A stretch of DNA of 64,000 nt from Leeia aquatica. Its GTDB lineage: Bacteria; Pseudomonadota; Gammaproteobacteria; Burkholderiales; Leeiaceae. The stretch spans positions 1,674,001 through 1,738,000 of the forward strand of contig NZ_JABAIM010000001.1 in assembly GCF_012641365.1 (NCBI RefSeq). Direction: 5' to 3'. The notes beneath the pieces are model-generated. The model was not told the DNA's origin. It saw nothing but the letters and a program-made list of their open reading frames with translations, and searched no databases. Shown piece after piece: positions 1 to 64,000 of this stretch. Position numbers and translations under genes: made by a program. The stretch's first letter is position 1. Every line of letters starts with the position of its first letter.

Positions 1-645
1 GGGCGACTGAACCACCCGAACATCGTCACCATTTATGACGCCGGTGAAGAGCACGACCTGGCCTATATCGCCATGGAGTTCCTCAAGGGCAAGGACCTGG
101 CCGACCAGATCAAGCCGGATCACCTGCTGCCGATGCCCACCGTGATGCAGATCATCGCCAAGGTCGCGGACGCGCTGAACTATGCCCACAGCCAGAGTGT
201 GGTACACCGCGACATCAAGCCCGCCAACATCATGTACGAGCCGGACCAGCACACGGTCAAGGTGACCGACTTTGGCATCGCCCGCATCACCGACTCCAGC
301 CGTACCAAAACCGGCATGGTGCTGGGCACGCCCAGCTACATGTCACCGGAACAGCTCTCCGGCAAGAAGATCGACGGTCGGTCGGACCTGTTCTCGCTGG
401 GGGTCACCCTGTACCAGATGCTGTGCGGGCACTTGCCCTTCCATGGCGACTCCATGGCCGAGCTGATGTTCCGCATTGCCAATGATCCGCCGCGCGACAT
501 TACCCAGTTCAACAATGCCTTGCCCCTGTGCGTGCTTACCATCCTGAACAAGGCCTTGCAGAAGGATGTCGAGCGTCGCTACCAGAGCGGCGCCGAACTC
601 GCGGCCGCCCTGCAGCAATGCCTGGCGGAGTGCGGCCATGCGTAA
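1..645 (+). CDS. Ser/Thr protein kinase (Hanks type), 5' end outside window
   Basis: The reading frame is open from base 1, so the glycine-rich loop and the catalytic lysine lie upstream. Visible kinase motifs are HRDIKPAN (catalytic loop), DFG in VTDFGIAR, the TPSYMSPEQ activation segment and DGRSDLFSLGV (subdomain IX). The product would phosphorylate Ser/Thr on cytoplasmic proteins. The kinase domain runs almost to the C-terminus, with no membrane segment or PASTA repeats after it, so this end at least is soluble. The stop overlaps the start of the PP2C phosphatase gene by 8 bases, and an FHA protein follows, which makes a writer-eraser-reader set. The family call is secure; the substrate is unknown. 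Confidence 0.95.
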   Translation, partial: GRLNHPNIVTIYDAGEEHDLAYIAMEFLKGKDLADQIKPDHLLPMPTVMQIIAKVADALNYAHSQSVVHRDIKPANIMYEPDQHTVKVTDFGIARITDSSRTKTGMVLGTPSYMSPEQLSGKKIDGRSDLFSLGVTLYQMLCGHLPFHGDSMAELMFRIANDPPRDITQFNNALPLCVLTILNKALQKDVERRYQSGAELAAALQQCLAECGHA

Positions 646-1468
646 TACCGATCTGCGTGCTGCACTCGAGATGGTTGCCCTGTCAGACCCGGGCATGGTG
701 CGTGAACACAATGAGGATGCTGTCGCCATCGACAACAGCATGGGCATGGCCATCCTCGCCGACGGCATGGGCGGCTACAACGCGGGAGAAGTGGCCAGCG
801 GCATGGCCATTGCCTGCATCAGCACCGAGCTGAAACTGCGCATGCCCGGCGTCGAGCTACACAAGCGCGATCCGGAAAGTGGCCGCCCGCAGGCACACCG
901 CCTGCTGCTGGATGCCATTGCCAATGCCAACCGGGAAATTTTCCAGACCGCACGGAATCAGCCGCAATGTGCCGGCATGGGCACCACCCTGGTGGTCACC
1001 CTGTTTTACGACAACCGTTTGAGCGTGGCGCATATTGGTGACTCCCGGCTCTACCGCCTGCGTGACGAGCGGCTGGAGGTTCTGACCCGCGACCACTCGC
1101 TGCTGCAGGAGCAGATTGACAGTGGCTTGCTGACCGAAGAGCAGGCGCGTCACGCGCACTACCGCAATCTGGTGACCCGTGCGCTGGGCATTGATGATGC
1201 CGTTGAGGCGGACATCAACGATTATGAGGTGGAGGAAGGCGATCTGTATCTGCTGTGCTCGGACGGGCTCAATGACATGCTGACCGACGACGAGATTTCC
1301 GAAGCCATGCAGATGCTGGGCAGCAACCTGCCGCTGGCCTCGCAACAGCTGGTACAAATGGCCAATGATGCCGGCGGCAAGGATAACGTCTCGGTCATTC
1401 TGGCCCAGGTCAAAGGCTCCTTCAAGACACGCCGCAGCCGCTTCAGCTGGCTGCTGCCCTGGCTGTGA
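638..1468 (+). CDS. PP2C-family Ser/Thr protein phosphatase
   Basis: This 276-residue protein is predicted to remove phosphate from Ser/Thr and to counter the kinase encoded just upstream. PP2C metal-binding motifs are present in order: REHNEDA near the N-terminus, LADGMGGYNAGE, GMGTTLV, AHIGDSRLYR, LLCSDGLNDML and GGKDNVSV near the C-terminus. There is no signal peptide or membrane segment. I chose the ATG at 638 because GGAG lies 7 bases upstream and the homology starts at once (LRAALEMVALSDPGMVREHNED). A longer frame from 566 would run through the kinase gene and is unlikely. The start overlaps the kinase stop, which suggests translational coupling. Confidence 0.94.
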   Translation: MRNTDLRAALEMVALSDPGMVREHNEDAVAIDNSMGMAILADGMGGYNAGEVASGMAIACISTELKLRMPGVELHKRDPESGRPQAHRLLLDAIANANREIFQTARNQPQCAGMGTTLVVTLFYDNRLSVAHIGDSRLYRLRDERLEVLTRDHSLLQEQIDSGLLTEEQARHAHYRNLVTRALGIDDAVEADINDYEVEEGDLYLLCSDGLNDMLTDDEISEAMQMLGSNLPLASQQLVQMANDAGGKDNVSVILAQVKGSFKTRRSRFSWLLPWL

Positions 1469-1519
1469 ACGCGCTGAGGGGCGCACTGGACATACGATAA
1501 AAGATAGAAGGACTTCACC

Positions 1520-2191
1520 ATGCCCAAACTGATCATGAGCCTGGACGGTGCCGAGCTACGGGAATTCACGCTGAGCGGCAGCCGGATGACCATAGGCCGC
1601 AAGCCGCATAACGACATCCAGATCGAGAATCTGGCGGTCAGTGGTGAGCACGCGGCCTTGCACAGCATCCAGGGTGAGTACTATGTGGAAGACCTGAAAA
1701 GTACCAACGGTACCTTGGTCAACGGCAGCCCGATCGAGAAGCACTTTCTCAAGCACAACGATGAGATCGAGATCGGCAAATTCCGTCTGCGCTATGTCGC
1801 CGAAGGCGCGGCTGCGCCTGTCGACAGCGGCAGCTTTGATCGCACCATGGTGTTGCGGCCGGGCATCAAGCCTGCCGATCTGCCCCCGCCGCCGCCACCA
1901 CAAGCGGCCCCGGCACCCGCACCGGCTTTGCCGAGCGGCCGGATCAGCGTCCTCAATGGCAGCAACGCCGGACGCGAGCTGGAGCTGAACAAGAACCTGG
2001 TCACGTTGGGCAAGCCCGGTGTACAGGTGGCCGTGATCAGCCGACGCCCGCAGGGGTTCTTCCTGACCCACGTCGAGGGCGCAAGCTTCCCGCAGGTGAA
2101 CGGTGCTGCCATCGGCAGCCAGCCGCATCCGCTGCAGCCGGGTGACGTGATCGAACTGGCTGGCGTACAAATGCGCTTCCAGCAGCCCTGA
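1520..2191 (+). CDS. FHA-domain protein with a second FHA-like half
   Basis: The 223-residue protein has an N-terminal FHA domain (about residues 15-95) with the pThr-binding signature: IGRKPHNDI, SGEHA and STNGTLVNG. A Pro/Ala-rich linker follows (about 115-140, with a run of seven prolines). The C-terminal half (about 142-223) looks like a degenerate second FHA fold: VNGAAI and LQPGDVIELAGV are kept, but the Ser/His phosphate-binding residues are not evident. It probably reads phosphothreonine made by the kinase two genes upstream. The FDRTMVL stretch before the linker is a plausible phospho-acceptor (inference). An AGAAGGA ribosome site precedes the ATG. Confidence 0.92.
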   Translation: MPKLIMSLDGAELREFTLSGSRMTIGRKPHNDIQIENLAVSGEHAALHSIQGEYYVEDLKSTNGTLVNGSPIEKHFLKHNDEIEIGKFRLRYVAEGAAAPVDSGSFDRTMVLRPGIKPADLPPPPPPQAAPAPAPALPSGRISVLNGSNAGRELELNKNLVTLGKPGVQVAVISRRPQGFFLTHVEGASFPQVNGAAIGSQPHPLQPGDVIELAGVQMRFQQP

Positions 2192-2199
2192 CGCCCACC

Positions 2200-4431
2200 A
2201 TGCTGGAAGCGCTGAAACGCTACCGCTGGCCCTTGCTGCTCAGTATTCTGGTGCAGGTGGCGCTGCTGTTGCATGTGGTCGGCATCTGGCACAGCGAGCC
2301 CTTGACCCGGCTGGAGTATCAGCTCTACGACATGCGTCTCAACCTGACACGGCAGGACAAGGTCGATCCGCGCATCGTCATTCTCGACATTGACGAGAAG
2401 AGCCTGGCCGAGGTCGGGCGCTGGCCGTGGTCTCGCCATCGGCTGGCCGAGCTGATGGATGTGCTGTTCCAGCACTATCACATCAAACTGGCGGGCTTTG
2501 ACGTGGTGTTTGCCGAGCCCGACCACAGCTCGGGTTTACCTGCGCTGCAACAGCTGGCGAAAGGTACGCTGGCCAACAATCCGGACTATCAGGCCGCCCT
2601 GCAGCAGCTGACCCCGACACTGGACTATGATGCCCGCTTTGCCCGCAGCCTGTCCGGTCGCCCTACCGTGCTGGGCTATTACCTGAGCGGCGACAGCGAA
2701 CAGCAAAGTGGCCAGCTGCCGCCGCCGGTGATGGATGCCGGGCAACTGCCCCCCTCCAACCTGCAAGGCGCCCAGCAGGCCATCGGCTTTGGTGCCAATC
2801 TGCCCATCCTGCAGAAGGCGGCACGCAGTGCCGGGCATTTCAACCCGATACCGGACCTGGATGGCGTCACCCGCCGGGTGGCCATGTTGTCTGGCTTCAA
2901 TGGGCACTATTACGAGCCGCTGTCTCTGGCCATGTATCGCAGCCTCAACGGTCAACCCCCGGTGCTGCTGGAAAAGCCCGCCGGGGTGGGTAGTGACAAC
3001 TATGCGGCCATTGATTACCTGCGGGTGGGTGATGCCCGCATCCCGATTGATACCGAACTGGCAGCCCGTGTGCCCTATCGGGGACCCGCCGGCAGCTTTG
3101 CTTACCTGTCGATCAGCGATGTGCTGGCCAAGCGCGTACCGCTATCCGCGCTGCAAGGGCGCATCGTGCTGGTCGGCACCACCGCGCCGGGCCTGATGGA
3201 CTTGCGCTCCACCCCGTTCAGCGCCGTCTACCCCGGTGTGGAAGTCCACGCCAACTTACTGGCAGGCATGCTCGACAATCGCTTCCCAGCTCATCCCACT
3301 TATCTGCTGGGTGCAGAAGTCTTGTTGTTGTTGATACTCGGCATTGTGCTGCTGTTGATCCTGATCCGGGCCAAGCCGCTGAAGGCAGCGCTGACCTGCC
3401 TGTTGGCGGTATTGCTGGTGCTGGGTGGCAATCTGTGGTTGTGGCGACAGGAATATGTGGACATGCCGCTGGCCGCCAGTCTGGCCCTGATCGCGGCCTT
3501 CTTCATCATCCACATGACCTACGGTTACTTCTTTGAATCCCGCAGCAAGCGCCAGCTGGCCGGTGTTTTCGGTCAGTATGTGCCGCCCGAGCTGGTGGAA
3601 AAGATGAGTGCCGATCCGGAAAAGTACACCATGGAAGGCGACAGCCGCGAGCTGACCGTGCTGTTCTCCGATGTGCAGGGCTTTACCAGCATTGCGGAAC
3701 AGCTGGATCCGCAGCAGCTCACCAGCCTGATCAACGAATTCCTGACCGAGCTGTCTACCGTAATCCGCCAGCAGCACCTGGGCACCATCGACAAGTATAT
3801 GGGTGACTGTATCATGGCTTTCTGGGGGGCCCCGGTGGCCGACCCGGACCATGCCCGCAGCGCCATCTTGTCAGCACTGGACATGCAGAAGGTGATGCGA
3901 CAGCTGGCACCGCGCTTTGCTGAGCGCGGCCTGCCCGAATTGGTCATCGGCATCGGCATCAATTCCGGCCGCATGACGGTGGGCGACATGGGATCACAGT
4001 ACCGCAAGGCGTATACCGTGATGGGGGATGCGGTCAACACGGCTGCCCGGCTGGAAAGCCTGACCCGCCTGTATGGAGTGGACATCATTGTCGGTGAACT
4101 GACCCGCAATGCAACCCGCAAGGAATTCCTCTACCGCGAGCTGGATCATGTGCGGGTCAAAGGCAAGGACGAGCCGGTTACCATTTACCAGCCGGTATGC
4201 CTGGCCAGCGAAGCCAGTGCGGAGCAAACCCGTGCGGTGCAGCTCTTCCAGCAGGCGCTGCGGCACTACCGTGAACAGAACTGGGACATGGCCGAGCTGC
4301 AATTGCTGAGCCTGCAGCAAGCAGAACCCAACAGTACCCTGTATGCCCTGTTTCTGCAGCGTATTGCACATTACCGCAAACAGCCCCCCGCACCCGACTG
4401 GGACGGGGTCAGCCAGATGGACAGCAAATGA
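2200..4431 (+). CDS. CHASE2-domain class III adenylate cyclase, membrane-bound
   Basis: This 743-residue sensor cyclase has an N-terminal membrane segment (about residues 8-30), an extracytoplasmic CHASE2 domain (about 35-360, with YDMRLN and DIDEKSLAEVGRWPWSRHR), three membrane helices (about 368-450) and a C-terminal class III cyclase domain (about 480-680). Metal-binding aspartates are D491 (FSDVQGFT) and D536 (MGDCIMAFW). The purine-selecting residues read K532 (IDKYMGD) and T606 (YTVMGD). Lys/Thr is the class IIIb adenylate cyclase pattern, and several members of that class are bicarbonate-stimulated, so the expected product is cAMP. The start is 8 bases after the FHA stop, and the stop overlaps the next gene by 4. 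Confidence 0.93.
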   Translation: MLEALKRYRWPLLLSILVQVALLLHVVGIWHSEPLTRLEYQLYDMRLNLTRQDKVDPRIVILDIDEKSLAEVGRWPWSRHRLAELMDVLFQHYHIKLAGFDVVFAEPDHSSGLPALQQLAKGTLANNPDYQAALQQLTPTLDYDARFARSLSGRPTVLGYYLSGDSEQQSGQLPPPVMDAGQLPPSNLQGAQQAIGFGANLPILQKAARSAGHFNPIPDLDGVTRRVAMLSGFNGHYYEPLSLAMYRSLNGQPPVLLEKPAGVGSDNYAAIDYLRVGDARIPIDTELAARVPYRGPAGSFAYLSISDVLAKRVPLSALQGRIVLVGTTAPGLMDLRSTPFSAVYPGVEVHANLLAGMLDNRFPAHPTYLLGAEVLLLLILGIVLLLILIRAKPLKAALTCLLAVLLVLGGNLWLWRQEYVDMPLAASLALIAAFFIIHMTYGYFFESRSKRQLAGVFGQYVPPELVEKMSADPEKYTMEGDSRELTVLFSDVQGFTSIAEQLDPQQLTSLINEFLTELSTVIRQQHLGTIDKYMGDCIMAFWGAPVADPDHARSAILSALDMQKVMRQLAPRFAERGLPELVIGIGINSGRMTVGDMGSQYRKAYTVMGDAVNTAARLESLTRLYGVDIIVGELTRNATRKEFLYRELDHVRVKGKDEPVTIYQPVCLASEASAEQTRAVQLFQQALRHYREQNWDMAELQLLSLQQAEPNSTLYALFLQRIAHYRKQPPAPDWDGVSQMDSK

Positions 4432-5198
4432 CGGAAATCCGTGTCCTCGGTTGCAGCGGCGGCATTGGTGGCCCGCTACGCACCACTTCCTTTCTGGTAG
4501 ACCAGCATGTGCTGATCGACGCCGGGACCGGCGTGGCCGACCTCAGCCTGGCAGAGCTGGCCCTGGTAGACCGGGTCTTCCTCACCCACAGCCACCTTGA
4601 CCATATCGCCATGCTGCCACTGATGCTGGATTCGGTCGGCGCCATGCGCAACCAGCCGCTGGAAGTGCTGGCGACATCCGAAACCATTGCCATCCTGCAG
4701 CAGCACATCTTTAACTGGCAGGTGTGGCCGGATTTCAGCCAGATACCCGACCCGCAACACCCATTCCTTCGCTTCACCCCGATCCAGCTGGGGCAGACCA
4801 TCGCCTTAGGACGGCATGCCCGGTTGCAAGTCTTGCCCGCCGAGCATACGGTGCCGGCTGTCGCCTACGCCCTCCGCTGTAGCAAAGGCAGCTGGGTCTT
4901 CAGCGGTGACACGGTGGGTGGGGAGGCGTTCTGGCGCGCGGTCAATGCCTTGCCCGACCTCAGATACCTGATCATGGAAACCGCATTTTGTGTGCGCGAG
5001 GCGGAGTTGGCCCGCTTGTCGAAACACCTGAGTCCGGATACGCTGGCTGAACAACTGGCCTGCCTGCAACTTCCGGTCGAGCTCTACATCACCCATTTGA
5101 AGCCAGGCGAGCTGGAACTGACCATGCAGGAAATTCATGCGCTGGCAGCTCGCTGGCAGCCGCGCATGCTGCAGGCCGGCCATGTGTTCAGCCTGTAA
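4428..5198 (+). CDS. Metallo-beta-lactamase-fold hydrolase, possible cyclic-nucleotide phosphodiesterase
   Basis: The 256-residue protein has the MBL metal motif THSHLDH near residue 53, then AEHTVPA, FSGDT and YITHLKPGE as later metal ligands. There is no signal peptide. The overall form (short N-terminal beta strands, IDAGTG, HSHLDH) resembles RNase Z-like hydrolases and the class II cyclic-nucleotide phosphodiesterases. The gene sits between an adenylate cyclase and a cyclic-nucleotide-binding protein and overlaps the cyclase stop by 4 bases, so cAMP hydrolysis is the most attractive role, but this is inferred from context. The fold is secure; the substrate is not. Confidence 0.88.
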   Translation: MTEIRVLGCSGGIGGPLRTTSFLVDQHVLIDAGTGVADLSLAELALVDRVFLTHSHLDHIAMLPLMLDSVGAMRNQPLEVLATSETIAILQQHIFNWQVWPDFSQIPDPQHPFLRFTPIQLGQTIALGRHARLQVLPAEHTVPAVAYALRCSKGSWVFSGDTVGGEAFWRAVNALPDLRYLIMETAFCVREAELARLSKHLSPDTLAEQLACLQLPVELYITHLKPGELELTMQEIHALAARWQPRMLQAGHVFSL

Positions 5199-5210
5199 CG
5201 GACCCTTGCC

Positions 5211-6248
5211 ATGAGTACGCCTACTACTGCCTTGCTGCAGCGCCTGCACCCGGTGGCCTCGCTGTCGCCGGAACGTCTGGAAGAGCTGCGCGGTTTCTGC
5301 TTTGTCGAACGCATCCCGCCCGGGCATGACCCCTTCCGCATGGATGATACCCGCCAGAAAACGGTCTGGCTGCTGGGTGGACGACTGTCGATCAGCTTCG
5401 GGGATGGTCATACCCAAGTGTTCAGCCCGGCTGAGGATGGTGCGATCCCGACCCTGCCGCTCAAGGCTCCCATTCTGCGCGCCACCGCCATTGACGAGGT
5501 TGCGCTGCTGCGTATCGACAGTGACTTGCTCGACATCCTGCTGACCTGGGACCAGCTCACCCAGGACGAAGCATTACAATCGGACCCGCACCACATGGTC
5601 AGCGCCGACAGCCTGCGTTTTGGCGCGCTGGCGGCCCTGAAGCCCGCGCAGTACCGCAGCCTGCTGGCACACCTGCAGCGGATTGAGTGTGCAGCGGGTA
5701 CCGTGCTGATTCGGGAAGGCGATGCCGGGGATTATTACTACTTGCTGGAGCAGGGTGCCGCCACCATCACCCGCCAGGTGGGTGGCACCCAGCAGAAGCT
5801 GGCCGAAGTGGGGCCTGGTGCGGCCTTTGGCGAGGAGGCGCTGGTGTCGGATAACCCGCGCAACGCCACGGTCACCCTGACGCGTCACAGCATTCTGCAC
5901 CGCTTGTCCAAGCAGGATTTCAGCACCTTGCTCAAACAGCCACTGCTGAATGAGGTGGATGCCACTACCGCGCAACAGGCCGCGCAACAAGGCGCCACCT
6001 GGCTGGACGTGCGCTTCCCCTCCGAGTATCAGCACAACCGGCTGGACGGCGCCTTCAATATACCGCTCAACGAGATTCGCAACGCGGTCGATGTGCTGTC
6101 CCGTGAACGCCGCTACCTGTGCTATTGCGATAGCGGCCGCCGTGCTGCGGCAGCAGCCTTCTTGCTGGCACAGAATGGCTATCAGGTCAGCGCGCTGCGC
6201 GGTGGTCTGCAAGCCTTGTCCGCCCTACCGGAACCCACCCAATCATGA
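5211..6248 (+). CDS. Cyclic-nucleotide-binding protein fused to rhodanese
   Basis: The 345-residue protein has three parts. Residues about 10-130 look like a degenerate CNB fold. Residues about 138-250 are a good CNB domain whose phosphate-binding cassette (FGEEALVSDNPRNATV) keeps Glu208 and Arg217. Residues about 255-340 are a rhodanese domain (WLDVRFPSEY, then YCDSGRR with the likely catalytic Cys306). It should sense cAMP or cGMP and control the rhodanese domain or a partner. There is no DNA-binding helix-turn-helix, so it is not a CRP-type regulator. It lies 12 bases after the MBL gene, and its stop overlaps the ATPase start by 4 bases. Confidence 0.92.
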   Translation: MSTPTTALLQRLHPVASLSPERLEELRGFCFVERIPPGHDPFRMDDTRQKTVWLLGGRLSISFGDGHTQVFSPAEDGAIPTLPLKAPILRATAIDEVALLRIDSDLLDILLTWDQLTQDEALQSDPHHMVSADSLRFGALAALKPAQYRSLLAHLQRIECAAGTVLIREGDAGDYYYLLEQGAATITRQVGGTQQKLAEVGPGAAFGEEALVSDNPRNATVTLTRHSILHRLSKQDFSTLLKQPLLNEVDATTAQQAAQQGATWLDVRFPSEYQHNRLDGAFNIPLNEIRNAVDVLSRERRYLCYCDSGRRAAAAAFLLAQNGYQVSALRGGLQALSALPEPTQS

Positions 6249-8611
6249 ATCCAAACAGCACCGAAGGTTTGACCCAGATGGTCGACGTGCGCGACCGCCT
6301 GACCTTCCATCGCAATCTGCAAAATGTCATCAACCGCATCCACGCCACGCAGAATATCGACGAGCTGATGCTGGAGCTGTCCGGTGAGATTTGCAGTCAG
6401 TTTGAGGCCGACCGGCTGACCATTTATGTGATCAGCGAAGACAAATCCTCCATCGTGTCCAAGGTCAAGACCGGGCTGAACTCCTTCCGCGACATCCGCT
6501 TGCCGATTACCGAGCAAAGCGTGGCGGGCTACTGTGCCCTGCACAAGCAAAGGCTCAACATTGCCGATGTCTACAACCAGGAAGAGCTGGCTCGCTACAG
6601 TGCCGAGCTGCGTTTCCTGGCCGAAGTGGACAAGCGCACCGGCTATCGAACCAAGCAAGTACTGGTCTGCCCGATTCTGGATGAGCGTGACAACAACCTG
6701 ATTGGTGTGCTGCAACTGATCAATCAGCGCGATGACCAGCCCTTCTCGCTTCTGGTACTGGAAGGGGCCATCGAGCTGTGCAAGACACTGGCCATCGCCT
6801 TGCGGCAGCGCCAGTCTGGCGCACCGTTCATTCCACGCTCACGCTACGACCACTTGGTGGTCGATGGCATTTTGTCTGCGCCGGAGCTGGAGCTGGCAGG
6901 GCGTTCGGCCCGCCGCAAGAATACTGATCTGGAAACCGTGTTGCTGAGCGAGTTTCAGGTCAAGGTGGAGGCCTTGGGGCAAGCACTGTCCCGCTTCTAT
7001 CAAGTGCCTTATGTCGGCTTCAAGGCAGACCGGCTCAAGCCCATTGAGCTGTTGCGCAACCTGAAGCAGGAGTTCATCGAAGAAAAGGGATGGCTGCCGC
7101 TGGAGGACACGAAGGAAGGCCTGCTGATCCTGACCATGGACCCGGAGCAGGTTAAAGCGGGCCGGCTGGCGCAAGAGCTGTTCAGCCAGTACAAGCTGCA
7201 GTATGCCGTCACCACCCACCTCGAATTCAACCAGACGGTACAGGCTTTTTACGGCAGTGGCAGCGGCTCGATCAGTGACATCCTGTCGGATATGGAAGAC
7301 GAGCCGGTCCACGACAGCGGCCCGACCGCCGAGGAGCTGAGCGCCGCGCAGGACAACGAGCTGGTCAAGCTGGTGAACAAGATCATCATGGACGCCTACC
7401 AGCAAGGTGCCAGTGACATTCACATCGAGCCCTACCCCGGCAAGAACAAGACCGAAGTCCGCTTCCGCCGTGACGGCACCTTGGTACCGTATATTGAAGT
7501 CCCCTCCAGCTACCGTGATCCGCTGGTCACCCGCATCAAGATCATGTGCGACCTCGACATCTCCGAGAAGCGCAAGCCACAGGATGGCAAGATCAAGTTC
7601 AAGAAATATGGCCCATTGGATATCGAATTGCGGGTCGCCACCGTGCCGACAGCGGGTGGGCTGGAAGATGTGGTGATGCGGATTCTGGCCGCCGGGGAGC
7701 CGATTCCGCTCGACAAGCTGGGCCTCTCGCCCTACAACCGCAGCCAGCTGGAAAGCGTGGTCAGCAAGCCTTATGGCCTGTTCTTTGTCTGCGGCCCCAC
7801 CGGCTCGGGCAAGACCACCACCCTGCACTCGGTACTGAAGTTTCTCAATACCTCGGAAACCAAAATCTGGACCGCAGAAGATCCGGTGGAAATCACGCAG
7901 AAGGGCCTGCGACAGGTGCAGATGAACCCCAAGGCCGGGCTGAACTTTGCCTCGGCGATGAAATCCTTCCTCCGCGCCGACCCGGACGTGATCATGGTGG
8001 GCGAAATGCGCGACCGCGACACCACCGCCATCGGCATTGAAGCGTCACTCACTGGTCATCTGGTGCTGTCCACCCTGCATACCAACAGCGCACCGGAATC
8101 CATCATCCGTCTGCTCGACATGGGCATGGACCCCTTCAATTTTGCCGATGCCCTGCTCGGTATTCTGGCGCAACGGCTGGCCAAGCGTCTATGCTCTAAG
8201 TGCAAGGAAGCCTACACCCCCGGCAAGGAAGAGATTTCCCGCCTGCTCAATGAGTACTGCGAGGAATTGAAAGCCACCGTGCAGTGGCAGCGTGATCCGA
8301 AGGCCGCCTTTGAGGGTATTTACCGGGATTGGGTCAAGCGCTTTGCCAATGCCAAGGGTGAGTTCACCCTGTATCGCGCCAAGGGCTGTGACCACTGCCT
8401 GGACAGCGGCTACAAGGGGCGGCTGGGCTTGCACGAGCTGCTGGTAGGCAGCGATGCCAGCAAGAAAGCCATTCAGGAACACGCCCGGGTGGCCGAATTG
8501 CTGGCCATTGCCCTGAATGAAGGCATGCGCACGCTGAAACAGGACGGTATCGAGAAAGTGCTACAAGGAGATACTGACATGCTGCAAGTACGGGCAGTCT
8601 GCATCAAATGA
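6245..8611 (+). CDS. GAF-domain GspE/PilB-like secretion ATPase
   Basis: This 788-residue protein begins with a GAF domain (about residues 15-185), followed by a type II/IV secretion ATPase N-domain of the MshEN type (about 200-330) and a GspE-type ATPase (about 370-788). The ATPase has Walker A GPTGSGKTT at 517-525, the Asp box after MVGEMRDRDT, the His box STLHTNSA and a zinc-binding CSKC/CDHC pair near 650 and 716. In the MshEN-like part the usual Arg-Leu-Gly signature for c-di-GMP is not clear. No pilin, GspD, GspF or other secretion gene is nearby, so this is an orphan ATPase with a fused small-molecule sensor, placed inside a signalling operon. Confidence 0.93.
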   Translation: MNPNSTEGLTQMVDVRDRLTFHRNLQNVINRIHATQNIDELMLELSGEICSQFEADRLTIYVISEDKSSIVSKVKTGLNSFRDIRLPITEQSVAGYCALHKQRLNIADVYNQEELARYSAELRFLAEVDKRTGYRTKQVLVCPILDERDNNLIGVLQLINQRDDQPFSLLVLEGAIELCKTLAIALRQRQSGAPFIPRSRYDHLVVDGILSAPELELAGRSARRKNTDLETVLLSEFQVKVEALGQALSRFYQVPYVGFKADRLKPIELLRNLKQEFIEEKGWLPLEDTKEGLLILTMDPEQVKAGRLAQELFSQYKLQYAVTTHLEFNQTVQAFYGSGSGSISDILSDMEDEPVHDSGPTAEELSAAQDNELVKLVNKIIMDAYQQGASDIHIEPYPGKNKTEVRFRRDGTLVPYIEVPSSYRDPLVTRIKIMCDLDISEKRKPQDGKIKFKKYGPLDIELRVATVPTAGGLEDVVMRILAAGEPIPLDKLGLSPYNRSQLESVVSKPYGLFFVCGPTGSGKTTTLHSVLKFLNTSETKIWTAEDPVEITQKGLRQVQMNPKAGLNFASAMKSFLRADPDVIMVGEMRDRDTTAIGIEASLTGHLVLSTLHTNSAPESIIRLLDMGMDPFNFADALLGILAQRLAKRLCSKCKEAYTPGKEEISRLLNEYCEELKATVQWQRDPKAAFEGIYRDWVKRFANAKGEFTLYRAKGCDHCLDSGYKGRLGLHELLVGSDASKKAIQEHARVAELLAIALNEGMRTLKQDGIEKVLQGDTDMLQVRAVCIK

Positions 8612-8636
8612 ATCCGCATTCGTCTGGGGCGCAACG

Positions 8637-10226
8637 GTGACGTCCGTCCTCGACATCCTGGCCCGGCTGGACAAGCTGAACGCCATTGGCCGTGCCTTGT
8701 CCGCCGAAACGGATTTACCACGCCTGCTGGAGGCCATCCTGCTGGCCGCCAAAGATTTTGCCAACGCAGACGGCGGTACCCTGTACCGCATGGTGGATGG
8801 AGCGCTGCAGTTCGAAGCGCTGCGCAACGATAGCCTCGGCTTTGCCATGGGGGGAACTACCGGCACCGCCATCCCCTTCCCACCGATTCCCTTGCAGCTG
8901 GCCGATGGTCGCCCCAATCAGCATATGGTGGTCGCCCACGCAGCCCTGAGCGGGCAGACCGTCAACATTGCCGATGCCTACAGTGCCGAAGGCTTTGATT
9001 TCTCCGGTACCCGTGCCTTTGATGCCCGCACCGGTTACCGCTCGCAGTCCTTCCTCACCGTACCGATGAAAAGCCACGATGGCAGCATCATCGGTGTGCT
9101 GCAATTGATCAATGCGCAAGATGGAGCCGGCCAGATTCGCAGTTTTACGGCCGAGGACCAGCAGCTGGTGGAATCCCTGGCGTCACAAGCGGCTATTGCA
9201 CTGAATAACCGGTTACTGATCCAGCAGCTGGAGCAACTGTTTGAAGCCTTGATCAACCTGATCAACGCCGCCATTGACGAAAAGTCACCCTACACTGGGG
9301 GACATTGTGAGCGGGTCCCCCTGTTGACCATGATGTTGGCCGACGCGGCCCACCAGGTCAAAAGTGGCCCGCTGGCCGACTTCCACATGAGCGAGCAGGA
9401 TCGCTACGAGCTGAAGATTGCCGGGCTGTTGCACGACTGTGGCAAAATCACCACCCCAGTGCATGTGGTGGACAAAGCCACCAAGCTGGAGACCATATTC
9501 GACCGCATCACCCTGGTCGATACCCGCTTTGAGATTCTATTCCGTGATGCGGAGATCGCCCTTCTGAAAGGGGAGATGGACGAAGCCGCTTACACTGCGC
9601 GCATTCACCAGCTGGAAAACGACCGGGAGCTACTGCGTGCTACCAATATCGGCGGCGAATACATGGATGAGGCCCATCTGCATGCGGTCGAGACCATTGC
9701 AGCCATGCCGTGGCGTGACCATGATGGCAAGGAACAGACCTTCCTCAGCACGGACGAACTCACGAACCTGTCCGTACGCCGCGGCACGTTAAATGAGACT
9801 GAGCGCAACATCATCAACCACCACATCGTGATGACCATCCGACTGCTGGAAGCCCTGCCGTGGCCGGCGCATCTGGCGCGGGTACCAGAATATGCGGGCG
9901 GTCACCATGAGCGGATGGATGGGCGCGGCTACCCGCGCGGACTGACCCGTGAGCAGATGAGTGTTCAGGCTCGCATCATGGGCATTGCCGATATTTTTGA
10001 GGCGCTCACCGCGCGGGATCGTCCCTATAAACCCGGCAAGCCCTTGTCCGAGTCGCTGACCATTCTGGGCCGCATGGCACGGGACCAACATATCGACAAT
10101 GATTTGTTCGATGTCTTTATGCGTGAGCGGGTGTACCTGCGCTACGCGGAGCAGTTTCTGGAGCCCAGCCAGCTGGACCATGTCGACCCGGCCAGCATAC
10201 CCGGCTGGTCCGGCAGCCGCTGCTAG
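8637..10226 (+). CDS. GAF/HD-GYP domain protein, predicted c-di-GMP phosphodiesterase
   Basis: The 529-residue protein has an N-terminal GAF domain (about residues 15-195) and a C-terminal HD-GYP domain (about 205-515). The metal-binding HD pair is in LLHDCGK (266-267), and the signature HHERMDGRGYP is at 423-433, followed by ADIFEALTARDRPYK. HD-GYP enzymes hydrolyse c-di-GMP, usually to GMP. The HD domain has a long insert (about 275-390) before the second His region. The start is a GTG 25 bases after the ATPase stop, with only a weak GGGG ribosome site. It is the last gene of the signalling run; pth on the other strand faces it. Confidence 0.93.
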   Translation: MTSVLDILARLDKLNAIGRALSAETDLPRLLEAILLAAKDFANADGGTLYRMVDGALQFEALRNDSLGFAMGGTTGTAIPFPPIPLQLADGRPNQHMVVAHAALSGQTVNIADAYSAEGFDFSGTRAFDARTGYRSQSFLTVPMKSHDGSIIGVLQLINAQDGAGQIRSFTAEDQQLVESLASQAAIALNNRLLIQQLEQLFEALINLINAAIDEKSPYTGGHCERVPLLTMMLADAAHQVKSGPLADFHMSEQDRYELKIAGLLHDCGKITTPVHVVDKATKLETIFDRITLVDTRFEILFRDAEIALLKGEMDEAAYTARIHQLENDRELLRATNIGGEYMDEAHLHAVETIAAMPWRDHDGKEQTFLSTDELTNLSVRRGTLNETERNIINHHIVMTIRLLEALPWPAHLARVPEYAGGHHERMDGRGYPRGLTREQMSVQARIMGIADIFEALTARDRPYKPGKPLSESLTILGRMARDQHIDNDLFDVFMRERVYLRYAEQFLEPSQLDHVDPASIPGWSGSRC

Positions 10227-10246
10227 GCAGCGGCCCGCCCCGGACA

Positions 10247-10822
10247 TCAGCGCGGCTTGGTGTGCAGCGCCAGCATCGCCGCTTCCATCTTGCCCGCCCT
10301 GAGCTCATCCAGCCGCTGCAGGCTCTGGTCGATGCTACGGTCAATCTCGATCTGTTCGTTCAGGGTAGGTGCTTTCAGTACAAAGTTCACCACCTCTGCC
10401 CGTTCGCCGGGGTGACCAATGCCCAAGCGCAAGCGCCAGAAATCGGGCGTACCCAGATGAGCGATGATGTCCCGTAAACCGTTATGTCCACCGTGGCCGC
10501 CCCCTCGCTTGAGTTTGACACCGCCGGGCGGCAGATCCAGCTCATCATGGATCACCAGGATCTCGGCAGGCTCGATCTTGTAGAAGCGTACCAGTGCCGC
10601 CACCGACTGACCGCTACGGTTCATGAAGGTTTGCGGCAGCAACAGCCAGCACTCCGGCTGGCCCGAGGCACGCCCGGCATAGCCATGGAACTTGCCTTCC
10701 AGCCGCAGATTGACCCCCCATTGCCGCGCGACCCGCTCCACCCACCAGAAACCGGCATTGTGCCGGGTGGCCTCATACTCAGCGCCGGGGTTACCCAGCC
10801 CCACCATCAAGCGGATTGTCAT
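10247..10822 (-). CDS. pth: Peptidyl-tRNA hydrolase
   Basis: Pth releases peptides from prematurely dropped peptidyl-tRNA, recycling tRNA in the cytoplasm. The 191-residue protein has the family signatures: [18 protein letters not shown] with catalytic His20, HDELDLPPG with the active-site Asp, and [12 protein letters not shown]. Length is typical (about 190-195). It lies downstream of rplY in the same direction, the usual proteobacterial order prs-rplY-pth, but a strong hairpin with a T-run separates it from rplY, so it probably depends on read-through or its own promoter. Confidence 0.97.
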
Positions 10823-10838
10823 TTAGACCCTCTGCAAA

Positions 10839-10877
10839 AGAAAAACCCGCCCGTCAGCCATGCCGAGGGGCGGGTGA
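10839..10877 (-). terminator. Rho-independent terminator after rplY
   Basis: On the minus strand ACCCGCCC pairs with GGGCGGGT (8 bp, bases 10868-10875 with 10845-10852) around a 15-base loop and is followed by TTTTTC. It lies 29 bases past the rplY stop and just before pth, so it should end or attenuate the prs-rplY transcript. Confidence 0.8.
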
Positions 10878-10903
10878 GGCGACGGGGATACCGTCAGCCG
10901 GTA

Positions 10904-11497
10904 TTACTCGGCGCTACCGCCGCCGCGTACAGCGGCAATGGCGGCCACAGCCAGGTCTTCACCACGGCCCAGCGACACCAGCTCCACGCCCTTCGGCAGC
11001 TTCAGCTCGGACAGGTGCACTGCAGCGCCTGCGGCCAGCTTGGACAGGTCCACTTCGATGAATTCCGGCAGATCGCCCGGCAGGCAGGACACTTCCACTT
11101 CGGTCAGGATGTGGTTGACGATACCGCCGCCCAGCTTCACGCCCGGGGCAATTTCGCCATTAACGAAGTGCAGCGGCACCTTCATGTGCAGCTTCTGGTC
11201 AGCGGCCACACGCTGGAAGTCCACGTGCTGGATTTGTTGCTTGTATGCGTGCCATTGGGTTGCGCGCAGCAGCACTTTCTCTGCCTTGCCATCCACCACC
11301 AGATCCAGGATGGAGGAGTGGAATGCTTCGTTACGCATGGCGTGGAACAGGTTGTTGTGATCCAGCTCGATCACCAACGGGGCCACATTGCCACCATAAA
11401 CGATACCCGGCACCTTGCCAGCGTGACGCAGGCGGCGGCTCGCACCCGAACCTTGCTTCGCACGGCTTTGTGCAATAACTTCGATTTTCATGATCAA
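10904..11497 (-). CDS. rplY: 50S ribosomal protein L25 (Ctc-type long form)
   Basis: L25 binds 5S rRNA in the large ribosomal subunit. At 197 residues this is the long, Ctc/TL5-type form: an N-terminal L25 domain (about 5-95; [39 protein letters not shown]) plus a C-terminal beta domain (about 100-190; [23 protein letters not shown]-like sheet, ending in an acidic/Ala-rich tail). AAAGGTTGATC before the ATG supplies a ribosome site. The gene follows prs after 91 bases containing hairpins, and the prs-rplY-pth order is the usual one in beta- and gammaproteobacteria. Confidence 0.96.
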
Positions 11498-11510
11498 CCT
11501 TTCTGGTTAA

Positions 11511-11569
11511 AAACAAAAACCGCCACCCCTCCGCGACCAGACGGGTGACGGGTGGGGGCCTAGGCCCCC
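11511..11569 (-). terminator. Hairpins between prs and rplY, candidate terminator or attenuator
   Basis: On the minus strand, after prs, comes a near-perfect palindrome GGGGGCCTAGGCCCCC (11554-11569). Next is a weaker stem CCACCC/GGGTGG (11550-11555 with 11523-11528) followed by CGGTTTTTGTTTTT. The T-run makes partial termination plausible. The two hairpins share bases, so they are alternatives. Whether rplY has its own promoter is unclear. Confidence 0.5.
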
Positions 11570-11588
11570 GCTATCCGTCCGCTAATGC

Positions 11589-12539
11589 TTATTCAGCAAA
11601 CAGCGAACTGACGGAATCTTCGTTGCTGATCCGCTTGATGGTCTTGGCCATCAGCTTGGCAATCGACAAAGTGCGAATCTTGCCACAGGCCAGCGCTTGC
11701 GGGGACAGCGGGATGGTATTGGTCACCACCAGTTCATCCAGGGCGCTCTGCGCAATCCGCTCCACCGCCGGGCCGGACAGCACCGGATGGGTAGCGTATG
11801 CCAGCACCTTGTCCGCACCTTGCTGCTTCAGCGCTTCCGCTGCCTTGCACAGGGTGTTGGCGGTATCGACCATGTCATCCATGATCACGCAGGTACGGCC
11901 TTCCACATCACCGATGATGTTCATCACCTCGGCCACATTGGCCTTGGGGCGACGCTTGTCAATGATGGCCAGGTCCGAATTCAGCAGCTTGGCCATGGCA
12001 CGGGCACGCAACACACCACCCACATCCGGCGACACCACCATCAGGTTCGGATAGTTCTTTTGCAGCAGGTCTTCCAGCAGCACCGGGGTGGCGTAGATAT
12101 TGTCCACCGGGATGTCAAAGAAGCCCTGGATCTGATCGGCATGCAGGTCAACGGTCAGCACCCGGTCCACCCCTGCCGAAATCAGCATGTTGGCGACCAC
12201 CTTGGCCGAAATCGGCACGCGCACCGAGCGCGGGCGGCGATCCTGCCGGGCGTAGCCAAAATATGGGATGGCAGCGGTAATGCGGCCGGCAGATGCGCGC
12301 TTGAGCGCGTCTACCATCAGCAGCACTTCCATCAGGTTGTCGTTGGTGGGCTCGCAGGTGGATTGCAGCACGAACACATCACGCCCGCGCACATTCTCCA
12401 GCAATTCAACGGTCACCTCACCGTCGGAAAACCGACCTACCGTGGCGTGCCCCATCGGGATATCGAGATGGTGAACGACTTCTTCCGCCAATGCCGGATT
12501 GGCATTGCCCGTAAACACCATGAGATTGTTGTAGGCCAT
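11589..12539 (-). CDS. prs: Ribose-phosphate pyrophosphokinase (PRPP synthetase)
   Basis: Prs makes PRPP from ribose 5-phosphate and ATP, feeding nucleotide, histidine and NAD synthesis. The product is 316 residues, the normal size. Seen motifs: FGYARQDRR (ATP/flexible loop), [18 protein letters not shown] (metal/ribose site), VVSPDVGG and DDMVDTANT, the PRPP-binding loop. I chose the start giving [15 protein letters not shown] because it matches the family N-terminus and has GGAG 8 bases upstream. The frame extends 24 codons further, into the preceding terminator, which is not credible as coding. It lies downstream of tRNA-Gln and ispE. Confidence 0.97.
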
Positions 12540-12581
12540 CTTCATCGCTCCGCCGATCGCAGCTGTGGGGGCTACCCGGAC

Positions 12582-12616
12582 AAACAAAAAGCGTGCACCT
12601 TCAGGGTGCACGCTTT
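12582..12616 (-). terminator. Strong terminator between tRNA-Gln and prs
   Basis: AAAGCGTGCACC (12588-12599) pairs perfectly over 12 bp with GGTGCACGCTTT (12605-12616) around a 5-base loop. On the minus strand it is followed by TTTGTTTG. It lies 20 bases past the tRNA-Gln CCA end and should stop the lolB-ispE-tRNA transcript. Only about 40 bases remain before the prs start. Confidence 0.85.
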
Positions 12617-12635
12617 CATTCTAGCTCTAAATTCG

Positions 12636-12712
12636 TGGCTGAGGAGGTAGGATTCGAACCTACGCATGCCGGAATCAAAATCCGGTGCCTTAACCAACTT
12701 GGCGACTCCCCA
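12636..12712 (-). tRNA. tRNA-Gln (anticodon TTG)
   Basis: A 77-base tRNA with encoded CCA. The acceptor stem pairs TGGGGAG with CTCCTCA (one G-T pair). The anticodon arm CCGGA-TTTTGAT-TCCGG presents TTG, and the T arm contains GGTTCGAATCC. It lies between ispE and prs, its usual place in many beta- and gammaproteobacteria, and is followed by a 12-bp terminator. Confidence 0.98.
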
Positions 12713-12732
12713 ATTGCCTTACTTTGCACTAC

Positions 12733-13584
12733 TCAGTTCAGCTTGCGTAGCGGGTGCACATTATAGCCACGCACTACCCAAGCTTGCAATCCTTGCGGCG
12801 TTTTTTTCCGGACTGCTTCAGCAGCTTCCTTGCTGCCAAACCGGGCAAACACACACGCTCCCGAGCCGGTCATCATGGCTTCTGCGTACTGCTGCAGAAA
12901 ATCCAGCGCCGTCGCCACCTGCGGATACAGCCGACAGGCTACACGTTGCAGGTCATTACTCAGACCGCGCCGTGTGGCGTCATCTCGAAAGACCGGCATT
13001 TTGATGGGTTTGGTGTTACGTGTCAAGTCTGGGGCCGAAAATATTTCAGCGGTAGGCACCTGAACAGGTGGGCGCAGCAGCACATACCAGTCCTCGGGAA
13101 CCTCAATCGCCTGCAGCACCTCTCCCACGCCCTCGGCAAAGGCACTGTGCCCGAACACAAACACCGGCACGTCCGCCCCCAGCTGCAAACCCAGCGCCTG
13201 CAACACCGGTCGGTCCAGCCCGCATTGCCACAGGTGGTTCAACGCCAGCAGCACGGTCGCTGCATCCGAGCTGCCGCCACCCAGTCCACCGCCCATCGGA
13301 ATCTGTTTGTCCACGCGGAGGTCCGCGCCCAGCGGACACCCGGTGGCCTGTTGCAGCAGGCGGGCCGCCCGCACCACCAGATCGGCCTCGGGCGGCACCT
13401 CCGCCAGCTCACTCACCCGCCGGATCTGGCCGTCGGCCCTCACCCGGATTGATATGGTGTCGCACAGATCGATGAAGGTAAACGCCGTCTGCAGCAGGTG
13501 GTAGCCATCTGGTCGGCGACCTGTTACATGCAGGAACAAGTTGAGCTTGGCCGGTGCCGGGAAATCTTGCCAGTCGTTCATCAT
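12733..13584 (-). CDS. ispE: 4-diphosphocytidyl-2-C-methyl-D-erythritol kinase
   Basis: IspE phosphorylates CDP-methylerythritol in the MEP pathway to isoprenoids. The 283-residue product shows the GHMP-kinase pattern: PAPAKLNLFLHV near the N-terminus, the ATP loop PMGGGLGGGSSDAA, and the C-terminal MTGSGACVFA. The start chosen (MMNDWQDF) forms an ATGA overlap with the lolB stop; the next codon is also ATG and could be used. lolB-ispE-tRNA-Gln-prs is the classic arrangement. Length fits the family (about 280-290). Confidence 0.96.
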   Translation of the reverse strand: MMNDWQDFPAPAKLNLFLHVTGRRPDGYHLLQTAFTFIDLCDTISIRVRADGQIRRVSELAEVPPEADLVVRAARLLQQATGCPLGADLRVDKQIPMGGGLGGGSSDAATVLLALNHLWQCGLDRPVLQALGLQLGADVPVFVFGHSAFAEGVGEVLQAIEVPEDWYVLLRPPVQVPTAEIFSAPDLTRNTKPIKMPVFRDDATRRGLSNDLQRVACRLYPQVATALDFLQQYAEAMMTGSGACVFARFGSKEAAEAVRKKTPQGLQAWVVRGYNVHPLRKLN

Positions 13585-14168
13585 GGTGTCAGGGTCGTGC
13601 CATCCGGCAAGGTCCATTGATCGACCACCAGACGCAGTTCCAGTCCGTCTCGCTGCAGGCTCAGTTTGCGTGGCAGCGCCCCGGCGGTCGGGTGATCCGG
13701 AAAATAACTGCTGACCCGGATCAGCCAGTCCTGCTGTTGCAGCTGTTGCAACCGCCCCTGCTCGTCACGCTCTGGCTCGCCGGCCTGCATCGGGTCCAGT
13801 TTGCCCTGCACCCAGTAGCTCAAGCCTTGCAGCGGCAGGCGCCAGCCCAGCACTTTCTCGGTCAGACTTTCCGGATCGGACGCCACGTAGCGGCCCTCGG
13901 TGGTTTGCAGTTCAACCTGGCTGGCGGTGCGTGACAGGGAGGCCACAGTTTGCCCCAGCGGCCCCTCCAGTGTCATCCAGTCCCCGCCGCTGCCGTGTTG
14001 CCAGTTCAGCTGAGCCTGCTGGCTGTCGCCTTGCCAACGCACCCCCAGACGTCCTTGCAGGGTAAACTGTGCTTGCCCCAGGTCAGGTGGACCGCTGCTG
14101 TCCACGCTACTGCACCCCGCCAGCCCGATACCCAGCATCAGGCTTAACCCTGCCAGCCAACGCATCAT
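13581..14168 (-). CDS. lolB: Outer-membrane lipoprotein insertion protein LolB
   Basis: LolB is the outer-membrane lipoprotein that receives lipoproteins from LolA and inserts them. The 195-residue precursor has a short hydrophobic leader and the lipobox LAGC (Cys19), so it is itself a lipoprotein. The mature part has the expected low-homology beta-barrel pattern (GRLGVRWQGDSQQAQLNWQH, LQQQDWLIRVSSY, LRLVVDQW). It is located between a TPR gene (4-base gap) and ispE (overlapping stop/start), the conserved neighbourhood that supports the name. Confidence 0.92.
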   Translation of the reverse strand: MMRWLAGLSLMLGIGLAGCSSVDSSGPPDLGQAQFTLQGRLGVRWQGDSQQAQLNWQHGSGGDWMTLEGPLGQTVASLSRTASQVELQTTEGRYVASDPESLTEKVLGWRLPLQGLSYWVQGKLDPMQAGEPERDEQGRLQQLQQQDWLIRVSSYFPDHPTAGALPRKLSLQRDGLELRLVVDQWTLPDGTTLTP

Positions 14169-14172
14169 CCGC

Positions 14173-15852
14173 TCACTTCACCTGCAAACGCTTCATCACA
14201 TCCAGCAGTACCGCCTCGTCCGGATGCTTCTTCAAGGCATCCTGCAACAGCGCACGCGCCTCCGCTTGCTTGCCGGTCAGCCACAGCACTTCGCCCAAAT
14301 GGGCGGCAACATCCGGCTCCTGCAGCTTGCTGTAGGCCGTGCGCAGGTAATCCGTCGCCTCGGCCAGCTGCCCCAGCTTGAATTTCACCCAGCCCATGCT
14401 GTCCAAGATGGCCGGATTGTCCGGCTCCTTCTCCAGCGCCTTGCTGATCAACGTCAGCGCCTCGGTATGGCGATCGGTGCGGTCAGCCAGCGTGTAGCCC
14501 AAGGCATTGAGGGCGGTAGAGTTTTCAGGCTGGGTTTTCAGAATGGCACGCAGGTCCCGCTCCAGCCAATCCAGGCGATTCATCTTCTCGGCGACCAAGG
14601 CCCGGTCGTACAGCAGATCGGTTTCACTCTCATCCGCTGATCCCTGCAAGGCTTCACTCAACACGTCATAGGCTTGCTGTTGTTGCCCCGCTAGGCTCAG
14701 TACACGGGCATCAATGCGCAAAAACTCACGACGCGCAGCAGGCTGCTGGGCGATGGCTTCGCTGACGCGGGAGCGCGCCTCGGCCAGTCGACCTTTACGC
14801 GCCAGCAGTTCAGCAGCCTGGCGTTGTGCGTTCAGGAACGCGCCGCCTTCCACCTCGTCCCAGGCCCGCAAGGCTGCATCGACATCGTCTCGTTCTGCTG
14901 CCAGTCGCCCCAGCAGCAGGTATGCCGTGTCTGTATCCCGATAACGCAGGCGAATCGCGTCTTGCAAGGCCCCTTCCGCCGCCTTGCCCTGCCCCATGCC
15001 GGCCAGCTGTCGACCCAGCTGGTAGGCCACCTCAGCACTTTCCGGGGCCTCCTTGCGCAGCGCCTGCAGCATCACAAGCGCCTCCTGCCCCCGCTTTAGA
15101 TCGGCCAGAGAGAGGGCGAGCATGAGACGCGCCCGCATGGCTTTGGGATGGCTGCTGACGTAAGCCTGCAATTGCTTGCTGGCTTCCGCCAACCCATTAC
15201 GGGCACGCAGCTGCGCACGCAACACTGCGGCATCTTCAAAGTTGTCGTTCAATCGCAGCGCCTGCTCCAGCGCATCCAGCGCCTCGTCCTTCCGATTGAC
15301 CTGGGCCGCCGCGTTGGCACGCACCCACCAGGCACCCGCCTCGGTCTTGTAGGGTTCGGTCAGGTCACGGGTCAAGGGGTAAATCGCCGTCGGGCTGCCC
15401 GCTTCCGGCAATTGCTCTGCGTAATATCGCCACAAGGCTTCACGCCGGCTGCCTGCATCCGTCAACACCTGTTGCAGCGGAATACGGGAACGCTCCGGAT
15501 CAGGGCTACGCAGGGCCAAGGCCACCAGCCATTCCGCCGCCTCGGGCGACTTGCTGTTGTTGTACCAGCGCGCGGTCAGCCGCAGGGCATCGCCGAAGCG
15601 ATTGTTGGCAATGGCCAGCTGTGCGGCCCGCCGCCCCAGCACCGGGTCAGCACTTTCCTCGGTCAGCAGGTCAAACAGTTCGACCGCTGCGCCGCCCTGG
15701 CCACGCTGTTGCGCAATCTCCCCCAGCAAGAAGCGATAGAGGATTTGCGGGGTCAGGCCCTGCGGCTCCGCCGCCTCTTCTGCCGCCACCGGCTGCAAGC
15801 CGATCGTGGCCAGGGAAAGGCTCAGCAGCAAACGTTTCATGGCAATGGCCAT
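14173..15852 (-). CDS. TPR-repeat periplasmic protein of the lolB-ispE locus
   Basis: The 559-residue product has a cleavable signal peptide (MKRLLLSLSLATIG, processed after a VAA site near residue 24) and many helical TPR units through its length. Typical ones occur near residues 185-215, 240-270, 275-310 and the clear C-terminal block NSTALNALGYTLADR to PDNPAILDSMGWVKFKLGQ. TPR proteins of this type are commonly encoded just before lolB in betaproteobacteria. The role is unknown; a periplasmic scaffold for protein interactions is likely. GGAAG sits 6-7 bases before the first ATG. The 171 bases upstream, to mutM on the other strand, must hold divergent promoters; I see no clear match. Confidence 0.9.
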   Translation of the reverse strand: MAIAMKRLLLSLSLATIGLQPVAAEEAAEPQGLTPQILYRFLLGEIAQQRGQGGAAVELFDLLTEESADPVLGRRAAQLAIANNRFGDALRLTARWYNNSKSPEAAEWLVALALRSPDPERSRIPLQQVLTDAGSRREALWRYYAEQLPEAGSPTAIYPLTRDLTEPYKTEAGAWWVRANAAAQVNRKDEALDALEQALRLNDNFEDAAVLRAQLRARNGLAEASKQLQAYVSSHPKAMRARLMLALSLADLKRGQEALVMLQALRKEAPESAEVAYQLGRQLAGMGQGKAAEGALQDAIRLRYRDTDTAYLLLGRLAAERDDVDAALRAWDEVEGGAFLNAQRQAAELLARKGRLAEARSRVSEAIAQQPAARREFLRIDARVLSLAGQQQQAYDVLSEALQGSADESETDLLYDRALVAEKMNRLDWLERDLRAILKTQPENSTALNALGYTLADRTDRHTEALTLISKALEKEPDNPAILDSMGWVKFKLGQLAEATDYLRTAYSKLQEPDVAAHLGEVLWLTGKQAEARALLQDALKKHPDEAVLLDVMKRLQVK

Positions 15853-16023
15853 TGTGTCTTCCGGGTTGGGTTGGGACCGGGATGTCTCCGGCCTGTACTG
15901 GCAGCTTGGGCAACATGGTGCTGCAATGGTTCAGCGCTTGCTGATGTGCCCAGTGATATCGCATATTAGGCGAGGAAGGGGCTGCTGCGCCAGCCCACCC
16001 TTTGCAAAACCTGGAATCCCTAC

Positions 16024-16881
16024 ATGCCTGAACTACCGGAAGTCGAAACCACCCGCCGCGGCATTGAGCCTTTGCTGACAGGGCGGCAATTCAGCAAGGT
16101 CATCATCCGCGAACATCGCCTGCGCTGGCCGGTACCTGACCATTTGCCCAGCCTGTTGCCAGGGCTGACCTTGCGTGGCATTCAGCGTCGCGCCAAATAC
16201 CTGCTGTTTGACGCGGGGCAGGGCTGGCTACTCGGTCATTTGGGCATGTCAGGCTCATTTCGGGTGCTGACCGAACCGCAGCCGGTACGCAAGCACGATC
16301 ATCTGGACCTGGAGCTGGACGGTGGGGCGGATGGCGGCGGCGTCACCCTGCGCTACCATGATCCACGGCGCTTTGGCTGCCTGCTGTGGATACCGGACGA
16401 CTGGCAGCAGCACCCCTTGATCCGCGATCTGGGGCCGGAACCCTTATCCGAAGCGTTTCACGCGGACTATCTGCTGCAGGCGCTACACAAGCGCAGCAGC
16501 GCCATCAAGCTGGCGTTGATGGATAATCATGTGGTGGTTGGCGTCGGCAATATCTATGCTTCAGAAGCACTGTTCCTGGCGGGGATTCATCCACAAACCC
16601 CGGCGCAGGAGCTGAGCCTTGTCGCGCTGCAGCGGCTGGTGCAGGCCGTTCAGCAGGTACTGACCGCCGCACTGGCCTCTGGCGGCAGTACCTTGCGCGA
16701 CTATGTGAACGCCCGTGGCGACACCGGCTACTTTCAGCTCACGCTGAATGTATATGATCGGGCCGGCGAACCGTGCCGGCAGTGCGGCACGCCCATCAGC
16801 AAGTTACTGCTGGGTCAGCGCAGCAGTTTTTTCTGCGCACAGTGTCAATCCATGCGTCAAACGGCGCACAATGGGGGATGA
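16024..16881 (+). CDS. mutM: Formamidopyrimidine-DNA glycosylase
   Basis: MutM (Fpg) excises 8-oxoguanine and formamidopyrimidines and nicks the abasic site. The 285-residue protein starts MPELPEVETTRRG, with the catalytic Pro2 and Glu3. RRAKYLLF carries the conserved lysine. It keeps the helix-two-turn-helix (VGVGNIYASEALF) and the C-terminal zinc finger (CRQCGTPI, then FFCAQCQ). A Gly-rich insert (DGGADGGGVT) is slightly unusual. It is transcribed divergently from the TPR/lolB operon, and the next gene starts 77 bases after its stop. Confidence 0.97.
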   Translation: MPELPEVETTRRGIEPLLTGRQFSKVIIREHRLRWPVPDHLPSLLPGLTLRGIQRRAKYLLFDAGQGWLLGHLGMSGSFRVLTEPQPVRKHDHLDLELDGGADGGGVTLRYHDPRRFGCLLWIPDDWQQHPLIRDLGPEPLSEAFHADYLLQALHKRSSAIKLALMDNHVVVGVGNIYASEALFLAGIHPQTPAQELSLVALQRLVQAVQQVLTAALASGGSTLRDYVNARGDTGYFQLTLNVYDRAGEPCRQCGTPISKLLLGQRSSFFCAQCQSMRQTAHNGG

Positions 16882-16957
16882 CTGGTGTTTACAGCCGATG
16901 GTCGGCTATGCAAACATCAACAATTGTCAAAAAGCCTTACACGCGCGGAGAGTGACC

Positions 16958-18916
16958 GTGACCCAGGACGCCCTGATTGCCGATATTCACGCTTATAGTG
17001 AATGGCGAGAACAGATTGCCAAGTCCATTCTGCAATTTCAACGCTGGTTGATGGGCCAGGAGTTGCATGACGCCCAAATGGCCTTGCGGATTGACCAGCT
17101 GCTGGGCCGCTTGCGCGATGACAAGCTGAATATCGCCTTTGTGGCCGAGTTCTCGCGCGGGAAATCCGAGCTGATCAACGCCATCTTCTTTGCCGGCTAT
17201 GGCCAGCGTATCCTGCCTTCATCTGCAGGTCGCACCACCATGTGCCCGACCGAGCTGATGTATGACCCGGCACGCCCGGTGGCCATTCAGCTGCTGCCCA
17301 TCGAAACCCGTGGCACCAATACCAATACCGCAGAGTACAAGCGTTACCCGGACGAGTGGCGCACCATCCCGCTGGACCTGGCCTCGCCAGAGAGCATGAT
17401 GTCGGCCTTCCAGCGCGTGGGCGAAACCAAGCGCGTTCCGCTGGATGTCGCCAAGCGCTTCGGCCTGTTCAACGAAGAGGACGAGGACAATCTGCTGACG
17501 GTACACGCTGACGGTACCACCGATATCCCGTGCTGGCGCCACGCCATCATCAATTTCCCGCATCCGCTGCTGGAGCAGGGGGTGGTGATTCTGGATACGC
17601 CGGGGCTGAATGCCATCGGTGCCGAACCGGAGCTGACGCTGTCCTTGCTGCCCTCCGCCCATGCGGTGGTGTTCATCCTAGGTGCAGATACCGGCGTCAC
17701 CAAATCTGACCTCGACATCTGGAAGGAATACCTGTCCGGCGGGGCGCACCATACTGGTCGTATTGTGGTGTTGAACAAGATCGACGGCCTGTGGGATTCG
17801 CTGAAGAGCGACAGTGAAATCGAAGGCGAAATCAACAAGCAGATCAAGGATTCAGCTGCACTGCTGGGCTTGAAAACTCAGCAGGTGTTCCCGATTTCCG
17901 CCCAGAAAGGCCTGGTCGCCAAAATCAACGACGACGCCCCGTTGCTGGCCAAGAGCCGCCTGCAGGCGCTGGAACGTGCCATCGCTGATGGCCTGATCCC
18001 GTCCAAGCAGGACATCGTGCGTGACACCACCCAGGGCGAGATCGAGAGCATGGTGCTGGATGTGCGCCATATTCTGCATGCGCGCCGCTCCGGCATTGAC
18101 GAGCAACTGGGTGAGCTGGGCGAACTCAAAGGCAAGAACCGCGAAACCATCCTGCAGATGCTGGACAAGATCGCGGCCGAGAAAGCCCGCTTCGAGAAAG
18201 GGCTGGCACAGTTCCAGGCCCTGCGCAGTGTCTTCTCGCAGCAGACCAATGTGCTGTTTGGACACCTGGGCAAGGACAGCCTGAAAAAGGAAATCCGCAA
18301 GGTGCGGGAAGCCATGCAAAGCAGCATGCTGTCGTCTGGCCTGGCCAATGCCATGAATCAGCTGTTCCGCTCCATCAACGAGCGGATCACCCGTGCCGGT
18401 GAGCAGGTCACCGAGATTCAGGCCATGATGGGCGGCATGTATCAGAAATTCAGCCAGGAACACGGCTTGGCCAAGGTGACCCCGCCACCGTTCTCGACCT
18501 TGAAGTACCACAAGGAAATCCATCGGCTGGAAAAGGTGTACCGTGCCCACTTCTCCGGGCTCGGCACCATGCTGACCACCCACAAAGCCACGCTGACGCA
18601 GAAGTTCTTCGAAACCATCGCCAACAACGTGGTGTATGTGTTTGATATCGCCAATCGTGATGTTGAAAACTGGCTCAAGGCGATCATGGCCCCGATGGAG
18701 ACCCAGGTGCGCGAGCACCAGCTGCAGCTGCGCCGCCGGCTGGAGAACGTCAAGCGCATCCATCAGGCCACCGATACCCTGGAAGCCCGGATCGGCGAAC
18801 TGAACGAGGTGGAGAGCAGCATCCAGCAGCAGCTGGCTGAGCTGGACCGCCAGTCACGCGAGATCTACCAAACCATCAGCCAGGATGCCAGTGAGCGCGT
18901 CGGTCGCGCTGCCTAA
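16958..18916 (+). CDS. Dynamin-like large GTPase
   Basis: The 652-residue protein has an N-terminal GTPase domain: G1 AEFSRGKSELINAI (about residues 63-76), G2 threonines in SAGRTTMCPTEL, G3 LDTPGLNA and G4 LNKIDG. A long helical region with coiled-coil character follows (about 360-650), ending in a Gln/Glu-rich helix. This is the layout of bacterial dynamin-like proteins, which bind and remodel membranes. No transmembrane segment is evident. I chose the GTG at 16958 (VTQDALIADIH) with GGAG 7 bases upstream; an in-frame GTG 6 bases earlier is the alternative. A perfect 18-bp terminator follows. Confidence 0.9.
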   Translation: MTQDALIADIHAYSEWREQIAKSILQFQRWLMGQELHDAQMALRIDQLLGRLRDDKLNIAFVAEFSRGKSELINAIFFAGYGQRILPSSAGRTTMCPTELMYDPARPVAIQLLPIETRGTNTNTAEYKRYPDEWRTIPLDLASPESMMSAFQRVGETKRVPLDVAKRFGLFNEEDEDNLLTVHADGTTDIPCWRHAIINFPHPLLEQGVVILDTPGLNAIGAEPELTLSLLPSAHAVVFILGADTGVTKSDLDIWKEYLSGGAHHTGRIVVLNKIDGLWDSLKSDSEIEGEINKQIKDSAALLGLKTQQVFPISAQKGLVAKINDDAPLLAKSRLQALERAIADGLIPSKQDIVRDTTQGEIESMVLDVRHILHARRSGIDEQLGELGELKGKNRETILQMLDKIAAEKARFEKGLAQFQALRSVFSQQTNVLFGHLGKDSLKKEIRKVREAMQSSMLSSGLANAMNQLFRSINERITRAGEQVTEIQAMMGGMYQKFSQEHGLAKVTPPPFSTLKYHKEIHRLEKVYRAHFSGLGTMLTTHKATLTQKFFETIANNVVYVFDIANRDVENWLKAIMAPMETQVREHQLQLRRRLENVKRIHQATDTLEARIGELNEVESSIQQQLAELDRQSREIYQTISQDASERVGRAA

Positions 18917-18925
18917 CGTAGCACG

Positions 18926-18970
18926 TTGACAGGCCGCAGGTGCAAAGCGCACCTGCGGCCTGTCAATTTT
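18926..18970 (+). terminator. Very strong rho-independent terminator after the dynamin-like gene
   Basis: An 18-bp perfect stem (18926-18943 with 18949-18966, arms starting TTGACAGGCC and ending GGCCTGTCAA) with loop AAAGC is followed by TTTT. It lies 9 bases past the stop codon. Confidence 0.95.
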
Positions 18971-19115
18971 ACATTTCAGCTTGTCTTTGGCTTACCCGTC
19001 GCATACTCGTTCAGCGCCCGCGTGAATGAATCTTCACTCCTGTCACATGTCCATTCACACAATTGTCATATACAATCGCTAACTTGTAAGCCATACCGCC
19101 ATCAGGAGACATGCC

Positions 19116-19880
19116 ATGTTTGGAGCAGCAGATCCCCGTAGCGCTGCCACCGCAGGCAAGCAAGCGTTGCGGTTGTGCTTTGCCGACAGTGAAGATGATG
19201 TCCGCGAAGCGCAGCGCCTGCGCTTTGAAGTGTTCGTAGAAGAAATGGGTGCCCATGTGCCGAACGCCGCCAGCGGCCTCGACCAGGACCTGTTCGACCC
19301 CTATTGTGACCACCTGATGGTGCGCGCGGGTCCGGAAGACCGCGTCGTCGGTACCTACCGCATCCTGCGCCCGGAGGCCGCCAAGCAGATTGGCAGCTAC
19401 TACTCGGAAACCGAATTCGACCTGACCCGGCTGCACCACATTCGTGGACAGCTGGTGGAACTGGGCCGCTCCTGCGTGCACGCCGATTTCCGCTCCGGCG
19501 GGGTCATCACCCTGCTGTGGGCCGGTCTGGCTGACTATATGGCGCGTCACCGTTACGAATACCTGATGGGCTGTGCCAGCATGAGCATGGCCGATGGTGG
19601 CCATATGGCCGCCAACATCTACGCCTCCTTGAGCGAGAACCACTTGGCCCCGGTGGAATGGCGCGTTACCCCACGCTGCCCGCTGCCGCTGGAAGCACTG
19701 CGTGAGCCGCTGCCGCTGGAGATTCCGCCGCTGCTCAAGGGCTATATGCGCGCCGGTGCCTACATCTGCGGCGATCCGGCCTGGGATCCGGATTTCAACA
19801 CGGCAGACCTGCCGCTGCTGTTGCCGATGTCACGCCTGAACCCGCGCTACGCCCGCCATTTCATGGCCGCAGCCGCCTGA
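19116..19880 (+). CDS. olsB: GNAT-type N-acyltransferase, OlsB-like (ornithine lipid synthesis)
   Basis: OlsB transfers a 3-hydroxyacyl chain from ACP to the alpha-amino group of ornithine, giving lyso-ornithine lipid. The 254-residue protein matches the acyl-ACP GNAT family: EAQRLRFEVFVEEMGA, FDPYCDHLMV, VVGTYRILRPEAA, ELGRSCVHADFR and LMGCASM in order, with a C-terminal PPLLKGYMRAGAYICGDPAWD. GGAG lies 7 bases before the ATG. The following gene encodes a PlsC-type acyltransferase, the expected OlsA partner. The alternative is another acyl-ACP-dependent GNAT acyltransferase. Confidence 0.85.
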   Translation: MFGAADPRSAATAGKQALRLCFADSEDDVREAQRLRFEVFVEEMGAHVPNAASGLDQDLFDPYCDHLMVRAGPEDRVVGTYRILRPEAAKQIGSYYSETEFDLTRLHHIRGQLVELGRSCVHADFRSGGVITLLWAGLADYMARHRYEYLMGCASMSMADGGHMAANIYASLSENHLAPVEWRVTPRCPLPLEALREPLPLEIPPLLKGYMRAGAYICGDPAWDPDFNTADLPLLLPMSRLNPRYARHFMAAAA

Positions 19881-19896
19881 AGCGACTGAGGCGGGC

Positions 19897-20736
19897 ATGC
19901 CGTTTGACAGCCACGACACTGGTCAAGCGGCAAGCCCGACCCGTATACTCTCGGGGATGAGTTTCCTGCACCCTGCGGCCCGGACCTTCTGGCCGGTCCG
20001 GATCTGGCGTTTATTCCGATTGCTGTGCCATCTGCTGAGCGGCATGCTGGAAATTCGTCGCCATTTCGCCAAAGCCAGCCCGCAAGAACGCCAGCAGCGC
20101 ATCCAGCGCTGGTCGCGTGAGATGCTGCAAGTCATGGGCATCCGCCTGCGCATCAAGGGCACGCCACCGCTGTCGCCGCCCCCCAATACCCTGTGGGTCT
20201 GCAATCACATTTCCTGGCTGGACATTTTCATTATCAACGCGATGGTGCCCTGCCGCTTTGTGGCCAAGGCCGATGTCGAAGGCTGGCCGTTGGTGGGCTG
20301 GCTGTGCAAGCATGCCGGCACGCTGTTCATCAAACGGGGTGACCGCCGTGACATGATGCGGATGAATGAGGACATGACCCGCCTGTTGCAAGACGGCGAA
20401 ACCTTGGGCTTCTTCCCGGAGGGGACCACCAGCGATGGCACATCCGTGCTGCCCTTTACCGCCTCACTGCTCAATGCCGTTACCCTGAGCGAGGGCGACC
20501 TGCGACCGGTGGCCTTGCGGTACCGCACCGAGGATGATCAGTCGAGCGCGGCGGCCACCTATATTGGCGAAACGTCTCTGCTGCAATCCATGTGGCAACT
20601 GGCCTCCGCCAAAGTGCTGGTGGCCGAGCTGACCTTGCTGCCCTCCATGAATGCCGCCCATGTGAACCGCCGCGAGCTGGCGAGCCAAGCCCATCAGCAG
20701 ATTCGTGACGTGATCGAGCGGAACCCCGCCACCTGA
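19897..20736 (+). CDS. olsA: 1-acyl-glycerol-3-phosphate/lyso-ornithine lipid acyltransferase (OlsA-like)
   Basis: This 279-residue PlsC-family protein has a hydrophobic helix near residues 35-50, the acyltransferase block I NHISWLD, block II around GTLFIKRGDRR and block III FFPEGTT. It should add the second acyl chain, either to lyso-ornithine lipid (OlsA role) or to lysophosphatidate. Adjacency to the OlsB-like gene (16-base gap) favours the former. The start is uncertain: homology begins near residue 30, and an internal ATG at 19957 (MSFLHPAAR) is the alternative, but its ribosome site is poorly spaced. The gene converges with apaH, 25 bases away. Confidence 0.85.
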   Translation: MPFDSHDTGQAASPTRILSGMSFLHPAARTFWPVRIWRLFRLLCHLLSGMLEIRRHFAKASPQERQQRIQRWSREMLQVMGIRLRIKGTPPLSPPPNTLWVCNHISWLDIFIINAMVPCRFVAKADVEGWPLVGWLCKHAGTLFIKRGDRRDMMRMNEDMTRLLQDGETLGFFPEGTTSDGTSVLPFTASLLNAVTLSEGDLRPVALRYRTEDDQSSAAATYIGETSLLQSMWQLASAKVLVAELTLLPSMNAAHVNRRELASQAHQQIRDVIERNPAT

Positions 20737-20761
20737 GTGGAACCCCCGGGCAGGCAATGCT

Positions 20762-21595
20762 TCAATCCTGCGCCACCGGCCGGGCATCGGGAAAGTCGGC
20801 GCCGGACTGTTGAAACACCATGCGGTCTGGCAGCCGCAATGCGGTGAGCATGCCGCCCCACACGCAGCCGCTGTCCAGCGCCAGCACATCAGGCCGCAAC
20901 ATCAGGCCCAGTGCCGACCAATGCCCGCAGACGATGGTTTCTCCAGCACTGCGTCGCCCCGGCACCTCAAACCAGGGCTGCAGCCCGGCCGGTGCACCTT
21001 CACGCTCGCCTTTGTACTTGAAGTCGATGTCTCCCGCTGCGGTCACAAACCGCAGCCGGGTCATGCCATTGACGATCACCCGCAAGCGATCCATGCCTTG
21101 CAGGCTATCGTCCCAATGGCCAGGCTTATTGCCCCATAGTGCACCGAGAAACGACCGCCAGTCCGGGCCTTGCAATGCGACCTCCACTTCGGCGGACAGC
21201 TCTACCGCCTGCCGGGTGCTCCAGGCGGGCAGCAAACCGGCATGCACCACCAGCGCCTCCCCTTCGCGCCTTGCCAGCGGCTGATGGCGCAGCCAGTGCA
21301 GCAACTCCTCCCGGTCCGGCGCGGCCAGTACTGCGTCCAGCGTATCGTCGGCCTTGGCGCGGACAAAGCCTTCGGCCAGCGCCAGCAGGAAGAGATCGTG
21401 GTTGCCCAGCACCACCCGGGCCCGCTCACCCAGCCCTTTGATGAAGCGCAGGGTTTCCAGGGAGCCCAGCCCCCGGTTGACCAGATCGCCGACAAACACC
21501 AACTCGTCCTGCGCCGGATCGAATGCCAGCTGCTCCAGCAGTTTCCGCAGGGCCGCATAGCAGCCCTGTACATCGCCAATTGCATAACACGCCAT
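20762..21595 (-). CDS. apaH: Symmetrical bis(5'-nucleosyl)-tetraphosphatase
   Basis: ApaH hydrolyses Ap4A to two ADP. The 277-residue product shows the metallophosphoesterase motifs: YAIGDVQGCY at the N-terminus, FVGDLVNRGLGS, VLGNHDLFLLA, VVHAGLLP and CGHWSALG. The start chosen (MACYAIGDVQG) is the family start and gives the usual length (about 275-280); the open frame upstream would run into the rep promoter region. It is divergent from rep, with 91 bases between start codons. Confidence 0.96.
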   Translation of the reverse strand: MACYAIGDVQGCYAALRKLLEQLAFDPAQDELVFVGDLVNRGLGSLETLRFIKGLGERARVVLGNHDLFLLALAEGFVRAKADDTLDAVLAAPDREELLHWLRHQPLARREGEALVVHAGLLPAWSTRQAVELSAEVEVALQGPDWRSFLGALWGNKPGHWDDSLQGMDRLRVIVNGMTRLRFVTAAGDIDFKYKGEREGAPAGLQPWFEVPGRRSAGETIVCGHWSALGLMLRPDVLALDSGCVWGGMLTALRLPDRMVFQQSGADFPDARPVAQD

Positions 21596-21686
21596 GCTGT
21601 CTTTTACTCCATCTCCGACGCGCGGCAAGCATAGCAGGCCGAAGCCCATTACAATAGCGGCTCGCTGGTTTTTCGTCTGGTTCCCC

Positions 21687-23693
21687 ATGCAGTTGTCCCA
21701 CCTCAATCCGCCGCAACGTGAGGCCGTCAAATATCTGGATGGCCCGCTGCTGGTCCTTGCCGGTGCCGGTAGTGGCAAGACGCGGGTCATCACACAGAAG
21801 ATCGCCTACCTGATCGAAGAATGCGGCATGCAGGGCCGCAATATCGCCGCCATCACCTTTACCAACAAGGCAGCGCGGGAAATGCAGGAGCGGGTGGCAC
21901 AGCTGGTGTCCGGCAAGAGCGCACGCGGCCTGATCATCAGCACCTTCCACTCACTGGGCCTACAATTGCTCAGACAGGAATCGCGCCATATTGGTTATAA
22001 GCCCAATTTCTCCATTCTGGACGCAGCCGATGCGGGCAAGATCATCTCGGATGCACTCGGCACCACCGACAAGCAACTGATCCGCAGCACACAAAGCCTG
22101 ATCTCCAACTGGAAGAACGCGCTCACCGACCCGGACCATGCCATCCTGCAGGCGACCGACGATGCCGGGGTACACGCCGCCAAGGTGTACCGTGCCTACC
22201 AGGACACCTTGCAAGCCTATCAGGCGCTGGATTTTGATGACCTGATCCGCCTGCCGGTCGAACTGTTCCGCCAGCGTCCGGACATCGAATCACAATGGCA
22301 GGATCGCCTGCGCTACCTGCTGGTCGACGAGTACCAGGATACCAATGCCTGCCAGTACACCCTGCTCAAGCAGCTCACCGGCAGCCGCGGCCAGTTCACC
22401 GCGGTGGGCGACGATGACCAGGCCATCTACGCCTGGCGCGGGGCCGACATCGAGAACCTGAAAAACCTGCAGCGCGACTTCCCCAAGCTGCACGTGATCA
22501 AGCTGGAGCAGAACTACCGCTCCTCGGTGCGCATCCTCAAAGCCGCCAATACCCTGATCGCCAACAACCCCAAGCTGTTCGAGAAAACCTTGTGGAGTGA
22601 GCATGGTCTGGGCGAGCAAATCCAGATTGTGTCGACCAAGGACGAAGAGCACGAGGCGGAGACCGTCGCCACCCGGCTGCAGGCACACAAATTCGAGGCC
22701 CGCACCCGCTTTGCCGACTATGCCATCCTGTACCGCGGCAACCATCAGGCGCGCATTCTGGAGCAGGCGCTGCGCAACCACCGCATCCCTTACGTGATGA
22801 GTGGCGGACAGAGCTTCTTTGACCGCGCCGAAATCAAGGACATCCTCAGCTACCTGCGGCTATTGGCCAATCCCGACGATGATCCGGCCTTCATTCGCGC
22901 CGCCACCACCCCCAAGCGCGGCATTGGCAACCAGACGCTGGAAAAGCTGGGCAGCTATGCGGCAGAGCGCCACCTCAGCCTGTTTGCTGCCGTGTTTGAA
23001 ACCGGCATGGAGCAGCAGCTGGCCAGCAAGCAGTACGATACGCTGCACCTGTTCGGCGACTTCATCAACCGCCTGCAATGGCGGGCCGAGCGTGAACCCG
23101 CCTCGGTGGTGTTGCAAGACCTGCTGACCGCCATTGACTACGAAACCTGGCTGTTTGATTCGGAAGAGCAGCGCGCTGCCGAGCAGAAGTGGAAAAACGT
23201 GCAGGACTTTGTCGGCTGGATCAACCGCAAGAGCGACGATCCGGAGCAGGACAAACCGCCGACGCTGGTTGAGCTGACCCAGAAGATCGCACTCATCACC
23301 ATGCTCGAAGGCCGCGAGGATGAAGAGCCGGATGCGGTGAAACTCTCTACTCTGCATGCCAGTAAGGGGCTGGAATACCCGCATGTGTTTCTGGTGGGGG
23401 TGGAAGAAGACATCCTGCCGCACCGTGAAAGCGTGGACACCGGCAAGATCGAAGAAGAACGCCGCTTGATGTATGTGGGCATCACCCGCGCCCAGCGCAG
23501 CCTGACCCTGACCTATGCCCTCAAGCGCAAGCGTGCCGGGGAATGGCAGGTGATCCAGCCCTCCCGTTTCATCAACGAAATGGGCAGTGACGACCTGTGG
23601 TTTGCCGGTCGTCCCGTCACCGACAAGGCCGCCGCCAAGGCACGCGGCACCGAGCGGTTGGCAGGGCTGATGGCGATGTTGAAGAAGGAATGA
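21687..23693 (+). CDS. rep: ATP-dependent DNA helicase Rep
   Basis: This is a 668-residue UvrD/Rep superfamily 1A helicase that unwinds 3'-5' and helps replication forks pass obstacles. Motifs in order: LNPPQREAV (Q motif), LAGAGSGKTRVI (I), FTNKAAREMQERV (Ia), LLVDEYQDTNACQY (II), VGDDDQAIYAWRGA (III), LEQNYRSS (IV), LSTLHASKGLEYPHVF (V) and EEERRLMYVGITRAQ (VI). The N-terminus MQLSHLNPPQREAVKYLDGP and the length are closer to Rep (about 670) than UvrD (about 720), which lack of a UvrD C-tail supports. The ribosome site is weak. It ends at a bidirectional terminator shared with the cytochrome gene. Confidence 0.93.
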   Translation: MQLSHLNPPQREAVKYLDGPLLVLAGAGSGKTRVITQKIAYLIEECGMQGRNIAAITFTNKAAREMQERVAQLVSGKSARGLIISTFHSLGLQLLRQESRHIGYKPNFSILDAADAGKIISDALGTTDKQLIRSTQSLISNWKNALTDPDHAILQATDDAGVHAAKVYRAYQDTLQAYQALDFDDLIRLPVELFRQRPDIESQWQDRLRYLLVDEYQDTNACQYTLLKQLTGSRGQFTAVGDDDQAIYAWRGADIENLKNLQRDFPKLHVIKLEQNYRSSVRILKAANTLIANNPKLFEKTLWSEHGLGEQIQIVSTKDEEHEAETVATRLQAHKFEARTRFADYAILYRGNHQARILEQALRNHRIPYVMSGGQSFFDRAEIKDILSYLRLLANPDDDPAFIRAATTPKRGIGNQTLEKLGSYAAERHLSLFAAVFETGMEQQLASKQYDTLHLFGDFINRLQWRAEREPASVVLQDLLTAIDYETWLFDSEEQRAAEQKWKNVQDFVGWINRKSDDPEQDKPPTLVELTQKIALITMLEGREDEEPDAVKLSTLHASKGLEYPHVFLVGVEEDILPHRESVDTGKIEEERRLMYVGITRAQRSLTLTYALKRKRAGEWQVIQPSRFINEMGSDDLWFAGRPVTDKAAAKARGTERLAGLMAMLKKE

Positions 23694-23695
23694 CC

Positions 23696-23732
23696 CAACA
23701 AAAAACGCAGCTCACGGCTGCGCTTTTTGTTG
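23696..23732. terminator. Bidirectional terminator between convergent rep and cytochrome c genes
   Basis: CAACAAAAA-A-CGCAGC (23696-23711) pairs with GCTGCG-C-TTTTTGTTG (23717-23732), a 15-bp stem with one mismatch and a 5-base loop. The A/T arms give a T-run on both strands, so it can end rep (plus) and the cytochrome gene (minus). Confidence 0.9.
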
Positions 23733-23749
23733 TACTACTCAGCAACCAC

Positions 23750-24562
23750 TTACTGTGCTTGCGACAGCATGTAATCCACAGCGGCCTTGACTTCTTCGTC
23801 CTTCAGGCCAGCATTGCCGCCCTTGGCCGGCATGGCATTGAAGCCTGCCAGTGCGTGCTGGTACAGCGTATCCTTGCCTTGCTTGGCGCGCGGTGCCCAG
23901 GCAGCCTTGTCACCCAGCTTGGGGGCATTGGGCATGGCGCCACTGTGGCACGCGGTACAGGTGGTCGAGAAAATGGCCTTGCCGTCGACTGCGGCGGCAG
24001 CCGGGGCTGCAGCAGGCGCGGTTGACGCTGCAGCGGTCGGAGCAGAGGCTGCGGCACCGGAGGCTGGAGCTTCCGCACCCTTGACGCCCGGCTCGGTAAA
24101 CTTGCCACCCGCAGCATTGCCCATATAGGCCACGGCACGGCGGATTTCATCGTCGGTCAGGTCGGCTGCGCCACCCTTGGCCGGCATACCCTTGAAGCCC
24201 TTGATGGCATGATCGGACAGAACATCAAAGCCTTGCGCAATGCGCGGCGCCCAAGCAGCAGCATCACCAAACTTGGGCGAGCCCGCCAGGCCATCCTTGT
24301 GACAGGAGAAGCAAATGCTCTCCGTTACCTGCTTGCCCGTGTGCATGCCCGGCGCCACGATTTCACCGGCGTTGACCTCACCTGCGGGCCGCACGCGTGC
24401 GGCAACCGCTTCCTTGGTCATGGTGGCCGGGTCAGGCTGGCTTTCGTTGATACTGGTACTCAACTTGGCAATCAGAATGCCCGCAATGATCGGCACGGCG
24501 AAACCTGCCGCCACCAGACCCACCAGTTGCTTCGGACTCATTGAATTATTATCTGCACTCAT
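23750..24562 (-). CDS. Diheme c-type cytochrome (c5-like, tandem domains)
   Basis: The 270-residue protein has an N-terminal hydrophobic anchor (about residues 10-32, LVGLVAAGFAVPIIAGILIA) and two cytochrome c domains, each with one CxxCH haem site: CFSCH (about 85) and CTACH (about 203). Each domain has the same following pattern, a GDxAAWAPR block, a GF..MPAKGG block and a methionine ligand, so it looks like an internal duplication. The domains are joined by an Ala/Pro-rich linker (about 155-190). It should carry electrons in the periplasm, tethered to the inner membrane. The start at MSADNN was preferred over the in-frame ATG 24 bases upstream; both lack a strong ribosome site. Confidence 0.92.
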   Translation of the reverse strand: MSADNNSMSPKQLVGLVAAGFAVPIIAGILIAKLSTSINESQPDPATMTKEAVAARVRPAGEVNAGEIVAPGMHTGKQVTESICFSCHKDGLAGSPKFGDAAAWAPRIAQGFDVLSDHAIKGFKGMPAKGGAADLTDDEIRRAVAYMGNAAGGKFTEPGVKGAEAPASGAAASAPTAAASTAPAAAPAAAAVDGKAIFSTTCTACHSGAMPNAPKLGDKAAWAPRAKQGKDTLYQHALAGFNAMPAKGGNAGLKDEEVKAAVDYMLSQAQ

Positions 24563-24600
24563 GCTTGCCCAACCCTGTTCAAACATAAAAATTAGCGGCG

Positions 24601-24631
24601 ATTATACGGCATTTGCCCCTGTCCGCGACAA
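24601..24631 (-). promoter_or_regulatory. Sigma-70-type promoter for the cytochrome c gene
   Basis: On the minus strand a perfect TATAAT -10 (24606-24601) lies 19 bases after TTGTCG (24631-24626, 4 of 6 matches to the -35). It is about 40 bases upstream of the cytochrome start. The spacer is longer than the ideal 17. Confidence 0.55.
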
Positions 24632-24685
24632 AAAACGTGGACGGATGATCAGAAAATCGCTATTCTAGCGCCCTCTGCTGTCCAT

Positions 24686-24762
24686 GCACCCGTAGCTCAG
24701 TTGGATAGAGTGTCAGTTTCCGAAGCTGAAGGTCACAGGTTCGATTCCTGTCGGGTGCGCCA
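24686..24762 (+). tRNA. tRNA-Arg (anticodon CCG)
   Basis: A 77-base tRNA with encoded CCA. Acceptor GCACCCG pairs with CGGGTGC. The D arm is AGCTCAGTTGGATAGAGT, the anticodon loop TTCCGAA gives CCG (reads CGG), and the T arm contains AGGTTCGATTCCT. It stands alone, with no other tRNA adjacent. Confidence 0.98.
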
Positions 24763-24837
24763 CCACATTCCAGTAATATTGCTACGCCAGTATAGCCCGA
24801 TCCCCTTAGCTTGCCAGTGATACGGCTTGGGGAGTGC

Positions 24838-24865
24838 TTGCATATGACTACGGTTCTGCTTTAAT
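24838..24865 (+). promoter_or_regulatory. Weak sigma-70-like promoter upstream of the chemoreceptor gene
   Basis: TTGCAT (24838-24843) and TTTAAT (24860-24865) are 16 bases apart, about 55 bases before the chemoreceptor start. The -35 is a poor match. I see no FliA-type consensus in the 157 bases after tRNA-Arg. Confidence 0.35.
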
Positions 24866-24919
24866 CCGAATGTCACCCCTTCGCCGCACACCGCCTCACC
24901 TTACATCAAGGAGCGGACC

Positions 24920-26539
24920 ATGAAACTCTCTCACCGCCTGTTACTATTGACCCTGTTTAGCCTGCTGGGCTTGCTGCTGCTGGGGGCAGTTTCGCTCTAT
25001 CTAAGCCGCCAGGGCCTGCTTGCAGAAAAACATGCTCAGATTGAGCAACTGCTGCAGATTGCAGAGAGCGTAGTCAGCCAGCAGGCGCAACTGGCAGCAG
25101 AAGGAAAGATACCTGAAGCCGAGGCCAAAAAGCAGGCTCTGCTGGCCCTGGCCAGTGCCCATGCCAAAGACGGTTACTACTTTGTGCGGGACAGTGGCAA
25201 CTTCATGCTGTACCACCCGGACACCAAGCGCATCGGCAAGTATGATGACGGCGGCAAACGGCCCGATGGCAAAACCTCTGTAGAGGTTTATGCCGAAGCG
25301 CTGGCCACCGAGCACTATGCCAAGGTGGTGGTCACCGCCAGCCGCAAGGGCAGCAAAGAAGAGTATCCCAAACTCAATGGCGTGGTCCGGGTCCAACCCT
25401 GGGGATGGGTCATCGGTACCGGGTTTTTCATTGATGACATTGACGCCACTTTTTGGCGTCAGGCCAGCCTGCTGCTGGGATTGATCCTCTTCGGCATGCT
25501 GGCAGTCGGCGGGCTGGCCTGGCGGCTCTCCCGCAGCATCCTTCACTCGCTCGGCGGTGATCCCGCCCACGCTGCGCACGTGGTCAAAGCCATCGCCGAA
25601 GGGGACTTGACCCAGCACATTGCCGCAGACGTCCCTGCTGACAGCCTACTGGGGAGCATGCGCAGCATGCTGCAAAACCTGCTCACCATGGTCAGCGACA
25701 TTCGCGCCAGCAGCCTCGAGATTGAGCACAACGGCAACACCCTCCAGCAGCACATGGTGCAACTGAAGCAGCGCTCCCAACAAGCCAGTGCGGCAACCAC
25801 ATCCGCCGCCACAGCCATCGAGGAACTTTCCGCCAGTATTGACCATGTCTCGAGCAATGCCCGCGCCACGGAGTCCGATGCGCATACGACGTCGGAAGAA
25901 GCGGCCAGTGGCAGCAAACTGACCGAGGAAGCCCGCCACAGCATTACACAGATTGCCAGCCAGATCACCTCCGTCAACCAGCACATGCAGTCCCTGACAG
26001 AGCGCACCCGCAATATCAGCGGCATCGCTGGCACGATCCGCGAAATCGCCAACCAGACCAACCTGCTGGCCCTCAATGCCGCGATTGAAGCGGCACGCGC
26101 CGGTGAAACCGGCCGTGGCTTTGCCGTCGTGGCCGATGAAGTGCGCAAGCTGGCAGAGCGCACCGCCGTGGCCACCGATGAAATCGCCACCATCGTGCAG
26201 GCCGTCGTGCAGGATACCAGCACGGTCTCCGAGCAAGTGCAGGCGATTGGCCCCACCGTGTCCGATGGCGTCACCCGCATCCACGATGCCTCCCAGTCGC
26301 TGCAAGCCATCAACGCTCGAGCACATGCCTCTCTGGATCGCTTCCGTGCCGTTGCCCAAGCCATGGACGAGCAAAGCAAAGCCGGGGGGCACCTGGCGGG
26401 TAATGTGGAAGAAGTGGTCAGTGTCGTGGAAAGTGCCCAAGCCTCCGCCGAGCACGCCATGCTGCAGGCCCAAGCCATACATCAGTGCGCCGTCAAATTG
26501 CAGTCCAGCGTCAACCGCTTCCGGACCCGCGAACACTGA
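24920..26539 (+). CDS. Methyl-accepting chemotaxis protein with periplasmic Cache sensor
   Basis: The 539-residue receptor has a first membrane helix (about 7-30), a periplasmic single-Cache sensor (about 35-180; [34 protein letters not shown]), a second membrane helix (about 188-208), a HAMP region (about 210-260) and a cytoplasmic signalling domain. The hairpin tip reads [20 protein letters not shown] and [23 protein letters not shown], so it should couple to CheA/CheW. There is no C-terminal CheR-binding pentapeptide. AAGGAG lies 6 bases before the ATG. The solute-binding protein gene starts one base after its stop, suggesting the pair senses a ligand together. Confidence 0.95.
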
Positions 26540-26540
26540 C

Positions 26541-27317
26541 ATGGCCGTATCACGCCGCCTGATGGCAGCAGGTCTGGCATTGGCTTTCAGCACCTGCGCC
26601 GGGGCCAGTGCACTGCGCACCGCGGCCCAGGAAGAATCCTTCCCCAAGTTCCAGCAGCAGGGCGAGCGATGGATCGGCTATTGCGTAGACCTGTTCCGCG
26701 CACTGGAACGGGTCACACCGGGCCTGACAATTGTAGGTGACCAGCAACCCTTGCCGCTCAAGCGCATCATCCTCGAAGTCGCCTCCGGGCAACTTGACCC
26801 GGCTTGTGGTCTGCTGGATACCGCCGAACGGCGGGCCATGCTGCGCTATGCCCAGCCTGCACTATATGAAGTCCGTTACTATCTGGCCGTCCGCAAAGAC
26901 GATCGGGTGTCGGTCCGTCAATGGAAGGACGTCCTGGCGCTGGGCCAAGACAATATCATCCTGGTCAACTATGGCAGTGGCGCGGTAGATCGCCTGAAAC
27001 AAATCCCCGGCTTGCAGCTTGATACACTGGCGGGCAGCACGGAAAACAATCTGCTCAAGCTGTTGGCCAAGTGGGGCCGCTTCTTTTACTACCGGGAACC
27101 TGGGCTGTCCCAAGCGCTGAAAGCCACGAAACTGGACAAGCGCATCCGTGTTTTGCCGAACACCATGGACATCACGACGTTCCATCTGGTGCTCAACCCC
27201 AATCTGCCACCGGAGCAAATTCGGCAGCTGGAGGAGGGACTGACCCGACTCAAACAGGATGGCACCCTGAACAAGCTGGACCTGCAGTGGAACCAGCTCA
27301 CCCAGACAAGACACTGA
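26541..27317 (+). CDS. Periplasmic solute-binding protein (amino-acid type), paired with the chemoreceptor
   Basis: The 258-residue protein starts with a signal peptide (SRRLMAAGLALAFSTCAGASA) and has the form of ABC-type extracellular solute-binding family 3: an early RWIGYCVDLFRAL, then VASGQLDPACGLLDTAERR and TFHLVLNPNL. No ABC permease or ATPase gene lies nearby, so it may feed ligand information to the receptor encoded one base upstream rather than drive uptake. The start ATG at 26541 lies in a longer open frame that overlaps the receptor gene; the signal peptide fixes the true start. The ligand is unknown. The 209 bases after it show no feature I can name. Confidence 0.85.
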   Translation: MAVSRRLMAAGLALAFSTCAGASALRTAAQEESFPKFQQQGERWIGYCVDLFRALERVTPGLTIVGDQQPLPLKRIILEVASGQLDPACGLLDTAERRAMLRYAQPALYEVRYYLAVRKDDRVSVRQWKDVLALGQDNIILVNYGSGAVDRLKQIPGLQLDTLAGSTENNLLKLLAKWGRFFYYREPGLSQALKATKLDKRIRVLPNTMDITTFHLVLNPNLPPEQIRQLEEGLTRLKQDGTLNKLDLQWNQLTQTRH

Positions 27318-27526
27318 CCCAGCGCAGCAAAACGGCAAGACAACGGGCTGGCGCACATTCCCTCCAGTGGAGTATGCAAGCCATAGCCATTCTCTTGCCC
27401 TTCCCCCGGAAGCGTATCGGTTCAAGGCCGCCTCTGCGACACGGCTACCTCCTACTGTGACATCGTCAGTCAGCCAGATTTGCAGGTATTGAATACGATC
27501 AGCAGAAAAACCATTCCGCGACGGAC

Positions 27527-28645
27527 TCAGTACTGAAGAAGGCTGCGCGCCAGCAAGGCGGCGGTGGCCTCAGCGGAACCCTCACCCCCCAGCACAACCG
27601 CAATCCAAACTTGTTGCTCCGGTATCCAGGCTACCAGGGCTTGGGCGCCGGGGGTGCCACCACTATGCCCGAGCCAGGTCTGCACCCGTCCTGCGTCCAG
27701 CGGTACCTCATAGCGCATGACACCGCGGCCATAGAACAGACGGGGCTCAAACATGGGGTGCATGCGCTCAAACAGGCGTGACGCTGGGAAGTGCTTCCAG
27801 AAGCGTTGCTGCAGAATGGCTTGCCACAGCTTGAGCATATCATCCGGGCTGCCGACCAGCGCCCCGGCCCCTTGCGGCCAGCCTGGCTGGATGACCGGGC
27901 CGGACGCCGACAGCAAGGATGCCACATCCGGTGGCAATTCGTCTGGCTGCAACACCTGCAAGCTGCTTGGCCCCAAAACCTTTTGTAGCTCAGCGTTGGC
28001 ATAGTGGGCATAGGATTCACCACTCATGTGCTCCAGCAAAGCACTCAACTGCTGGTAGCCGGTATTGGAGTAGTACCAGCCGGAGCCCGGGCAAAATTGC
28101 CGACCTCGCTGCAATGCACGCTGCAACACCAGCTCAGGACGTACTGCGCCGGGATGCTGGCGGAATTCCGGGTCTTCGTTATAGCTGGTCAGGCCGGACA
28201 CATGTCGCAGCAAATGATCCACCGTAACCTCCGGCAACGGGAACGCCGGCATCAACTGCTGCACCGGTGTCTCCAGCCCCCTATCACGGGCCTCCAGCTG
28301 TCGGATGACCAGCGCAGCGGTCAGTATTTTGCCCACACTCGCCCAGTAGTAACGCGGGTAGGGAGATTCGCCATTTCCTGTGCGATTGCTCGACCAGTGC
28401 GCCGCCCCCTGCCTGACACTCACGCTGATGGCGCGAGCATGGGTACGCGACAATGCGGTATCCATCGCCCGCTCCAGCCGTGCAACCGTCTGCGCTGGGA
28501 AAGTCGATTCCGCTGCTGCGACCGGTGGCACCACGGGCAAGGTGTAACTGATCGCGGGCTGCTCATCACCCCCCTTGCCAGGGCAGTCCAAGACTGCTGC
28601 CTGAGCCCAGCCCCACCCTATCACCATCAGGCACACCCAACGCAT
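27527..28645 (-). CDS. Serine hydrolase of the beta-lactamase/class C PBP family
   Basis: The 372-residue precursor has an N-terminal signal peptide (cleavage near AQA, about residue 16) and the three catalytic motifs of the penicillin-recognising fold: SVGK (nucleophile Ser near 126), YSN in YYSNTGY and HSG in LGHSGGTPG, which replaces KTG. It is likely periplasmic. Members of this group are D-alanyl-D-alanine peptidases, esterases or peptidases more often than true AmpC enzymes, so I do not call it a resistance gene. It lies 55 bases after the DUF2069 gene, same strand. Confidence 0.87.
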   Translation of the reverse strand: MRWVCLMVIGWGWAQAAVLDCPGKGGDEQPAISYTLPVVPPVAAAESTFPAQTVARLERAMDTALSRTHARAISVSVRQGAAHWSSNRTGNGESPYPRYYWASVGKILTAALVIRQLEARDRGLETPVQQLMPAFPLPEVTVDHLLRHVSGLTSYNEDPEFRQHPGAVRPELVLQRALQRGRQFCPGSGWYYSNTGYQQLSALLEHMSGESYAHYANAELQKVLGPSSLQVLQPDELPPDVASLLSASGPVIQPGWPQGAGALVGSPDDMLKLWQAILQQRFWKHFPASRLFERMHPMFEPRLFYGRGVMRYEVPLDAGRVQTWLGHSGGTPGAQALVAWIPEQQVWIAVVLGGEGSAEATAALLARSLLQY

Positions 28646-28700
28646 ATCCTCTCCCGGCAGCGTGAAGCACGCAGACTACAACGCCAAGCTGAAGACCCGC

Positions 28701-29054
28701 TTAAACCCCTTGGGGAGTACCGGCTGCGCGCGTACGCCGCACAAACAGGATGGCCGAGACATACAGCCCGCAAGACAGCACCACTTCCAGCAGGGCCAGC
28801 TGTTGTGACAGACCACGGTCACCCCAGCCGCGCATCACCCCTTCGATGAAGTACAGCAGGACAAACATGGTCATCCATTTGTAGGTATACATCCGTCCGC
28901 GCAGGATGCCGAACAGCGGCACCAGCAGCGGCAATACCTTCAGCACCAGCCAGGAACCACCGGGGCGCAGCGGGGCCAGCCACAGCTCCCAGGCCAGGCA
29001 CAGGGCGATCAAGCCCAGCAGGCAGACATTGCATGTCCAGTACGCAGCTCGCAT
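28701..29054 (-). CDS. DUF2069 inner-membrane protein
   Basis: The 117-residue protein has four predicted membrane helices (about residues 6-27, 35-50, 60-75 and 88-108) with RMYTYKWMTMFVLLYFIEGVMRGW in the middle, the pattern of the DUF2069 family. The function is unknown. The start is one base after the wrbA stop, so it is in the wrbA operon; a wrbA-DUF2069 neighbourhood is common in proteobacteria (from memory). Confidence 0.85.
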   Translation of the reverse strand: MRAAYWTCNVCLLGLIALCLAWELWLAPLRPGGSWLVLKVLPLLVPLFGILRGRMYTYKWMTMFVLLYFIEGVMRGWGDRGLSQQLALLEVVLSCGLYVSAILFVRRTRAAGTPQGV

Positions 29055-29055
29055 G

Positions 29056-30994
<1,939 letters not shown>

Positions 30995-31081
30995 ACCGGC
31001 ATACGCGGCCTTAGGCTGCGCCAAGGCGGACCCAGCATCAGCTGATGATCCCGCCCTGCCGCCTCTGACTAAAACAGGTTC

Positions 31082-33892
31082 TTAGCCGAGCTTGACCAAT
31101 TGAGCCTGCAATTGCGTCAGCGTATGGTTGAATGCCGCCAGGCGCTCCTGCTCCTGCGCCACAACCGCCGCCGGAGCGCGCTCCACAAAGGAGGCATTGC
31201 CCAGCTTGGCATTGGCCTTGGCCACTTCACCTTGCAAGCGGTCAATCTCCTTGCCCAGCCGTGCCTTCTCTGCCTCACGGTCGATCTCGACCTTCAGCAT
31301 CAGCCGTGCGCCGCCGGCCACCTGCACCGGCGCATCCGCTTCCGGCAAGGCGTCGACCCGCTGCACCTCAGACAGCTTGGCCAACAACGCCAGATAAGGA
31401 CCAAACGCATCCAGTTGGCTGCTGCCTTCCAGATACAGCGGCACTTTGACTGCCGGGCTCAGCCCCATGTCGGCACGCAGGGTACGGCAGGCATTCACCT
31501 GCGCCATCAGCGCGTCCATCTGCGCCATACTGGGAGCGTCCACTTTGCCCAGGTCAGCGATGGGCCACGGTGCCAGCATCAGTGAGGCTGCGTGTGCTTC
31601 ACCGCGTAGTGGCACCACCTTCTGCCACAGTTCTTCCGTAATGAAGGGCATGATCGGGTGCAGCAGGCGCAGTGTCACTTCCAGCACCCGCAGCAGGGTG
31701 CGGCGAGTGGCGCGTTGTGTTGCTTCGCCGCCTTGCAACTGCACCTTGGCCAGTTCCAGATACCAGTCGCAGTACTCGTTCCAGACAAAGTCGTACAGCG
31801 CCTGAGCTGCCAGATCGAAGCGATAAGTCTCAAACGCCTCGGTCACCGCCTGCTCCACCTGCTGCAGGCGACCGATGATCCAGTGGTCGACAAAGCTGTA
31901 TTGCAGCGGCAGGCTGCTGTCCGCACCGCAATCCTTACCTTCGGTGTTCATCAGCACAAAGCGGGTGGCGTTCCACAGCTTGTTGCAGAAATTGCGGTAG
32001 CCTTCGGCACGTTTGAAGTCAAAATTGATATTGCGACCCAGTGTGGCATAGCTGGCCATGGTAAAGCGCAGCGCATCCGCACCGTAAGCCGGGATGCCCT
32101 CCGGGAAATCCTTGCGGGTTTTAGCGGCCACATCCGGCGCGGTTTCCGGGCGACGCAGGCCGGTGGTGCGCTTCTCCAGCAGCGGGTCCAGCGCGATACC
32201 CTGAATCAGGTCCACCGGGTCGATCACATTGCCTTCGGACTTCGACATCTTGCGGCCATCGCTGTCGCGCACCATGCCGTGGATGTAAACGTCGCGGAAC
32301 GGTACCTTGCCGGTGAAGTGGGTGCTGAACATGATCATCCGTGCCACCCAGAAGAAGATGATCTCGTAGCCGGTCACCAGTACCGAGGACGGCAGGAACT
32401 GCTGCAGCTGCGGTGTCTCCTCCGGCCAGCCCAGTGTCGAGAATGGCAGCATGCCGGCACTGAACCAGGTATCCAGCACGTCCGGATCGCGGCGCAAGGC
32501 CTGGCCACCGGCTTGCTGGCGGGCTTCTTCCTCACTGCGGGCGACATAGATATTGCCCGCCTCGTCGAACCACGCCGGAATCTGGTGGCCCCACCACAGC
32601 TGGCGGGACAGGGTCCAGTCCTGGATATTGTTCATCCACTGGTTGTAGGTGTTCACCCAGTTTTCCGGAATGAAACGTACCTGCCCGCTTTCCACCGCAT
32701 CGCGCGCCTTTTGCGCAATGCTCTTGCCGGTGAGGTCATCCTTGGCCACCGCATTCATTGCCATGAACCACTGGTCGGTCAGCATCGGCTCAATCACCGA
32801 GCCGGTACGGTCACCGCGTGGCACCATCAGCTTGTGCGGCTTGATTTCAACCAAAGCACCGCTGTCTTTCAGGTCGACCACGATGCGCTTGCGCGCCTCA
32901 GCACGGTCCAGCCCGGCGTAAGCCGCCGGCAAGGGGTCACGACGCAGCAGCTGCCCGTCAAAACTGTAGACTTCGGCCTCGGCCAGCATCACCGCGTGCA
33001 GGTCCATCACGCTGACCAGCTCGGTCTGATGCCGCTTGCCCAGTTGATAATCGTTGAAATCGTGAGCCGGGGTGATCTTCACGCAACCGGTACCGAAGCT
33101 GGCATCAGCATAATCATCGGCCAGCACCGGAATCTGCCGCCCCACCAGCGGCAGGGTCAGCATCTTGCCGATCAGGTGCCGGTAGCGCTCGTCTTCCGGG
33201 TTCACCGCCACCGCCACGTCGCCCAACATGGTTTCCGGACGGGTGGTGGCCACCACCAGAGCCTCCTCGCTGCCGGTCACCGGATAGCGGATCAGCCACA
33301 TATGGCCGTCCTCTTCCTCGCTGACCACTTCAAGGTCAGACACGGCGGTGAGCAGCTTCGGGTCCCAGTTCACCAGACGTTTGCCACGGTAGATCAAACC
33401 TTGCTCGTACAGGCGGACAAAGGCCTCGGTCACCAGACGGGAGCGGGTCTCGTCCATGGTGAAGTATTCCTGCGACCAGTCCACCGAGCAGCCGACGCGG
33501 CGCATCTGTTCGGTAATGGTGCCGCCGGACTGCGCCTTCCATTCCCACACCTTGTCGATGAAGGCATCACGGCCCAGGTCATGGCGGGACACGCCTTGCA
33601 CGCCCAGCTGGCGTTCCACCACAATCTGGGTGGCAATGCCTGCGTGGTCGGTACCCGGCACCCACAGGGTATTATCGCCCTTCATGCGGTGGTAGCGGGT
33701 CAGGCCATCCATGATGGTCTGGTTGAACGCGTGGCCCATATGCAGGGTACCGGTGACGTTCGGCGGCGGCAGCTGAATGCAGAATGACGGAGTGTCGGCC
33801 TGCATGCCCGGACGGAAATAATCCTGCTGCGCCCAGTGGGCGTACCAACGGCGTTCGATGTCGCCCGGTTCAAAGCTTTTGGCGAGTTCCAT
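31082..33892 (-). CDS. valS: Valyl-tRNA synthetase
   Basis: ValS charges tRNA-Val. The 936-residue class I enzyme has the HIGH-type motif [15 protein letters not shown] (about residues 40-55), the KMSKS loop [11 protein letters not shown], editing-domain motifs ([34 protein letters not shown]) and the C-terminal coiled-coil arm ([31 protein letters not shown]). Length fits the bacterial family. holC and a hypothetical gene lie just upstream on the same strand, a usual arrangement. The stop is 87 bases from the convergent YihY gene. Confidence 0.98.
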
Positions 33893-33981
33893 AGGAATTG
33901 GCGTTCAATATCAATGACGAATGCGCCATTATACCTGAAGCCCATGCCCGGTAGCGCCAGCCGCACGCGGCCAGCGCAGGC

Positions 33982-35127
33982 TTACGATCCGGAGGCCGAA
34001 TCGTGTGGTGTGGATTGGGCAGCCAGCCGCTGTTCTACCTTGTGCTGCAGTTCGTCACGCCAATCCACCAGCAGCTGCTCGGACACCTTGTCGGTGACGG
34101 TTTTCATCAAGCCGCCGATCTGCAAGCCCAGCTGCGCCCGGACCAGGGCTGCAATGCGTGGCGCCAGCCCGGCCATCACCTCGTCCACCAGCTCGGCCAC
34201 CCACTGCTCACGCTCATGCGCGGGGGGCAGCGGTGTATCCGCCTCGTCATGCTCGATCATCAACTCCGTCAGCACCGGGATGTCGACAATCGGTGCTGGC
34301 GCAGGCTCGGGAGGCTCTGCCATGATCGGCTCGCTGCCCCTTGCCAAGTCCTCGGCAACCACAACGGGCGCTGTTGCCTCTGCCAGCACATCCTCCAGCT
34401 CCAGCTCCCACACCGGCTCAACCTCAGGCGCAGCCTCCAGAGCCAACACGGGCTCCACCGGCGACTCATCCACGCTATCAGTGGCGGGCAGTGCTTCCGG
34501 AGGCACCTCTTCGACGCGCGCCAACCCCGGGGGCGGGGCACTTTCAACCGGCAACAGGTCGGGGGCCGCTGCCACAGGGGCAGGCGGGGCCATCACCGGT
34601 GTAACCACCGGGGCAGATACCCATTCCTCAGGGATATCCAGCTCCAGCGGTTGCAAATGCAGCTCGGCATCTTCCCACTGCAGCTCCAGCACCGTGGTCG
34701 CCTCAAGATCCACCCGGGAGGGCAATACCGGTGGCGTCACCACGGGCGCCACGCTGACCGGCGCCATCGGCTCGGCCTGAGCTACGCTGGTCGTCTTTGG
34801 CGCCTCGGCACTGAGCACCGGCACATCCAGATCCAGCATCACCTCCAGTTCTGGCGGGCGCTCTGGCAACAGCAGGCGCTGCCGGTCACTGACCGGCGGT
34901 GTATCCGGGTCCAGCAGCGAGGGGAAATCACGCGATTTCGGGCGAATCACCGGCTTGGGGAGCGGGCGGGTCTCCGCCGGTGGCGCAACCGGTTCCACCG
35001 GCTCCGTCAGCACCGGAAAAGGCGCGCGCGTGGGCCGGTGCCGGCTGAGCAGGGCATCCATCTTGTCCAGCACTGGCGGGCGGCTGGGCTCACCGTTGGG
35101 CAAGTCGGGATCAGGTGGTTCTATCAT
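33982..35127 (-). CDS. Hypothetical Pro/Glu/Val-rich protein between holC and valS
   Basis: I do not recognise this 381-residue protein. Residues about 1-300 are rich in Pro, Glu, Val, Ala and Asp with almost no predicted fold, and look disordered and strongly acidic. The last 80 residues are different: EREQWVAELVDEVMAGLAPRI, then IGGLMKTVTDKVSEQLLVDW and a helical tail, which may be a conserved interaction domain. It has no signal peptide or membrane segment. The ATG overlaps the holC stop in an ATGA, so it is surely in the holC operon. The codon composition also leaves the opposite strand open over the same length. Confidence 0.8.
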   Translation of the reverse strand: MIEPPDPDLPNGEPSRPPVLDKMDALLSRHRPTRAPFPVLTEPVEPVAPPAETRPLPKPVIRPKSRDFPSLLDPDTPPVSDRQRLLLPERPPELEVMLDLDVPVLSAEAPKTTSVAQAEPMAPVSVAPVVTPPVLPSRVDLEATTVLELQWEDAELHLQPLELDIPEEWVSAPVVTPVMAPPAPVAAAPDLLPVESAPPPGLARVEEVPPEALPATDSVDESPVEPVLALEAAPEVEPVWELELEDVLAEATAPVVVAEDLARGSEPIMAEPPEPAPAPIVDIPVLTELMIEHDEADTPLPPAHEREQWVAELVDEVMAGLAPRIAALVRAQLGLQIGGLMKTVTDKVSEQLLVDWRDELQHKVEQRLAAQSTPHDSASGS

Positions 35128-35561
35128 GCATCACTCCCCAGCACATGATGCTGCAAGGGGTAGCCATGCTCCCGGTAGTAACGGAAGCGGGTACGGCAGC
35201 GTAGCTGGTCGGCCTCATCTTCACCGACCATTTCTACCAGCCGGGCAAAACGGGCAAAAGGCAGCGGGGTGTCCTGGCTGAAATTTACCAATACGTCATA
35301 ATGCGGCAAATCCCCATCCGGCGACAAGCCCGCATAGGCCAGCAACAGTGGAGAATCTGCCGCCGCAAGTTCGTCCACGCGACTGTGCGCCACAAAACTG
35401 GTCGGTTGACGCGTCCACAGCTGGTGGCTGCAGTGTTGCAACGCCACCACGTCGTCGAACCAGAACAGCACCCGCCATTGTCGGGTGTGGGCTTTCTGGC
35501 ACAAGCGCAAGGCAAACCCCAGCTTGTCCGCCACTGGGGAATAAAAATCCACCTGCGTCAT
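35124..35561 (-). CDS. holC: DNA polymerase III chi subunit
   Basis: HolC (chi) links the clamp loader to single-stranded DNA-binding protein. The 145-residue product fits the family: MTQVDFYSPVADKLGFALRLC at the N-terminus, ...HCSHQLWTRQPTSFVAHS in the middle, and a C-terminal YDVLVNFSQDTPLPFARFARLVEMVG. I chose the ATG at 35561 because it overlaps the stop of the preceding 87-residue gene in an ATGA; an 8-residue upstream extension is open but unlikely. holC next to valS is a common arrangement in beta- and gammaproteobacteria. Confidence 0.94.
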   Translation of the reverse strand: MTQVDFYSPVADKLGFALRLCQKAHTRQWRVLFWFDDVVALQHCSHQLWTRQPTSFVAHSRVDELAAADSPLLLAYAGLSPDGDLPHYDVLVNFSQDTPLPFARFARLVEMVGEDEADQLRCRTRFRYYREHGYPLQHHVLGSDA

Positions 35562-35821
35562 GCCAGCGCCTGCAAGTCCTGCCACATTTCCCGCAGCATG
35601 GTCGAGCGTGCCCGCTCGCCATCGTGCAGCATGATGTAATCGACCTGACCATCCTGTTCACGACGTTGCAGGCAGAATACGCTATGGCGGCGGCGGAAAT
35701 GCAAAGTGACCATCTGGTCGCGCCGCTCGGTACGAACCAGATGGAACAGGCGCTGTTCAGCGATGGCGGCGTACAACGCCGCCAGCCGCTCCTGCACCTG
35801 TGAAGGGGTAGGTGTACTCAT
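35558..35821 (-). CDS. Small conserved-looking hypothetical protein (87 aa)
   Basis: I do not recognise this protein. It is 87 residues, basic in the middle (RTERRDQMVTLHFRRRHSVFCLQRRE) and then acidic, with no signal peptide or membrane segment; the ends are helical. It is placed exactly between pepA and holC: the ATG directly follows the pepA stop (TGAATG) and its stop overlaps the holC start. This packing and a normal codon pattern say it is a real gene in the pepA-holC-valS run. An accessory role with holC is a guess only. Confidence 0.8.
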   Translation of the reverse strand: MSTPTPSQVQERLAALYAAIAEQRLFHLVRTERRDQMVTLHFRRRHSVFCLQRREQDGQVDYIMLHDGERARSTMLREMWQDLQALA

Positions 35822-37318
35822 TCAGCCTTTCTTGCTCTTGGTCTGGGCACGCTGGCGCAGGAAGTTCACCAGCAGCGGCACCGGGCGACCGGTTGCGCCC
35901 TTGGCCGGGCCACTCTTCCAGGCGGTACCGGCAATATCCAGGTGCGCCCATTTGTACGCCTTGGTATAGCGGTTGAGGAACATGGCTGCCGTCACACTGC
36001 CACCGGCACGGCTGCCCACGTTGGCCATATCGGCAAAATTGCTCTTCAGCGCGTCGTCGTATTCCGCCTGCACCGGCATGCGCCAGGCCCAGTCGCGGGT
36101 GGCACTGGCGGATGCCAGCAACTCATTGGCCAGATCATCGTCATTGGCAAACAGGCCGGTATTGATGTGGCCCAGCGCAATCACGCAGGCACCGGTCAGA
36201 GTGGCGATGTCGATCACCGCGGCCGGATCAAACCGCTCCACATACGTCAGTGCGTCGCACAGAATCAGGCGGCCTTCGGCATCCGTATTCAGGATTTCGA
36301 TGGTCTGGCCAGACATGGAGGTGACGATGTCACTCGGCTTGCTGGCATTGCCGGCCGGCATGTTTTCCGCCGCCACCACCACCCCGATCACATTGATCGG
36401 CAGCTGGGCTTCGCTCACCGCTTTCATCACACCCAGCACGGTGCCGGCACCGCACATGTCGTACTTCATCTCGTCCATGCCTTCGCCTGGCTTCAGGGAA
36501 ATACCGCCAGAGTCAAAGGTGATGCCCTTGCCCACCAGCACAACCGGCTTGTCTTTCTTGCCGCCACCGCTGTACTTCAGCACCACCAGACGCGGCGGCA
36601 CCACGCTGCCCTTGGCAACGGACAACAGCGAGCCCATGCCCAGCTTTTCCATGTCAGCGGTTTCCAGCACTTCAACCGACAGGCTGTACTGCTGCGCCAG
36701 CTCTTGTGCCACACCCGCCAGGTAGGACGGGGTGCACACATTCGGCGGCATATTGCCCAGATCCTTGGTCAGGTTGACCCCGGCCGACACAGCCTGACCC
36801 AGACGCAGCCCTTGTTCCGCGGCAGCTACGTCCTTCTTGCCGACAAAGAAATGCAGGGCGTGCAGGTTCTGGCGGTTTTCCGCCGGCTTGCTCTTGAACT
36901 GGTCAAAGCGATAGCGTGCGCTGGCCAGCAACAGCATGGCTTGCTGCAGGGCCATGCCTGCGTCCGCCGCTTCTTCGCTGAGGAACACCGCCGCGTCACG
37001 ACTGCCGGATTCCAGCAGCGCAGCGAAGGCCGCACTCAGCCCGTCCAGCAGGTCCTTGTCGGACACTTGCTTGCTGTCCTTGCCCAGCCCGACCAGCAGC
37101 ACGCGGGTAGCGGCCACATTGGCCAGGCCCCGCAGCAGCAGGCTGCTACCGGCCTTGCCGCTGATATCGCCATCAGCCAGCGCTGCCTTCAGCGCACCGC
37201 CACTGGCCGTGTCCACCGCCTTGGCAGCCGCACTCAGCTTGCCGTCTTCAAACACCCCCACCACCACGCAACCCACGGCCTGTTTATCCGCTGCACCGGT
37301 TTTTATGCTAAATTCCAT
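35822..37318 (-). CDS. pepA: Leucyl aminopeptidase
   Basis: PepA is a two-metal, hexameric cytosolic leucyl aminopeptidase. The 498-residue protein has the M17 catalytic motifs VGKGITFDSGGISLKPG, MKYDMCGAGTV and the signature NTDAEGRL, plus SDIVTSMSGQTIEI. The start chosen (MEFSIKTGAADKQAVG) gives the usual length and has AGGA 8 bases upstream. The frame stays open 62 codons further, but that part is rich in Arg, Gly and Trp and overlaps the lptF promoter region. It is divergent from lptF (184 bases between starts), the standard arrangement for pepA-lptFG. Confidence 0.97.
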   Translation of the reverse strand: MEFSIKTGAADKQAVGCVVVGVFEDGKLSAAAKAVDTASGGALKAALADGDISGKAGSSLLLRGLANVAATRVLLVGLGKDSKQVSDKDLLDGLSAAFAALLESGSRDAAVFLSEEAADAGMALQQAMLLLASARYRFDQFKSKPAENRQNLHALHFFVGKKDVAAAEQGLRLGQAVSAGVNLTKDLGNMPPNVCTPSYLAGVAQELAQQYSLSVEVLETADMEKLGMGSLLSVAKGSVVPPRLVVLKYSGGGKKDKPVVLVGKGITFDSGGISLKPGEGMDEMKYDMCGAGTVLGVMKAVSEAQLPINVIGVVVAAENMPAGNASKPSDIVTSMSGQTIEILNTDAEGRLILCDALTYVERFDPAAVIDIATLTGACVIALGHINTGLFANDDDLANELLASASATRDWAWRMPVQAEYDDALKSNFADMANVGSRAGGSVTAAMFLNRYTKAYKWAHLDIAGTAWKSGPAKGATGRPVPLLVNFLRQRAQTKSKKG

Positions 37319-37502
37319 TGCCTTTGTCCTCGATTGGTCAGAGTTACGGGAGGTCCTGCAGATCAGTGCGGGTGTATCATGCCACCCGCCGGGTCCGGCC
37401 CTGCCCTTTATTATGCGTGCCGTTGTTGCCCAGGGCACGTCGTGCCATCCGGCAAGATGCCGCTGATTATCCACAGAGACCCCTGCCGAAGTCAAAACAA
37501 CC

Positions 37503-38597
37503 ATGCTTTATCGCCGCGCGCTCTACCGCGAACTGACGCAGAACGCCCTCGGCGTGATGACGGCCTTGCTCGCCATCGTGCTGACCGTGCAGTTCGTGCG
37601 TCTGCTCGGTCTGGCGGCCGTGGGCAAACTGGCCTCGGATGCCGTGTTCATCACCATGGCCTTCCAGCTGGTGCAGACGCTGCCGGTCTTCCTGACCATT
37701 ACCCTGTTCGTCGCCATCCTGATGAGCTTTCTGCGCGGGTGGCGTGATCAGGAAATGCCGGTGTGGGCGGCGGCGGGTATGTCGCCGCTCGACTGGCTGC
37801 GTCCGGTGCTGACCTTTTCCCTGCCGGTGGTGATCGTTATCGGCTTGCTGACCTTGCTGGTATCTCCACGGGCCTTGCAGCTATCCGAAACCTACGAGGC
37901 GCAGCTGGAAAGCCGCGACGATCGCAGCCAGATTGCTGCGGGCACGTTCCGCGAGAGCGGTGGCGGCAAAGCCGTGTTTTTTGTAGAGAACTACTCGCTG
38001 CTGGGGGACAAGGCCTCCAGAATCTTTATCCGTACCCGTGATGGTCAGGCACATGGCGTGACCGTCTCCGCGCTGGGCTTTCAGCACCAGGCCAGCAACG
38101 GCGACCGGTTTCTCACCTTGAGCAAGGGGCAGCGTTTCGAAACCCTGGCTGACAATGCGGGCGCCCAGTTGCTGAAGTTCGACAGCTACTCAGTTCGCAT
38201 GCGCACCAAGGAAGCCGCACGACCGGAGCACACCTTGCGTGGCATGACCACCCGCGCGCTGCTGCAGGAATCCTCCCGCCAGCATCAGGCCGAGCTGCAG
38301 TGGCGCCTGAGTGTCCCGCTGTCCGCGCTGGTACTGGCCCTGCTGGCCGTACCCCTGGCCAGTTACAACCCACGTAGTGGTCGTGGCTGGAATGTATTGA
38401 TCGCCTTGTTGATCTATCTGCTGTACGTCAATGTGCTGTCGGTGGCGTTGACCTTGGTGGTGCAGGGCAAGTGGGCACTGTGGCCTGGCCTGTGGGGCAT
38501 TCACCTGGTTGCGCTACTGGTCTGGGTCTGGCTGATCATCAAGCAATATGGCGGCGTGAGCGCCCTGCAGGCCCGGCTCCGCAAGGAGGCCGCATGA
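37503..38597 (+). CDS. lptF: LPS export permease LptF
   Basis: LptF forms with LptG the inner-membrane part of the LptB2FG transporter that extracts lipopolysaccharide. The 364-residue protein has membrane helices near residues 12-35, 50-78 and 95-120, a periplasmic beta-jellyroll (about 125-260, RDDRSQIAAGTFRESGGGKAVFFVENYS) and three C-terminal helices (about 265-350). The N-terminus MLYRRALYRELTQNA is typical of LptF. It is divergent from pepA and overlaps lptG by 4 bases. Confidence 0.96.
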   Translation: MLYRRALYRELTQNALGVMTALLAIVLTVQFVRLLGLAAVGKLASDAVFITMAFQLVQTLPVFLTITLFVAILMSFLRGWRDQEMPVWAAAGMSPLDWLRPVLTFSLPVVIVIGLLTLLVSPRALQLSETYEAQLESRDDRSQIAAGTFRESGGGKAVFFVENYSLLGDKASRIFIRTRDGQAHGVTVSALGFQHQASNGDRFLTLSKGQRFETLADNAGAQLLKFDSYSVRMRTKEAARPEHTLRGMTTRALLQESSRQHQAELQWRLSVPLSALVLALLAVPLASYNPRSGRGWNVLIALLIYLLYVNVLSVALTLVVQGKWALWPGLWGIHLVALLVWVWLIIKQYGGVSALQARLRKEAA

Positions 38598-39685
38598 GGC
38601 TGCTGCATCGTTATTTCCGGCGCAACATCAGCCGCGCCACCCTGACCGCCTGCCTGGCTTTGCTGGGCTTGTTTGCGGTTATCGACCTGTTGCTGGAACT
38701 GAGCAATGGCGGCAGCAACCCCAATCAGCTGAGAGAAGCCTTGCAGTACGCGGCATTGCGCATCCCGGCCAACCTCTACCAGCTCCTGCCCATTTGCGTG
38801 ATGCTGGGCGGGTTGTTTTCGCTGGCGCAACTGGTCAACGACTCGGAATACCCGGTGATTCGTACTGCCGGGGTATCGCTGGCCCGGGTCGCTCTGAGCT
38901 TGTTGCGTATCGGTTTCCTGTTTGCGCTGCTCACCCTGCTCGTCAGCGAGGTCTTGATGCCGCTGGCCGATCGTGAGGCACGCAGCCTGCGCCTGAAAAT
39001 TGCCTCCACTGCGACGGTGAATAACCTGCAGAGCGGTTACTGGATGCGTGACCATGAGCGTTTCGTTAATTTTGACGAGGTCGACGCCAACCAGACCGTC
39101 AAACAGCTCAGCCTGTATGAACTCGATGCGCAGCAGAACATCAAGAGCATCAGTACCGCCCGCGAAGCCCGCTATGTCGAAGGCAAAGGCTGGGTGCTGC
39201 AGGATGTCACCCGGGTTCAGACCCAGCCCGGGCAGGTAGTCACCGAGCATCTGCCGCAGATGATCTGGTCCACCAGGCTGACGCCACAACTGGTGACCAT
39301 GCTGGCGGTCACCCCCGAGAAAATGTCAGCCTGGCAGCTGTACCAATACACCAGGCATTTGCTGGAAAACCGGCAGGATGCCGCCCGCTATGAGCTGGCA
39401 TTCTGGGCACGACTGGGCTATCCGCTCAGCTGCCTGTCCTTGCTGCTGCTGGCCTTGCCCTTCGCCCAGTTCCAGAAGCGCAGCGGCGGCGCCGGGCTGC
39501 GTCTGCTGTCTGGCCTGCTGCTTGGCCTGCTGTTCTACGTCCTGAGCCGGCTGGTCAGCCACATGGCGCTGATCTACGACTGGCCACCGATCGGTGCCGC
39601 GCTGACACCTTCGCTGGTCATCCTGCTGCTCGCCAGCTTCATCCTGTGGTGGCAGGAATACGGCCGCGTCCGCTTCCGCAGCTGA
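38594..39685 (+). CDS. lptG: LPS export permease LptG
   Basis: LptG pairs with LptF in LPS export. The 363-residue product has the LptG N-terminus MRLLHRYFRRNI, helices near residues 15-40, 55-80 and 95-120, a periplasmic jellyroll (about 135-255, SGYWMRDHERFVNFDEVD) and C-terminal helices (about 270-355). The start at 38594 is fixed by AAGGAGG just upstream and an ATGA overlap with the lptF stop; the open frame upstream is inside lptF. lptB is not in this window. Confidence 0.96.
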   Translation: MRLLHRYFRRNISRATLTACLALLGLFAVIDLLLELSNGGSNPNQLREALQYAALRIPANLYQLLPICVMLGGLFSLAQLVNDSEYPVIRTAGVSLARVALSLLRIGFLFALLTLLVSEVLMPLADREARSLRLKIASTATVNNLQSGYWMRDHERFVNFDEVDANQTVKQLSLYELDAQQNIKSISTAREARYVEGKGWVLQDVTRVQTQPGQVVTEHLPQMIWSTRLTPQLVTMLAVTPEKMSAWQLYQYTRHLLENRQDAARYELAFWARLGYPLSCLSLLLLALPFAQFQKRSGGAGLRLLSGLLLGLLFYVLSRLVSHMALIYDWPPIGAALTPSLVILLLASFILWWQEYGRVRFRS

Positions 39686-39707
39686 TTACGCCTGTCGCGC
39701 CCTCGCC

Positions 39708-40160
39708 TCAGACTTTGGGCAGCTCCACCAGCTCGGTCCCGCTCAAACGGTCGTGCAAGGGGCTGCCGTCGCGGTCAAACAGCATCCACACATAGGTCAC
39801 GCCAAAAAAGGCGGTACCGATCAGCGCCAGACCAAAGCGCAGCAGCGCTTGGGGCCAGCTTGGCAAGCGCCCCTGCGCCGCCCGCACCTGCAGGCGCCAG
39901 GTTTTCAGGGCCAGGGTCTGGCCGGTGCGGGTCCAGCAATAGCCAAAGTACCAGGCCGACACCAGCACCATGCAGGCAAACAGCCCATAGCGCCACACGG
40001 GGGACGCGCCCTTGGCGGTCAGCTCGCGCGGCGCACCCATCTGCTCCACCACCAGCAAGTAGAGCGCCCCAACCAGCAGCAAAATCCCGACCAGCAATAT
40101 CGACTCATAGATGAAGGCGATCACACGGCGGAACAGGGTGGGCGATTCAGCAGGCAGCAT
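39708..40160 (-). CDS. RDD-family membrane protein
   Basis: The 150-residue protein has an RDD-domain layout: FRRVIAFIYESILLVGILL (helix with the Arg/Asp pattern, here partly changed), a second helix near 57-75 with LVSAWYFGYCWTRTGQTLALKTWRLQV, and a final helix near 110-128 followed by HDRLSGTELVELPK. Function is unknown; some RDD proteins may be Na+/H+ antiporters. It converges with lptG and is divergent from the ilv region. Upstream (40180-40203) there is an 8-bp hairpin with no T-run. Confidence 0.85.
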   Translation of the reverse strand: MLPAESPTLFRRVIAFIYESILLVGILLLVGALYLLVVEQMGAPRELTAKGASPVWRYGLFACMVLVSAWYFGYCWTRTGQTLALKTWRLQVRAAQGRLPSWPQALLRFGLALIGTAFFGVTYVWMLFDRDGSPLHDRLSGTELVELPKV

Positions 40161-40265
40161 CAGTTCTGGCTTTCCGGGCAGCCTGCCGACATGCAGGCAG
40201 GCTCTCCCTGAGGTTTCGTTGGAAATTCAAGGTTTAAGCCGGACAGTTTACCTGATCAGAATGAC

Positions 40266-40294
40266 TTGACCAAAGCAGAAGCCTCGGTTATGTT
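40266..40294 (+). promoter_or_regulatory. ilvB: Predicted ilv operon promoter
   Basis: TTGACC (40266-40271, 5 of 6 to the -35) and TATGTT (40289-40294, 4 of 6 to the -10) are 17 bases apart. A start near 40301 would place the transcript just before the first hairpin of the structured leader. It is the best sigma-70 match in the 406 bases between the RDD gene and ilvB. Confidence 0.5.
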
Positions 40295-40300
40295 GCCAGT

Positions 40301-40560
40301 TCGCATTGCGTACGCGAGTCTTCGCGTCCCCCCGGCGGGTCACCGCCTGGGAGAGGGACGCACCCTGGCGATACCGCTGCTTCGGAAGCCTCACCCCCGC
40401 TACACCCCGCGAACTTCGCGGACCCGCTACCCCTGGGTCCCGACCGACGCCCCGAAGCCACCGTCAGACAACTTTTCGGCAACCCCGAAACCGCGCGACC
40501 GGCGGCGAACGGTCACTGCGTAAACGCAATTTCAGCGAACGTGTTCATCTTCTCAGGTGC
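40301..40560 (+). ncRNA. Structured 5' leader of the ilvBHC operon, candidate cis-regulatory RNA
   Basis: About 260 bases between the likely promoter and the ilvB start fold into a run of GC-rich stems: ACGCGA/TCGCGT (40312-40327), GGCGG/CCGCC (40334-40347), CCGCGA/TCGCGG (40407-40421), TTTCGG/CCGAAA (40474-40490) and GACCG/CGGTC (40497-40514). A 7-bp long-range helix GCTTCGG/CCGAAGC (40379-40385 with 40452-40458) encloses the middle. GGACCC/GGGTCC (40420-40425 with 40435-40440) competes with the preceding hairpin, a possible switch. No T-run terminator and no branched-chain-rich leader peptide is seen, so classical attenuation is not supported. Confidence 0.5.
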
Positions 40561-40566
40561 AAAATC

Positions 40567-42321
40567 ATGGAACTGACAGGCGCAGAAATCATTACGCGTT
40601 GTCTGCAGGACGAAGGGGTAGAGTATGTCTTCGGCTACCCCGGAGGCGCCGTCCTGGAGATTTACGATGCCATTTTCCGGCAGGATAAATTCCGCCACGT
40701 GCTGGTAAGGCACGAGCAGGCTGCAGTACACGCAGCCGATGCTTACTCCCGCTCATCGAACAAGATCGGTGTTGCGCTGGTCACCTCTGGCCCCGGTGCC
40801 ACCAATGCCATTACCGGCATTGCCACCGCTTACATGGATTCGATCCCGATGGTGGTGCTGTCCGGCCAAGTACCGACCCCGGCCATCGGTCTGGATGCCT
40901 TCCAGGAAGTCGACATGGTGGGGATTACCCGCCCGTGCGTGAAGCACAACTTCCTGGTCAAGGACATCAGCCAGCTGGCCGAAACCATCAAGAAAGCGTT
41001 TTACATTGCCAGCACTGGCCGGCCCGGCCCGGTGGTGGTGGATATCCCCAAGGATGTCACCCAACGCAAGCATGCTTACCACTACCCGGCAAGCGTCAAC
41101 ATGCGCTCCTACAACCCGATCATCAAGGGGCATCCGGGGCAGATCAAGAAGGCGGTGCAACTGCTGCTGGACGCCAAGCGCCCGCTGATTTACGTGGGCG
41201 GCGGTGCGGTACAGGGCAATGCCTCGGATGAAGTGGTGGCCCTGGCCCGCATGCTGGGGGTGCCGGTCACCAATACGCTGATGGGCCTCGGCGCCTACCC
41301 GGGTAACGACCCGCAGTGTGTGGGCATGCTCGGCATGCACGGCACCTACGAAGCCAACATGACCATGCAGAACTGCGATGTGCTGCTGGCCGTGGGCGCG
41401 CGTTTTGATGACCGCGTGATTTCGGTGCCGCAGAATTTCCTGTCCAGCCCGAAAAAGATCATCCACGTCGACATCGACCCCTCGTCGATCGCCAAGCGGG
41501 TGAAGGTGGACATCCCCATCGTCGGCAACGTCAAGGACGTGCTGGGCGAGATGCTGTCCATCCTGCGCCAGAGCGACGCACAAGCCCCGGAAATCAGTGC
41601 CTGGTGGAAACAGATCGAAGCCTGGCGTGCGCCGAACTCGCTGGCGTTCGAGAACAGCACCGAGATCATCAAGCCGCAGTATGTGGTGCAAACCCTGTGG
41701 GAGCTGACCGGCGGTGAGGCGTTTGTCACCTCCGACGTGGGCCAGCACCAGATGTGGGCGGCACAGTACTACAAATTCCCGAAGCCCAAGCGCTGGATCA
41801 ATTCCGGCGGTCTCGGCACCATGGGTTTTGGCCTGCCAGCCGCCATGGGCGTGAAGCTGGCGCATCCGGATGCGGATGTCTGCTGCATTACCGGTGAAGC
41901 CTCCATCCAGATGAACATCCAGGAGCTCTCCACCTGCAAGCAGTACCACCTGCCGGTGAAGATCATCAGCCTGAACAACCGCTATCTGGGCATGGTGCGC
42001 CAGTGGCAGGAGTTCTTCTATGGCAACCGTTACTCGGAATCCTATATGGATGCCCTGCCGGATTTCGTGAAGCTGGCCGAAGCCTACGGGCATGTGGGCC
42101 TGCGCATCGAAAAACCAGCGGATGTTGAAGGGGCCTTGCGCGAAGCGCTGTCCCTGAAAGACCGCACGGTGTTCCTCGACTTCCTCACGGATCAGTCGGA
42201 AAACGTGTTCCCGATGGTGCAGAACGGCAAGGGCCTGTCACAGATGGACCTGCCGCCGCACATGCGCAATCTGCAAGTCGTGCCGCCGCAAGTGCAGCGC
42301 GATTATGGCAACCTTTGCTGA
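40567..42321 (+). CDS. ilvB: Acetolactate synthase large subunit
   Basis: IlvB makes acetolactate or acetohydroxybutyrate from pyruvate in branched-chain amino-acid synthesis; it is ThDP-dependent. The 584-residue product has the catalytic Glu in FGYPGGAVLEIYDAI/VRHEQAAVHAADAY, and the ThDP motif GDxxN-like region CITGEASIQMNIQEL, where the usual GDG is GEA. LNNRYLGMVRQWQEFFYGNRYS is the conserved FAD/quinone-side loop. The start giving MELTGAEIITRCLQDEGVEYVFGYPGG is the family start; 87 upstream codons are open but are the leader RNA. AGGTG is the ribosome site. Confidence 0.97.
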   Translation: MELTGAEIITRCLQDEGVEYVFGYPGGAVLEIYDAIFRQDKFRHVLVRHEQAAVHAADAYSRSSNKIGVALVTSGPGATNAITGIATAYMDSIPMVVLSGQVPTPAIGLDAFQEVDMVGITRPCVKHNFLVKDISQLAETIKKAFYIASTGRPGPVVVDIPKDVTQRKHAYHYPASVNMRSYNPIIKGHPGQIKKAVQLLLDAKRPLIYVGGGAVQGNASDEVVALARMLGVPVTNTLMGLGAYPGNDPQCVGMLGMHGTYEANMTMQNCDVLLAVGARFDDRVISVPQNFLSSPKKIIHVDIDPSSIAKRVKVDIPIVGNVKDVLGEMLSILRQSDAQAPEISAWWKQIEAWRAPNSLAFENSTEIIKPQYVVQTLWELTGGEAFVTSDVGQHQMWAAQYYKFPKPKRWINSGGLGTMGFGLPAAMGVKLAHPDADVCCITGEASIQMNIQELSTCKQYHLPVKIISLNNRYLGMVRQWQEFFYGNRYSESYMDALPDFVKLAEAYGHVGLRIEKPADVEGALREALSLKDRTVFLDFLTDQSENVFPMVQNGKGLSQMDLPPHMRNLQVVPPQVQRDYGNLC

Positions 42322-42336
42322 TCGGGGGCAGACACC

Positions 42337-42828
42337 ATGCGACACATCCTGTCCATCTTGCTGGAAAACGAAGCCGGCGCGCTGTCGCGCGTTGCCGGGC
42401 TGTTCTCGGCCCGTGCTTACAATATTGAATCCCTGACGGTGGCCCCGACCGAGGACAACACCCTGTCCCGCATGACCATCGTGACCTCTGGCTCGGATGA
42501 CATCATCGAGCAGATCACCAAGCAGCTCAACAAGCTGATTGATGTGGTCAAGGTCATCGACCTGAACGAGGCCGATCATATCGAACGTGAACTGATGCTG
42601 ATCAAGGTCCGCGCCACCGGCAAGGACCGCGAGGAAATGAAGCGGATGGCGGATATTTTCCGTGGTCGCATCATCGACGTCACCGAGAAAACCTATACGC
42701 TGGAGCTGACCGGCACCGGGCAAAAACTGGATTCCTTCATCAAGGCCATCGACGAGAGCCTGATCCTGGAAACCGTACGCACCGGCGCCTCTGGCATTGG
42801 CCGTGGCGAGCGGGTACTCAAGGTCTGA
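42337..42828 (+). CDS. ilvH: Acetolactate synthase small (regulatory) subunit
   Basis: IlvH activates IlvB and confers valine feedback inhibition. The 163-residue product has an N-terminal ACT domain (MRHILSILLENEAGALSRVAGLFSARAYNIESLTVAPTED) and a C-terminal domain (about 80-160). The start is 15 bases after the ilvB stop, with GGGGG upstream. Length and the N-terminal signature are normal for the family. Valine probably binds at the ACT-domain interface. Confidence 0.97.
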   Translation: MRHILSILLENEAGALSRVAGLFSARAYNIESLTVAPTEDNTLSRMTIVTSGSDDIIEQITKQLNKLIDVVKVIDLNEADHIERELMLIKVRATGKDREEMKRMADIFRGRIIDVTEKTYTLELTGTGQKLDSFIKAIDESLILETVRTGASGIGRGERVLKV

Positions 42829-42902
42829 GTCACGCACCCCACATGGACACCCGGCGGGGTATGCCCCGCCCGCACAATGAAACATTGGTACGACCCATTT
42901 AA

Positions 42903-43931
<1,029 letters not shown>

Positions 43932-43953
43932 GGCCCGGCCTCATTGCAGCACG

Positions 43954-43985
43954 CGGCGGGCCTGGCCCGCCGTTTTTATTTTGCT
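43954..43985 (+). terminator. Rho-independent terminator after ilvC
   Basis: CGGCGGGC (43954-43961) pairs with GCCCGCCG (43965-43972) over 8 bp around a 3-base loop, followed by TTTTTATTTT. It lies 23 bases past the ilvC stop and separates ilvBHC from psd-pssA. Confidence 0.9.
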
Positions 43986-44045
43986 GCCCCCAAGCGGGCA
44001 CTTTCCCTGTAGTATCATCACCCTTTAGCCCATTTCGAACCGGAC

Positions 44046-44693
44046 ATGAACAACACCTACCCTCACCCCATCCTGGCCCGCGAAGGCTGGCCCTTCATTG
44101 CCCTGGCACTGGTGATTTCCGTGCTGCTGTCGTGGTTCCTGCCGTGGTTCTCCTTCATTGGCTGGGTACTCTTCGTGTTTGTGGTGCAGTTTTTCCGCGA
44201 CCCGGCCCGCCCGGTGCCGCAACAGGCCAATGCCGTGATCAGTCCGGCTGATGGCCGCATCGTGGTGGTGGAAGAAACGGACGACCCGTACCTGAACCGC
44301 CGCGCACTGAAGATCAGCGTGTTCATGAATGTGTTCAACGTGCACAGCAACAAGAGCCCGCTGGACGCCGAAATCATTGATCGCTGGTATAACCCCGGCG
44401 CTTTCGTCAACGCCGCGCTGGACAAGGCTTCGACCGAAAACGAGCGCAACGCGCTGCACCTGCGTACCGCCAATGGGCAGGACATTACCTGCGTGCAGGT
44501 GGCCGGTCTGGTGGCGCGCCGTATCCTCTGCTATGTCGAGAAGGGGGCCAAGCTGCACCGTGGCCAGCGCTATGGCTTCATCCGCTTTGGTTCGCGGGTG
44601 GACCTGTACCTGCCGCTGAGCGCCAAGCCCAAGGTTGCCGTGGGTGACAAGGTCACTGGCGTGGCTACCATTCTGGCCGAACTGGCCGACTGA
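44046..44693 (+). CDS. psd: Phosphatidylserine decarboxylase proenzyme
   Basis: Psd makes phosphatidylethanolamine from phosphatidylserine. The 215-residue type has an N-terminal hydrophobic region (residues about 17-50), [18 protein letters not shown] and a C-terminal [14 protein letters not shown], where the Gly-Ser bond is the likely autocatalytic cleavage site producing the pyruvoyl group. This is the short form (about 210-220 residues), common in betaproteobacteria. It is followed 21 bases later by pssA, which supplies its substrate. Confidence 0.95.
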
Positions 44694-44714
44694 CCCAGCA
44701 CACGAGGCCCGCGC

Positions 44715-45485
44715 ATGTCCGAGCACAGCAAAACCCCGCTCAACGTTCGCATCCGCAAGCAGGGCATCTACCTGCTGCCCAATTCGTTCACCACCGCCGC
44801 GCTGTTCGGTGGGTTCTATGCCATCGTGCACGCCATGAACGGCAAGTTCGACTACGCGGCAGTGGCCATCTTCATCTCGATGGTGCTGGACAGCCTGGAT
44901 GGCCGGGTGGCGCGCATGACGCACACCCAGAGCGACTTTGGTGCCGAGTACGACTCCCTGTCGGACATGGTGTCCTTCGGTGTGGCACCCGCGCTGGTGA
45001 TGTACCAGTGGGCGCTGCAGCCCTTGGGCAAGCTGGGCTGGATGGTGGCCTTCATTTACGCGGTGTGCGCTGCCTTGCGGCTGGCCCGTTTCAATACCCA
45101 GATTGGCGTGGCCGACAAACGCTGGTTCACCGGCCTGCCCAGCCCGGCGGCGGCGGCGCTGGTGGCGGGTTCAGTCTGGGTGGCCATCGACAATGGCTAC
45201 TCCCCCACCGCGCACCCGACCATGCGCTGGCTGGCACTGGGGGTCACCCTGTTTGCCGGGCTGACCATGGTCAGCAATGTTCGCTTCTGGAGCTTCAAGG
45301 AAGTGAACATGCGCAAGAGTGTGCCTTTCTTTGTGCTGCTGTTGCTGGTGTTGCTGATCCTGCTGGTGGCCTATAACGCGCCGGTCGCCCTGTTCAGCCT
45401 GTTCGTGCTTTACGGCCTTTCCGGCTATCTGCTGATCGCGTGGCGCTGGTGTAAACCTCGTTCCAACCGCCATGAGCGTGGCTGA
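44715..45485 (+). CDS. pssA: CDP-diacylglycerol-serine O-phosphatidyltransferase
   Basis: PssA makes phosphatidylserine from CDP-diacylglycerol and serine. The 256-residue membrane enzyme has the CDP-alcohol phosphotransferase motif DGRVARM...DFGAEYDSLSDMVSFG (DGxxAR, G, D, D) near residue 60 and about eight hydrophobic helices. It is the integral-membrane, Bacillus-type form, not the soluble E. coli type. It follows psd, completing a PE-synthesis pair, and its end overlaps the cation-efflux gene by 14 bases. Confidence 0.95.
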   Translation: MSEHSKTPLNVRIRKQGIYLLPNSFTTAALFGGFYAIVHAMNGKFDYAAVAIFISMVLDSLDGRVARMTHTQSDFGAEYDSLSDMVSFGVAPALVMYQWALQPLGKLGWMVAFIYAVCAALRLARFNTQIGVADKRWFTGLPSPAAAALVAGSVWVAIDNGYSPTAHPTMRWLALGVTLFAGLTMVSNVRFWSFKEVNMRKSVPFFVLLLLVLLILLVAYNAPVALFSLFVLYGLSGYLLIAWRWCKPRSNRHERG

Positions 45486-46605
45486 GCATCTCGACCCGGC
45501 CTTTCAGGCCGAACGCCAGCGTGCCGCCTCTCGCAGCACCTGGGTCAGTGTCTGGATCAACCTCGGTCTGACCGTGGTACAGGTGGTGGTGGGCCTGCTG
45601 GCGCGCTCACAGGCGCTGGTGGCAGACGGCCTGCACTCCCTCTCTGATCTGGTGGCCGATTTTGTGGTGCTGCTGGCCAATCGCCACAGCCATCAGGCGC
45701 CGGACCATGATCATCATTATGGTCACGCCCGCTATGAAACCGTGGCCTCGTTGTGGCTGGGCCTGCTGTTGCTGCTGGTCGGTCTTGGCATGCTGTGGCG
45801 TGCGGGAGAACGGCTGACCAGTGGTAGCCCGCTGCCTGCGGTGCATATTGCTGCCTTATGGACGGCGCTGGCCACCCTGCTGGCTAAAGAGCTGCTGTTT
45901 CGCTACCTGCTGCGGGTTGCCGAGCGGGTGCGCTCTTCCATGCTGGTGGCCAATGCCTGGCATGCGCGCTCGGATGCGGCCTCGTCGCTGGTGGTCGCTG
46001 CCGGTATTGGTGGCAACCTGCTCGGTTATCATGCACTGGACAGCCTGGCCGCGGCGCTGGTGGGCTTCATGGTGGCGCACATGGGCTGGAAATTCAGCTG
46101 GCAGGCGATACGCGAGCTGACCGACGCGGCCCCGGAAGAAACGGTAGTGGCGGATATCCGCGCTACACTCGCCAGCACCAGCGGGGTATGTGACGTGCAC
46201 GAGCTACGGGTACGCAAGATGGGCGACCTGGTGCTGGTGGATGCCCACCTGCTGGTGTCGCCGGTGATCAGTGTTTCCGAGGGCCACCGCATTGCCGAGC
46301 AGGCCCGCCAGCGGGTGCTGGAGCAGCATCTGGCGCTGGATGCACTGATCCATATTGACCCCGAAGAAGACCAGATTGCCCGCAACAGCACCGCGCCATC
46401 GCGCGAGCAGCTGCTCCCGGCACTGGCCTCCTTGTTTGATCCTCCCTTGCAGTCCGAGCAGGTGGTGCTGCACTACCTGCAAGGCTCGGTCGATGTGCTG
46501 TTGCATCTACAGCCGCAGCAAACCCTGCTGGACCCGACCGCGCTGGCTGCACAACAACATACCCTGCAGCTGCGCAGCCTGCAACTGCTGCGCCACCACC
46601 CCTGA
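45472..46605 (+). CDS. Cation diffusion facilitator (Fe/Zn/Mn efflux)
   Basis: The 377-residue CDF protein has five to six membrane helices (about residues 22-215), with metal ligands in ADGLHSLSDLVADFV and HARSDAASSL, a His-rich segment HSHQAPDHDHHYGH between helices, and a cytoplasmic C-terminal domain (about 220-300; VCDVHELRVRKMGDLVLVDAHLLV). About 75 extra residues follow the usual end and are not recognisable. It probably exports divalent metal in exchange for protons; Fe2+, Zn2+ or Mn2+ cannot be told apart. The start overlaps pssA by 14 bases. Confidence 0.9.
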   Translation: MSVAEHLDPAFQAERQRAASRSTWVSVWINLGLTVVQVVVGLLARSQALVADGLHSLSDLVADFVVLLANRHSHQAPDHDHHYGHARYETVASLWLGLLLLLVGLGMLWRAGERLTSGSPLPAVHIAALWTALATLLAKELLFRYLLRVAERVRSSMLVANAWHARSDAASSLVVAAGIGGNLLGYHALDSLAAALVGFMVAHMGWKFSWQAIRELTDAAPEETVVADIRATLASTSGVCDVHELRVRKMGDLVLVDAHLLVSPVISVSEGHRIAEQARQRVLEQHLALDALIHIDPEEDQIARNSTAPSREQLLPALASLFDPPLQSEQVVLHYLQGSVDVLLHLQPQQTLLDPTALAAQQHTLQLRSLQLLRHHP

Positions 46606-46617
46606 TCTGGAGCCATC

Positions 46618-47232
46618 ATGCCGCATCTGGAAGCGTTTCTGAGTGCCGCCATCCTGCTGACCCTGCTGCCGGGACCAGACAATCTGTATGTGATTACCCG
46701 TGGCATCAGCCAGGGCCGCAAGGCAGCGCTGGCCGCCGCCGCCGGCTTTGCCAGCGGCTGCCTGTGGCATACCCTGCTGGCGACCCTCGGCATCGCCGCC
46801 CTGATCACCCAAAGCCCCACAGCGTTTAATCTGGTCCGTTATGCCGGTGCCGCCTATCTGGTGTATCTAGGCATCCGCACCCTGCTCGACCGCTCTGGCT
46901 TCGCCCTGCAGCAGGATGGTCAGCAGCCCGATCTGTGGCAGGTGTACCGTCAGAGCGTGCTGGCCAATATGCTGAATCCGAAGGTCACACTGTTTTTCCT
47001 GTCTTTCCTGCCACAGTTCGTCAACCACGCCGAGGGCCATGTCCCGCAGCAAATGCTGGTGATGGGTGTGCTGTTCATGCTGCAAACCATGGTCATCTTT
47101 GGTCTGTTCGGCTGGTTTGCCGGGCACATCGGCCAGTGGTTGCAACGCAGCCCGGCCATTGCCCGCCGCATTCACCTGCTGGCTGGCAGCATTTTCTGCG
47201 CACTTGGGCTGCGGGTGGCGCTGGTCAAATAA
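46618..47232 (+). CDS. LysE/RhtB-family amino-acid exporter
   Basis: The 204-residue protein has the LysE signatures TLLPGPDNLYVITRGISQGRKAALAAAAGFASG at residues about 15-45 and NMLNPKVTLFFLSFLPQFV near 115. Six predicted membrane helices are consistent with the family. It should export an amino acid such as homoserine, threonine or leucine, but the substrate cannot be read off. It lies 12 bases after the cation-efflux gene. Confidence 0.92.
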   Translation: MPHLEAFLSAAILLTLLPGPDNLYVITRGISQGRKAALAAAAGFASGCLWHTLLATLGIAALITQSPTAFNLVRYAGAAYLVYLGIRTLLDRSGFALQQDGQQPDLWQVYRQSVLANMLNPKVTLFFLSFLPQFVNHAEGHVPQQMLVMGVLFMLQTMVIFGLFGWFAGHIGQWLQRSPAIARRIHLLAGSIFCALGLRVALVK

Positions 47233-47332
47233 CCGTTGGTCGGACTAATCCGGTGCTGCCAGGAAGGCAAGGTAGCACCGCCTATAATGAAGCATCCTCC
47301 CTCTCTGCATGCTGCCCGCCAAGGGGGTTATC

Positions 47333-48109
47333 ATGCGACGTTTACTGCTGCTTCTTGTTCTGTTCAGCCTGCTACGGGTTGAGGCCGCGACACAGCCCCT
47401 CAGCCTCACCCTGAACGATTATCCTCCGTATATGGGCACCCACATCCCCTATCAGGGGATCTTGTCACGCTTGGTGAAGGAAGCCTTTTCCCTGGAAGGC
47501 GTAGACATCACGCTGGTCGAGGTCCCTAACAACCGCAGTATTGCTGGCCCGATGGCTGGCCTGTATGACGGTACCTTTGGCTGGGCCTATACCCCGGAAC
47601 GCGCCGAGAAGCTGTTGTACTCCGATGCCCTGCTGACCTTTCACATGGTGTTCTTCCAGCGCAAGGAGCGCGTGATCAATTGGCAAACCATGGAAGACTT
47701 GATCCCGTACAACATCGGGATCACCAAGGGAAATTTTGTCTCCAATGATTTCAGCCGCTTGCAGCAAGAGGGCAAGCTGCAGGTCGATGAAGGCCCTGAC
47801 GACCCTTCTGGCATGCGCAAGCTGCTGTTGCAACGCATTGACTTGTTCCCGATGGAAAAGGAAGCAGGTCAGTATCTACTGGCCAGCCTGTTCCAACCCG
47901 GCCAGCAACGGCAGATCGTCGCCAACAGCCATACCATCTGGGAGGTCCCGGTACACCTGTTGATTTACCGCGGCCATCCGCAGGCGGCGGAGCTGATCAG
48001 CCGTTTCAACCGGGGATTGGCGAAACTGAAACAGTCTGGCCAGTATGAGCGCCTGATCCTGGACACCCGTGCAGCCATCCTGAAAGCCGCAAGCCTGTCG
48101 GCACCTTAA
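47333..48109 (+). CDS. Periplasmic solute-binding protein (amino-acid type)
   Basis: The 258-residue product has a signal peptide (MRRLLLLLVLFSLLRVEA) and the family 3 binding-protein pattern: LNDYPPYMGTHIPYQGILSRLVKEAF, TFGWAYTPERAEKLLYSDALL and IPYNIGITKGNF. No ABC partner genes are adjacent. The start at 47333 follows an AAGGGGG ribosome site; an open frame from 47309 exists but adds no signal sequence. It is the second family 3 binding protein of 258 residues in the window; the one at 26541 is paired with a chemoreceptor. The stop overlaps the btuF stop in the opposite direction. Confidence 0.87.
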   Translation: MRRLLLLLVLFSLLRVEAATQPLSLTLNDYPPYMGTHIPYQGILSRLVKEAFSLEGVDITLVEVPNNRSIAGPMAGLYDGTFGWAYTPERAEKLLYSDALLTFHMVFFQRKERVINWQTMEDLIPYNIGITKGNFVSNDFSRLQQEGKLQVDEGPDDPSGMRKLLLQRIDLFPMEKEAGQYLLASLFQPGQQRQIVANSHTIWEVPVHLLIYRGHPQAAELISRFNRGLAKLKQSGQYERLILDTRAAILKAASLSAP

Positions 48110-48972
48110 TGATCAGACTGTTGGCGCGTGCGCTCAATGCCTTCGCACAGCTGACGAATGCCCCACAGCAGGCGGGGAGTGGGCCGACTGAGCCAGTCCG
48201 CGCGCAGATAGAGGTATTGCTTGCGCGCAACGGCGGGCAGGGCGGACCAGCGCGCCCAGTCCTGCAGGCTGCCATCCGGTTGACCATCTGGAGTGGACGT
48301 CACCAGCACCTGCGGCCGGGCCAGCAGCACATCCTCCACCCCGATCGTGGGGGTGAGTCCCGGCAGGTGGGCAAACGGGTTCACCCCGCCACAGCGGGCA
48401 ATGGCATCACCAATGAACTGCTGCGCACTCACCGTCATCAAAGGGTGGGACCAGACCTGATAAAACACCGTCACCGGGGTGCGCCGGGCGTAGCGCTGCT
48501 GCAAGGCAGACCAGTCCTGTGCCACCTGCCTGGCCTTCTGTGCACCCGTCTGATCATGCCCGGTCAGCCGCCCCAAGCGACGCAGCGCATCTGGCATGGC
48601 ATCCACGCGCTGGATCTCGCTGTAATACACGGGCAGGCCCAAGCGCTGTAACTGGCTGACATCACTTGCACGATTACCACTCTGCCAGGCCACCACCAGA
48701 TCGGGCTTCAAGGCCTGAATGCGTTCGATGTCCAGTGCATCAATTCCGCCAATCTGCACCTTGCTGCGGGCTGCTGCCGGATAGTCGGACCAGGCCGACA
48801 CCCCAACCACCTGCGCCCCTGCCCCCACTTCAAACAGCAACTCAGTGGCATGCGGGGCCAGGCTGATGATGCGCTGAGGTACATGTGGCAATGTGACTGT
48901 CCGCCCGGCATCGTCCTGCACGCTCAAAGCCATCACCGGGGAGACCCACAAACCCAGCAGCCAAGCCTTCAT
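48106..48972 (-). CDS. btuF: Cobalamin-binding periplasmic protein (BtuF-like)
   Basis: The 288-residue precursor has a short signal peptide (MKAWLLGLWVSPVMALS) and the TroA/BtuF helical fold: RTVTLPHVPQRIISLAPHATELLFEVGA, SDYPAAARSKVQIGGI, LKPDLVVAWQSG and the C-terminal RLLWGIRQLCEGI. BtuF delivers vitamin B12 to the BtuCD transporter, which is not in this window. It overlaps cobU (ATGA) and belongs to the btuB-cobU-btuF riboswitch transcript. A corrinoid-binding protein is much more likely than a siderophore-binding one in this context. Confidence 0.9.
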   Translation of the reverse strand: MKAWLLGLWVSPVMALSVQDDAGRTVTLPHVPQRIISLAPHATELLFEVGAGAQVVGVSAWSDYPAAARSKVQIGGIDALDIERIQALKPDLVVAWQSGNRASDVSQLQRLGLPVYYSEIQRVDAMPDALRRLGRLTGHDQTGAQKARQVAQDWSALQQRYARRTPVTVFYQVWSHPLMTVSAQQFIGDAIARCGGVNPFAHLPGLTPTIGVEDVLLARPQVLVTSTPDGQPDGSLQDWARWSALPAVARKQYLYLRADWLSRPTPRLLWGIRQLCEGIERTRQQSDH

Positions 48973-49487
48973 GATCCCCCTTTCAGGCACAGCGGCAGGC
49001 CAGCCACCACCAGTTCCACCCGCTCACACACCACGGCCAGCCGCTGATGCAGCCGCCCCACCTCATCGGCAAAACGCCGTGCCAAGGGCGACTCCGGCAC
49101 GATGCTCCAGCCGACCTCATTGCTGACCAGCACAATCTCGCCTGGCAACTGCGGCAATACCGCCAGCACCGCGTCAGTCTCCTGCTGCAAGGTCGCCTCG
49201 TCTGTCTGCAGCAGCAGGTGGGTCTGCCACAGGGTGAGGCAATCCACCAGCAGGCAGCGCTGCGGCTGAGCCAGCCGCCGCAGCGCATCGGCCAGCCGCT
49301 CCGGCTCTTCACACACCTGCCAGTGCGCCGGGCGCGACTGCCGATGATGTGCAATCCGCACCGCCATTTCCTCGTCGCAGGCGGTAGCGGTGGCGATCAG
49401 CACCACCTCCGCCGCCTGGGCCGCCAGCTGCTGGGCGCGCACGCTTTTGCCGCTGCGGCGGCCACCGAGGATCAGGGTACGGGACAT
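48969..49487 (-). CDS. cobU: Adenosylcobinamide kinase / guanylyltransferase
   Basis: CobU phosphorylates adenosylcobinamide and then adds GMP, giving adenosylcobinamide-GDP, the substrate of CobS. The 172-residue protein has the P-loop GGRRSGKSVRA at the N-terminus, the guanylyl-accepting His in AHHRQSRPAHWQ, the CLLVDCLTLW stretch and the LVSNEVGWSIVPESPLARRFADEVG block. It lies between btuB (3-base gap) and btuF (4-base overlap). Confidence 0.95.
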   Translation of the reverse strand: MSRTLILGGRRSGKSVRAQQLAAQAAEVVLIATATACDEEMAVRIAHHRQSRPAHWQVCEEPERLADALRRLAQPQRCLLVDCLTLWQTHLLLQTDEATLQQETDAVLAVLPQLPGEIVLVSNEVGWSIVPESPLARRFADEVGRLHQRLAVVCERVELVVAGLPLCLKGGS

Positions 49488-49490
49488 GGT

Positions 49491-51404
49491 TTATTGCACT
49501 TGATATTCCAGGGTCAAGAATACGCTGCGGGTCGGGCTAGGGTAAATGCCGTACGCACCGCCATACTCCACATACTTGCGGTTCTGCAGGTTGTTCACCG
49601 CCAGCTGCCACGACCAGTCGCGGTAACGCTGACCCAGCTTGAGGTCCAGCAAGCGATAGGAGGGCAGACGGCGGCTGGCCGTATTCTTCTGGTCATCATC
49701 CGCAATCCGTTCGCTTACATAGCGACCCGACAAGGACACATCGGTCACCGCATTGATCTGCCAGTGCACCCCCAGGTTAAAGATGCGCTTGGGAACCACT
49801 GGAATGCGCTTGCCCGCCAGATCCGTGCCGCCATAGATACCGCTGCGGAAAGTCGCTTGCTGCCACACCGCATTACCGGTCAGCTTGACCTCAGGCGTCA
49901 CCGCCCAATCGCCACTGAGCTCCAGCCCTTGATGGCGGGTGGGTTGCAGATTCATGTTGGCGCCTGTCCCACTAGGGGATTTACTGACCAATGGGTTATA
50001 GTGTATTTCATCGGTCAGATCATGGCGAAACACGTTTACCCGCCACTCCCCCGCCGAAAACTGGCCTTTCAAACCCAATTCGAGATCTCGTGAGCGTTGA
50101 GCCTTCAAACCCTCACTTGTCACCGCACCAAAGTCATCGGCATTGGGTACCCGAAAGCTTCGACCGCCACGAACGTAGCCATCCACACTGGCCCACAGAG
50201 GGTGGGACACGCCCAGATCGTATGCATTAAGAGACTCTCTGCTCTCCGTTACCTTGCCACTGTTCGTTACTTGGCTTAGTACTGATTGATGCCGGGCCCC
50301 CGCTACCAACTGTGCACCATTCGAAAACGTGAGCTGCTCATTAATGAAGACCGCACGGTATCGTTGAGCGGCGGGACTAGAGCTATGGTTGCGTGACATG
50401 CCAAAGTCAGCCCCCACCGTGAGTTGCTGTTTGACGTCGTCACCCCACTTCCAAGTTACACGGGGGGAAAGAGTGGTGGAACGCAAAGTAGCTTGACTTG
50501 TACTTGACCCATAGTCAGCCTCATAGTGCCTACTACGCTGCGCCAGATCCAGGTCAAATCGGTGCTGACCAAACTCATGTTGGTAGCCCAATTGCAACTG
50601 CCGGTCGTGTTGCCAACTCGTGGACACATAACTGCCACGTTGTCGGGGATCTTTTTCATAATCGGACCAGCTAATTGAACCCGGCAGTTGTAACTGTTGC
50701 TGCCCACCTGCCGCAAACAGCTGCACGCTGTCGTGATCGCCGCGCCAGCGGAAATCAGCCGAGACTCCATGTCGGTCTTCTGCGTTGAAATCACGATAGT
50801 GGCGGCTGTGCATCTTGTTGGCGCCCAGCGTCAATGCCCACTGGTCGCTGCCCAGATTCACGCGTGCGACACCCTCACGGGTGCCGTAGCTGCCCCCCAT
50901 GAGCGACAGTGTGGCGCGTGGCTGGGTTTTCATGGGGTTGCGGGTTATGATGTTAATCACCCCTGCGGTTGCTCCACCACCATACAGCACCGAGCCTGCA
51001 CCGCTTTGTACTTCAATGCGCTCAATGTCCTCCAGCGCCAAGTAGCTCAGGCGTGGTGCAGACTGGTCATTGTCTTTCTGCAGAACGCCATTGACCAATA
51101 CCTGCACATTGCTGATCCCGGCCACGCCGAAGCCGTGCCGATCGATACTGCGATCATCAGTACCACTCATGCTGAAAATGGACAGGCCAATCTCGGCAGC
51201 CAGCAGCTCCGGAATGGTGCGCGCCGAGCTCTGCTGAATATCCTCCGCCGTAATGACGGTAGTCAGGGCAGCCAGACCTTTACGCGGGGTGGGGATGCGG
51301 GATGCGGTCACCACCACATCTTCAGTGGTGGGGGTCGTATCTGCCATGGCCGGCAGGACCGCCAAGGCGGCCAGTACACTCAGGTAAACGGGATTGCGAT
51401 GCAT
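49491..51404 (-). CDS. btuB: TonB-dependent vitamin B12 outer-membrane transporter
   Basis: The 637-residue precursor has a signal peptide (MHRNPVYLSVLAALAVLPAMA), a TonB box (EDVVVTASR), a plug domain (about residues 35-150; VLVNGVLQKDN, GSGAGSVLYGGGATAGVINIITR) and a 22-strand barrel ending with the C-terminal LTLEYQVQ. The cobalamin riboswitch upstream and the following cobU and btuF fix the substrate. The start is the ATG at 51404 with AAGGAA 4 bases upstream; the upstream in-frame ATG lies just after the expression-platform hairpin. Confidence 0.95.
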   Translation of the reverse strand: MHRNPVYLSVLAALAVLPAMADTTPTTEDVVVTASRIPTPRKGLAALTTVITAEDIQQSSARTIPELLAAEIGLSIFSMSGTDDRSIDRHGFGVAGISNVQVLVNGVLQKDNDQSAPRLSYLALEDIERIEVQSGAGSVLYGGGATAGVINIITRNPMKTQPRATLSLMGGSYGTREGVARVNLGSDQWALTLGANKMHSRHYRDFNAEDRHGVSADFRWRGDHDSVQLFAAGGQQQLQLPGSISWSDYEKDPRQRGSYVSTSWQHDRQLQLGYQHEFGQHRFDLDLAQRSRHYEADYGSSTSQATLRSTTLSPRVTWKWGDDVKQQLTVGADFGMSRNHSSSPAAQRYRAVFINEQLTFSNGAQLVAGARHQSVLSQVTNSGKVTESRESLNAYDLGVSHPLWASVDGYVRGGRSFRVPNADDFGAVTSEGLKAQRSRDLELGLKGQFSAGEWRVNVFRHDLTDEIHYNPLVSKSPSGTGANMNLQPTRHQGLELSGDWAVTPEVKLTGNAVWQQATFRSGIYGGTDLAGKRIPVVPKRIFNLGVHWQINAVTDVSLSGRYVSERIADDDQKNTASRRLPSYRLLDLKLGQRYRDWSWQLAVNNLQNRKYVEYGGAYGIYPSPTRSVFLTLEYQVQ

Positions 51405-51459
51405 GATCTTCCTTTGCCACGTCTGTGCGTGGTGCATGATGGCCATGCGGCGGGCAAAA

Positions 51460-51508
51460 GGGGATCACCGCGCGAGGCGCGGGGCTACCCCGCGCCCACC
51501 GCGCGTGC
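51460..51508 (-). terminator. Expression-platform hairpin of the btuB riboswitch
   Basis: On the minus strand GGCGCGGGG pairs with CCCCGCGCC (51496-51488 with 51484-51476, 9 bp, loop TAG). An outer CACGCGCG/CGCGCGGTG stem extends it, and CCCCTTTT follows a few bases later. It lies between the aptamer and the btuB ribosome site, about 70 bases from the start codon, so a terminator role fits better than blocking the ribosome site. Confidence 0.55.
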
Positions 51509-51529
51509 AGTACAGTGCTTGCCTGCGGG

Positions 51530-51740
51530 CAAGTTGCGGGCCGGTCTCCGGGCTTGCGCACCGTACCGCCTTCCCGCCCGGTGAGGGGCAGTGGCTGACC
51601 ATCCTGGGGATGGGGTACGGGCCGTCACGCACGCGTGACGCAAGGCTTACCGTTGCGGGGGCAGCACCGGAATAGCATGTGAGACATGCGCACCGGTTTC
51701 CCTGTTTCACCCCGGGCTGGCCGGGGCACCTGCAAGCGTG
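51530..51740 (-). promoter_or_regulatory. Cobalamin riboswitch aptamer upstream of btuB
   Basis: On the minus strand the aptamer motifs occur in order: GGTGCCCC, GGGTGAAACAGGGAA, CGGTGCTGCCCCCGCAACGGTAA and finally the B12 box AGCCCGGAGACCGGCC (51554-51539). The core stems and the GCAACGG loop are intact. High B12 should reduce btuB-cobU-btuF expression. The divergent cobT-cobC-cobS genes have no aptamer. Confidence 0.95.
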
Positions 51741-51742
51741 TC

Positions 51743-51775
51743 ATTATATCGCAGCAAAATTTCTCATGATATGAA
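51743..51775 (-). promoter_or_regulatory. btuB promoter and divergent regulatory region
   Basis: On the minus strand a perfect TATAAT (51748-51743) would start transcription near 51736, at the aptamer's 5' end. The -35 is not clear. The AT-rich gap to cobT holds an inverted repeat TGAAA-CA-TTTCA (51772-51783), a possible operator. Confidence 0.5.
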
Positions 51776-51799
51776 ACATTTCAATAAGATTATTTCATA

Positions 51800-52840
51800 A
51801 TGCAATCCACCGCCCCGCTCATGCCGCCCGATGCGCTCACCCATGCCGCTGCGCTGGCTCGTCAGCAACAACTGACCAAGCCGCCCGGTTCACTGGGGCG
51901 GCTGGAAGCACTGGCTTGCTGGCTGGCCGCGTGCCAGCAGCGCGCACAGCCCGAACCCTTGCGCCCCGCCATCAGCATCTTTGCCGCCGACCATGGCATC
52001 GCGGCGGAAGGGGTATCGGCCTACCCGGCCAGTGTCACTGCCGCCATGGTGCACAACTTTGCACAGGGTGGTGCCGCCATCAATGTGCTGGCCCGGCAAC
52101 ATCAGGCCCGGCTGGAAGTGGTCGATGTCGGGGTCAATGCAGACTTGCAGGGGCTGGTCGGCATCGTGCAGGACAAAGTCGCGCCGGGTAGCGCCAATCT
52201 GCTGCACCAGCCCGCGCTGACACGCGACCAACGCGATGCTGCTTGGGCGACCGGCGAGCGGGCTGCCGAGCGGCACATCGCACAAGGTGCCAATCTGCTG
52301 ATCGCGGGTGAGATGGGTATCGCCAACACCACGGCGGCAGCGTGCTTGATCTGCGCCCTGAGCGGGCTCGCACCCGAGCAGGTGGTCGGGCGTGGCACCG
52401 GGCTCGATGACGCCGGGTTGCTGCACAAGCAAACGGTGGTTACCCGCGCCTTGCAGCGCGCCCAGACACATCGCCCCGCCACTGCGCTCGACTGGCTGGC
52501 ACAACTGGGCGGGCTGGAGATTGCCGCCATCGCCGGTTTTCTGGCCTGCGCCGCACGGCAGGGTGTGCCGGTGGTGCTGGATGGCTTCATCGTCAGCGCC
52601 GCCGCGCTGGTGTGCGAGGCGCAACAAGCAGGCAGTCGCCACTGGTGGCTGGCCAGCCACCAGTCACAGGAAACCGGCCATGCGATGGTCTTGCAGCAGC
52701 TGGGGCTGACCCCCTTGCTGGACTGGCAATTGCGGCTGGGCGAAGGCAGCGGTGCGGCACTGGTTCTGCCGCTATTGCAGGCGGCCATTGCGCTACACAA
52801 CCAGATGGCGACCTTTGCCGAAGCCGGTATCCCGACATGA
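51800..52840 (+). CDS. cobT: Nicotinate-nucleotide-dimethylbenzimidazole phosphoribosyltransferase
   Basis: CobT makes alpha-ribazole phosphate, the lower-ligand nucleotide of B12, from dimethylbenzimidazole. The 346-residue protein has PPGSLGRLEALA, FAADHGIAAEGVSAYP, GEMGIANTTAA, GRGTGLDDAGL and the catalytic Glu region RLGEGSGAAL near the C-terminus. No ribosome site precedes the ATG at 51800; an in-frame ATG at 51821 also lacks one, so the start is uncertain by seven residues. It overlaps cobC by 4 bases. Confidence 0.95.
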   Translation: MQSTAPLMPPDALTHAAALARQQQLTKPPGSLGRLEALACWLAACQQRAQPEPLRPAISIFAADHGIAAEGVSAYPASVTAAMVHNFAQGGAAINVLARQHQARLEVVDVGVNADLQGLVGIVQDKVAPGSANLLHQPALTRDQRDAAWATGERAAERHIAQGANLLIAGEMGIANTTAAACLICALSGLAPEQVVGRGTGLDDAGLLHKQTVVTRALQRAQTHRPATALDWLAQLGGLEIAAIAGFLACAARQGVPVVLDGFIVSAAALVCEAQQAGSRHWWLASHQSQETGHAMVLQQLGLTPLLDWQLRLGEGSGAALVLPLLQAAIALHNQMATFAEAGIPT

Positions 52841-53439
52841 ATGCCGCGTGCCGACTGGTGGTGTTGCGGCATGGGGCCAGCACTGCCGGCCACTCCCTGC
52901 TGCTGGGACACAGCGACTACCCGTTGAGCCCCTCCGGGCTGGCCGCCACGCAGCACAGCCTCACACAGATCTGCCAGGCCGGGCCCGTGGATGCGGTAAT
53001 CAGCTCGCCGCTGCAACGCTGCGCCCACTTCGTGCCGCATGCCACTGCACTGCTGCAGTGCCCCAGCCGGATTGACCCCGCCTGGGCCGAAATGCACTTT
53101 GGCGACTGGGACGGGCAGCCACTCGACGTGTTGCAGCACCAGCCCGACTGGCAGCGCTGGCGGGCTGACCCAGAGCGCTTCACTCCGCCCGGTGCCGAGC
53201 CCTACCCGGTATTCCGACAACGCATCCAGGCCGCCACCGCACCGCTTTACCAACCCGGCCAGCGCCTGCTGCTGCTCAGTCATGCGGGGGCGGCGCGCGC
53301 GCTATTGGCCGATTTGCTGCACCTCAGCTGGGCGCAAGCCGGGCAGCTGGCGCTTTCCGCAGCAGGCTGGCTGGAGTTCAGCCTGCTGCCCGATCAACCG
53401 GCTTACCTGCTTCATCTGCAACAAGGCATGACCCCATGA
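52837..53439 (+). CDS. cobC: Alpha-ribazole phosphatase (histidine phosphatase family)
   Basis: CobC dephosphorylates alpha-ribazole phosphate (or adenosylcobalamin phosphate) to finish nucleotide-loop assembly. The 200-residue protein carries the catalytic histidine in LVVLRHGAST (RHG, then AST in place of the usual ET), the second-site AEMHFGDWDGQ, and the second histidine in LLLSHAGAARALL. Its start is set by an ATGA overlap with cobT; the open frame upstream lies inside cobT. The stop overlaps cobS. Confidence 0.92.
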   Translation: MNAACRLVVLRHGASTAGHSLLLGHSDYPLSPSGLAATQHSLTQICQAGPVDAVISSPLQRCAHFVPHATALLQCPSRIDPAWAEMHFGDWDGQPLDVLQHQPDWQRWRADPERFTPPGAEPYPVFRQRIQAATAPLYQPGQRLLLLSHAGAARALLADLLHLSWAQAGQLALSAAGWLEFSLLPDQPAYLLHLQQGMTP

Positions 53440-54188
53440 AACAGCATGGCATTCGGCTGATCCTCGCCATCCAATTCCTCACCCGCCTGCCCACCCCGCA
53501 GATCCGCGCCTTTTCACCCGCCCTGCTGACCGCGGCCGCCATCTGGTTTCCGCTGGTGGGCTTGCTGATCGGCGGCTTGCTGTGGCTGACAGGTAGTCTG
53601 GCAAGTGCAGTGGACCCGTGGCTGGCGGCCCTGTTCGTCACCAGCTTGTGGATAGCCGTGACCGGCGGCCTGCATCTGGACGGGCTGGCCGACCTGGCCG
53701 ACGCCCTCGGCGCCGCCCATCGTGATCCGGAGCGACTGCTGGCGGTGATGAAAGACCCCCACCTGGGCAGCTTTGGTGTACTGGCCTTATTGCAACAGGT
53801 ACTGGCCAAGCTGATCCTCTGCCGCCTGCTGCTGACCAGCCCGTGGCTGCCTGCGCTGATTCTGATTCCTGCCTGGGCGCGCTGGGGCGTGTTGTACTGG
53901 AGTCATCGTCTGCCGCCACTGGCTCCCGGCATGGCGGAGGCTTTCCGCTGGCATTTGCGCCCGCTGCACTACTGGGTCTGGCTGCTGCCCTTGGCCGCGC
54001 TCAGCGCCTGGCTGGCACCCGCCTTGCTGCTGGCACCTGCGCTGGTCTGGCTCTGGGCGCGCTATCTGCTACGTCGGGTGGGCGGGGTCAGTGGTGATTG
54101 CCTGGGGGCAGGCATCGAGCGGGTCGAAAGTGGCCTACTACTGGCGGCTGTGGTGTGGCCATTGTTGCAACAGCGGATACCGTTCTGA
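53436..54188 (+). CDS. cobS: Adenosylcobinamide-GDP ribazoletransferase (cobalamin synthase)
   Basis: CobS joins adenosylcobinamide-GDP and alpha-ribazole (or its phosphate) at the inner membrane. The 250-residue protein has six to seven hydrophobic helices and the family signatures AIQFLTRLPTPQ, GGLHLDGLADLADALG and RLLAVMKDPHLGSFGV. It ends the cobT-cobC-cobS run, all overlapping. No cbiB or cobD gene is seen, and no corrin-ring gene, so the window supports salvage or the final steps only. Confidence 0.95.
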   Translation: MKQHGIRLILAIQFLTRLPTPQIRAFSPALLTAAAIWFPLVGLLIGGLLWLTGSLASAVDPWLAALFVTSLWIAVTGGLHLDGLADLADALGAAHRDPERLLAVMKDPHLGSFGVLALLQQVLAKLILCRLLLTSPWLPALILIPAWARWGVLYWSHRLPPLAPGMAEAFRWHLRPLHYWVWLLPLAALSAWLAPALLLAPALVWLWARYLLRRVGGVSGDCLGAGIERVESGLLLAAVVWPLLQQRIPF

Positions 54189-54293
54189 CAACGGAAGAAA
54201 CATGCCGTTGGCAAATGGCGGCTCTGCGAGTAATCTTGCAGCCACTGTTGTCTGACCCACCCCTGCGTCCAACCCCGCACAAGGAGCAGCATC

Positions 54294-55103
54294 ATGGAAA
54301 ATCCCTATCAGGCGCCACAGTCGGCCGTTCGCGACATTCCCACCACCCAGAATGGCGCACTGATCGCCGCAGGCCGCAAGGTCCCTGCAGGCAATGCCAT
54401 CAGCTGGCTTACCGGCGGCTGGAACCTGTTCAAGGACAACCCCGGCATCTGGATCGTCAATACCCTGATCTTCGGGGTGCTCGTCATTGTGCTGGCCTTC
54501 ATCCCGATTCTGGGCGCACTGGCCATGCCGATGCTGGCAACCCTGCTGTTGGGCGGCATCATGGCAGGTGCGGCTGCACAGGACCAGGGTGAACCTTTGA
54601 CCGTCAACCACCTGTTCTCGGCCTTTCAGACCCACGCCAGCCAGCTGGTGATCGTAGGCCTGATCGGCCTGGCTGCAGGCGTCGTCATGTCCGTCATCAG
54701 CGGCATCCTGACAATGGTGGTGGTCGGCGGCAGTTTTTTTGCAGCAGGTGGCATGAGCGCCATGACTCCGGGCAGCAACGCCGGGGCCATGGCCCTGCTG
54801 GCAGGCATGGGCTTTGGCATGATCATTGTCATGCTGGTGATGGTCGCCCTGTCTTTTGTGGTGTATTCACTGGTGTTCTTCGCCCCGGCGCTGGTGGTAT
54901 TGCATGACCTGCCCCCCATGGAAGCCATCAAGGCCAGCTTCAGCGGCTACTGGAAGAACTGGCTGGGCATCCTGCTGTTTGGCTTGCTCGGCGCTGTACT
55001 GGGTGTTATCGGTGCCATCCCCTTCGGACTCGGCCTGCTGGTGGTCTACCCGCTGCTGCTGGCCTCGGTCTACGCTGCCTACAAAGACATCTATCTGGCC
55101 TGA
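54294..55103 (+). CDS. Integral membrane protein, MENPYQAP type (BPSS1780-like)
   Basis: The 269-residue protein begins MENPYQAPQSAV, a motif at the start of many betaproteobacterial membrane proteins, and has about six membrane helices between residues 48 and 265, with Gly/Ala/Met-rich loops. It resembles the BPSS1780 group, whose function is unknown. AAGGAG lies upstream. It is 105 bases after cobS and upstream of the RDD/SpoIIM cluster, but the 219-base gap after it, with a hairpin at 55125-55164, suggests a separate unit. Confidence 0.75.
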   Translation: MENPYQAPQSAVRDIPTTQNGALIAAGRKVPAGNAISWLTGGWNLFKDNPGIWIVNTLIFGVLVIVLAFIPILGALAMPMLATLLLGGIMAGAAAQDQGEPLTVNHLFSAFQTHASQLVIVGLIGLAAGVVMSVISGILTMVVVGGSFFAAGGMSAMTPGSNAGAMALLAGMGFGMIIVMLVMVALSFVVYSLVFFAPALVVLHDLPPMEAIKASFSGYWKNWLGILLFGLLGAVLGVIGAIPFGLGLLVVYPLLLASVYAAYKDIYLA

Positions 55104-55124
55104 ATGCAACGTCACCCAGCACCC

Positions 55125-55164
55125 CGGCCTGCCCGCTTTGTCATTGGCAAAGCCCGGCAGGCCG
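55125..55164. other. Long GC hairpin downstream of the BPSS1780-like gene
   Basis: CGGCCTGCC (55125-55133) pairs with GGCAGGCCG (55156-55164) and, after a small internal loop, GCTTTG with CAAAGC inside it. There is no T-run, so it is not a standard terminator; it could protect the mRNA 3' end or be a small repeat. No second copy was noticed in this window. The rest of 55165-55322 shows nothing I can name. Confidence 0.55.
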
Positions 55165-55322
55165 CGCTATGCTCCCAGCCCTTGTTGAAAACATGCACAG
55201 CATAACAACCATCACCGTCGATTCTCATCGGCCAGATATTGTTGCTGCCACCCTGTTGTGTGCCATTCGTGCGTCACACCAGGGTATTTACAACCCCTCA
55301 GCCAGCCAAGCCTGACAATACC

Positions 55323-56024
55323 TTGACCACTTCACCACCTCTGCTCGACACGCTTGCCGTTGTGCCCACCCCGGAAGGGGTGGACTTGGCCATCCGTACG
55401 GCAGGCCCCTTGCCACGTGGTTTGGCATGGTGCATTGATGTCATCATCCGGTGGATATTCATCATCATCCTGGCGCAAATGCTGGCCGTGCTGGAAGAGG
55501 CTGGCATCGGGGTGCTGCTGATCCTGGTGTTTGTCATCGAGTTTCTGTATCCGGTGCTGTTTGAGGTGTTGAGCAAAGGCTCCACGCCCGGCAAGAAACT
55601 GCTCGGCATCATGGTGGTGCACGATGATGGCACCCCGGTCGGCTGGAAGGCCTCCATGACCCGCAACCTGCTGCGTCTGGTCGACTGGCTCCCATCCATG
55701 TACCTGTTTGGCCTGATCAGCTGTCTGTTTAGCCAGGAGTTCAAGCGTATTGGTGATCTGGCTGCCGGTACGGTGGTGGTGTATCGCGACCTGAAGACCC
55801 GCCTGCCCGTGATGGAGGACACCCAGCCGGAAGCCCCGCCGTGGTCGCTGGCACCGCATGAGCAACGCGCCATCATCGACTTTGCCGTACGGCAAGGCCA
55901 ACTGACGCCCGAGCGGGCCACCGAGCTGGCACAGCAAACCGGGCCGCTGGTGGGGCAACACCGCGAGGATGCGCGGCAGCAGCTGTTACGCTACGCCCAA
56001 TACCTGCTGGGACGGCAGCCATGA
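55323..56024 (+). CDS. RDD-family membrane protein of the MoxR/DUF58 cluster
   Basis: The 233-residue product (if it starts at the TTG at 55323) has the RDD layout: PEGVDLAIRTAGPLPRGLAWCIDVIIRWI as the first helix, a helix at about 65-85, STPGKKLLGIMVVHDDGTPVGW, and a third helix with RIGDLAAGTVVVYRD. A soluble C-terminal region of about 70 residues is rich in Gln and Arg. The start is unsure: an earlier TTG at 55239 adds 28 residues, and neither has a good ribosome site. It overlaps the SpoIIM gene by 4 bases. Confidence 0.8.
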   Translation: MTTSPPLLDTLAVVPTPEGVDLAIRTAGPLPRGLAWCIDVIIRWIFIIILAQMLAVLEEAGIGVLLILVFVIEFLYPVLFEVLSKGSTPGKKLLGIMVVHDDGTPVGWKASMTRNLLRLVDWLPSMYLFGLISCLFSQEFKRIGDLAAGTVVVYRDLKTRLPVMEDTQPEAPPWSLAPHEQRAIIDFAVRQGQLTPERATELAQQTGPLVGQHREDARQQLLRYAQYLLGRQP

Positions 56025-57004
56025 AACAGGCGGATTTTGAGCGCTACCATCGTAACCGCTGGCTGGCGTTTGCTTTGTGGCTGGACTTCCAACGCCCCAA
56101 AAAGGGACAAGATGGCCAGCGGCAGGCCCCTTTCCCCTTGACCGAACTGCCAGACCGTTATCGCGAGCTGTGCCAGCATCTGGCCCTGGCGCGCGACCGT
56201 CATTACACCAGCCAGCTGGTGGATGAACTACACCGTCTGGTACAAGGCGGCCATATGCAGCTGTATGGCAGCCGTAGCGGACAAGGTTTCAATTTCTTCC
56301 GCTTCATGGCGCAGGATTTTCCGCGTCTGGTACGGCAAGAGTGGCCGTTTACCGTCACCGGCCTGCTGCTGTTTTTTGTGCCCTTGTTTGGTCTGATCAT
56401 TGCCATGCAATGGTATCCGGGGCTGGCAGATTACCTGATTCCGCAGATGACCCAGGCGCAGATGGAGCATATGTATCGGCCCGGCAATGAAGTGACCGGC
56501 TTCACACGAGAAGCGCCGGATGACATCCTGATGTGGGGCTACTACATCTACCACAACATCTCGATCGACTTTCAGTGTTTTGCTGGCGGCATCCTGTTCG
56601 GCCTGGGTGCGCTTTTTTATACCGTCTATAACGGCGTCATCATCGGCGCCATTGCCGGCTACTTGACCCACAAGGGCTATATTGTGACCTTCTGGAGCTT
56701 TGTGGCCGGGCACAGCAGCTTTGAACTGATCGGCGCGGCACTGGCCGGGGCTGCCGGGCTGGAGCTGGGCTATGCGCTGGTTGCACCAGGCCCTTACAGC
56801 CGCCTGCACGCCCTCAAGCGACGCGCGCAAATAGCGGTACGCCTGCTGGGTGGCGCAGCCACCCTCACTTTCATTGCCGCCTTCATCGAGGGTTTCTGGT
56901 CGCCACAGACCTTTATCCCACCGATGGTCAAATACGTATTTGGTGGCAGCATGTGGCTCTTGCTCAGCCTCTGGTTATTGCTGGGAGGCCGCCGTGCAGC
57001 TTGA
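56021..57004 (+). CDS. SpoIIM-like integral membrane protein
   Basis: The 327-residue protein matches the stage II sporulation protein M family: LFFVPLFGLIIAMQ, the IYHNISIDFQCFAGGILFGLGALFYTVYNGVIIG core and FWSFVAGHSSFELIGAALAGAAGLELGYALV. About five membrane helices span residues 115-325; the N-terminal 100 residues are cytoplasmic. In a non-sporulating bacterium this is not a sporulation gene; it belongs to RDD/MoxR/DUF58 neighbourhoods of unknown membrane function. It overlaps the RDD gene and its end overlaps the next gene by 11 bases. Confidence 0.87.
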   Translation: MKQADFERYHRNRWLAFALWLDFQRPKKGQDGQRQAPFPLTELPDRYRELCQHLALARDRHYTSQLVDELHRLVQGGHMQLYGSRSGQGFNFFRFMAQDFPRLVRQEWPFTVTGLLLFFVPLFGLIIAMQWYPGLADYLIPQMTQAQMEHMYRPGNEVTGFTREAPDDILMWGYYIYHNISIDFQCFAGGILFGLGALFYTVYNGVIIGAIAGYLTHKGYIVTFWSFVAGHSSFELIGAALAGAAGLELGYALVAPGPYSRLHALKRRAQIAVRLLGGAATLTFIAAFIEGFWSPQTFIPPMVKYVFGGSMWLLLSLWLLLGGRRAA

Positions 57005-58481
57005 GCGCTTCCGTCTGGCCTTGCGACCGCGTGGTGGCTGGGAAACCGTGGACCTTGGCATGAGCATGGTACGGCAGTGGTGGAAACCGCTGTACGGTGT
57101 CTGGCTGCTGGGCTGGCTGCCCTTCAGCCTGCTGGTCTATGCCATGGCCTGGTCGCTGGAATGGGAGCCGATCTGGGCTTTTCTGCTGCTGTGGTGGCTT
57201 AAGCCCATGCTGTCTCGCCCCTTGCTGGCGGTACTGTCCGGGGCGGTGTTTGACCAGCCGCCCACGCTCGGGCACGTGCTGCGCCGCTGGCCCTGGCTGC
57301 TCTGGCATTCCGGTTTGCTGGGCGCACTGCTGTTCCGTCGCCTTAGCAGCGCACGCACCGTGTTCCTGCCGGTGTGGCAACTGGAGGGTCAACGTGGCCG
57401 TGCTGCGCGTCAGCGCAGCAATCTGCTGGGGCGCACCACCCGTGCCCATGCCTCCTCCATGGCGCTGGCCTTGAATCATATGGCGCTGTTCATGGCATTG
57501 GGCCTGTTCATGCTGGTGGCCCTGTTTGTCCCTTCCGCCGAAGCCTGGCGCATGCCATGGGACCCGCTGAAAGACATGCTGGAAGGGATGTCTGCCACCG
57601 TAGGGGCCTGGCTGTTCCCCCTGCTGATGAGCCTGCTCGACAGCTTGCTGGAGCCCTATTTTGTCGCTGGCGGCTTCAGCCTCTATCTGCAGCGTCGTAC
57701 GGTGCTGGAGGGCTGGGATCTTGAGATTGCGTTCCGCCGCATCGGACAGCGGCTGCAGCAGTGGCTCAAGCATGCCGGGCCGACCTTGTTACTGCTGCTG
57801 GTGTGCAGCCTCGCAATGCCGCAGTTCAGCCATGCCGCGGCAGAACCCCAGGAGGAACTCGTCAAGGTACTGGACCAGGCCGACATCAAAGGCAAGCATG
57901 AAGCCATCCAGTCCTGGCAGTTTGTACCTGACCGGAATAACGAGGAAAAAGAAGAGCACATAGAGCCTCAGCGCGACCCACAATACCAGAACAATCTCAA
58001 CTTTGGCGCAGAGGGCTTCCGCACCCTGGTGTGGGTCATCTTCGGTGTGGCACTGGCCTTCCTGCTCTACTACGCCGTCCGTCACTGGCGACCGGGCAAC
58101 ACGCAAAAAATGCAGGGGCAGGCCCCGGAGGTCTTGTTTGGGCTGGATGTTCGTCCGGAAAGCTTGCCGGATGACTTGCCCAGCGCTGCTCGCAAGCTGA
58201 TTGAACAAGGACAGATTCAGGCGGCGCTCAGCCTGCTGTACCGGGGTGCCTTGGTGCACTGGCTGCGGGTCGGGCTGGAAATCGAGCCCGGCGACACCGA
58301 GGGCGACTGCATTCGCCGCGTACGCCAGCTGGGCAGCAGTGACAGCAATCAGTACTTTGCCGGTCTGGTCGCCCATTGGCAGCAGTTGACCTATGCCCAC
58401 CGCCTCACCCCGGCGGCAGAGGCCATGCAGCTGTGCGAGCAGTGGGCGCTACATTTCAGCATCCGGCGCAGCGAGGTCTAA
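56994..58481 (+). CDS. Membrane protein with C-terminal DUF4129 domain
   Basis: The 495-residue protein has several membrane helices in its first half (about residues 30-75, 150-180, 200-230 and 265-285), a charged loop, a helix near 345-362 and a cytoplasmic C-terminal DUF4129 region (about 385-490; SAARKLIEQGQIQAALSLLYRGALVHWLRVGLEIEPGDTEGDC). The start is GTG at 56994 with GGAGG 5 bases upstream, inside the end of the SpoIIM gene. DUF4129 occurs in transglutaminase-like and MoxR-linked membrane proteins; the function is unknown. Confidence 0.82.
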   Translation: MQLERFRLALRPRGGWETVDLGMSMVRQWWKPLYGVWLLGWLPFSLLVYAMAWSLEWEPIWAFLLLWWLKPMLSRPLLAVLSGAVFDQPPTLGHVLRRWPWLLWHSGLLGALLFRRLSSARTVFLPVWQLEGQRGRAARQRSNLLGRTTRAHASSMALALNHMALFMALGLFMLVALFVPSAEAWRMPWDPLKDMLEGMSATVGAWLFPLLMSLLDSLLEPYFVAGGFSLYLQRRTVLEGWDLEIAFRRIGQRLQQWLKHAGPTLLLLLVCSLAMPQFSHAAAEPQEELVKVLDQADIKGKHEAIQSWQFVPDRNNEEKEEHIEPQRDPQYQNNLNFGAEGFRTLVWVIFGVALAFLLYYAVRHWRPGNTQKMQGQAPEVLFGLDVRPESLPDDLPSAARKLIEQGQIQAALSLLYRGALVHWLRVGLEIEPGDTEGDCIRRVRQLGSSDSNQYFAGLVAHWQQLTYAHRLTPAAEAMQLCEQWALHFSIRRSEV

Positions 58482-58486
58482 GCCCC

Positions 58487-59662
58487 ATGAAATACCTTGC
58501 TGCAGCAATAATCGGACTGTTGATACTGGTGGGCGGAATCTATTTCTACCAGCACCTGGAAGAGCACACCGAGTGGATCTACCACCCTCCGGCAGAGGAT
58601 ACGGTCCGCAAGGACTATCTGGCCGCCGATCGGGTATTGACCCGGCTGGAGCGCCCTCCCGTGTGGATCAGCACCTTGCCGGAGCTGCGTCAGCTGCCGC
58701 GCCACAGTGTCTTGATGCTGCTGGATCAGAACGATCCGGATACCCGGCAGGTGGAGGCCTTGCAGCACTGGGTGCGGCAAGGCGGTCATCTGATCATCGG
58801 CTATGAGGATTTGCGAGGGGAAACCACCCTGCTGAGCGCCTTTGGGCTCAGCCTCACTGACATTACCCACGAAGAAAACAATGCACCGCAAGACGCCGGC
58901 AAAGACCAGATGATTCACAATCCCGGTGAGCGCCTGCTGGGGCCCGCGCCTTTGGGCGAGCTGTCCTGGGAGCCACAAGCTGGCCAAGCCCTGTCGCCCG
59001 AGACGCCAGGCACCCATTGGGGCAATGAGGATGACCTCCTGCTGGTTGACATGCCGGTGGGTCAAGGCCACCTGACCGCGCTGCCCACAACCCGATTGTT
59101 CAAGTACAACGCGCAATACAGCGCTCAGAATGAAGGGTACAACTTCTGGGGCAGTTTGGACCGGCAGCAGCACGCCACCCTGCTCTATCAGCTGACCCGC
59201 CTGCACTACCCGGAGGGGACACTGGCACTGCTGCCGGACCTGCGCGATCCGTCGCTATGGGGCTGGCTGGTGCGCAATGCCCATCGCGTGTTGTGGGTGT
59301 TTCTGGCCTGGCTGCTGATCTGGCTGTGGCGCATCATCCCGCGGGTCGGTACCCTGCTGCCGGAAGCGCCGCGTGCACGCCGCAGCCTGCTGGAGCACTT
59401 GTCCGCCAGTGGTCGCTACCTGTGGCAGCGGCGTGGTCATGCCATTCTGCTGGACGCCATTCGCCATCGCATCCAGCAACGCCTGCGTCGCCGCCATCCA
59501 CACCTGGCTGTCCTGCACGGTCAAAGCCAGCTGGTGGCCATTGCCGAGCAAACCGGCCTGCCGCTGAGCCAGCTACAAACCGCCCTGATCGGCCTGCCGT
59601 CGCAGCGCCACGAGCTGCTGCAAGCCTTGCAAACCCTGCAGCGCCTCTACCGGCGCCTCTGA
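58487..59662 (+). CDS. DUF4350-domain membrane protein
   Basis: The 391-residue protein has an N-terminal membrane helix (residues about 4-20), a periplasmic-side domain (about 25-230; DYLAADRVLTRLE, HSVLMLLDQNDPDTRQVEALQHWVRQGGHLIIGYEDLRGE), which is the DUF4350 pattern, a second membrane helix (about 260-282, NAHRVLWVFLAWLLIWLWRIIP) and a basic helical tail (about 300-391). The start is 5 bases after the DUF4129 gene's stop; a longer open frame lies inside that gene. Function unknown. Confidence 0.82.
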   Translation: MKYLAAAIIGLLILVGGIYFYQHLEEHTEWIYHPPAEDTVRKDYLAADRVLTRLERPPVWISTLPELRQLPRHSVLMLLDQNDPDTRQVEALQHWVRQGGHLIIGYEDLRGETTLLSAFGLSLTDITHEENNAPQDAGKDQMIHNPGERLLGPAPLGELSWEPQAGQALSPETPGTHWGNEDDLLLVDMPVGQGHLTALPTTRLFKYNAQYSAQNEGYNFWGSLDRQQHATLLYQLTRLHYPEGTLALLPDLRDPSLWGWLVRNAHRVLWVFLAWLLIWLWRIIPRVGTLLPEAPRARRSLLEHLSASGRYLWQRRGHAILLDAIRHRIQQRLRRRHPHLAVLHGQSQLVAIAEQTGLPLSQLQTALIGLPSQRHELLQALQTLQRLYRRL

Positions 59663-59683
59663 ACCTAGAAACGGGAAACCGCC

Positions 59684-60676
59684 ATGCCCAGCCTTGACAC
59701 CTCATCCTTGCCCCAGGACAAACTGGAACAAGCCATCACCATCGTCAACAGCATGCGCCAGGAAATGGCGCGCGCGGTGGTCGGGCAAGGTGCCATCATT
59801 GACGAAGTGCTGATCACCCTGCTGGCCGGGGGTCACCTGTTGCTGGAAGGGGTGCCGGGGCTGGGCAAGACCTTGCTGGTCAAATCGCTGGCACGCACCT
59901 TTGCCGGCGACTTCCGCCGCATCCAGTTCACGCCGGACCTGATGCCGGCCGACGTGACCGGCCACACCCTGTATGACCCCTCCAACGGGCAATTCACCAC
60001 CCGCAAGGGGCCGGTCTTTACCAACCTGCTGCTGGCAGACGAAATCAACCGCGCCCCCGCCAAGACTCAGGCCGCCCTGCTGGAAGTGATGCAGGAGCAA
60101 CAAGTGACTATCGAAGGAGAAGGCCACACCCTGCCGCCGCCTTTCATGGTGCTCGCCACACAGAACCCCTTGGAGCAGGAAGGCACCTACCCGCTGCCGG
60201 AAGCCCAGCTGGACCGTTTCCTGCTGAAAACCCTGATCGACTATCCGTCCGAGCAGGAAGAGCAGGCCATGATCCGGCAAGTGACGCTGGGCTCAGTGGG
60301 TGACCAGCTGACCGTCAGCCAGGTCAATGCCGTGGTGAAACCGGCCACCGTACAAGCCCTGCAGCAATTGACCGCAAACCTGACGGTGGACGACCGCGTG
60401 CTGGACTACGCGGTGCGCATCGTACGCGCCACCCGCAATCAGCCTGGCGTTGCCAGTGGCGCCGGGCCGCGTGGCGGCATCTCGCTGGTGCGCGCCGCGC
60501 GCGCGGCAGCCCTGCTGCAAGGCCGCGGTTTCGTTCTGCCGGACGACATCAAGCTGGTGGCCCTGCCCGCCTTGCGCCACCGCATTGCGCTGGCCCCGGA
60601 GCTGGAAATCGAAGGGCAAACTACCGACAGCGTGCTGCGTGCCATGCTGAGCCAGATCGAGGCACCGCGCCTGTGA
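59684..60676 (+). CDS. MoxR-family AAA+ ATPase
   Basis: The 330-residue ATPase has Walker A EGVPGLGKTLLVKSLA (about 63-78), Walker B LLLADEINRAPAKTQ, sensor 1 VLATQNPLEQEGTYPLPEAQLDRF and an AAA lid domain (about 210-325) with the AARAAALLQGRGFVLPDDIK block. MoxR proteins act as chaperone-like ATPases that commonly work with a DUF58 or VWA-domain protein, here the next gene. Start: ATG at 59684, 21 bases after the DUF4350 gene. Confidence 0.95.
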   Translation: MPSLDTSSLPQDKLEQAITIVNSMRQEMARAVVGQGAIIDEVLITLLAGGHLLLEGVPGLGKTLLVKSLARTFAGDFRRIQFTPDLMPADVTGHTLYDPSNGQFTTRKGPVFTNLLLADEINRAPAKTQAALLEVMQEQQVTIEGEGHTLPPPFMVLATQNPLEQEGTYPLPEAQLDRFLLKTLIDYPSEQEEQAMIRQVTLGSVGDQLTVSQVNAVVKPATVQALQQLTANLTVDDRVLDYAVRIVRATRNQPGVASGAGPRGGISLVRAARAAALLQGRGFVLPDDIKLVALPALRHRIALAPELEIEGQTTDSVLRAMLSQIEAPRL

Positions 60677-60707
60677 TGACCTCATCCTTGCTTGGGGAGC
60701 CACCCCG

Positions 60708-62021
60708 GTGCTGATCCCATCACGCACGCTGGTCTGGGGCATGGTCGGCCTGCTGGCTGCGGCCATCACCGTATCCGCCTGGTCCATACTGCAACCCTTC
60801 TGGTGGCCGTTCTGCGGCCTGCTGGCCGCCATCACGCTGTTCGACCTGCTGTGGCTGATGTGGGAAGGCAAGGCGGTCGAGGTACAGCGGCTGGTGCCCG
60901 GTTCCCTGCCGGTCGGTCTGCTGCATGCTGTGAAACTGCATGTCAGCCACCGCTTGCGTCGCATGGGTCGTGTGCAGTTGTTCGACCAGCACCCGCCCTC
61001 CTTCCTGCCTCAAAACCTGCCGCTGGACCTGCGTATTCCGCCAGGACGCTTTGCCGAAGTGTCCTATCAGGTGCAACCACTGGAGCGGGGTGAGCATCCA
61101 TTTGGCCGCTGTGCGGTTCGCCTGACTTCACCGCTGCGTCTGTGGCAACGGCAGTTTCTGGCAGGCACGGCAGAGACGGTCAAGGTCTACCCGAATTTTG
61201 CCGCCATTGTGCGCTACGCCCTGCTCGCCACCGACAACCGTCTGAGCCAGATTGGGGTACTGCAACGCCGCCGCCGCGGTGAGGGGATGGATTTCCGTCA
61301 GTTGCGCGAATATCGCGAAGGCGACACCCAGCGTCAGGTGGACTGGAAAGCCACCAGCCGCATGAACAAGTTGATTTCGCGCGAGTATCAGGACGAACGG
61401 GACCAGCAAGTGGTGTTCATGCTGGACTGTGGCCGCCGCATGCTGGCACGGGATGGCGAGCTGTCCCACTTCGACCACACCCTGAACGCGATGCTGCTGC
61501 TGGCCTATGTGGCTTTGCGTCAGGGCGATGCGGTCGGACTGACGACCTTTGCCACGGATCAGCCACGCTACTTTGCCCCGCGCAAATCCGATGCCACCGT
61601 CAACACCCTGCTCAACAGCGTGTTTGACCTGCAGCCCAGCCTGCGCTCACCGGATTACTACCAGGCTGCGGTCGACCTGATCACCCGTTTGCGCAAACGC
61701 TCACTGGTGGTCATCCTCAGCAATCTGCGTGATGAGGACGACAGCACGCTGGCACCCGCCTTGGCCTTGCTGCGCAAGCGCCATCTGGTGCTGTTTGTCA
61801 GCCTGCGCGAACAGAGTCTGGAGCAAACCCTGCAACAACCGATCACCACGCTGGAAGAAGGGCTGACCTATGCGGCCACCGGCCTGTTCCTCAACCAGCG
61901 CGAGGCCATGATGCGCAAGCTCGGCAGTGGCGGTGTACTGACGCTGGACACCGAACCGCAGCATCTGGCCATCGAGCTGGTCAACCAGTATCTGGAGCTG
62001 AAGAAGAGCGCGCGGCTCTAG
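60708..62021 (+). CDS. DUF58-domain membrane protein
   Basis: The 437-residue protein has two N-terminal membrane helices (about 8-45), a beta-rich region and the DUF58 signature GEGMDFRQLREYREGDTQRQVDWKATSR near residue 195. The rest resembles a von Willebrand factor A-like fold (VVFMLDCGRRMLARDG, ALRQGDAVGLTTFA, SLVVILSNLRDED); its metal site DxSxS reads DCGRR, so it is probably lost. The start is GTG at 60708 with GGGGAG upstream. It closes the MoxR cluster. Confidence 0.92.
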   Translation: MLIPSRTLVWGMVGLLAAAITVSAWSILQPFWWPFCGLLAAITLFDLLWLMWEGKAVEVQRLVPGSLPVGLLHAVKLHVSHRLRRMGRVQLFDQHPPSFLPQNLPLDLRIPPGRFAEVSYQVQPLERGEHPFGRCAVRLTSPLRLWQRQFLAGTAETVKVYPNFAAIVRYALLATDNRLSQIGVLQRRRRGEGMDFRQLREYREGDTQRQVDWKATSRMNKLISREYQDERDQQVVFMLDCGRRMLARDGELSHFDHTLNAMLLLAYVALRQGDAVGLTTFATDQPRYFAPRKSDATVNTLLNSVFDLQPSLRSPDYYQAAVDLITRLRKRSLVVILSNLRDEDDSTLAPALALLRKRHLVLFVSLREQSLEQTLQQPITTLEEGLTYAATGLFLNQREAMMRKLGSGGVLTLDTEPQHLAIELVNQYLELKKSARL

Positions 62022-62024
62022 ACC

Positions 62025-62621
62025 TTACTGCTCACCGGCTTCGCAATCTTCCTTGAGCACCCGCTCAATCCGTCGCTCCGGCACCAGCCACATCAGCGCC
62101 ACCGCAACATACAGCAGTTGCGACAGCCAGTGGGCGACAAACGACAGGATGATCGCCAACAGGTAGGCCCCCAGCGACAGCCAGCCCTTGCGGTCACGCT
62201 GCATGGCGCGCGCCAGCACTGACCCTTCGCCTTGGGTACGGATCAGGCAGCGGGCCAGCAGGTTATAGGCCCCGCCTGAGGCCAGCAGCACCACGCCATA
62301 AAGGGTAGTCGGCACCGGCGCAAAGTGGTTCTCCCCCATCCAGCCGGTGACAAAGGGTAGCAAGGACAGCCAGAACAGCAGGTGCAGATTGGCCCAAAGC
62401 ACCGGTCCATTCACCCGCTTGACCGCATGCAGCAGGTGATGGTGGTTGTTCCAGTAGATGCCGATATAGACAAAGCTCAGCACATAGCTGAAAAACACCG
62501 GCAACACTGGCTGCAGCATCGCCCAGTCTGCGCCGTGCGGCACCTTCATCTCCAGCACCATGATGGTCAGGATGATGGCCAGTACCCCATCACTGAATGC
62601 TTCCAGCCGGTTCTTGTTCAT
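62025..62621 (-). CDS. TMEM175-like potassium channel protein
   Basis: The 198-residue protein has the TMEM175 signature NRLEAFSDGVLAIILTIMVLEM (R, FSD) in the first helix and six predicted membrane helices, in line with bacterial TMEM175 K+ channels. GGGAGG precedes the ATG at 62621; an upstream in-frame extension exists (11 codons) without a ribosome site. The start is 80 bases from the rnpB promoter on the other strand, and the stop is 3 bases from the convergent DUF58 gene. Confidence 0.88.
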   Translation of the reverse strand: MNKNRLEAFSDGVLAIILTIMVLEMKVPHGADWAMLQPVLPVFFSYVLSFVYIGIYWNNHHHLLHAVKRVNGPVLWANLHLLFWLSLLPFVTGWMGENHFAPVPTTLYGVVLLASGGAYNLLARCLIRTQGEGSVLARAMQRDRKGWLSLGAYLLAIILSFVAHWLSQLLYVAVALMWLVPERRIERVLKEDCEAGEQ

Positions 62622-62697
62622 ACCGCCTCCCTGCGTGACGATCAGCCGCAGCAAAAACCGCGGCTGTCAGATTATTGTAAGATTGATGTTGCAGGCA

Positions 62698-62706
62698 TGA
62701 TAGAAT
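62698..62706 (+). promoter_or_regulatory. Extended -10 promoter of rnpB
   Basis: TGATAGAAT (62698-62706) matches an extended -10 (TGnTANAAT). It ends 8 bases before the P1 stem of RNase P RNA, the expected distance. The -35 region is weak. Confidence 0.6.
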
Positions 62707-62713
62707 GCTGCCC

Positions 62714-63095
62714 GGAAGTTTGCCAGACAGTCGCCGCCGTTGCATGCAGCGGGGGAGGAAAGTCCGGGCTCCACAGGGCAGGATGCCGGCTAACGGCCGG
62801 GCGTCGCGAGGCGACGGAAAGTGCAACAGAGAGCTGAACCGCCGATGGCCCCTCCGGGGGATCAGGTAAGGGTGAAAAGGTGCGGTAAGAGCGCACCGCA
62901 GCCGTGGCAACACGGTCTGGCAGGGTAAACCCCATCCGGAGCAAGACCAAATAGGCAGGCGTTGAAGGTGCCCCCTGAGCCTGCGGGTAGGTTGCTTGAG
63001 TCCGCCAGTAATGGCGGGCCTAGAGGAATGACTGTCAGTCGTGCCCTGGCAACAGGGCAAGGCAACAGAACCCGGCTTATCGGCAGACTTCCACA
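62714..63095 (+). ncRNA. rnpB: RNase P RNA (class A)
   Basis: The RNA subunit of RNase P matures tRNA 5' ends. P1 is formed by GGAAGTTTGCC at the start and GGCAGACTTCC at the end. Conserved core segments occur in order: GAGGAAAGTCCGGGCTCC, GTGCAACAGAGAG, CAGGTAAGGGTGAAA, GTAAGAGCGCACCGC, AGCAAGACCAAATAG, CTAGAGGAATGACTGTC and ACAGAACCCGGCTTATC. Length (about 382) and structure are typical class A. It is transcribed divergently from the TMEM175 gene; gnd follows. Confidence 0.98.
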
Positions 63096-63177
63096 CCCGA
63101 TTCCAGGTGGCAGCCCCGGCTGCCGGTGATCCACCGGGTAGCCACAGGCTGCCCCTTGTGTTTGATAGATACCCCCC

Positions 63178-64000
63178 ATGTCTCCTACCCCCTCTGCCGT
63201 CGCCCTGATCGGGCTGGGCAAAATGGGCGCCAACATGGCACGCCGTCTGGCGCGCGGTGGCGTCACCGTTCATGGCTATGATACGGCTGCCGAGACCCGG
63301 CAGGCGTTAAGCGCCGAGTATGCACAGATCACGGCCCATGACAGCCTGGTCTCCGCCATTTCGGCATTGCCGCAGCCGCGTCTGGTATGGCTGATGCTGC
63401 CAGCCGGCGAGATTTCCGAGCAAACCCTCAACACCATCCTGCCGCTGCTCTCCGCCGGGGACGTGGTGATTGATGGTGCCAATGCCTATTACAAGGACAG
63501 CCAGGCCCGTGCTGCACGCCTGCGCGCGCTGGGCATCGGCTTCGTCGATGCCGGGGTATCTGGCGGCGTCTGGGGTGGCGACAATGGCTACACCATCATG
63601 CTGGGCGGCCATGAAGCCGACATCGCCCGCGTGCGCCCGCTGGTGGAAGTGCTGGCCCCGGCAGCAGACCGCGGCTGGCTGCATTGTGGCCCGAACGGTG
63701 CTGGCCACTACGTGAAGATGGTGCATAACGGTATCGAGTACGGCATGATGCAGGCCTTTGCCGAAGGCTTCGCCCTGATGGAAGCCAAGCAGGACCTGAA
63801 CCTCGATCTGGCAGCCGTAAGCGAAGTCTGGCGGCACGGCAGCGTGATCCGCTCCTGGCTGCTGGACCTGACCGCCGACACCTTGCAGCAGGACACCACG
63901 CTGAGCGACATCCAGCCCAAGGTGCCGGATTCCGGTGAAGGCCGCTGGACGGTACTGGAAGCGGTCGAGCTGGGTGTGCCCGCGCCGGTGATCAGCAATG
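63178..64000 (+). CDS. gnd: 6-phosphogluconate dehydrogenase (decarboxylating), 3' end outside window
   Basis: Gnd oxidises 6-phosphogluconate to ribulose 5-phosphate and CO2 with NAD(P)+. 274 residues are visible. The N-terminal Rossmann motif is LIGLGKMGANMARRL, followed by the substrate region VDAGVSGGVWGGDNGYTIMLGG and GPNGAGHYVKMVHNGIEYGMMQAFAEG, with the catalytic Lys and His. This looks like the short type I enzyme (about 300-330 residues), not the 470-residue E. coli type. The gene runs off the window end, 82 bases after rnpB. Confidence 0.93.
   Translation, partial: MSPTPSAVALIGLGKMGANMARRLARGGVTVHGYDTAAETRQALSAEYAQITAHDSLVSAISALPQPRLVWLMLPAGEISEQTLNTILPLLSAGDVVIDGANAYYKDSQARAARLRALGIGFVDAGVSGGVWGGDNGYTIMLGGHEADIARVRPLVEVLAPAADRGWLHCGPNGAGHYVKMVHNGIEYGMMQAFAEGFALMEAKQDLNLDLAAVSEVWRHGSVIRSWLLDLTADTLQQDTTLSDIQPKVPDSGEGRWTVLEAVELGVPAPVISN

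Follow-up and report, generated by a model that had tools for sequence, protein, structure and literature searches.

Directly behind a CHASE2-class III adenylate cyclase gene in a 64,000-nucleotide stretch of Leeia aquatica DNA, hereafter the window, lies the gene of an MBL-fold hydrolase that probably, as judged from its sequence, belongs to a class-II-related subfamily of cAMP phosphodiesterases and is part of a larger kinase/phosphatase/c-di-GMP cassette. The original prediction had proposed a cAMP phosphodiesterase from gene position only. Sequence comparisons now lend this proposal position-independent support, with the modification that the protein falls outside the typical class-II clade. 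The reading is strengthened by a PDEase_II match, fold and profile likeness to yeast PDE1, an FNxxxWPD block, the lack of the long insert of RNase Z, the side of the tree on which the protein falls, and co-occurrence with cyclases. The reading as a whole, in which a class-II-related 3',5'-cyclic-nucleotide phosphodiesterase degrades the cAMP of the neighboring cyclase, with readout by a CNB-rhodanese protein, in one converging module, appears to us reasonably likely. Gene order, protein families, catalytic and ligand residues, and their conservation are read directly from the sequences (Table 1).

Table 1. Genes and motifs of the cassette, by position in the window
Feature	Position	Strand	Basis or remark
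Ser/Thr protein kinase gene, 3' part	1..645	+	HRDIKPAN and DFG motifs in sequence
PP2C-type protein phosphatase	638..1468	+	Pfam PP2C_2 48.3 bits, PP2C 36.9 bits
FHA-domain protein	1520..2191	+	Pfam FHA 87.3 bits
CHASE2-class III adenylate cyclase (maker)	2200..4431	+	Pfam CHASE2 190.6 bits, Guanylate_cyc 89.3 bits
MBL-fold class-II-related cyclic-nucleotide phosphodiesterase candidate (breaker), 256 aa	4428..5198	+	Pfam, fold, motifs, tree
THSHLDH metal motif, hydrolase residues 53-59	4584..4604	+	Translation, conservation
FNWQVWPDF block, hydrolase residues 95-103	4710..4736	+	Common to class-II phosphodiesterases
CNB-rhodanese protein (candidate sensor), 345 aa	5211..6248	+	Probable degenerate N-terminal CNB domain besides
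Phosphate-binding cassette, E208 and R217 (codons 208-217)	5832..5861	+	CNB-rhodanese alignment
Rhodanese active-site Cys C306 (YCDSGRR)	6126..6128	+	Invariant in 13/13
GAF-MshEN-T2SSE (PilB-like) ATPase	6245..8611	+	Pfam T2SSE 389.5 bits, MshEN 36.4 bits, GAF 36.2 bits; Walker A GPTGSGKT
GAF-HD-GYP protein, HDCGK and HHERMDGRGYP	8637..10226	+	Pfam HD_5 138.3 bits, GAF 60.1 bits; probable c-di-GMP phosphodiesterase

The window holds only the 3' part of the kinase gene, whose full ORF is L045:8033-10645; the N-terminal part of the kinase was matched by the cyclase query (L045:8222-9292, 27%) and is similar to the CHASE2 portion of the cyclase. The cyclase and hydrolase ORFs have the bases ATGA at 4428-4431 in common. 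The four-base overlap reported in the original prediction is thus real, and it is suggestive of the translational coupling stated there. Spacing varies among the 52 adjacent cyclase-MBL pairs: 8 overlap, 4 of them by four bases, and among the nonoverlapping pairs 32 are spaced within 20 nt, 10 at 21-60 nt, and 2 further apart. In the window, a gap of 12 bases separates the hydrolase gene from the CNB-rhodanese gene.

The full THSHLDH motif attributed to the hydrolase is present, together with three more metal ligands, H140, D161, and H223. All 72 nonidentical homologs keep H54, H56, D58, H59, and H140, and D161 and H223 are identical in all 71 homolog rows that reach those positions. Pfam assigned Lactamase_B_2 (E 2e-14) and PDEase_II (PF02112; 43.8 bits versus a cutoff of 23.7, E 2.4e-11), the latter as a local match of residues 49-105 to profile positions 85-143 of 340. 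The FNxxxWP[DN] block was found in 66/66 subfamily rows, 4/4 f239 rows, and three of the four typical class-II rows, the fourth being a fragment; the 38 "bet" rows in this count include two gammaproteobacterial MAG rows (L010 and L011). Yeast PDE1 has the FNxxxWPD block in the profile alignment, and the controls, two RNase Z rows and one PhnP, lack it.

That the protein is an RNase Z-like or other RNA-processing MBL nuclease, located beside the cyclase by chance, seems to us quite improbable, although its highest NCBIfam match is RNase_Z (TIGR02651, 49.4 bits), exceeding the 29.7 bits obtained with NF041851, the model for atypical cyclic-nucleotide phosphodiesterases (cutoff 400). The RNase_Z score is one sixth of the curated cutoff of 292.95, and the score for glyoxalase II (TIGR03413) was likewise below its cutoff (19.8 versus 200.8 bits). 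This genome contains no RNase Z above the curated cutoff, and the hydrolase is its best match to the model (40.2 bits), which favors the nuclease. On the other hand, the distance from the third His to the Asp, read off numbered invariant alignment columns, is 21 residues in the hydrolase; the class-II alignment has 22 here, and E. coli RNase BN has 71. The hydrolase therefore lacks the segment that carries the tRNA-binding arm in RNase Z. Absence of the FNxxxWPD block from the RNase Z rows and the position of the hydrolase gene after cyclases also argue against an RNA-processing role.

Structural comparison put yeast PDE1 narrowly ahead of YhfI and RNase Z. The best PDB sequence match of the hydrolase was yeast PDE1 (E 3.1e-6), followed by rice RNase ZS1 (4.9e-4); a profile of the hydrolase family matched yeast PDE1 at 7.6e-13 over positions 43-226, with a nearly equal E-value for B. 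subtilis RNase Z. Profile-profile scores were 197.5 against typical class II and 164.1 against RNase Z. The AlphaFold2 model (pLDDT 97.2) had yeast PDE1 as its top Foldseek match (1.2e-16) and as its top match by Z (Z 27.1, 250 residues, 2.3 A, 26% identity), making this the nearest solved structure to the predicted fold. By the same model comparison, YhfI came second (Z 26.6), PDE1, YhfI, and RNase BN were within 1 Z, and RNase BN and RNase Z were within 2 Z units of PDE1, a closeness that again speaks for the nuclease. PhnP (Z 24.6) and Apyc1 (Z 23.9) also have the modeled fold, as would be expected if the protein were a cyclic phosphodiesterase with another substrate, such as 2',3'-cNMPs, cyclic ribose phosphates (PhnP-like), or cyclic pyrimidine nucleotides (Apyc1-like). 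We regard such a specificity as unlikely, if less so than an RNA substrate. In the tree, E. coli PhnP was far off on a very long branch, and it lacks the class-II block.

In this tree, composed of subfamily, typical class-II, f239, RNase Z, and PhnP rows, the hydrolase was found on the class-II side, apart from RNase Z and PhnP. The original prediction had named grouping with RNase Z or lactonases as evidence against it. Grouping with RNase Z was not seen: the RNase Z rows branched separately, but the branch dividing them from the hydrolase had 97/72 rather than full support and came with long-branch warnings. Typical class-II rows formed a 100/98 clade without the window hydrolase, and a 98/95 clade joined them to f239 only. 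With typical class-II enzymes (PF02112; yeast PDE1 and Aliivibrio CpdP) the hydrolase shares the MBL fold, HxHLDH, FNxxxWP[DN], H[LM]xP, and the short stretch between the third His and Asp. It differs in lying outside their clade, in its length of about 256 aa versus open frames of 331-365 aa in the rows compared, and in being encoded beside a cyclase. A PROSITE-like class-II pattern after HxHLDH is also absent from the hydrolase; it occurred in 0/66 subfamily rows and only 1/4 typical rows, and is therefore a poor test.

A published account describes typical class-II phosphodiesterases as few in number and largely confined to single-celled eukaryotes, and gives [T/S]HXHXDH as the signature of the atypical class-II enzymes Rv1339, YhfI, and C. 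glutamicum CpdA (PMC9293780). With the atypical enzymes, the hydrolase has in common this signature, the Lactamase_B_2 domain, and a similar length, but its NF041851 score remains far below the cutoff. RNase Z and RNase BN have in common with it the fold and the general metal site, and differ by their long insert and by the curated cutoff that the hydrolase does not reach.

The proposed source of the substrate is the cyclase. D491, K532, D536, T606, N613, and R617 are invariant across all 34 of the cyclases aligned (nonidentical open frames of >600 aa scoring >350 bits, window included). We take D491 and D536 to be the metal aspartates, N613/R617 the Asn/Arg pair, and K532 with T606 the Lys plus Thr/Asp pair for ATP. 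The CHASE2 cyclase retains the ATP-cyclase residues. The invariance of the Lys/Thr pair for ATP weighs against other cyclic phosphodiester substrates, whereas the MBL copies in genomes devoid of class III cyclases weigh in their favor.

Among 300 genomes of the order Burkholderiales, hydrolase matches were detected in 183, of which 173 were strong. Class III cyclases were present in 163 of the 173 MBL-positive genomes versus 47 of the 127 others, in raw counts that ignore kinship. These counts leave aside the 10 matches weaker than 1e-20, which come from 7 genomes with and 3 without a class III cyclase; with them included, the figures, again ignoring kinship, were 170/183 and 40/117. In the ten MBL-positive genomes that lacked a class III cyclase, the hydrolase copy was a divergent orphan with no cassette neighbors in eight cases, broken in one (G272), and part of an intact PP2C-FHA-MBL locus in one (G067). 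A CpdA-like class III phosphodiesterase was not detected at E <= 1e-30 in the L. aquatica genome, nor above the curated cutoff in any of the 300 genomes. If active, the subfamily would thus represent a cAMP breaker for a large share of the order.

Of the 117 hydrolase copies whose upstream flank was long enough, 52 have the cyclase next to them; the 117 include 29 gammaproteobacterial orphans, without a cassette neighbor within about 1.4 kb, and one typical class-II reference. Of the 88 loci with a sufficiently long downstream flank, 13 have the CNB-rhodanese gene directly after the hydrolase, and all 13 have the cyclase in front too. These frequencies come from a nonrandom census of the closest homologs, one of each of many genera, picked cyclase-less genomes, and the 29 short-flank gammaproteobacterial loci. 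The original prediction saw a make-break-sense arrangement with the hydrolase feeding a CNB/rhodanese sensor; this block is real where present, but, given its scarcity, feeding such a sensor is not what the hydrolase does in general. The partners that persist beside it are the cyclase, PP2C, FHA, PilB-like ATPase, and HD-GYP proteins, and the same order of genes is found in many genera.

In the CNB-rhodanese protein, Pfam detected cNMP_binding (E 1e-19) and Rhodanese (52.6 bits versus a cutoff of 22.2, E 6.7e-14); with E-values in this range, neither these nor the two Pfam matches of the hydrolase are due to chance. The intact phosphate-binding cassette ascribed to this neighbor was confirmed, including its numbering: in FGE...R, E208 and R217 are invariant in 13/13 aligned CNB-rhodanese proteins, window included, as is the rhodanese catalytic Cys. 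The residue following the arginine, position 218, is Asn, different from the Ala or Thr that we take to occupy this place in PKA or PKG, which weighs against our reading. The predicted model (pLDDT 80, pTM 0.54) matched the tandem-CNB proteins 3shr (residues 1-246, 14.7 A) and 6rsx (residues 5-289, 15.3 A) with large rmsd and large gaps. Because of these model scores and the long-span, large-rmsd matches, we grade the degenerate N-terminal CNB domain as probable.

A cyclase together with a CNB effector also resembles a Pycsar-type antiphage system. PADLOC PycC models matched the cyclase domain (best 103.9 bits), a match that we attribute simply to homologous catalytic domains, and PycTIR matched the CNB part (31.2 bits). 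The latter match, however, is limited to residues 148-255; rhodanese follows, and Pfam reports no TIR domain. The neighbors are kinase, phosphatase, FHA, pilus-type ATPase, and HD-GYP genes, in an order repeated over many genera, and 72,556 plasmid records gave no match to the MBL or CNB-rhodanese protein. We consider a defense function highly improbable; on the evidence presented, the Pycsar, RNase Z, and PhnP/Apyc1-like readings are rejected or weakened.

Returning to cAMP signaling, we propose that the hydrolase belongs to a class-II-related subfamily of MBL-fold 3',5'-cyclic-nucleotide phosphodiesterases with a dinuclear metal site, and that it most likely breaks the cAMP made by the CHASE2 cyclase encoded just upstream. 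Cotranslation of maker and breaker would keep the cAMP signal local and its turnover fast. In L. aquatica, the most likely reader of this signal would be the CNB-rhodanese protein, through its C-terminal CNB domain with the canonical cassette, and cAMP binding might change the exposure or activity of the rhodanese domain. Together with the kinase, PP2C, and FHA proteins encoded upstream and the PilB-like ATPase and the HD-GYP protein encoded downstream, these proteins may form one module that brings together protein phosphorylation, cAMP, and probably c-di-GMP.

A precedent for tying cAMP sensing to c-di-GMP breakdown is Bd1971 of Bdellovibrio, portrayed in PMC6717892 as a CNB-EAL protein that couples the two and likewise possessing an intact cassette (FGEMALIDNQNRSA). 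CNB is fused to EAL in Bd1971 and to rhodanese in the window, where HD-GYP is separately encoded. A search of the openly licensed literature found no paper on the hydrolase subfamily, the cassette, or an MBL-HD-GYP fusion. In two congeners of the window (L046 and L047), a single fused polypeptide combines the hydrolase domain, GAF, and an intact HD-GYP domain. It is tempting to speculate, albeit tentatively, that an undescribed class-II-related subfamily is the standard breaker of the order, paired with CHASE2 cyclases, that the two fusions destroy both cAMP and c-di-GMP, and that in the window a CNB-gated rhodanese places cAMP-controlled sulfur transfer beside a pilus-type motor. The fused copies would put cAMP and c-di-GMP breakdown in a single protein and thus constitute a case of messenger cross-talk.

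The hydrolase gene lies in a block of genes on one strand in which adjacent genes overlap or are separated by no more than about 50 bases (see table), and this tight spacing resembles that of a single operon. The checkable details of the original prediction are all correct, namely, the 4-base overlap of the cyclase and hydrolase genes, the THSHLDH motif, and Glu208 and Arg217 of the CNB domain. From position, the hydrolase had been proposed to break down cAMP made by the cyclase and sensed by the CNB-rhodanese protein. With family evidence now added to gene position, the hydrolase is a candidate whose predicted cAMP phosphodiesterase activity we consider likely.

Genes of the block in the window and fused homologues of the hydrolase in two congeners
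Feature	Location	Remark
Ser/Thr kinase gene, partial	window start falls inside it	same strand as block
PP2C	638-1468	same strand as rest of block
FHA	1520-2191	same strand as rest of block
CHASE2-cyclase (predicted maker)	2200-4431	same strand as rest of block
MBL hydrolase	4428-5198	same strand as rest of block
CNB-rhodanese (proposed sensor)	5211-6248	same strand as rest of block
GAF-MshEN-PilB-like ATPase	6245-8611	same strand as rest of block
GAF-HD-GYP	8637-10226	same strand as rest of block
Fused hydrolase-GAF-HD-GYP	L046:10848-13232	open frame
Fused hydrolase-GAF-HD-GYP	L047:10215-12593	open frame

Against Pfam, the hydrolase scored 54.1 bits with Lactamase_B_2, 34.3 bits with Lactamase_B, and 43.8 bits with PDEase_II (cut-off, 23.7), the last match being confined to residues 49-105. 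Against NCBIfam, it reached 49.4 bits with RNase_Z and 29.7 with the cyclic-nucleotide phosphodiesterase model NF041851, short of the respective cut-offs of 292.95 and 400, and thus the protein falls outside every curated equivalog. Its top PDB sequence match was yeast PDE1 (E 3.1e-6), followed by rice RNase ZS1 (4.9e-4); a 58-member subfamily profile also ranked yeast PDE1 first (7.6e-13), nearly equal to Bacillus subtilis RNase Z (8.5e-13). For the AlphaFold2 model (pLDDT 97.2), yeast PDE1 was the best match in Foldseek and also had the highest Z (27.1), with 250 of the 256 residues aligned at 26% identity; YhfI (26.6) and RNase BN (26.4) lay less than one Z unit behind, effectively a tie.

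Several features set the hydrolase apart from RNase Z. After its metal motif, the hydrolase has the block ETxxxLxxHxFNxxxWPDF. FNxxxWP[DN] occurs in all 66 subfamily rows, 3/4 typical class-II rows, 4/4 f239 rows, and yeast PDE1, and was absent from both RNase Z rows and from PhnP. The spacing from the third metal His to the bridging Asp is 21 residues in the hydrolase (H140, D161), close to the 22 of the typical class-II alignment (H223, D245), in contrast to 71 in Escherichia coli RNase BN (H141, D212). Profile-profile comparison scored the subfamily higher with class II (197.5) than with RNase Z (164.1). In a 79-row tree, the subfamily, typical class-II, and f239 sequences were separated from RNase Z and PhnP by a branch (97/72) that is under the "starred" level and flagged for long branches. 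Since the typical class-II clade (100/98) excludes the subfamily, we name the hydrolase class-II-related rather than typical class-II. According to Thomson et al. (PMC9293780), typical class-II enzymes occur mainly in eukaryotes, and an atypical group from bacteria (Rv1339, YhfI, and CpdA) lies near RNase Z; beside these two groups, the subfamily is a third branch. The family f239 (L157-L162), a second FNxxxWPD-bearing group with HTHLDH, joins the typical class-II clade (98/95). Within the subfamily, the window's hydrolase clusters with a MAG (L003) and Chitinimonas, not with its two congeners (L046 and L047), which suggests replacement or transfer of the gene or block.

Of 300 genomes searched in the order, 183 contained a match to the hydrolase, 173 of them at E <= 1e-20. 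A class III cyclase domain was found in 163 of these 173, compared to 47 of the remaining 127 (odds ratio 28, a raw value ignoring relatedness of the genomes). Of the ten hydrolase-bearing genomes lacking this cyclase, eight have orphan copies that are divergent (37-45% identity) and stand apart from any cassette gene, G067 has an intact PP2C-FHA-MBL locus, and in the tenth, G272, the hydrolase gene is split into two frames (L141:9291-10050). The neighbor census covered a non-random set of 118 distinct copies; the cyclase was directly upstream in 52 of the 117 with enough sequence. Among these 117 are 29 orphans from Gammaproteobacteria and a single reference of typical class II. Where at least 5.5 kb upstream was available (65 copies), cyclase, FHA, and PP2C genes were in place in 33, 36, and 35, respectively, and none of the three in 21. 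Thirteen loci combine PP2C/FHA and hydrolase with no intervening cyclase, and thus the hydrolase can do without that cyclase alongside. All 34 aligned cyclase sequences retain both metal Asp residues, the Asn/Arg of the transition state, and the Lys/Thr pair, which selects ATP. The window's genome encodes one additional class III cyclase domain. Besides the CNB-rhodanese protein, it contains five CNB matches, of which one is under the cut-off; neither an RNase Z scoring above the cut-off nor a CpdA match at E <= 1e-30 was found in it. Across the order, the CpdA cut-off was passed by 0/300 genomes, with E <= 1e-30 matches in 34.

The proposed sensor role of CNB-rhodanese is likely wherever its gene occurs and is not general: among 88 loci with sufficient sequence 3' of the hydrolase, the gene follows the hydrolase in 13, and in each of these the cyclase is directly upstream of the hydrolase. 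E208, R217, C306, and Asn218 are invariant among these 13 proteins; at the position of Asn218, which follows the cassette Arg, PKA has Ala and PKG has Thr. The CNB-rhodanese model (pLDDT 80) matches CNB folds and rhodaneses (Z about 15-16). Certain kinase regulators with tandem CNB domains align to it across a longer stretch with large rmsd, and its N-terminal part is probably a second, degenerate CNB domain. Output might proceed via the rhodanese and the pilus-type ATPase. The latter has an N-terminal GAF and an MshEN domain (36.4 bits), and in many loci its gene comes immediately 3' of the hydrolase. In other proteins, MshEN domains can bind c-di-GMP.

Where 7 kb or more of downstream sequence was available (56 copies), the PilB-like gene was present in 24 and the HD-GYP gene in 26, counting fused copies. 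In the two congeners found (G013 and G061), a single uninterrupted frame encodes the hydrolase followed by GAF and HD-GYP domains, and the predicted proteins are 795 and 793 amino acids long. Both exceed the Pfam cut-offs for PDEase_II, Lactamase_B_2, GAF, and HD_5 and retain the metal motif, FNxxxWPDF, HDCGK, and HHERMDGKGYP. Such a fusion is evidence for a joint function of the hydrolase with c-di-GMP breakdown, and it is compatible with a cyclic-nucleotide substrate. Bd1971 of another bacterium shows that cAMP is able to control a c-di-GMP phosphodiesterase (PMC6717892).

Two loci of gammaproteobacterial orphan homologues (L117 and L118) were viewed, both with an SRP54-type GTPase downstream; the divergent upstream gene encodes a cytochrome c assembly protein in L117, and the upstream frame in L118 matched no family. 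At another locus (L137:7230-9776), a divergent hydrolase copy lies immediately 3' of a CNB-patatin phospholipase gene, a second type of cyclic-nucleotide-sensor neighbor.
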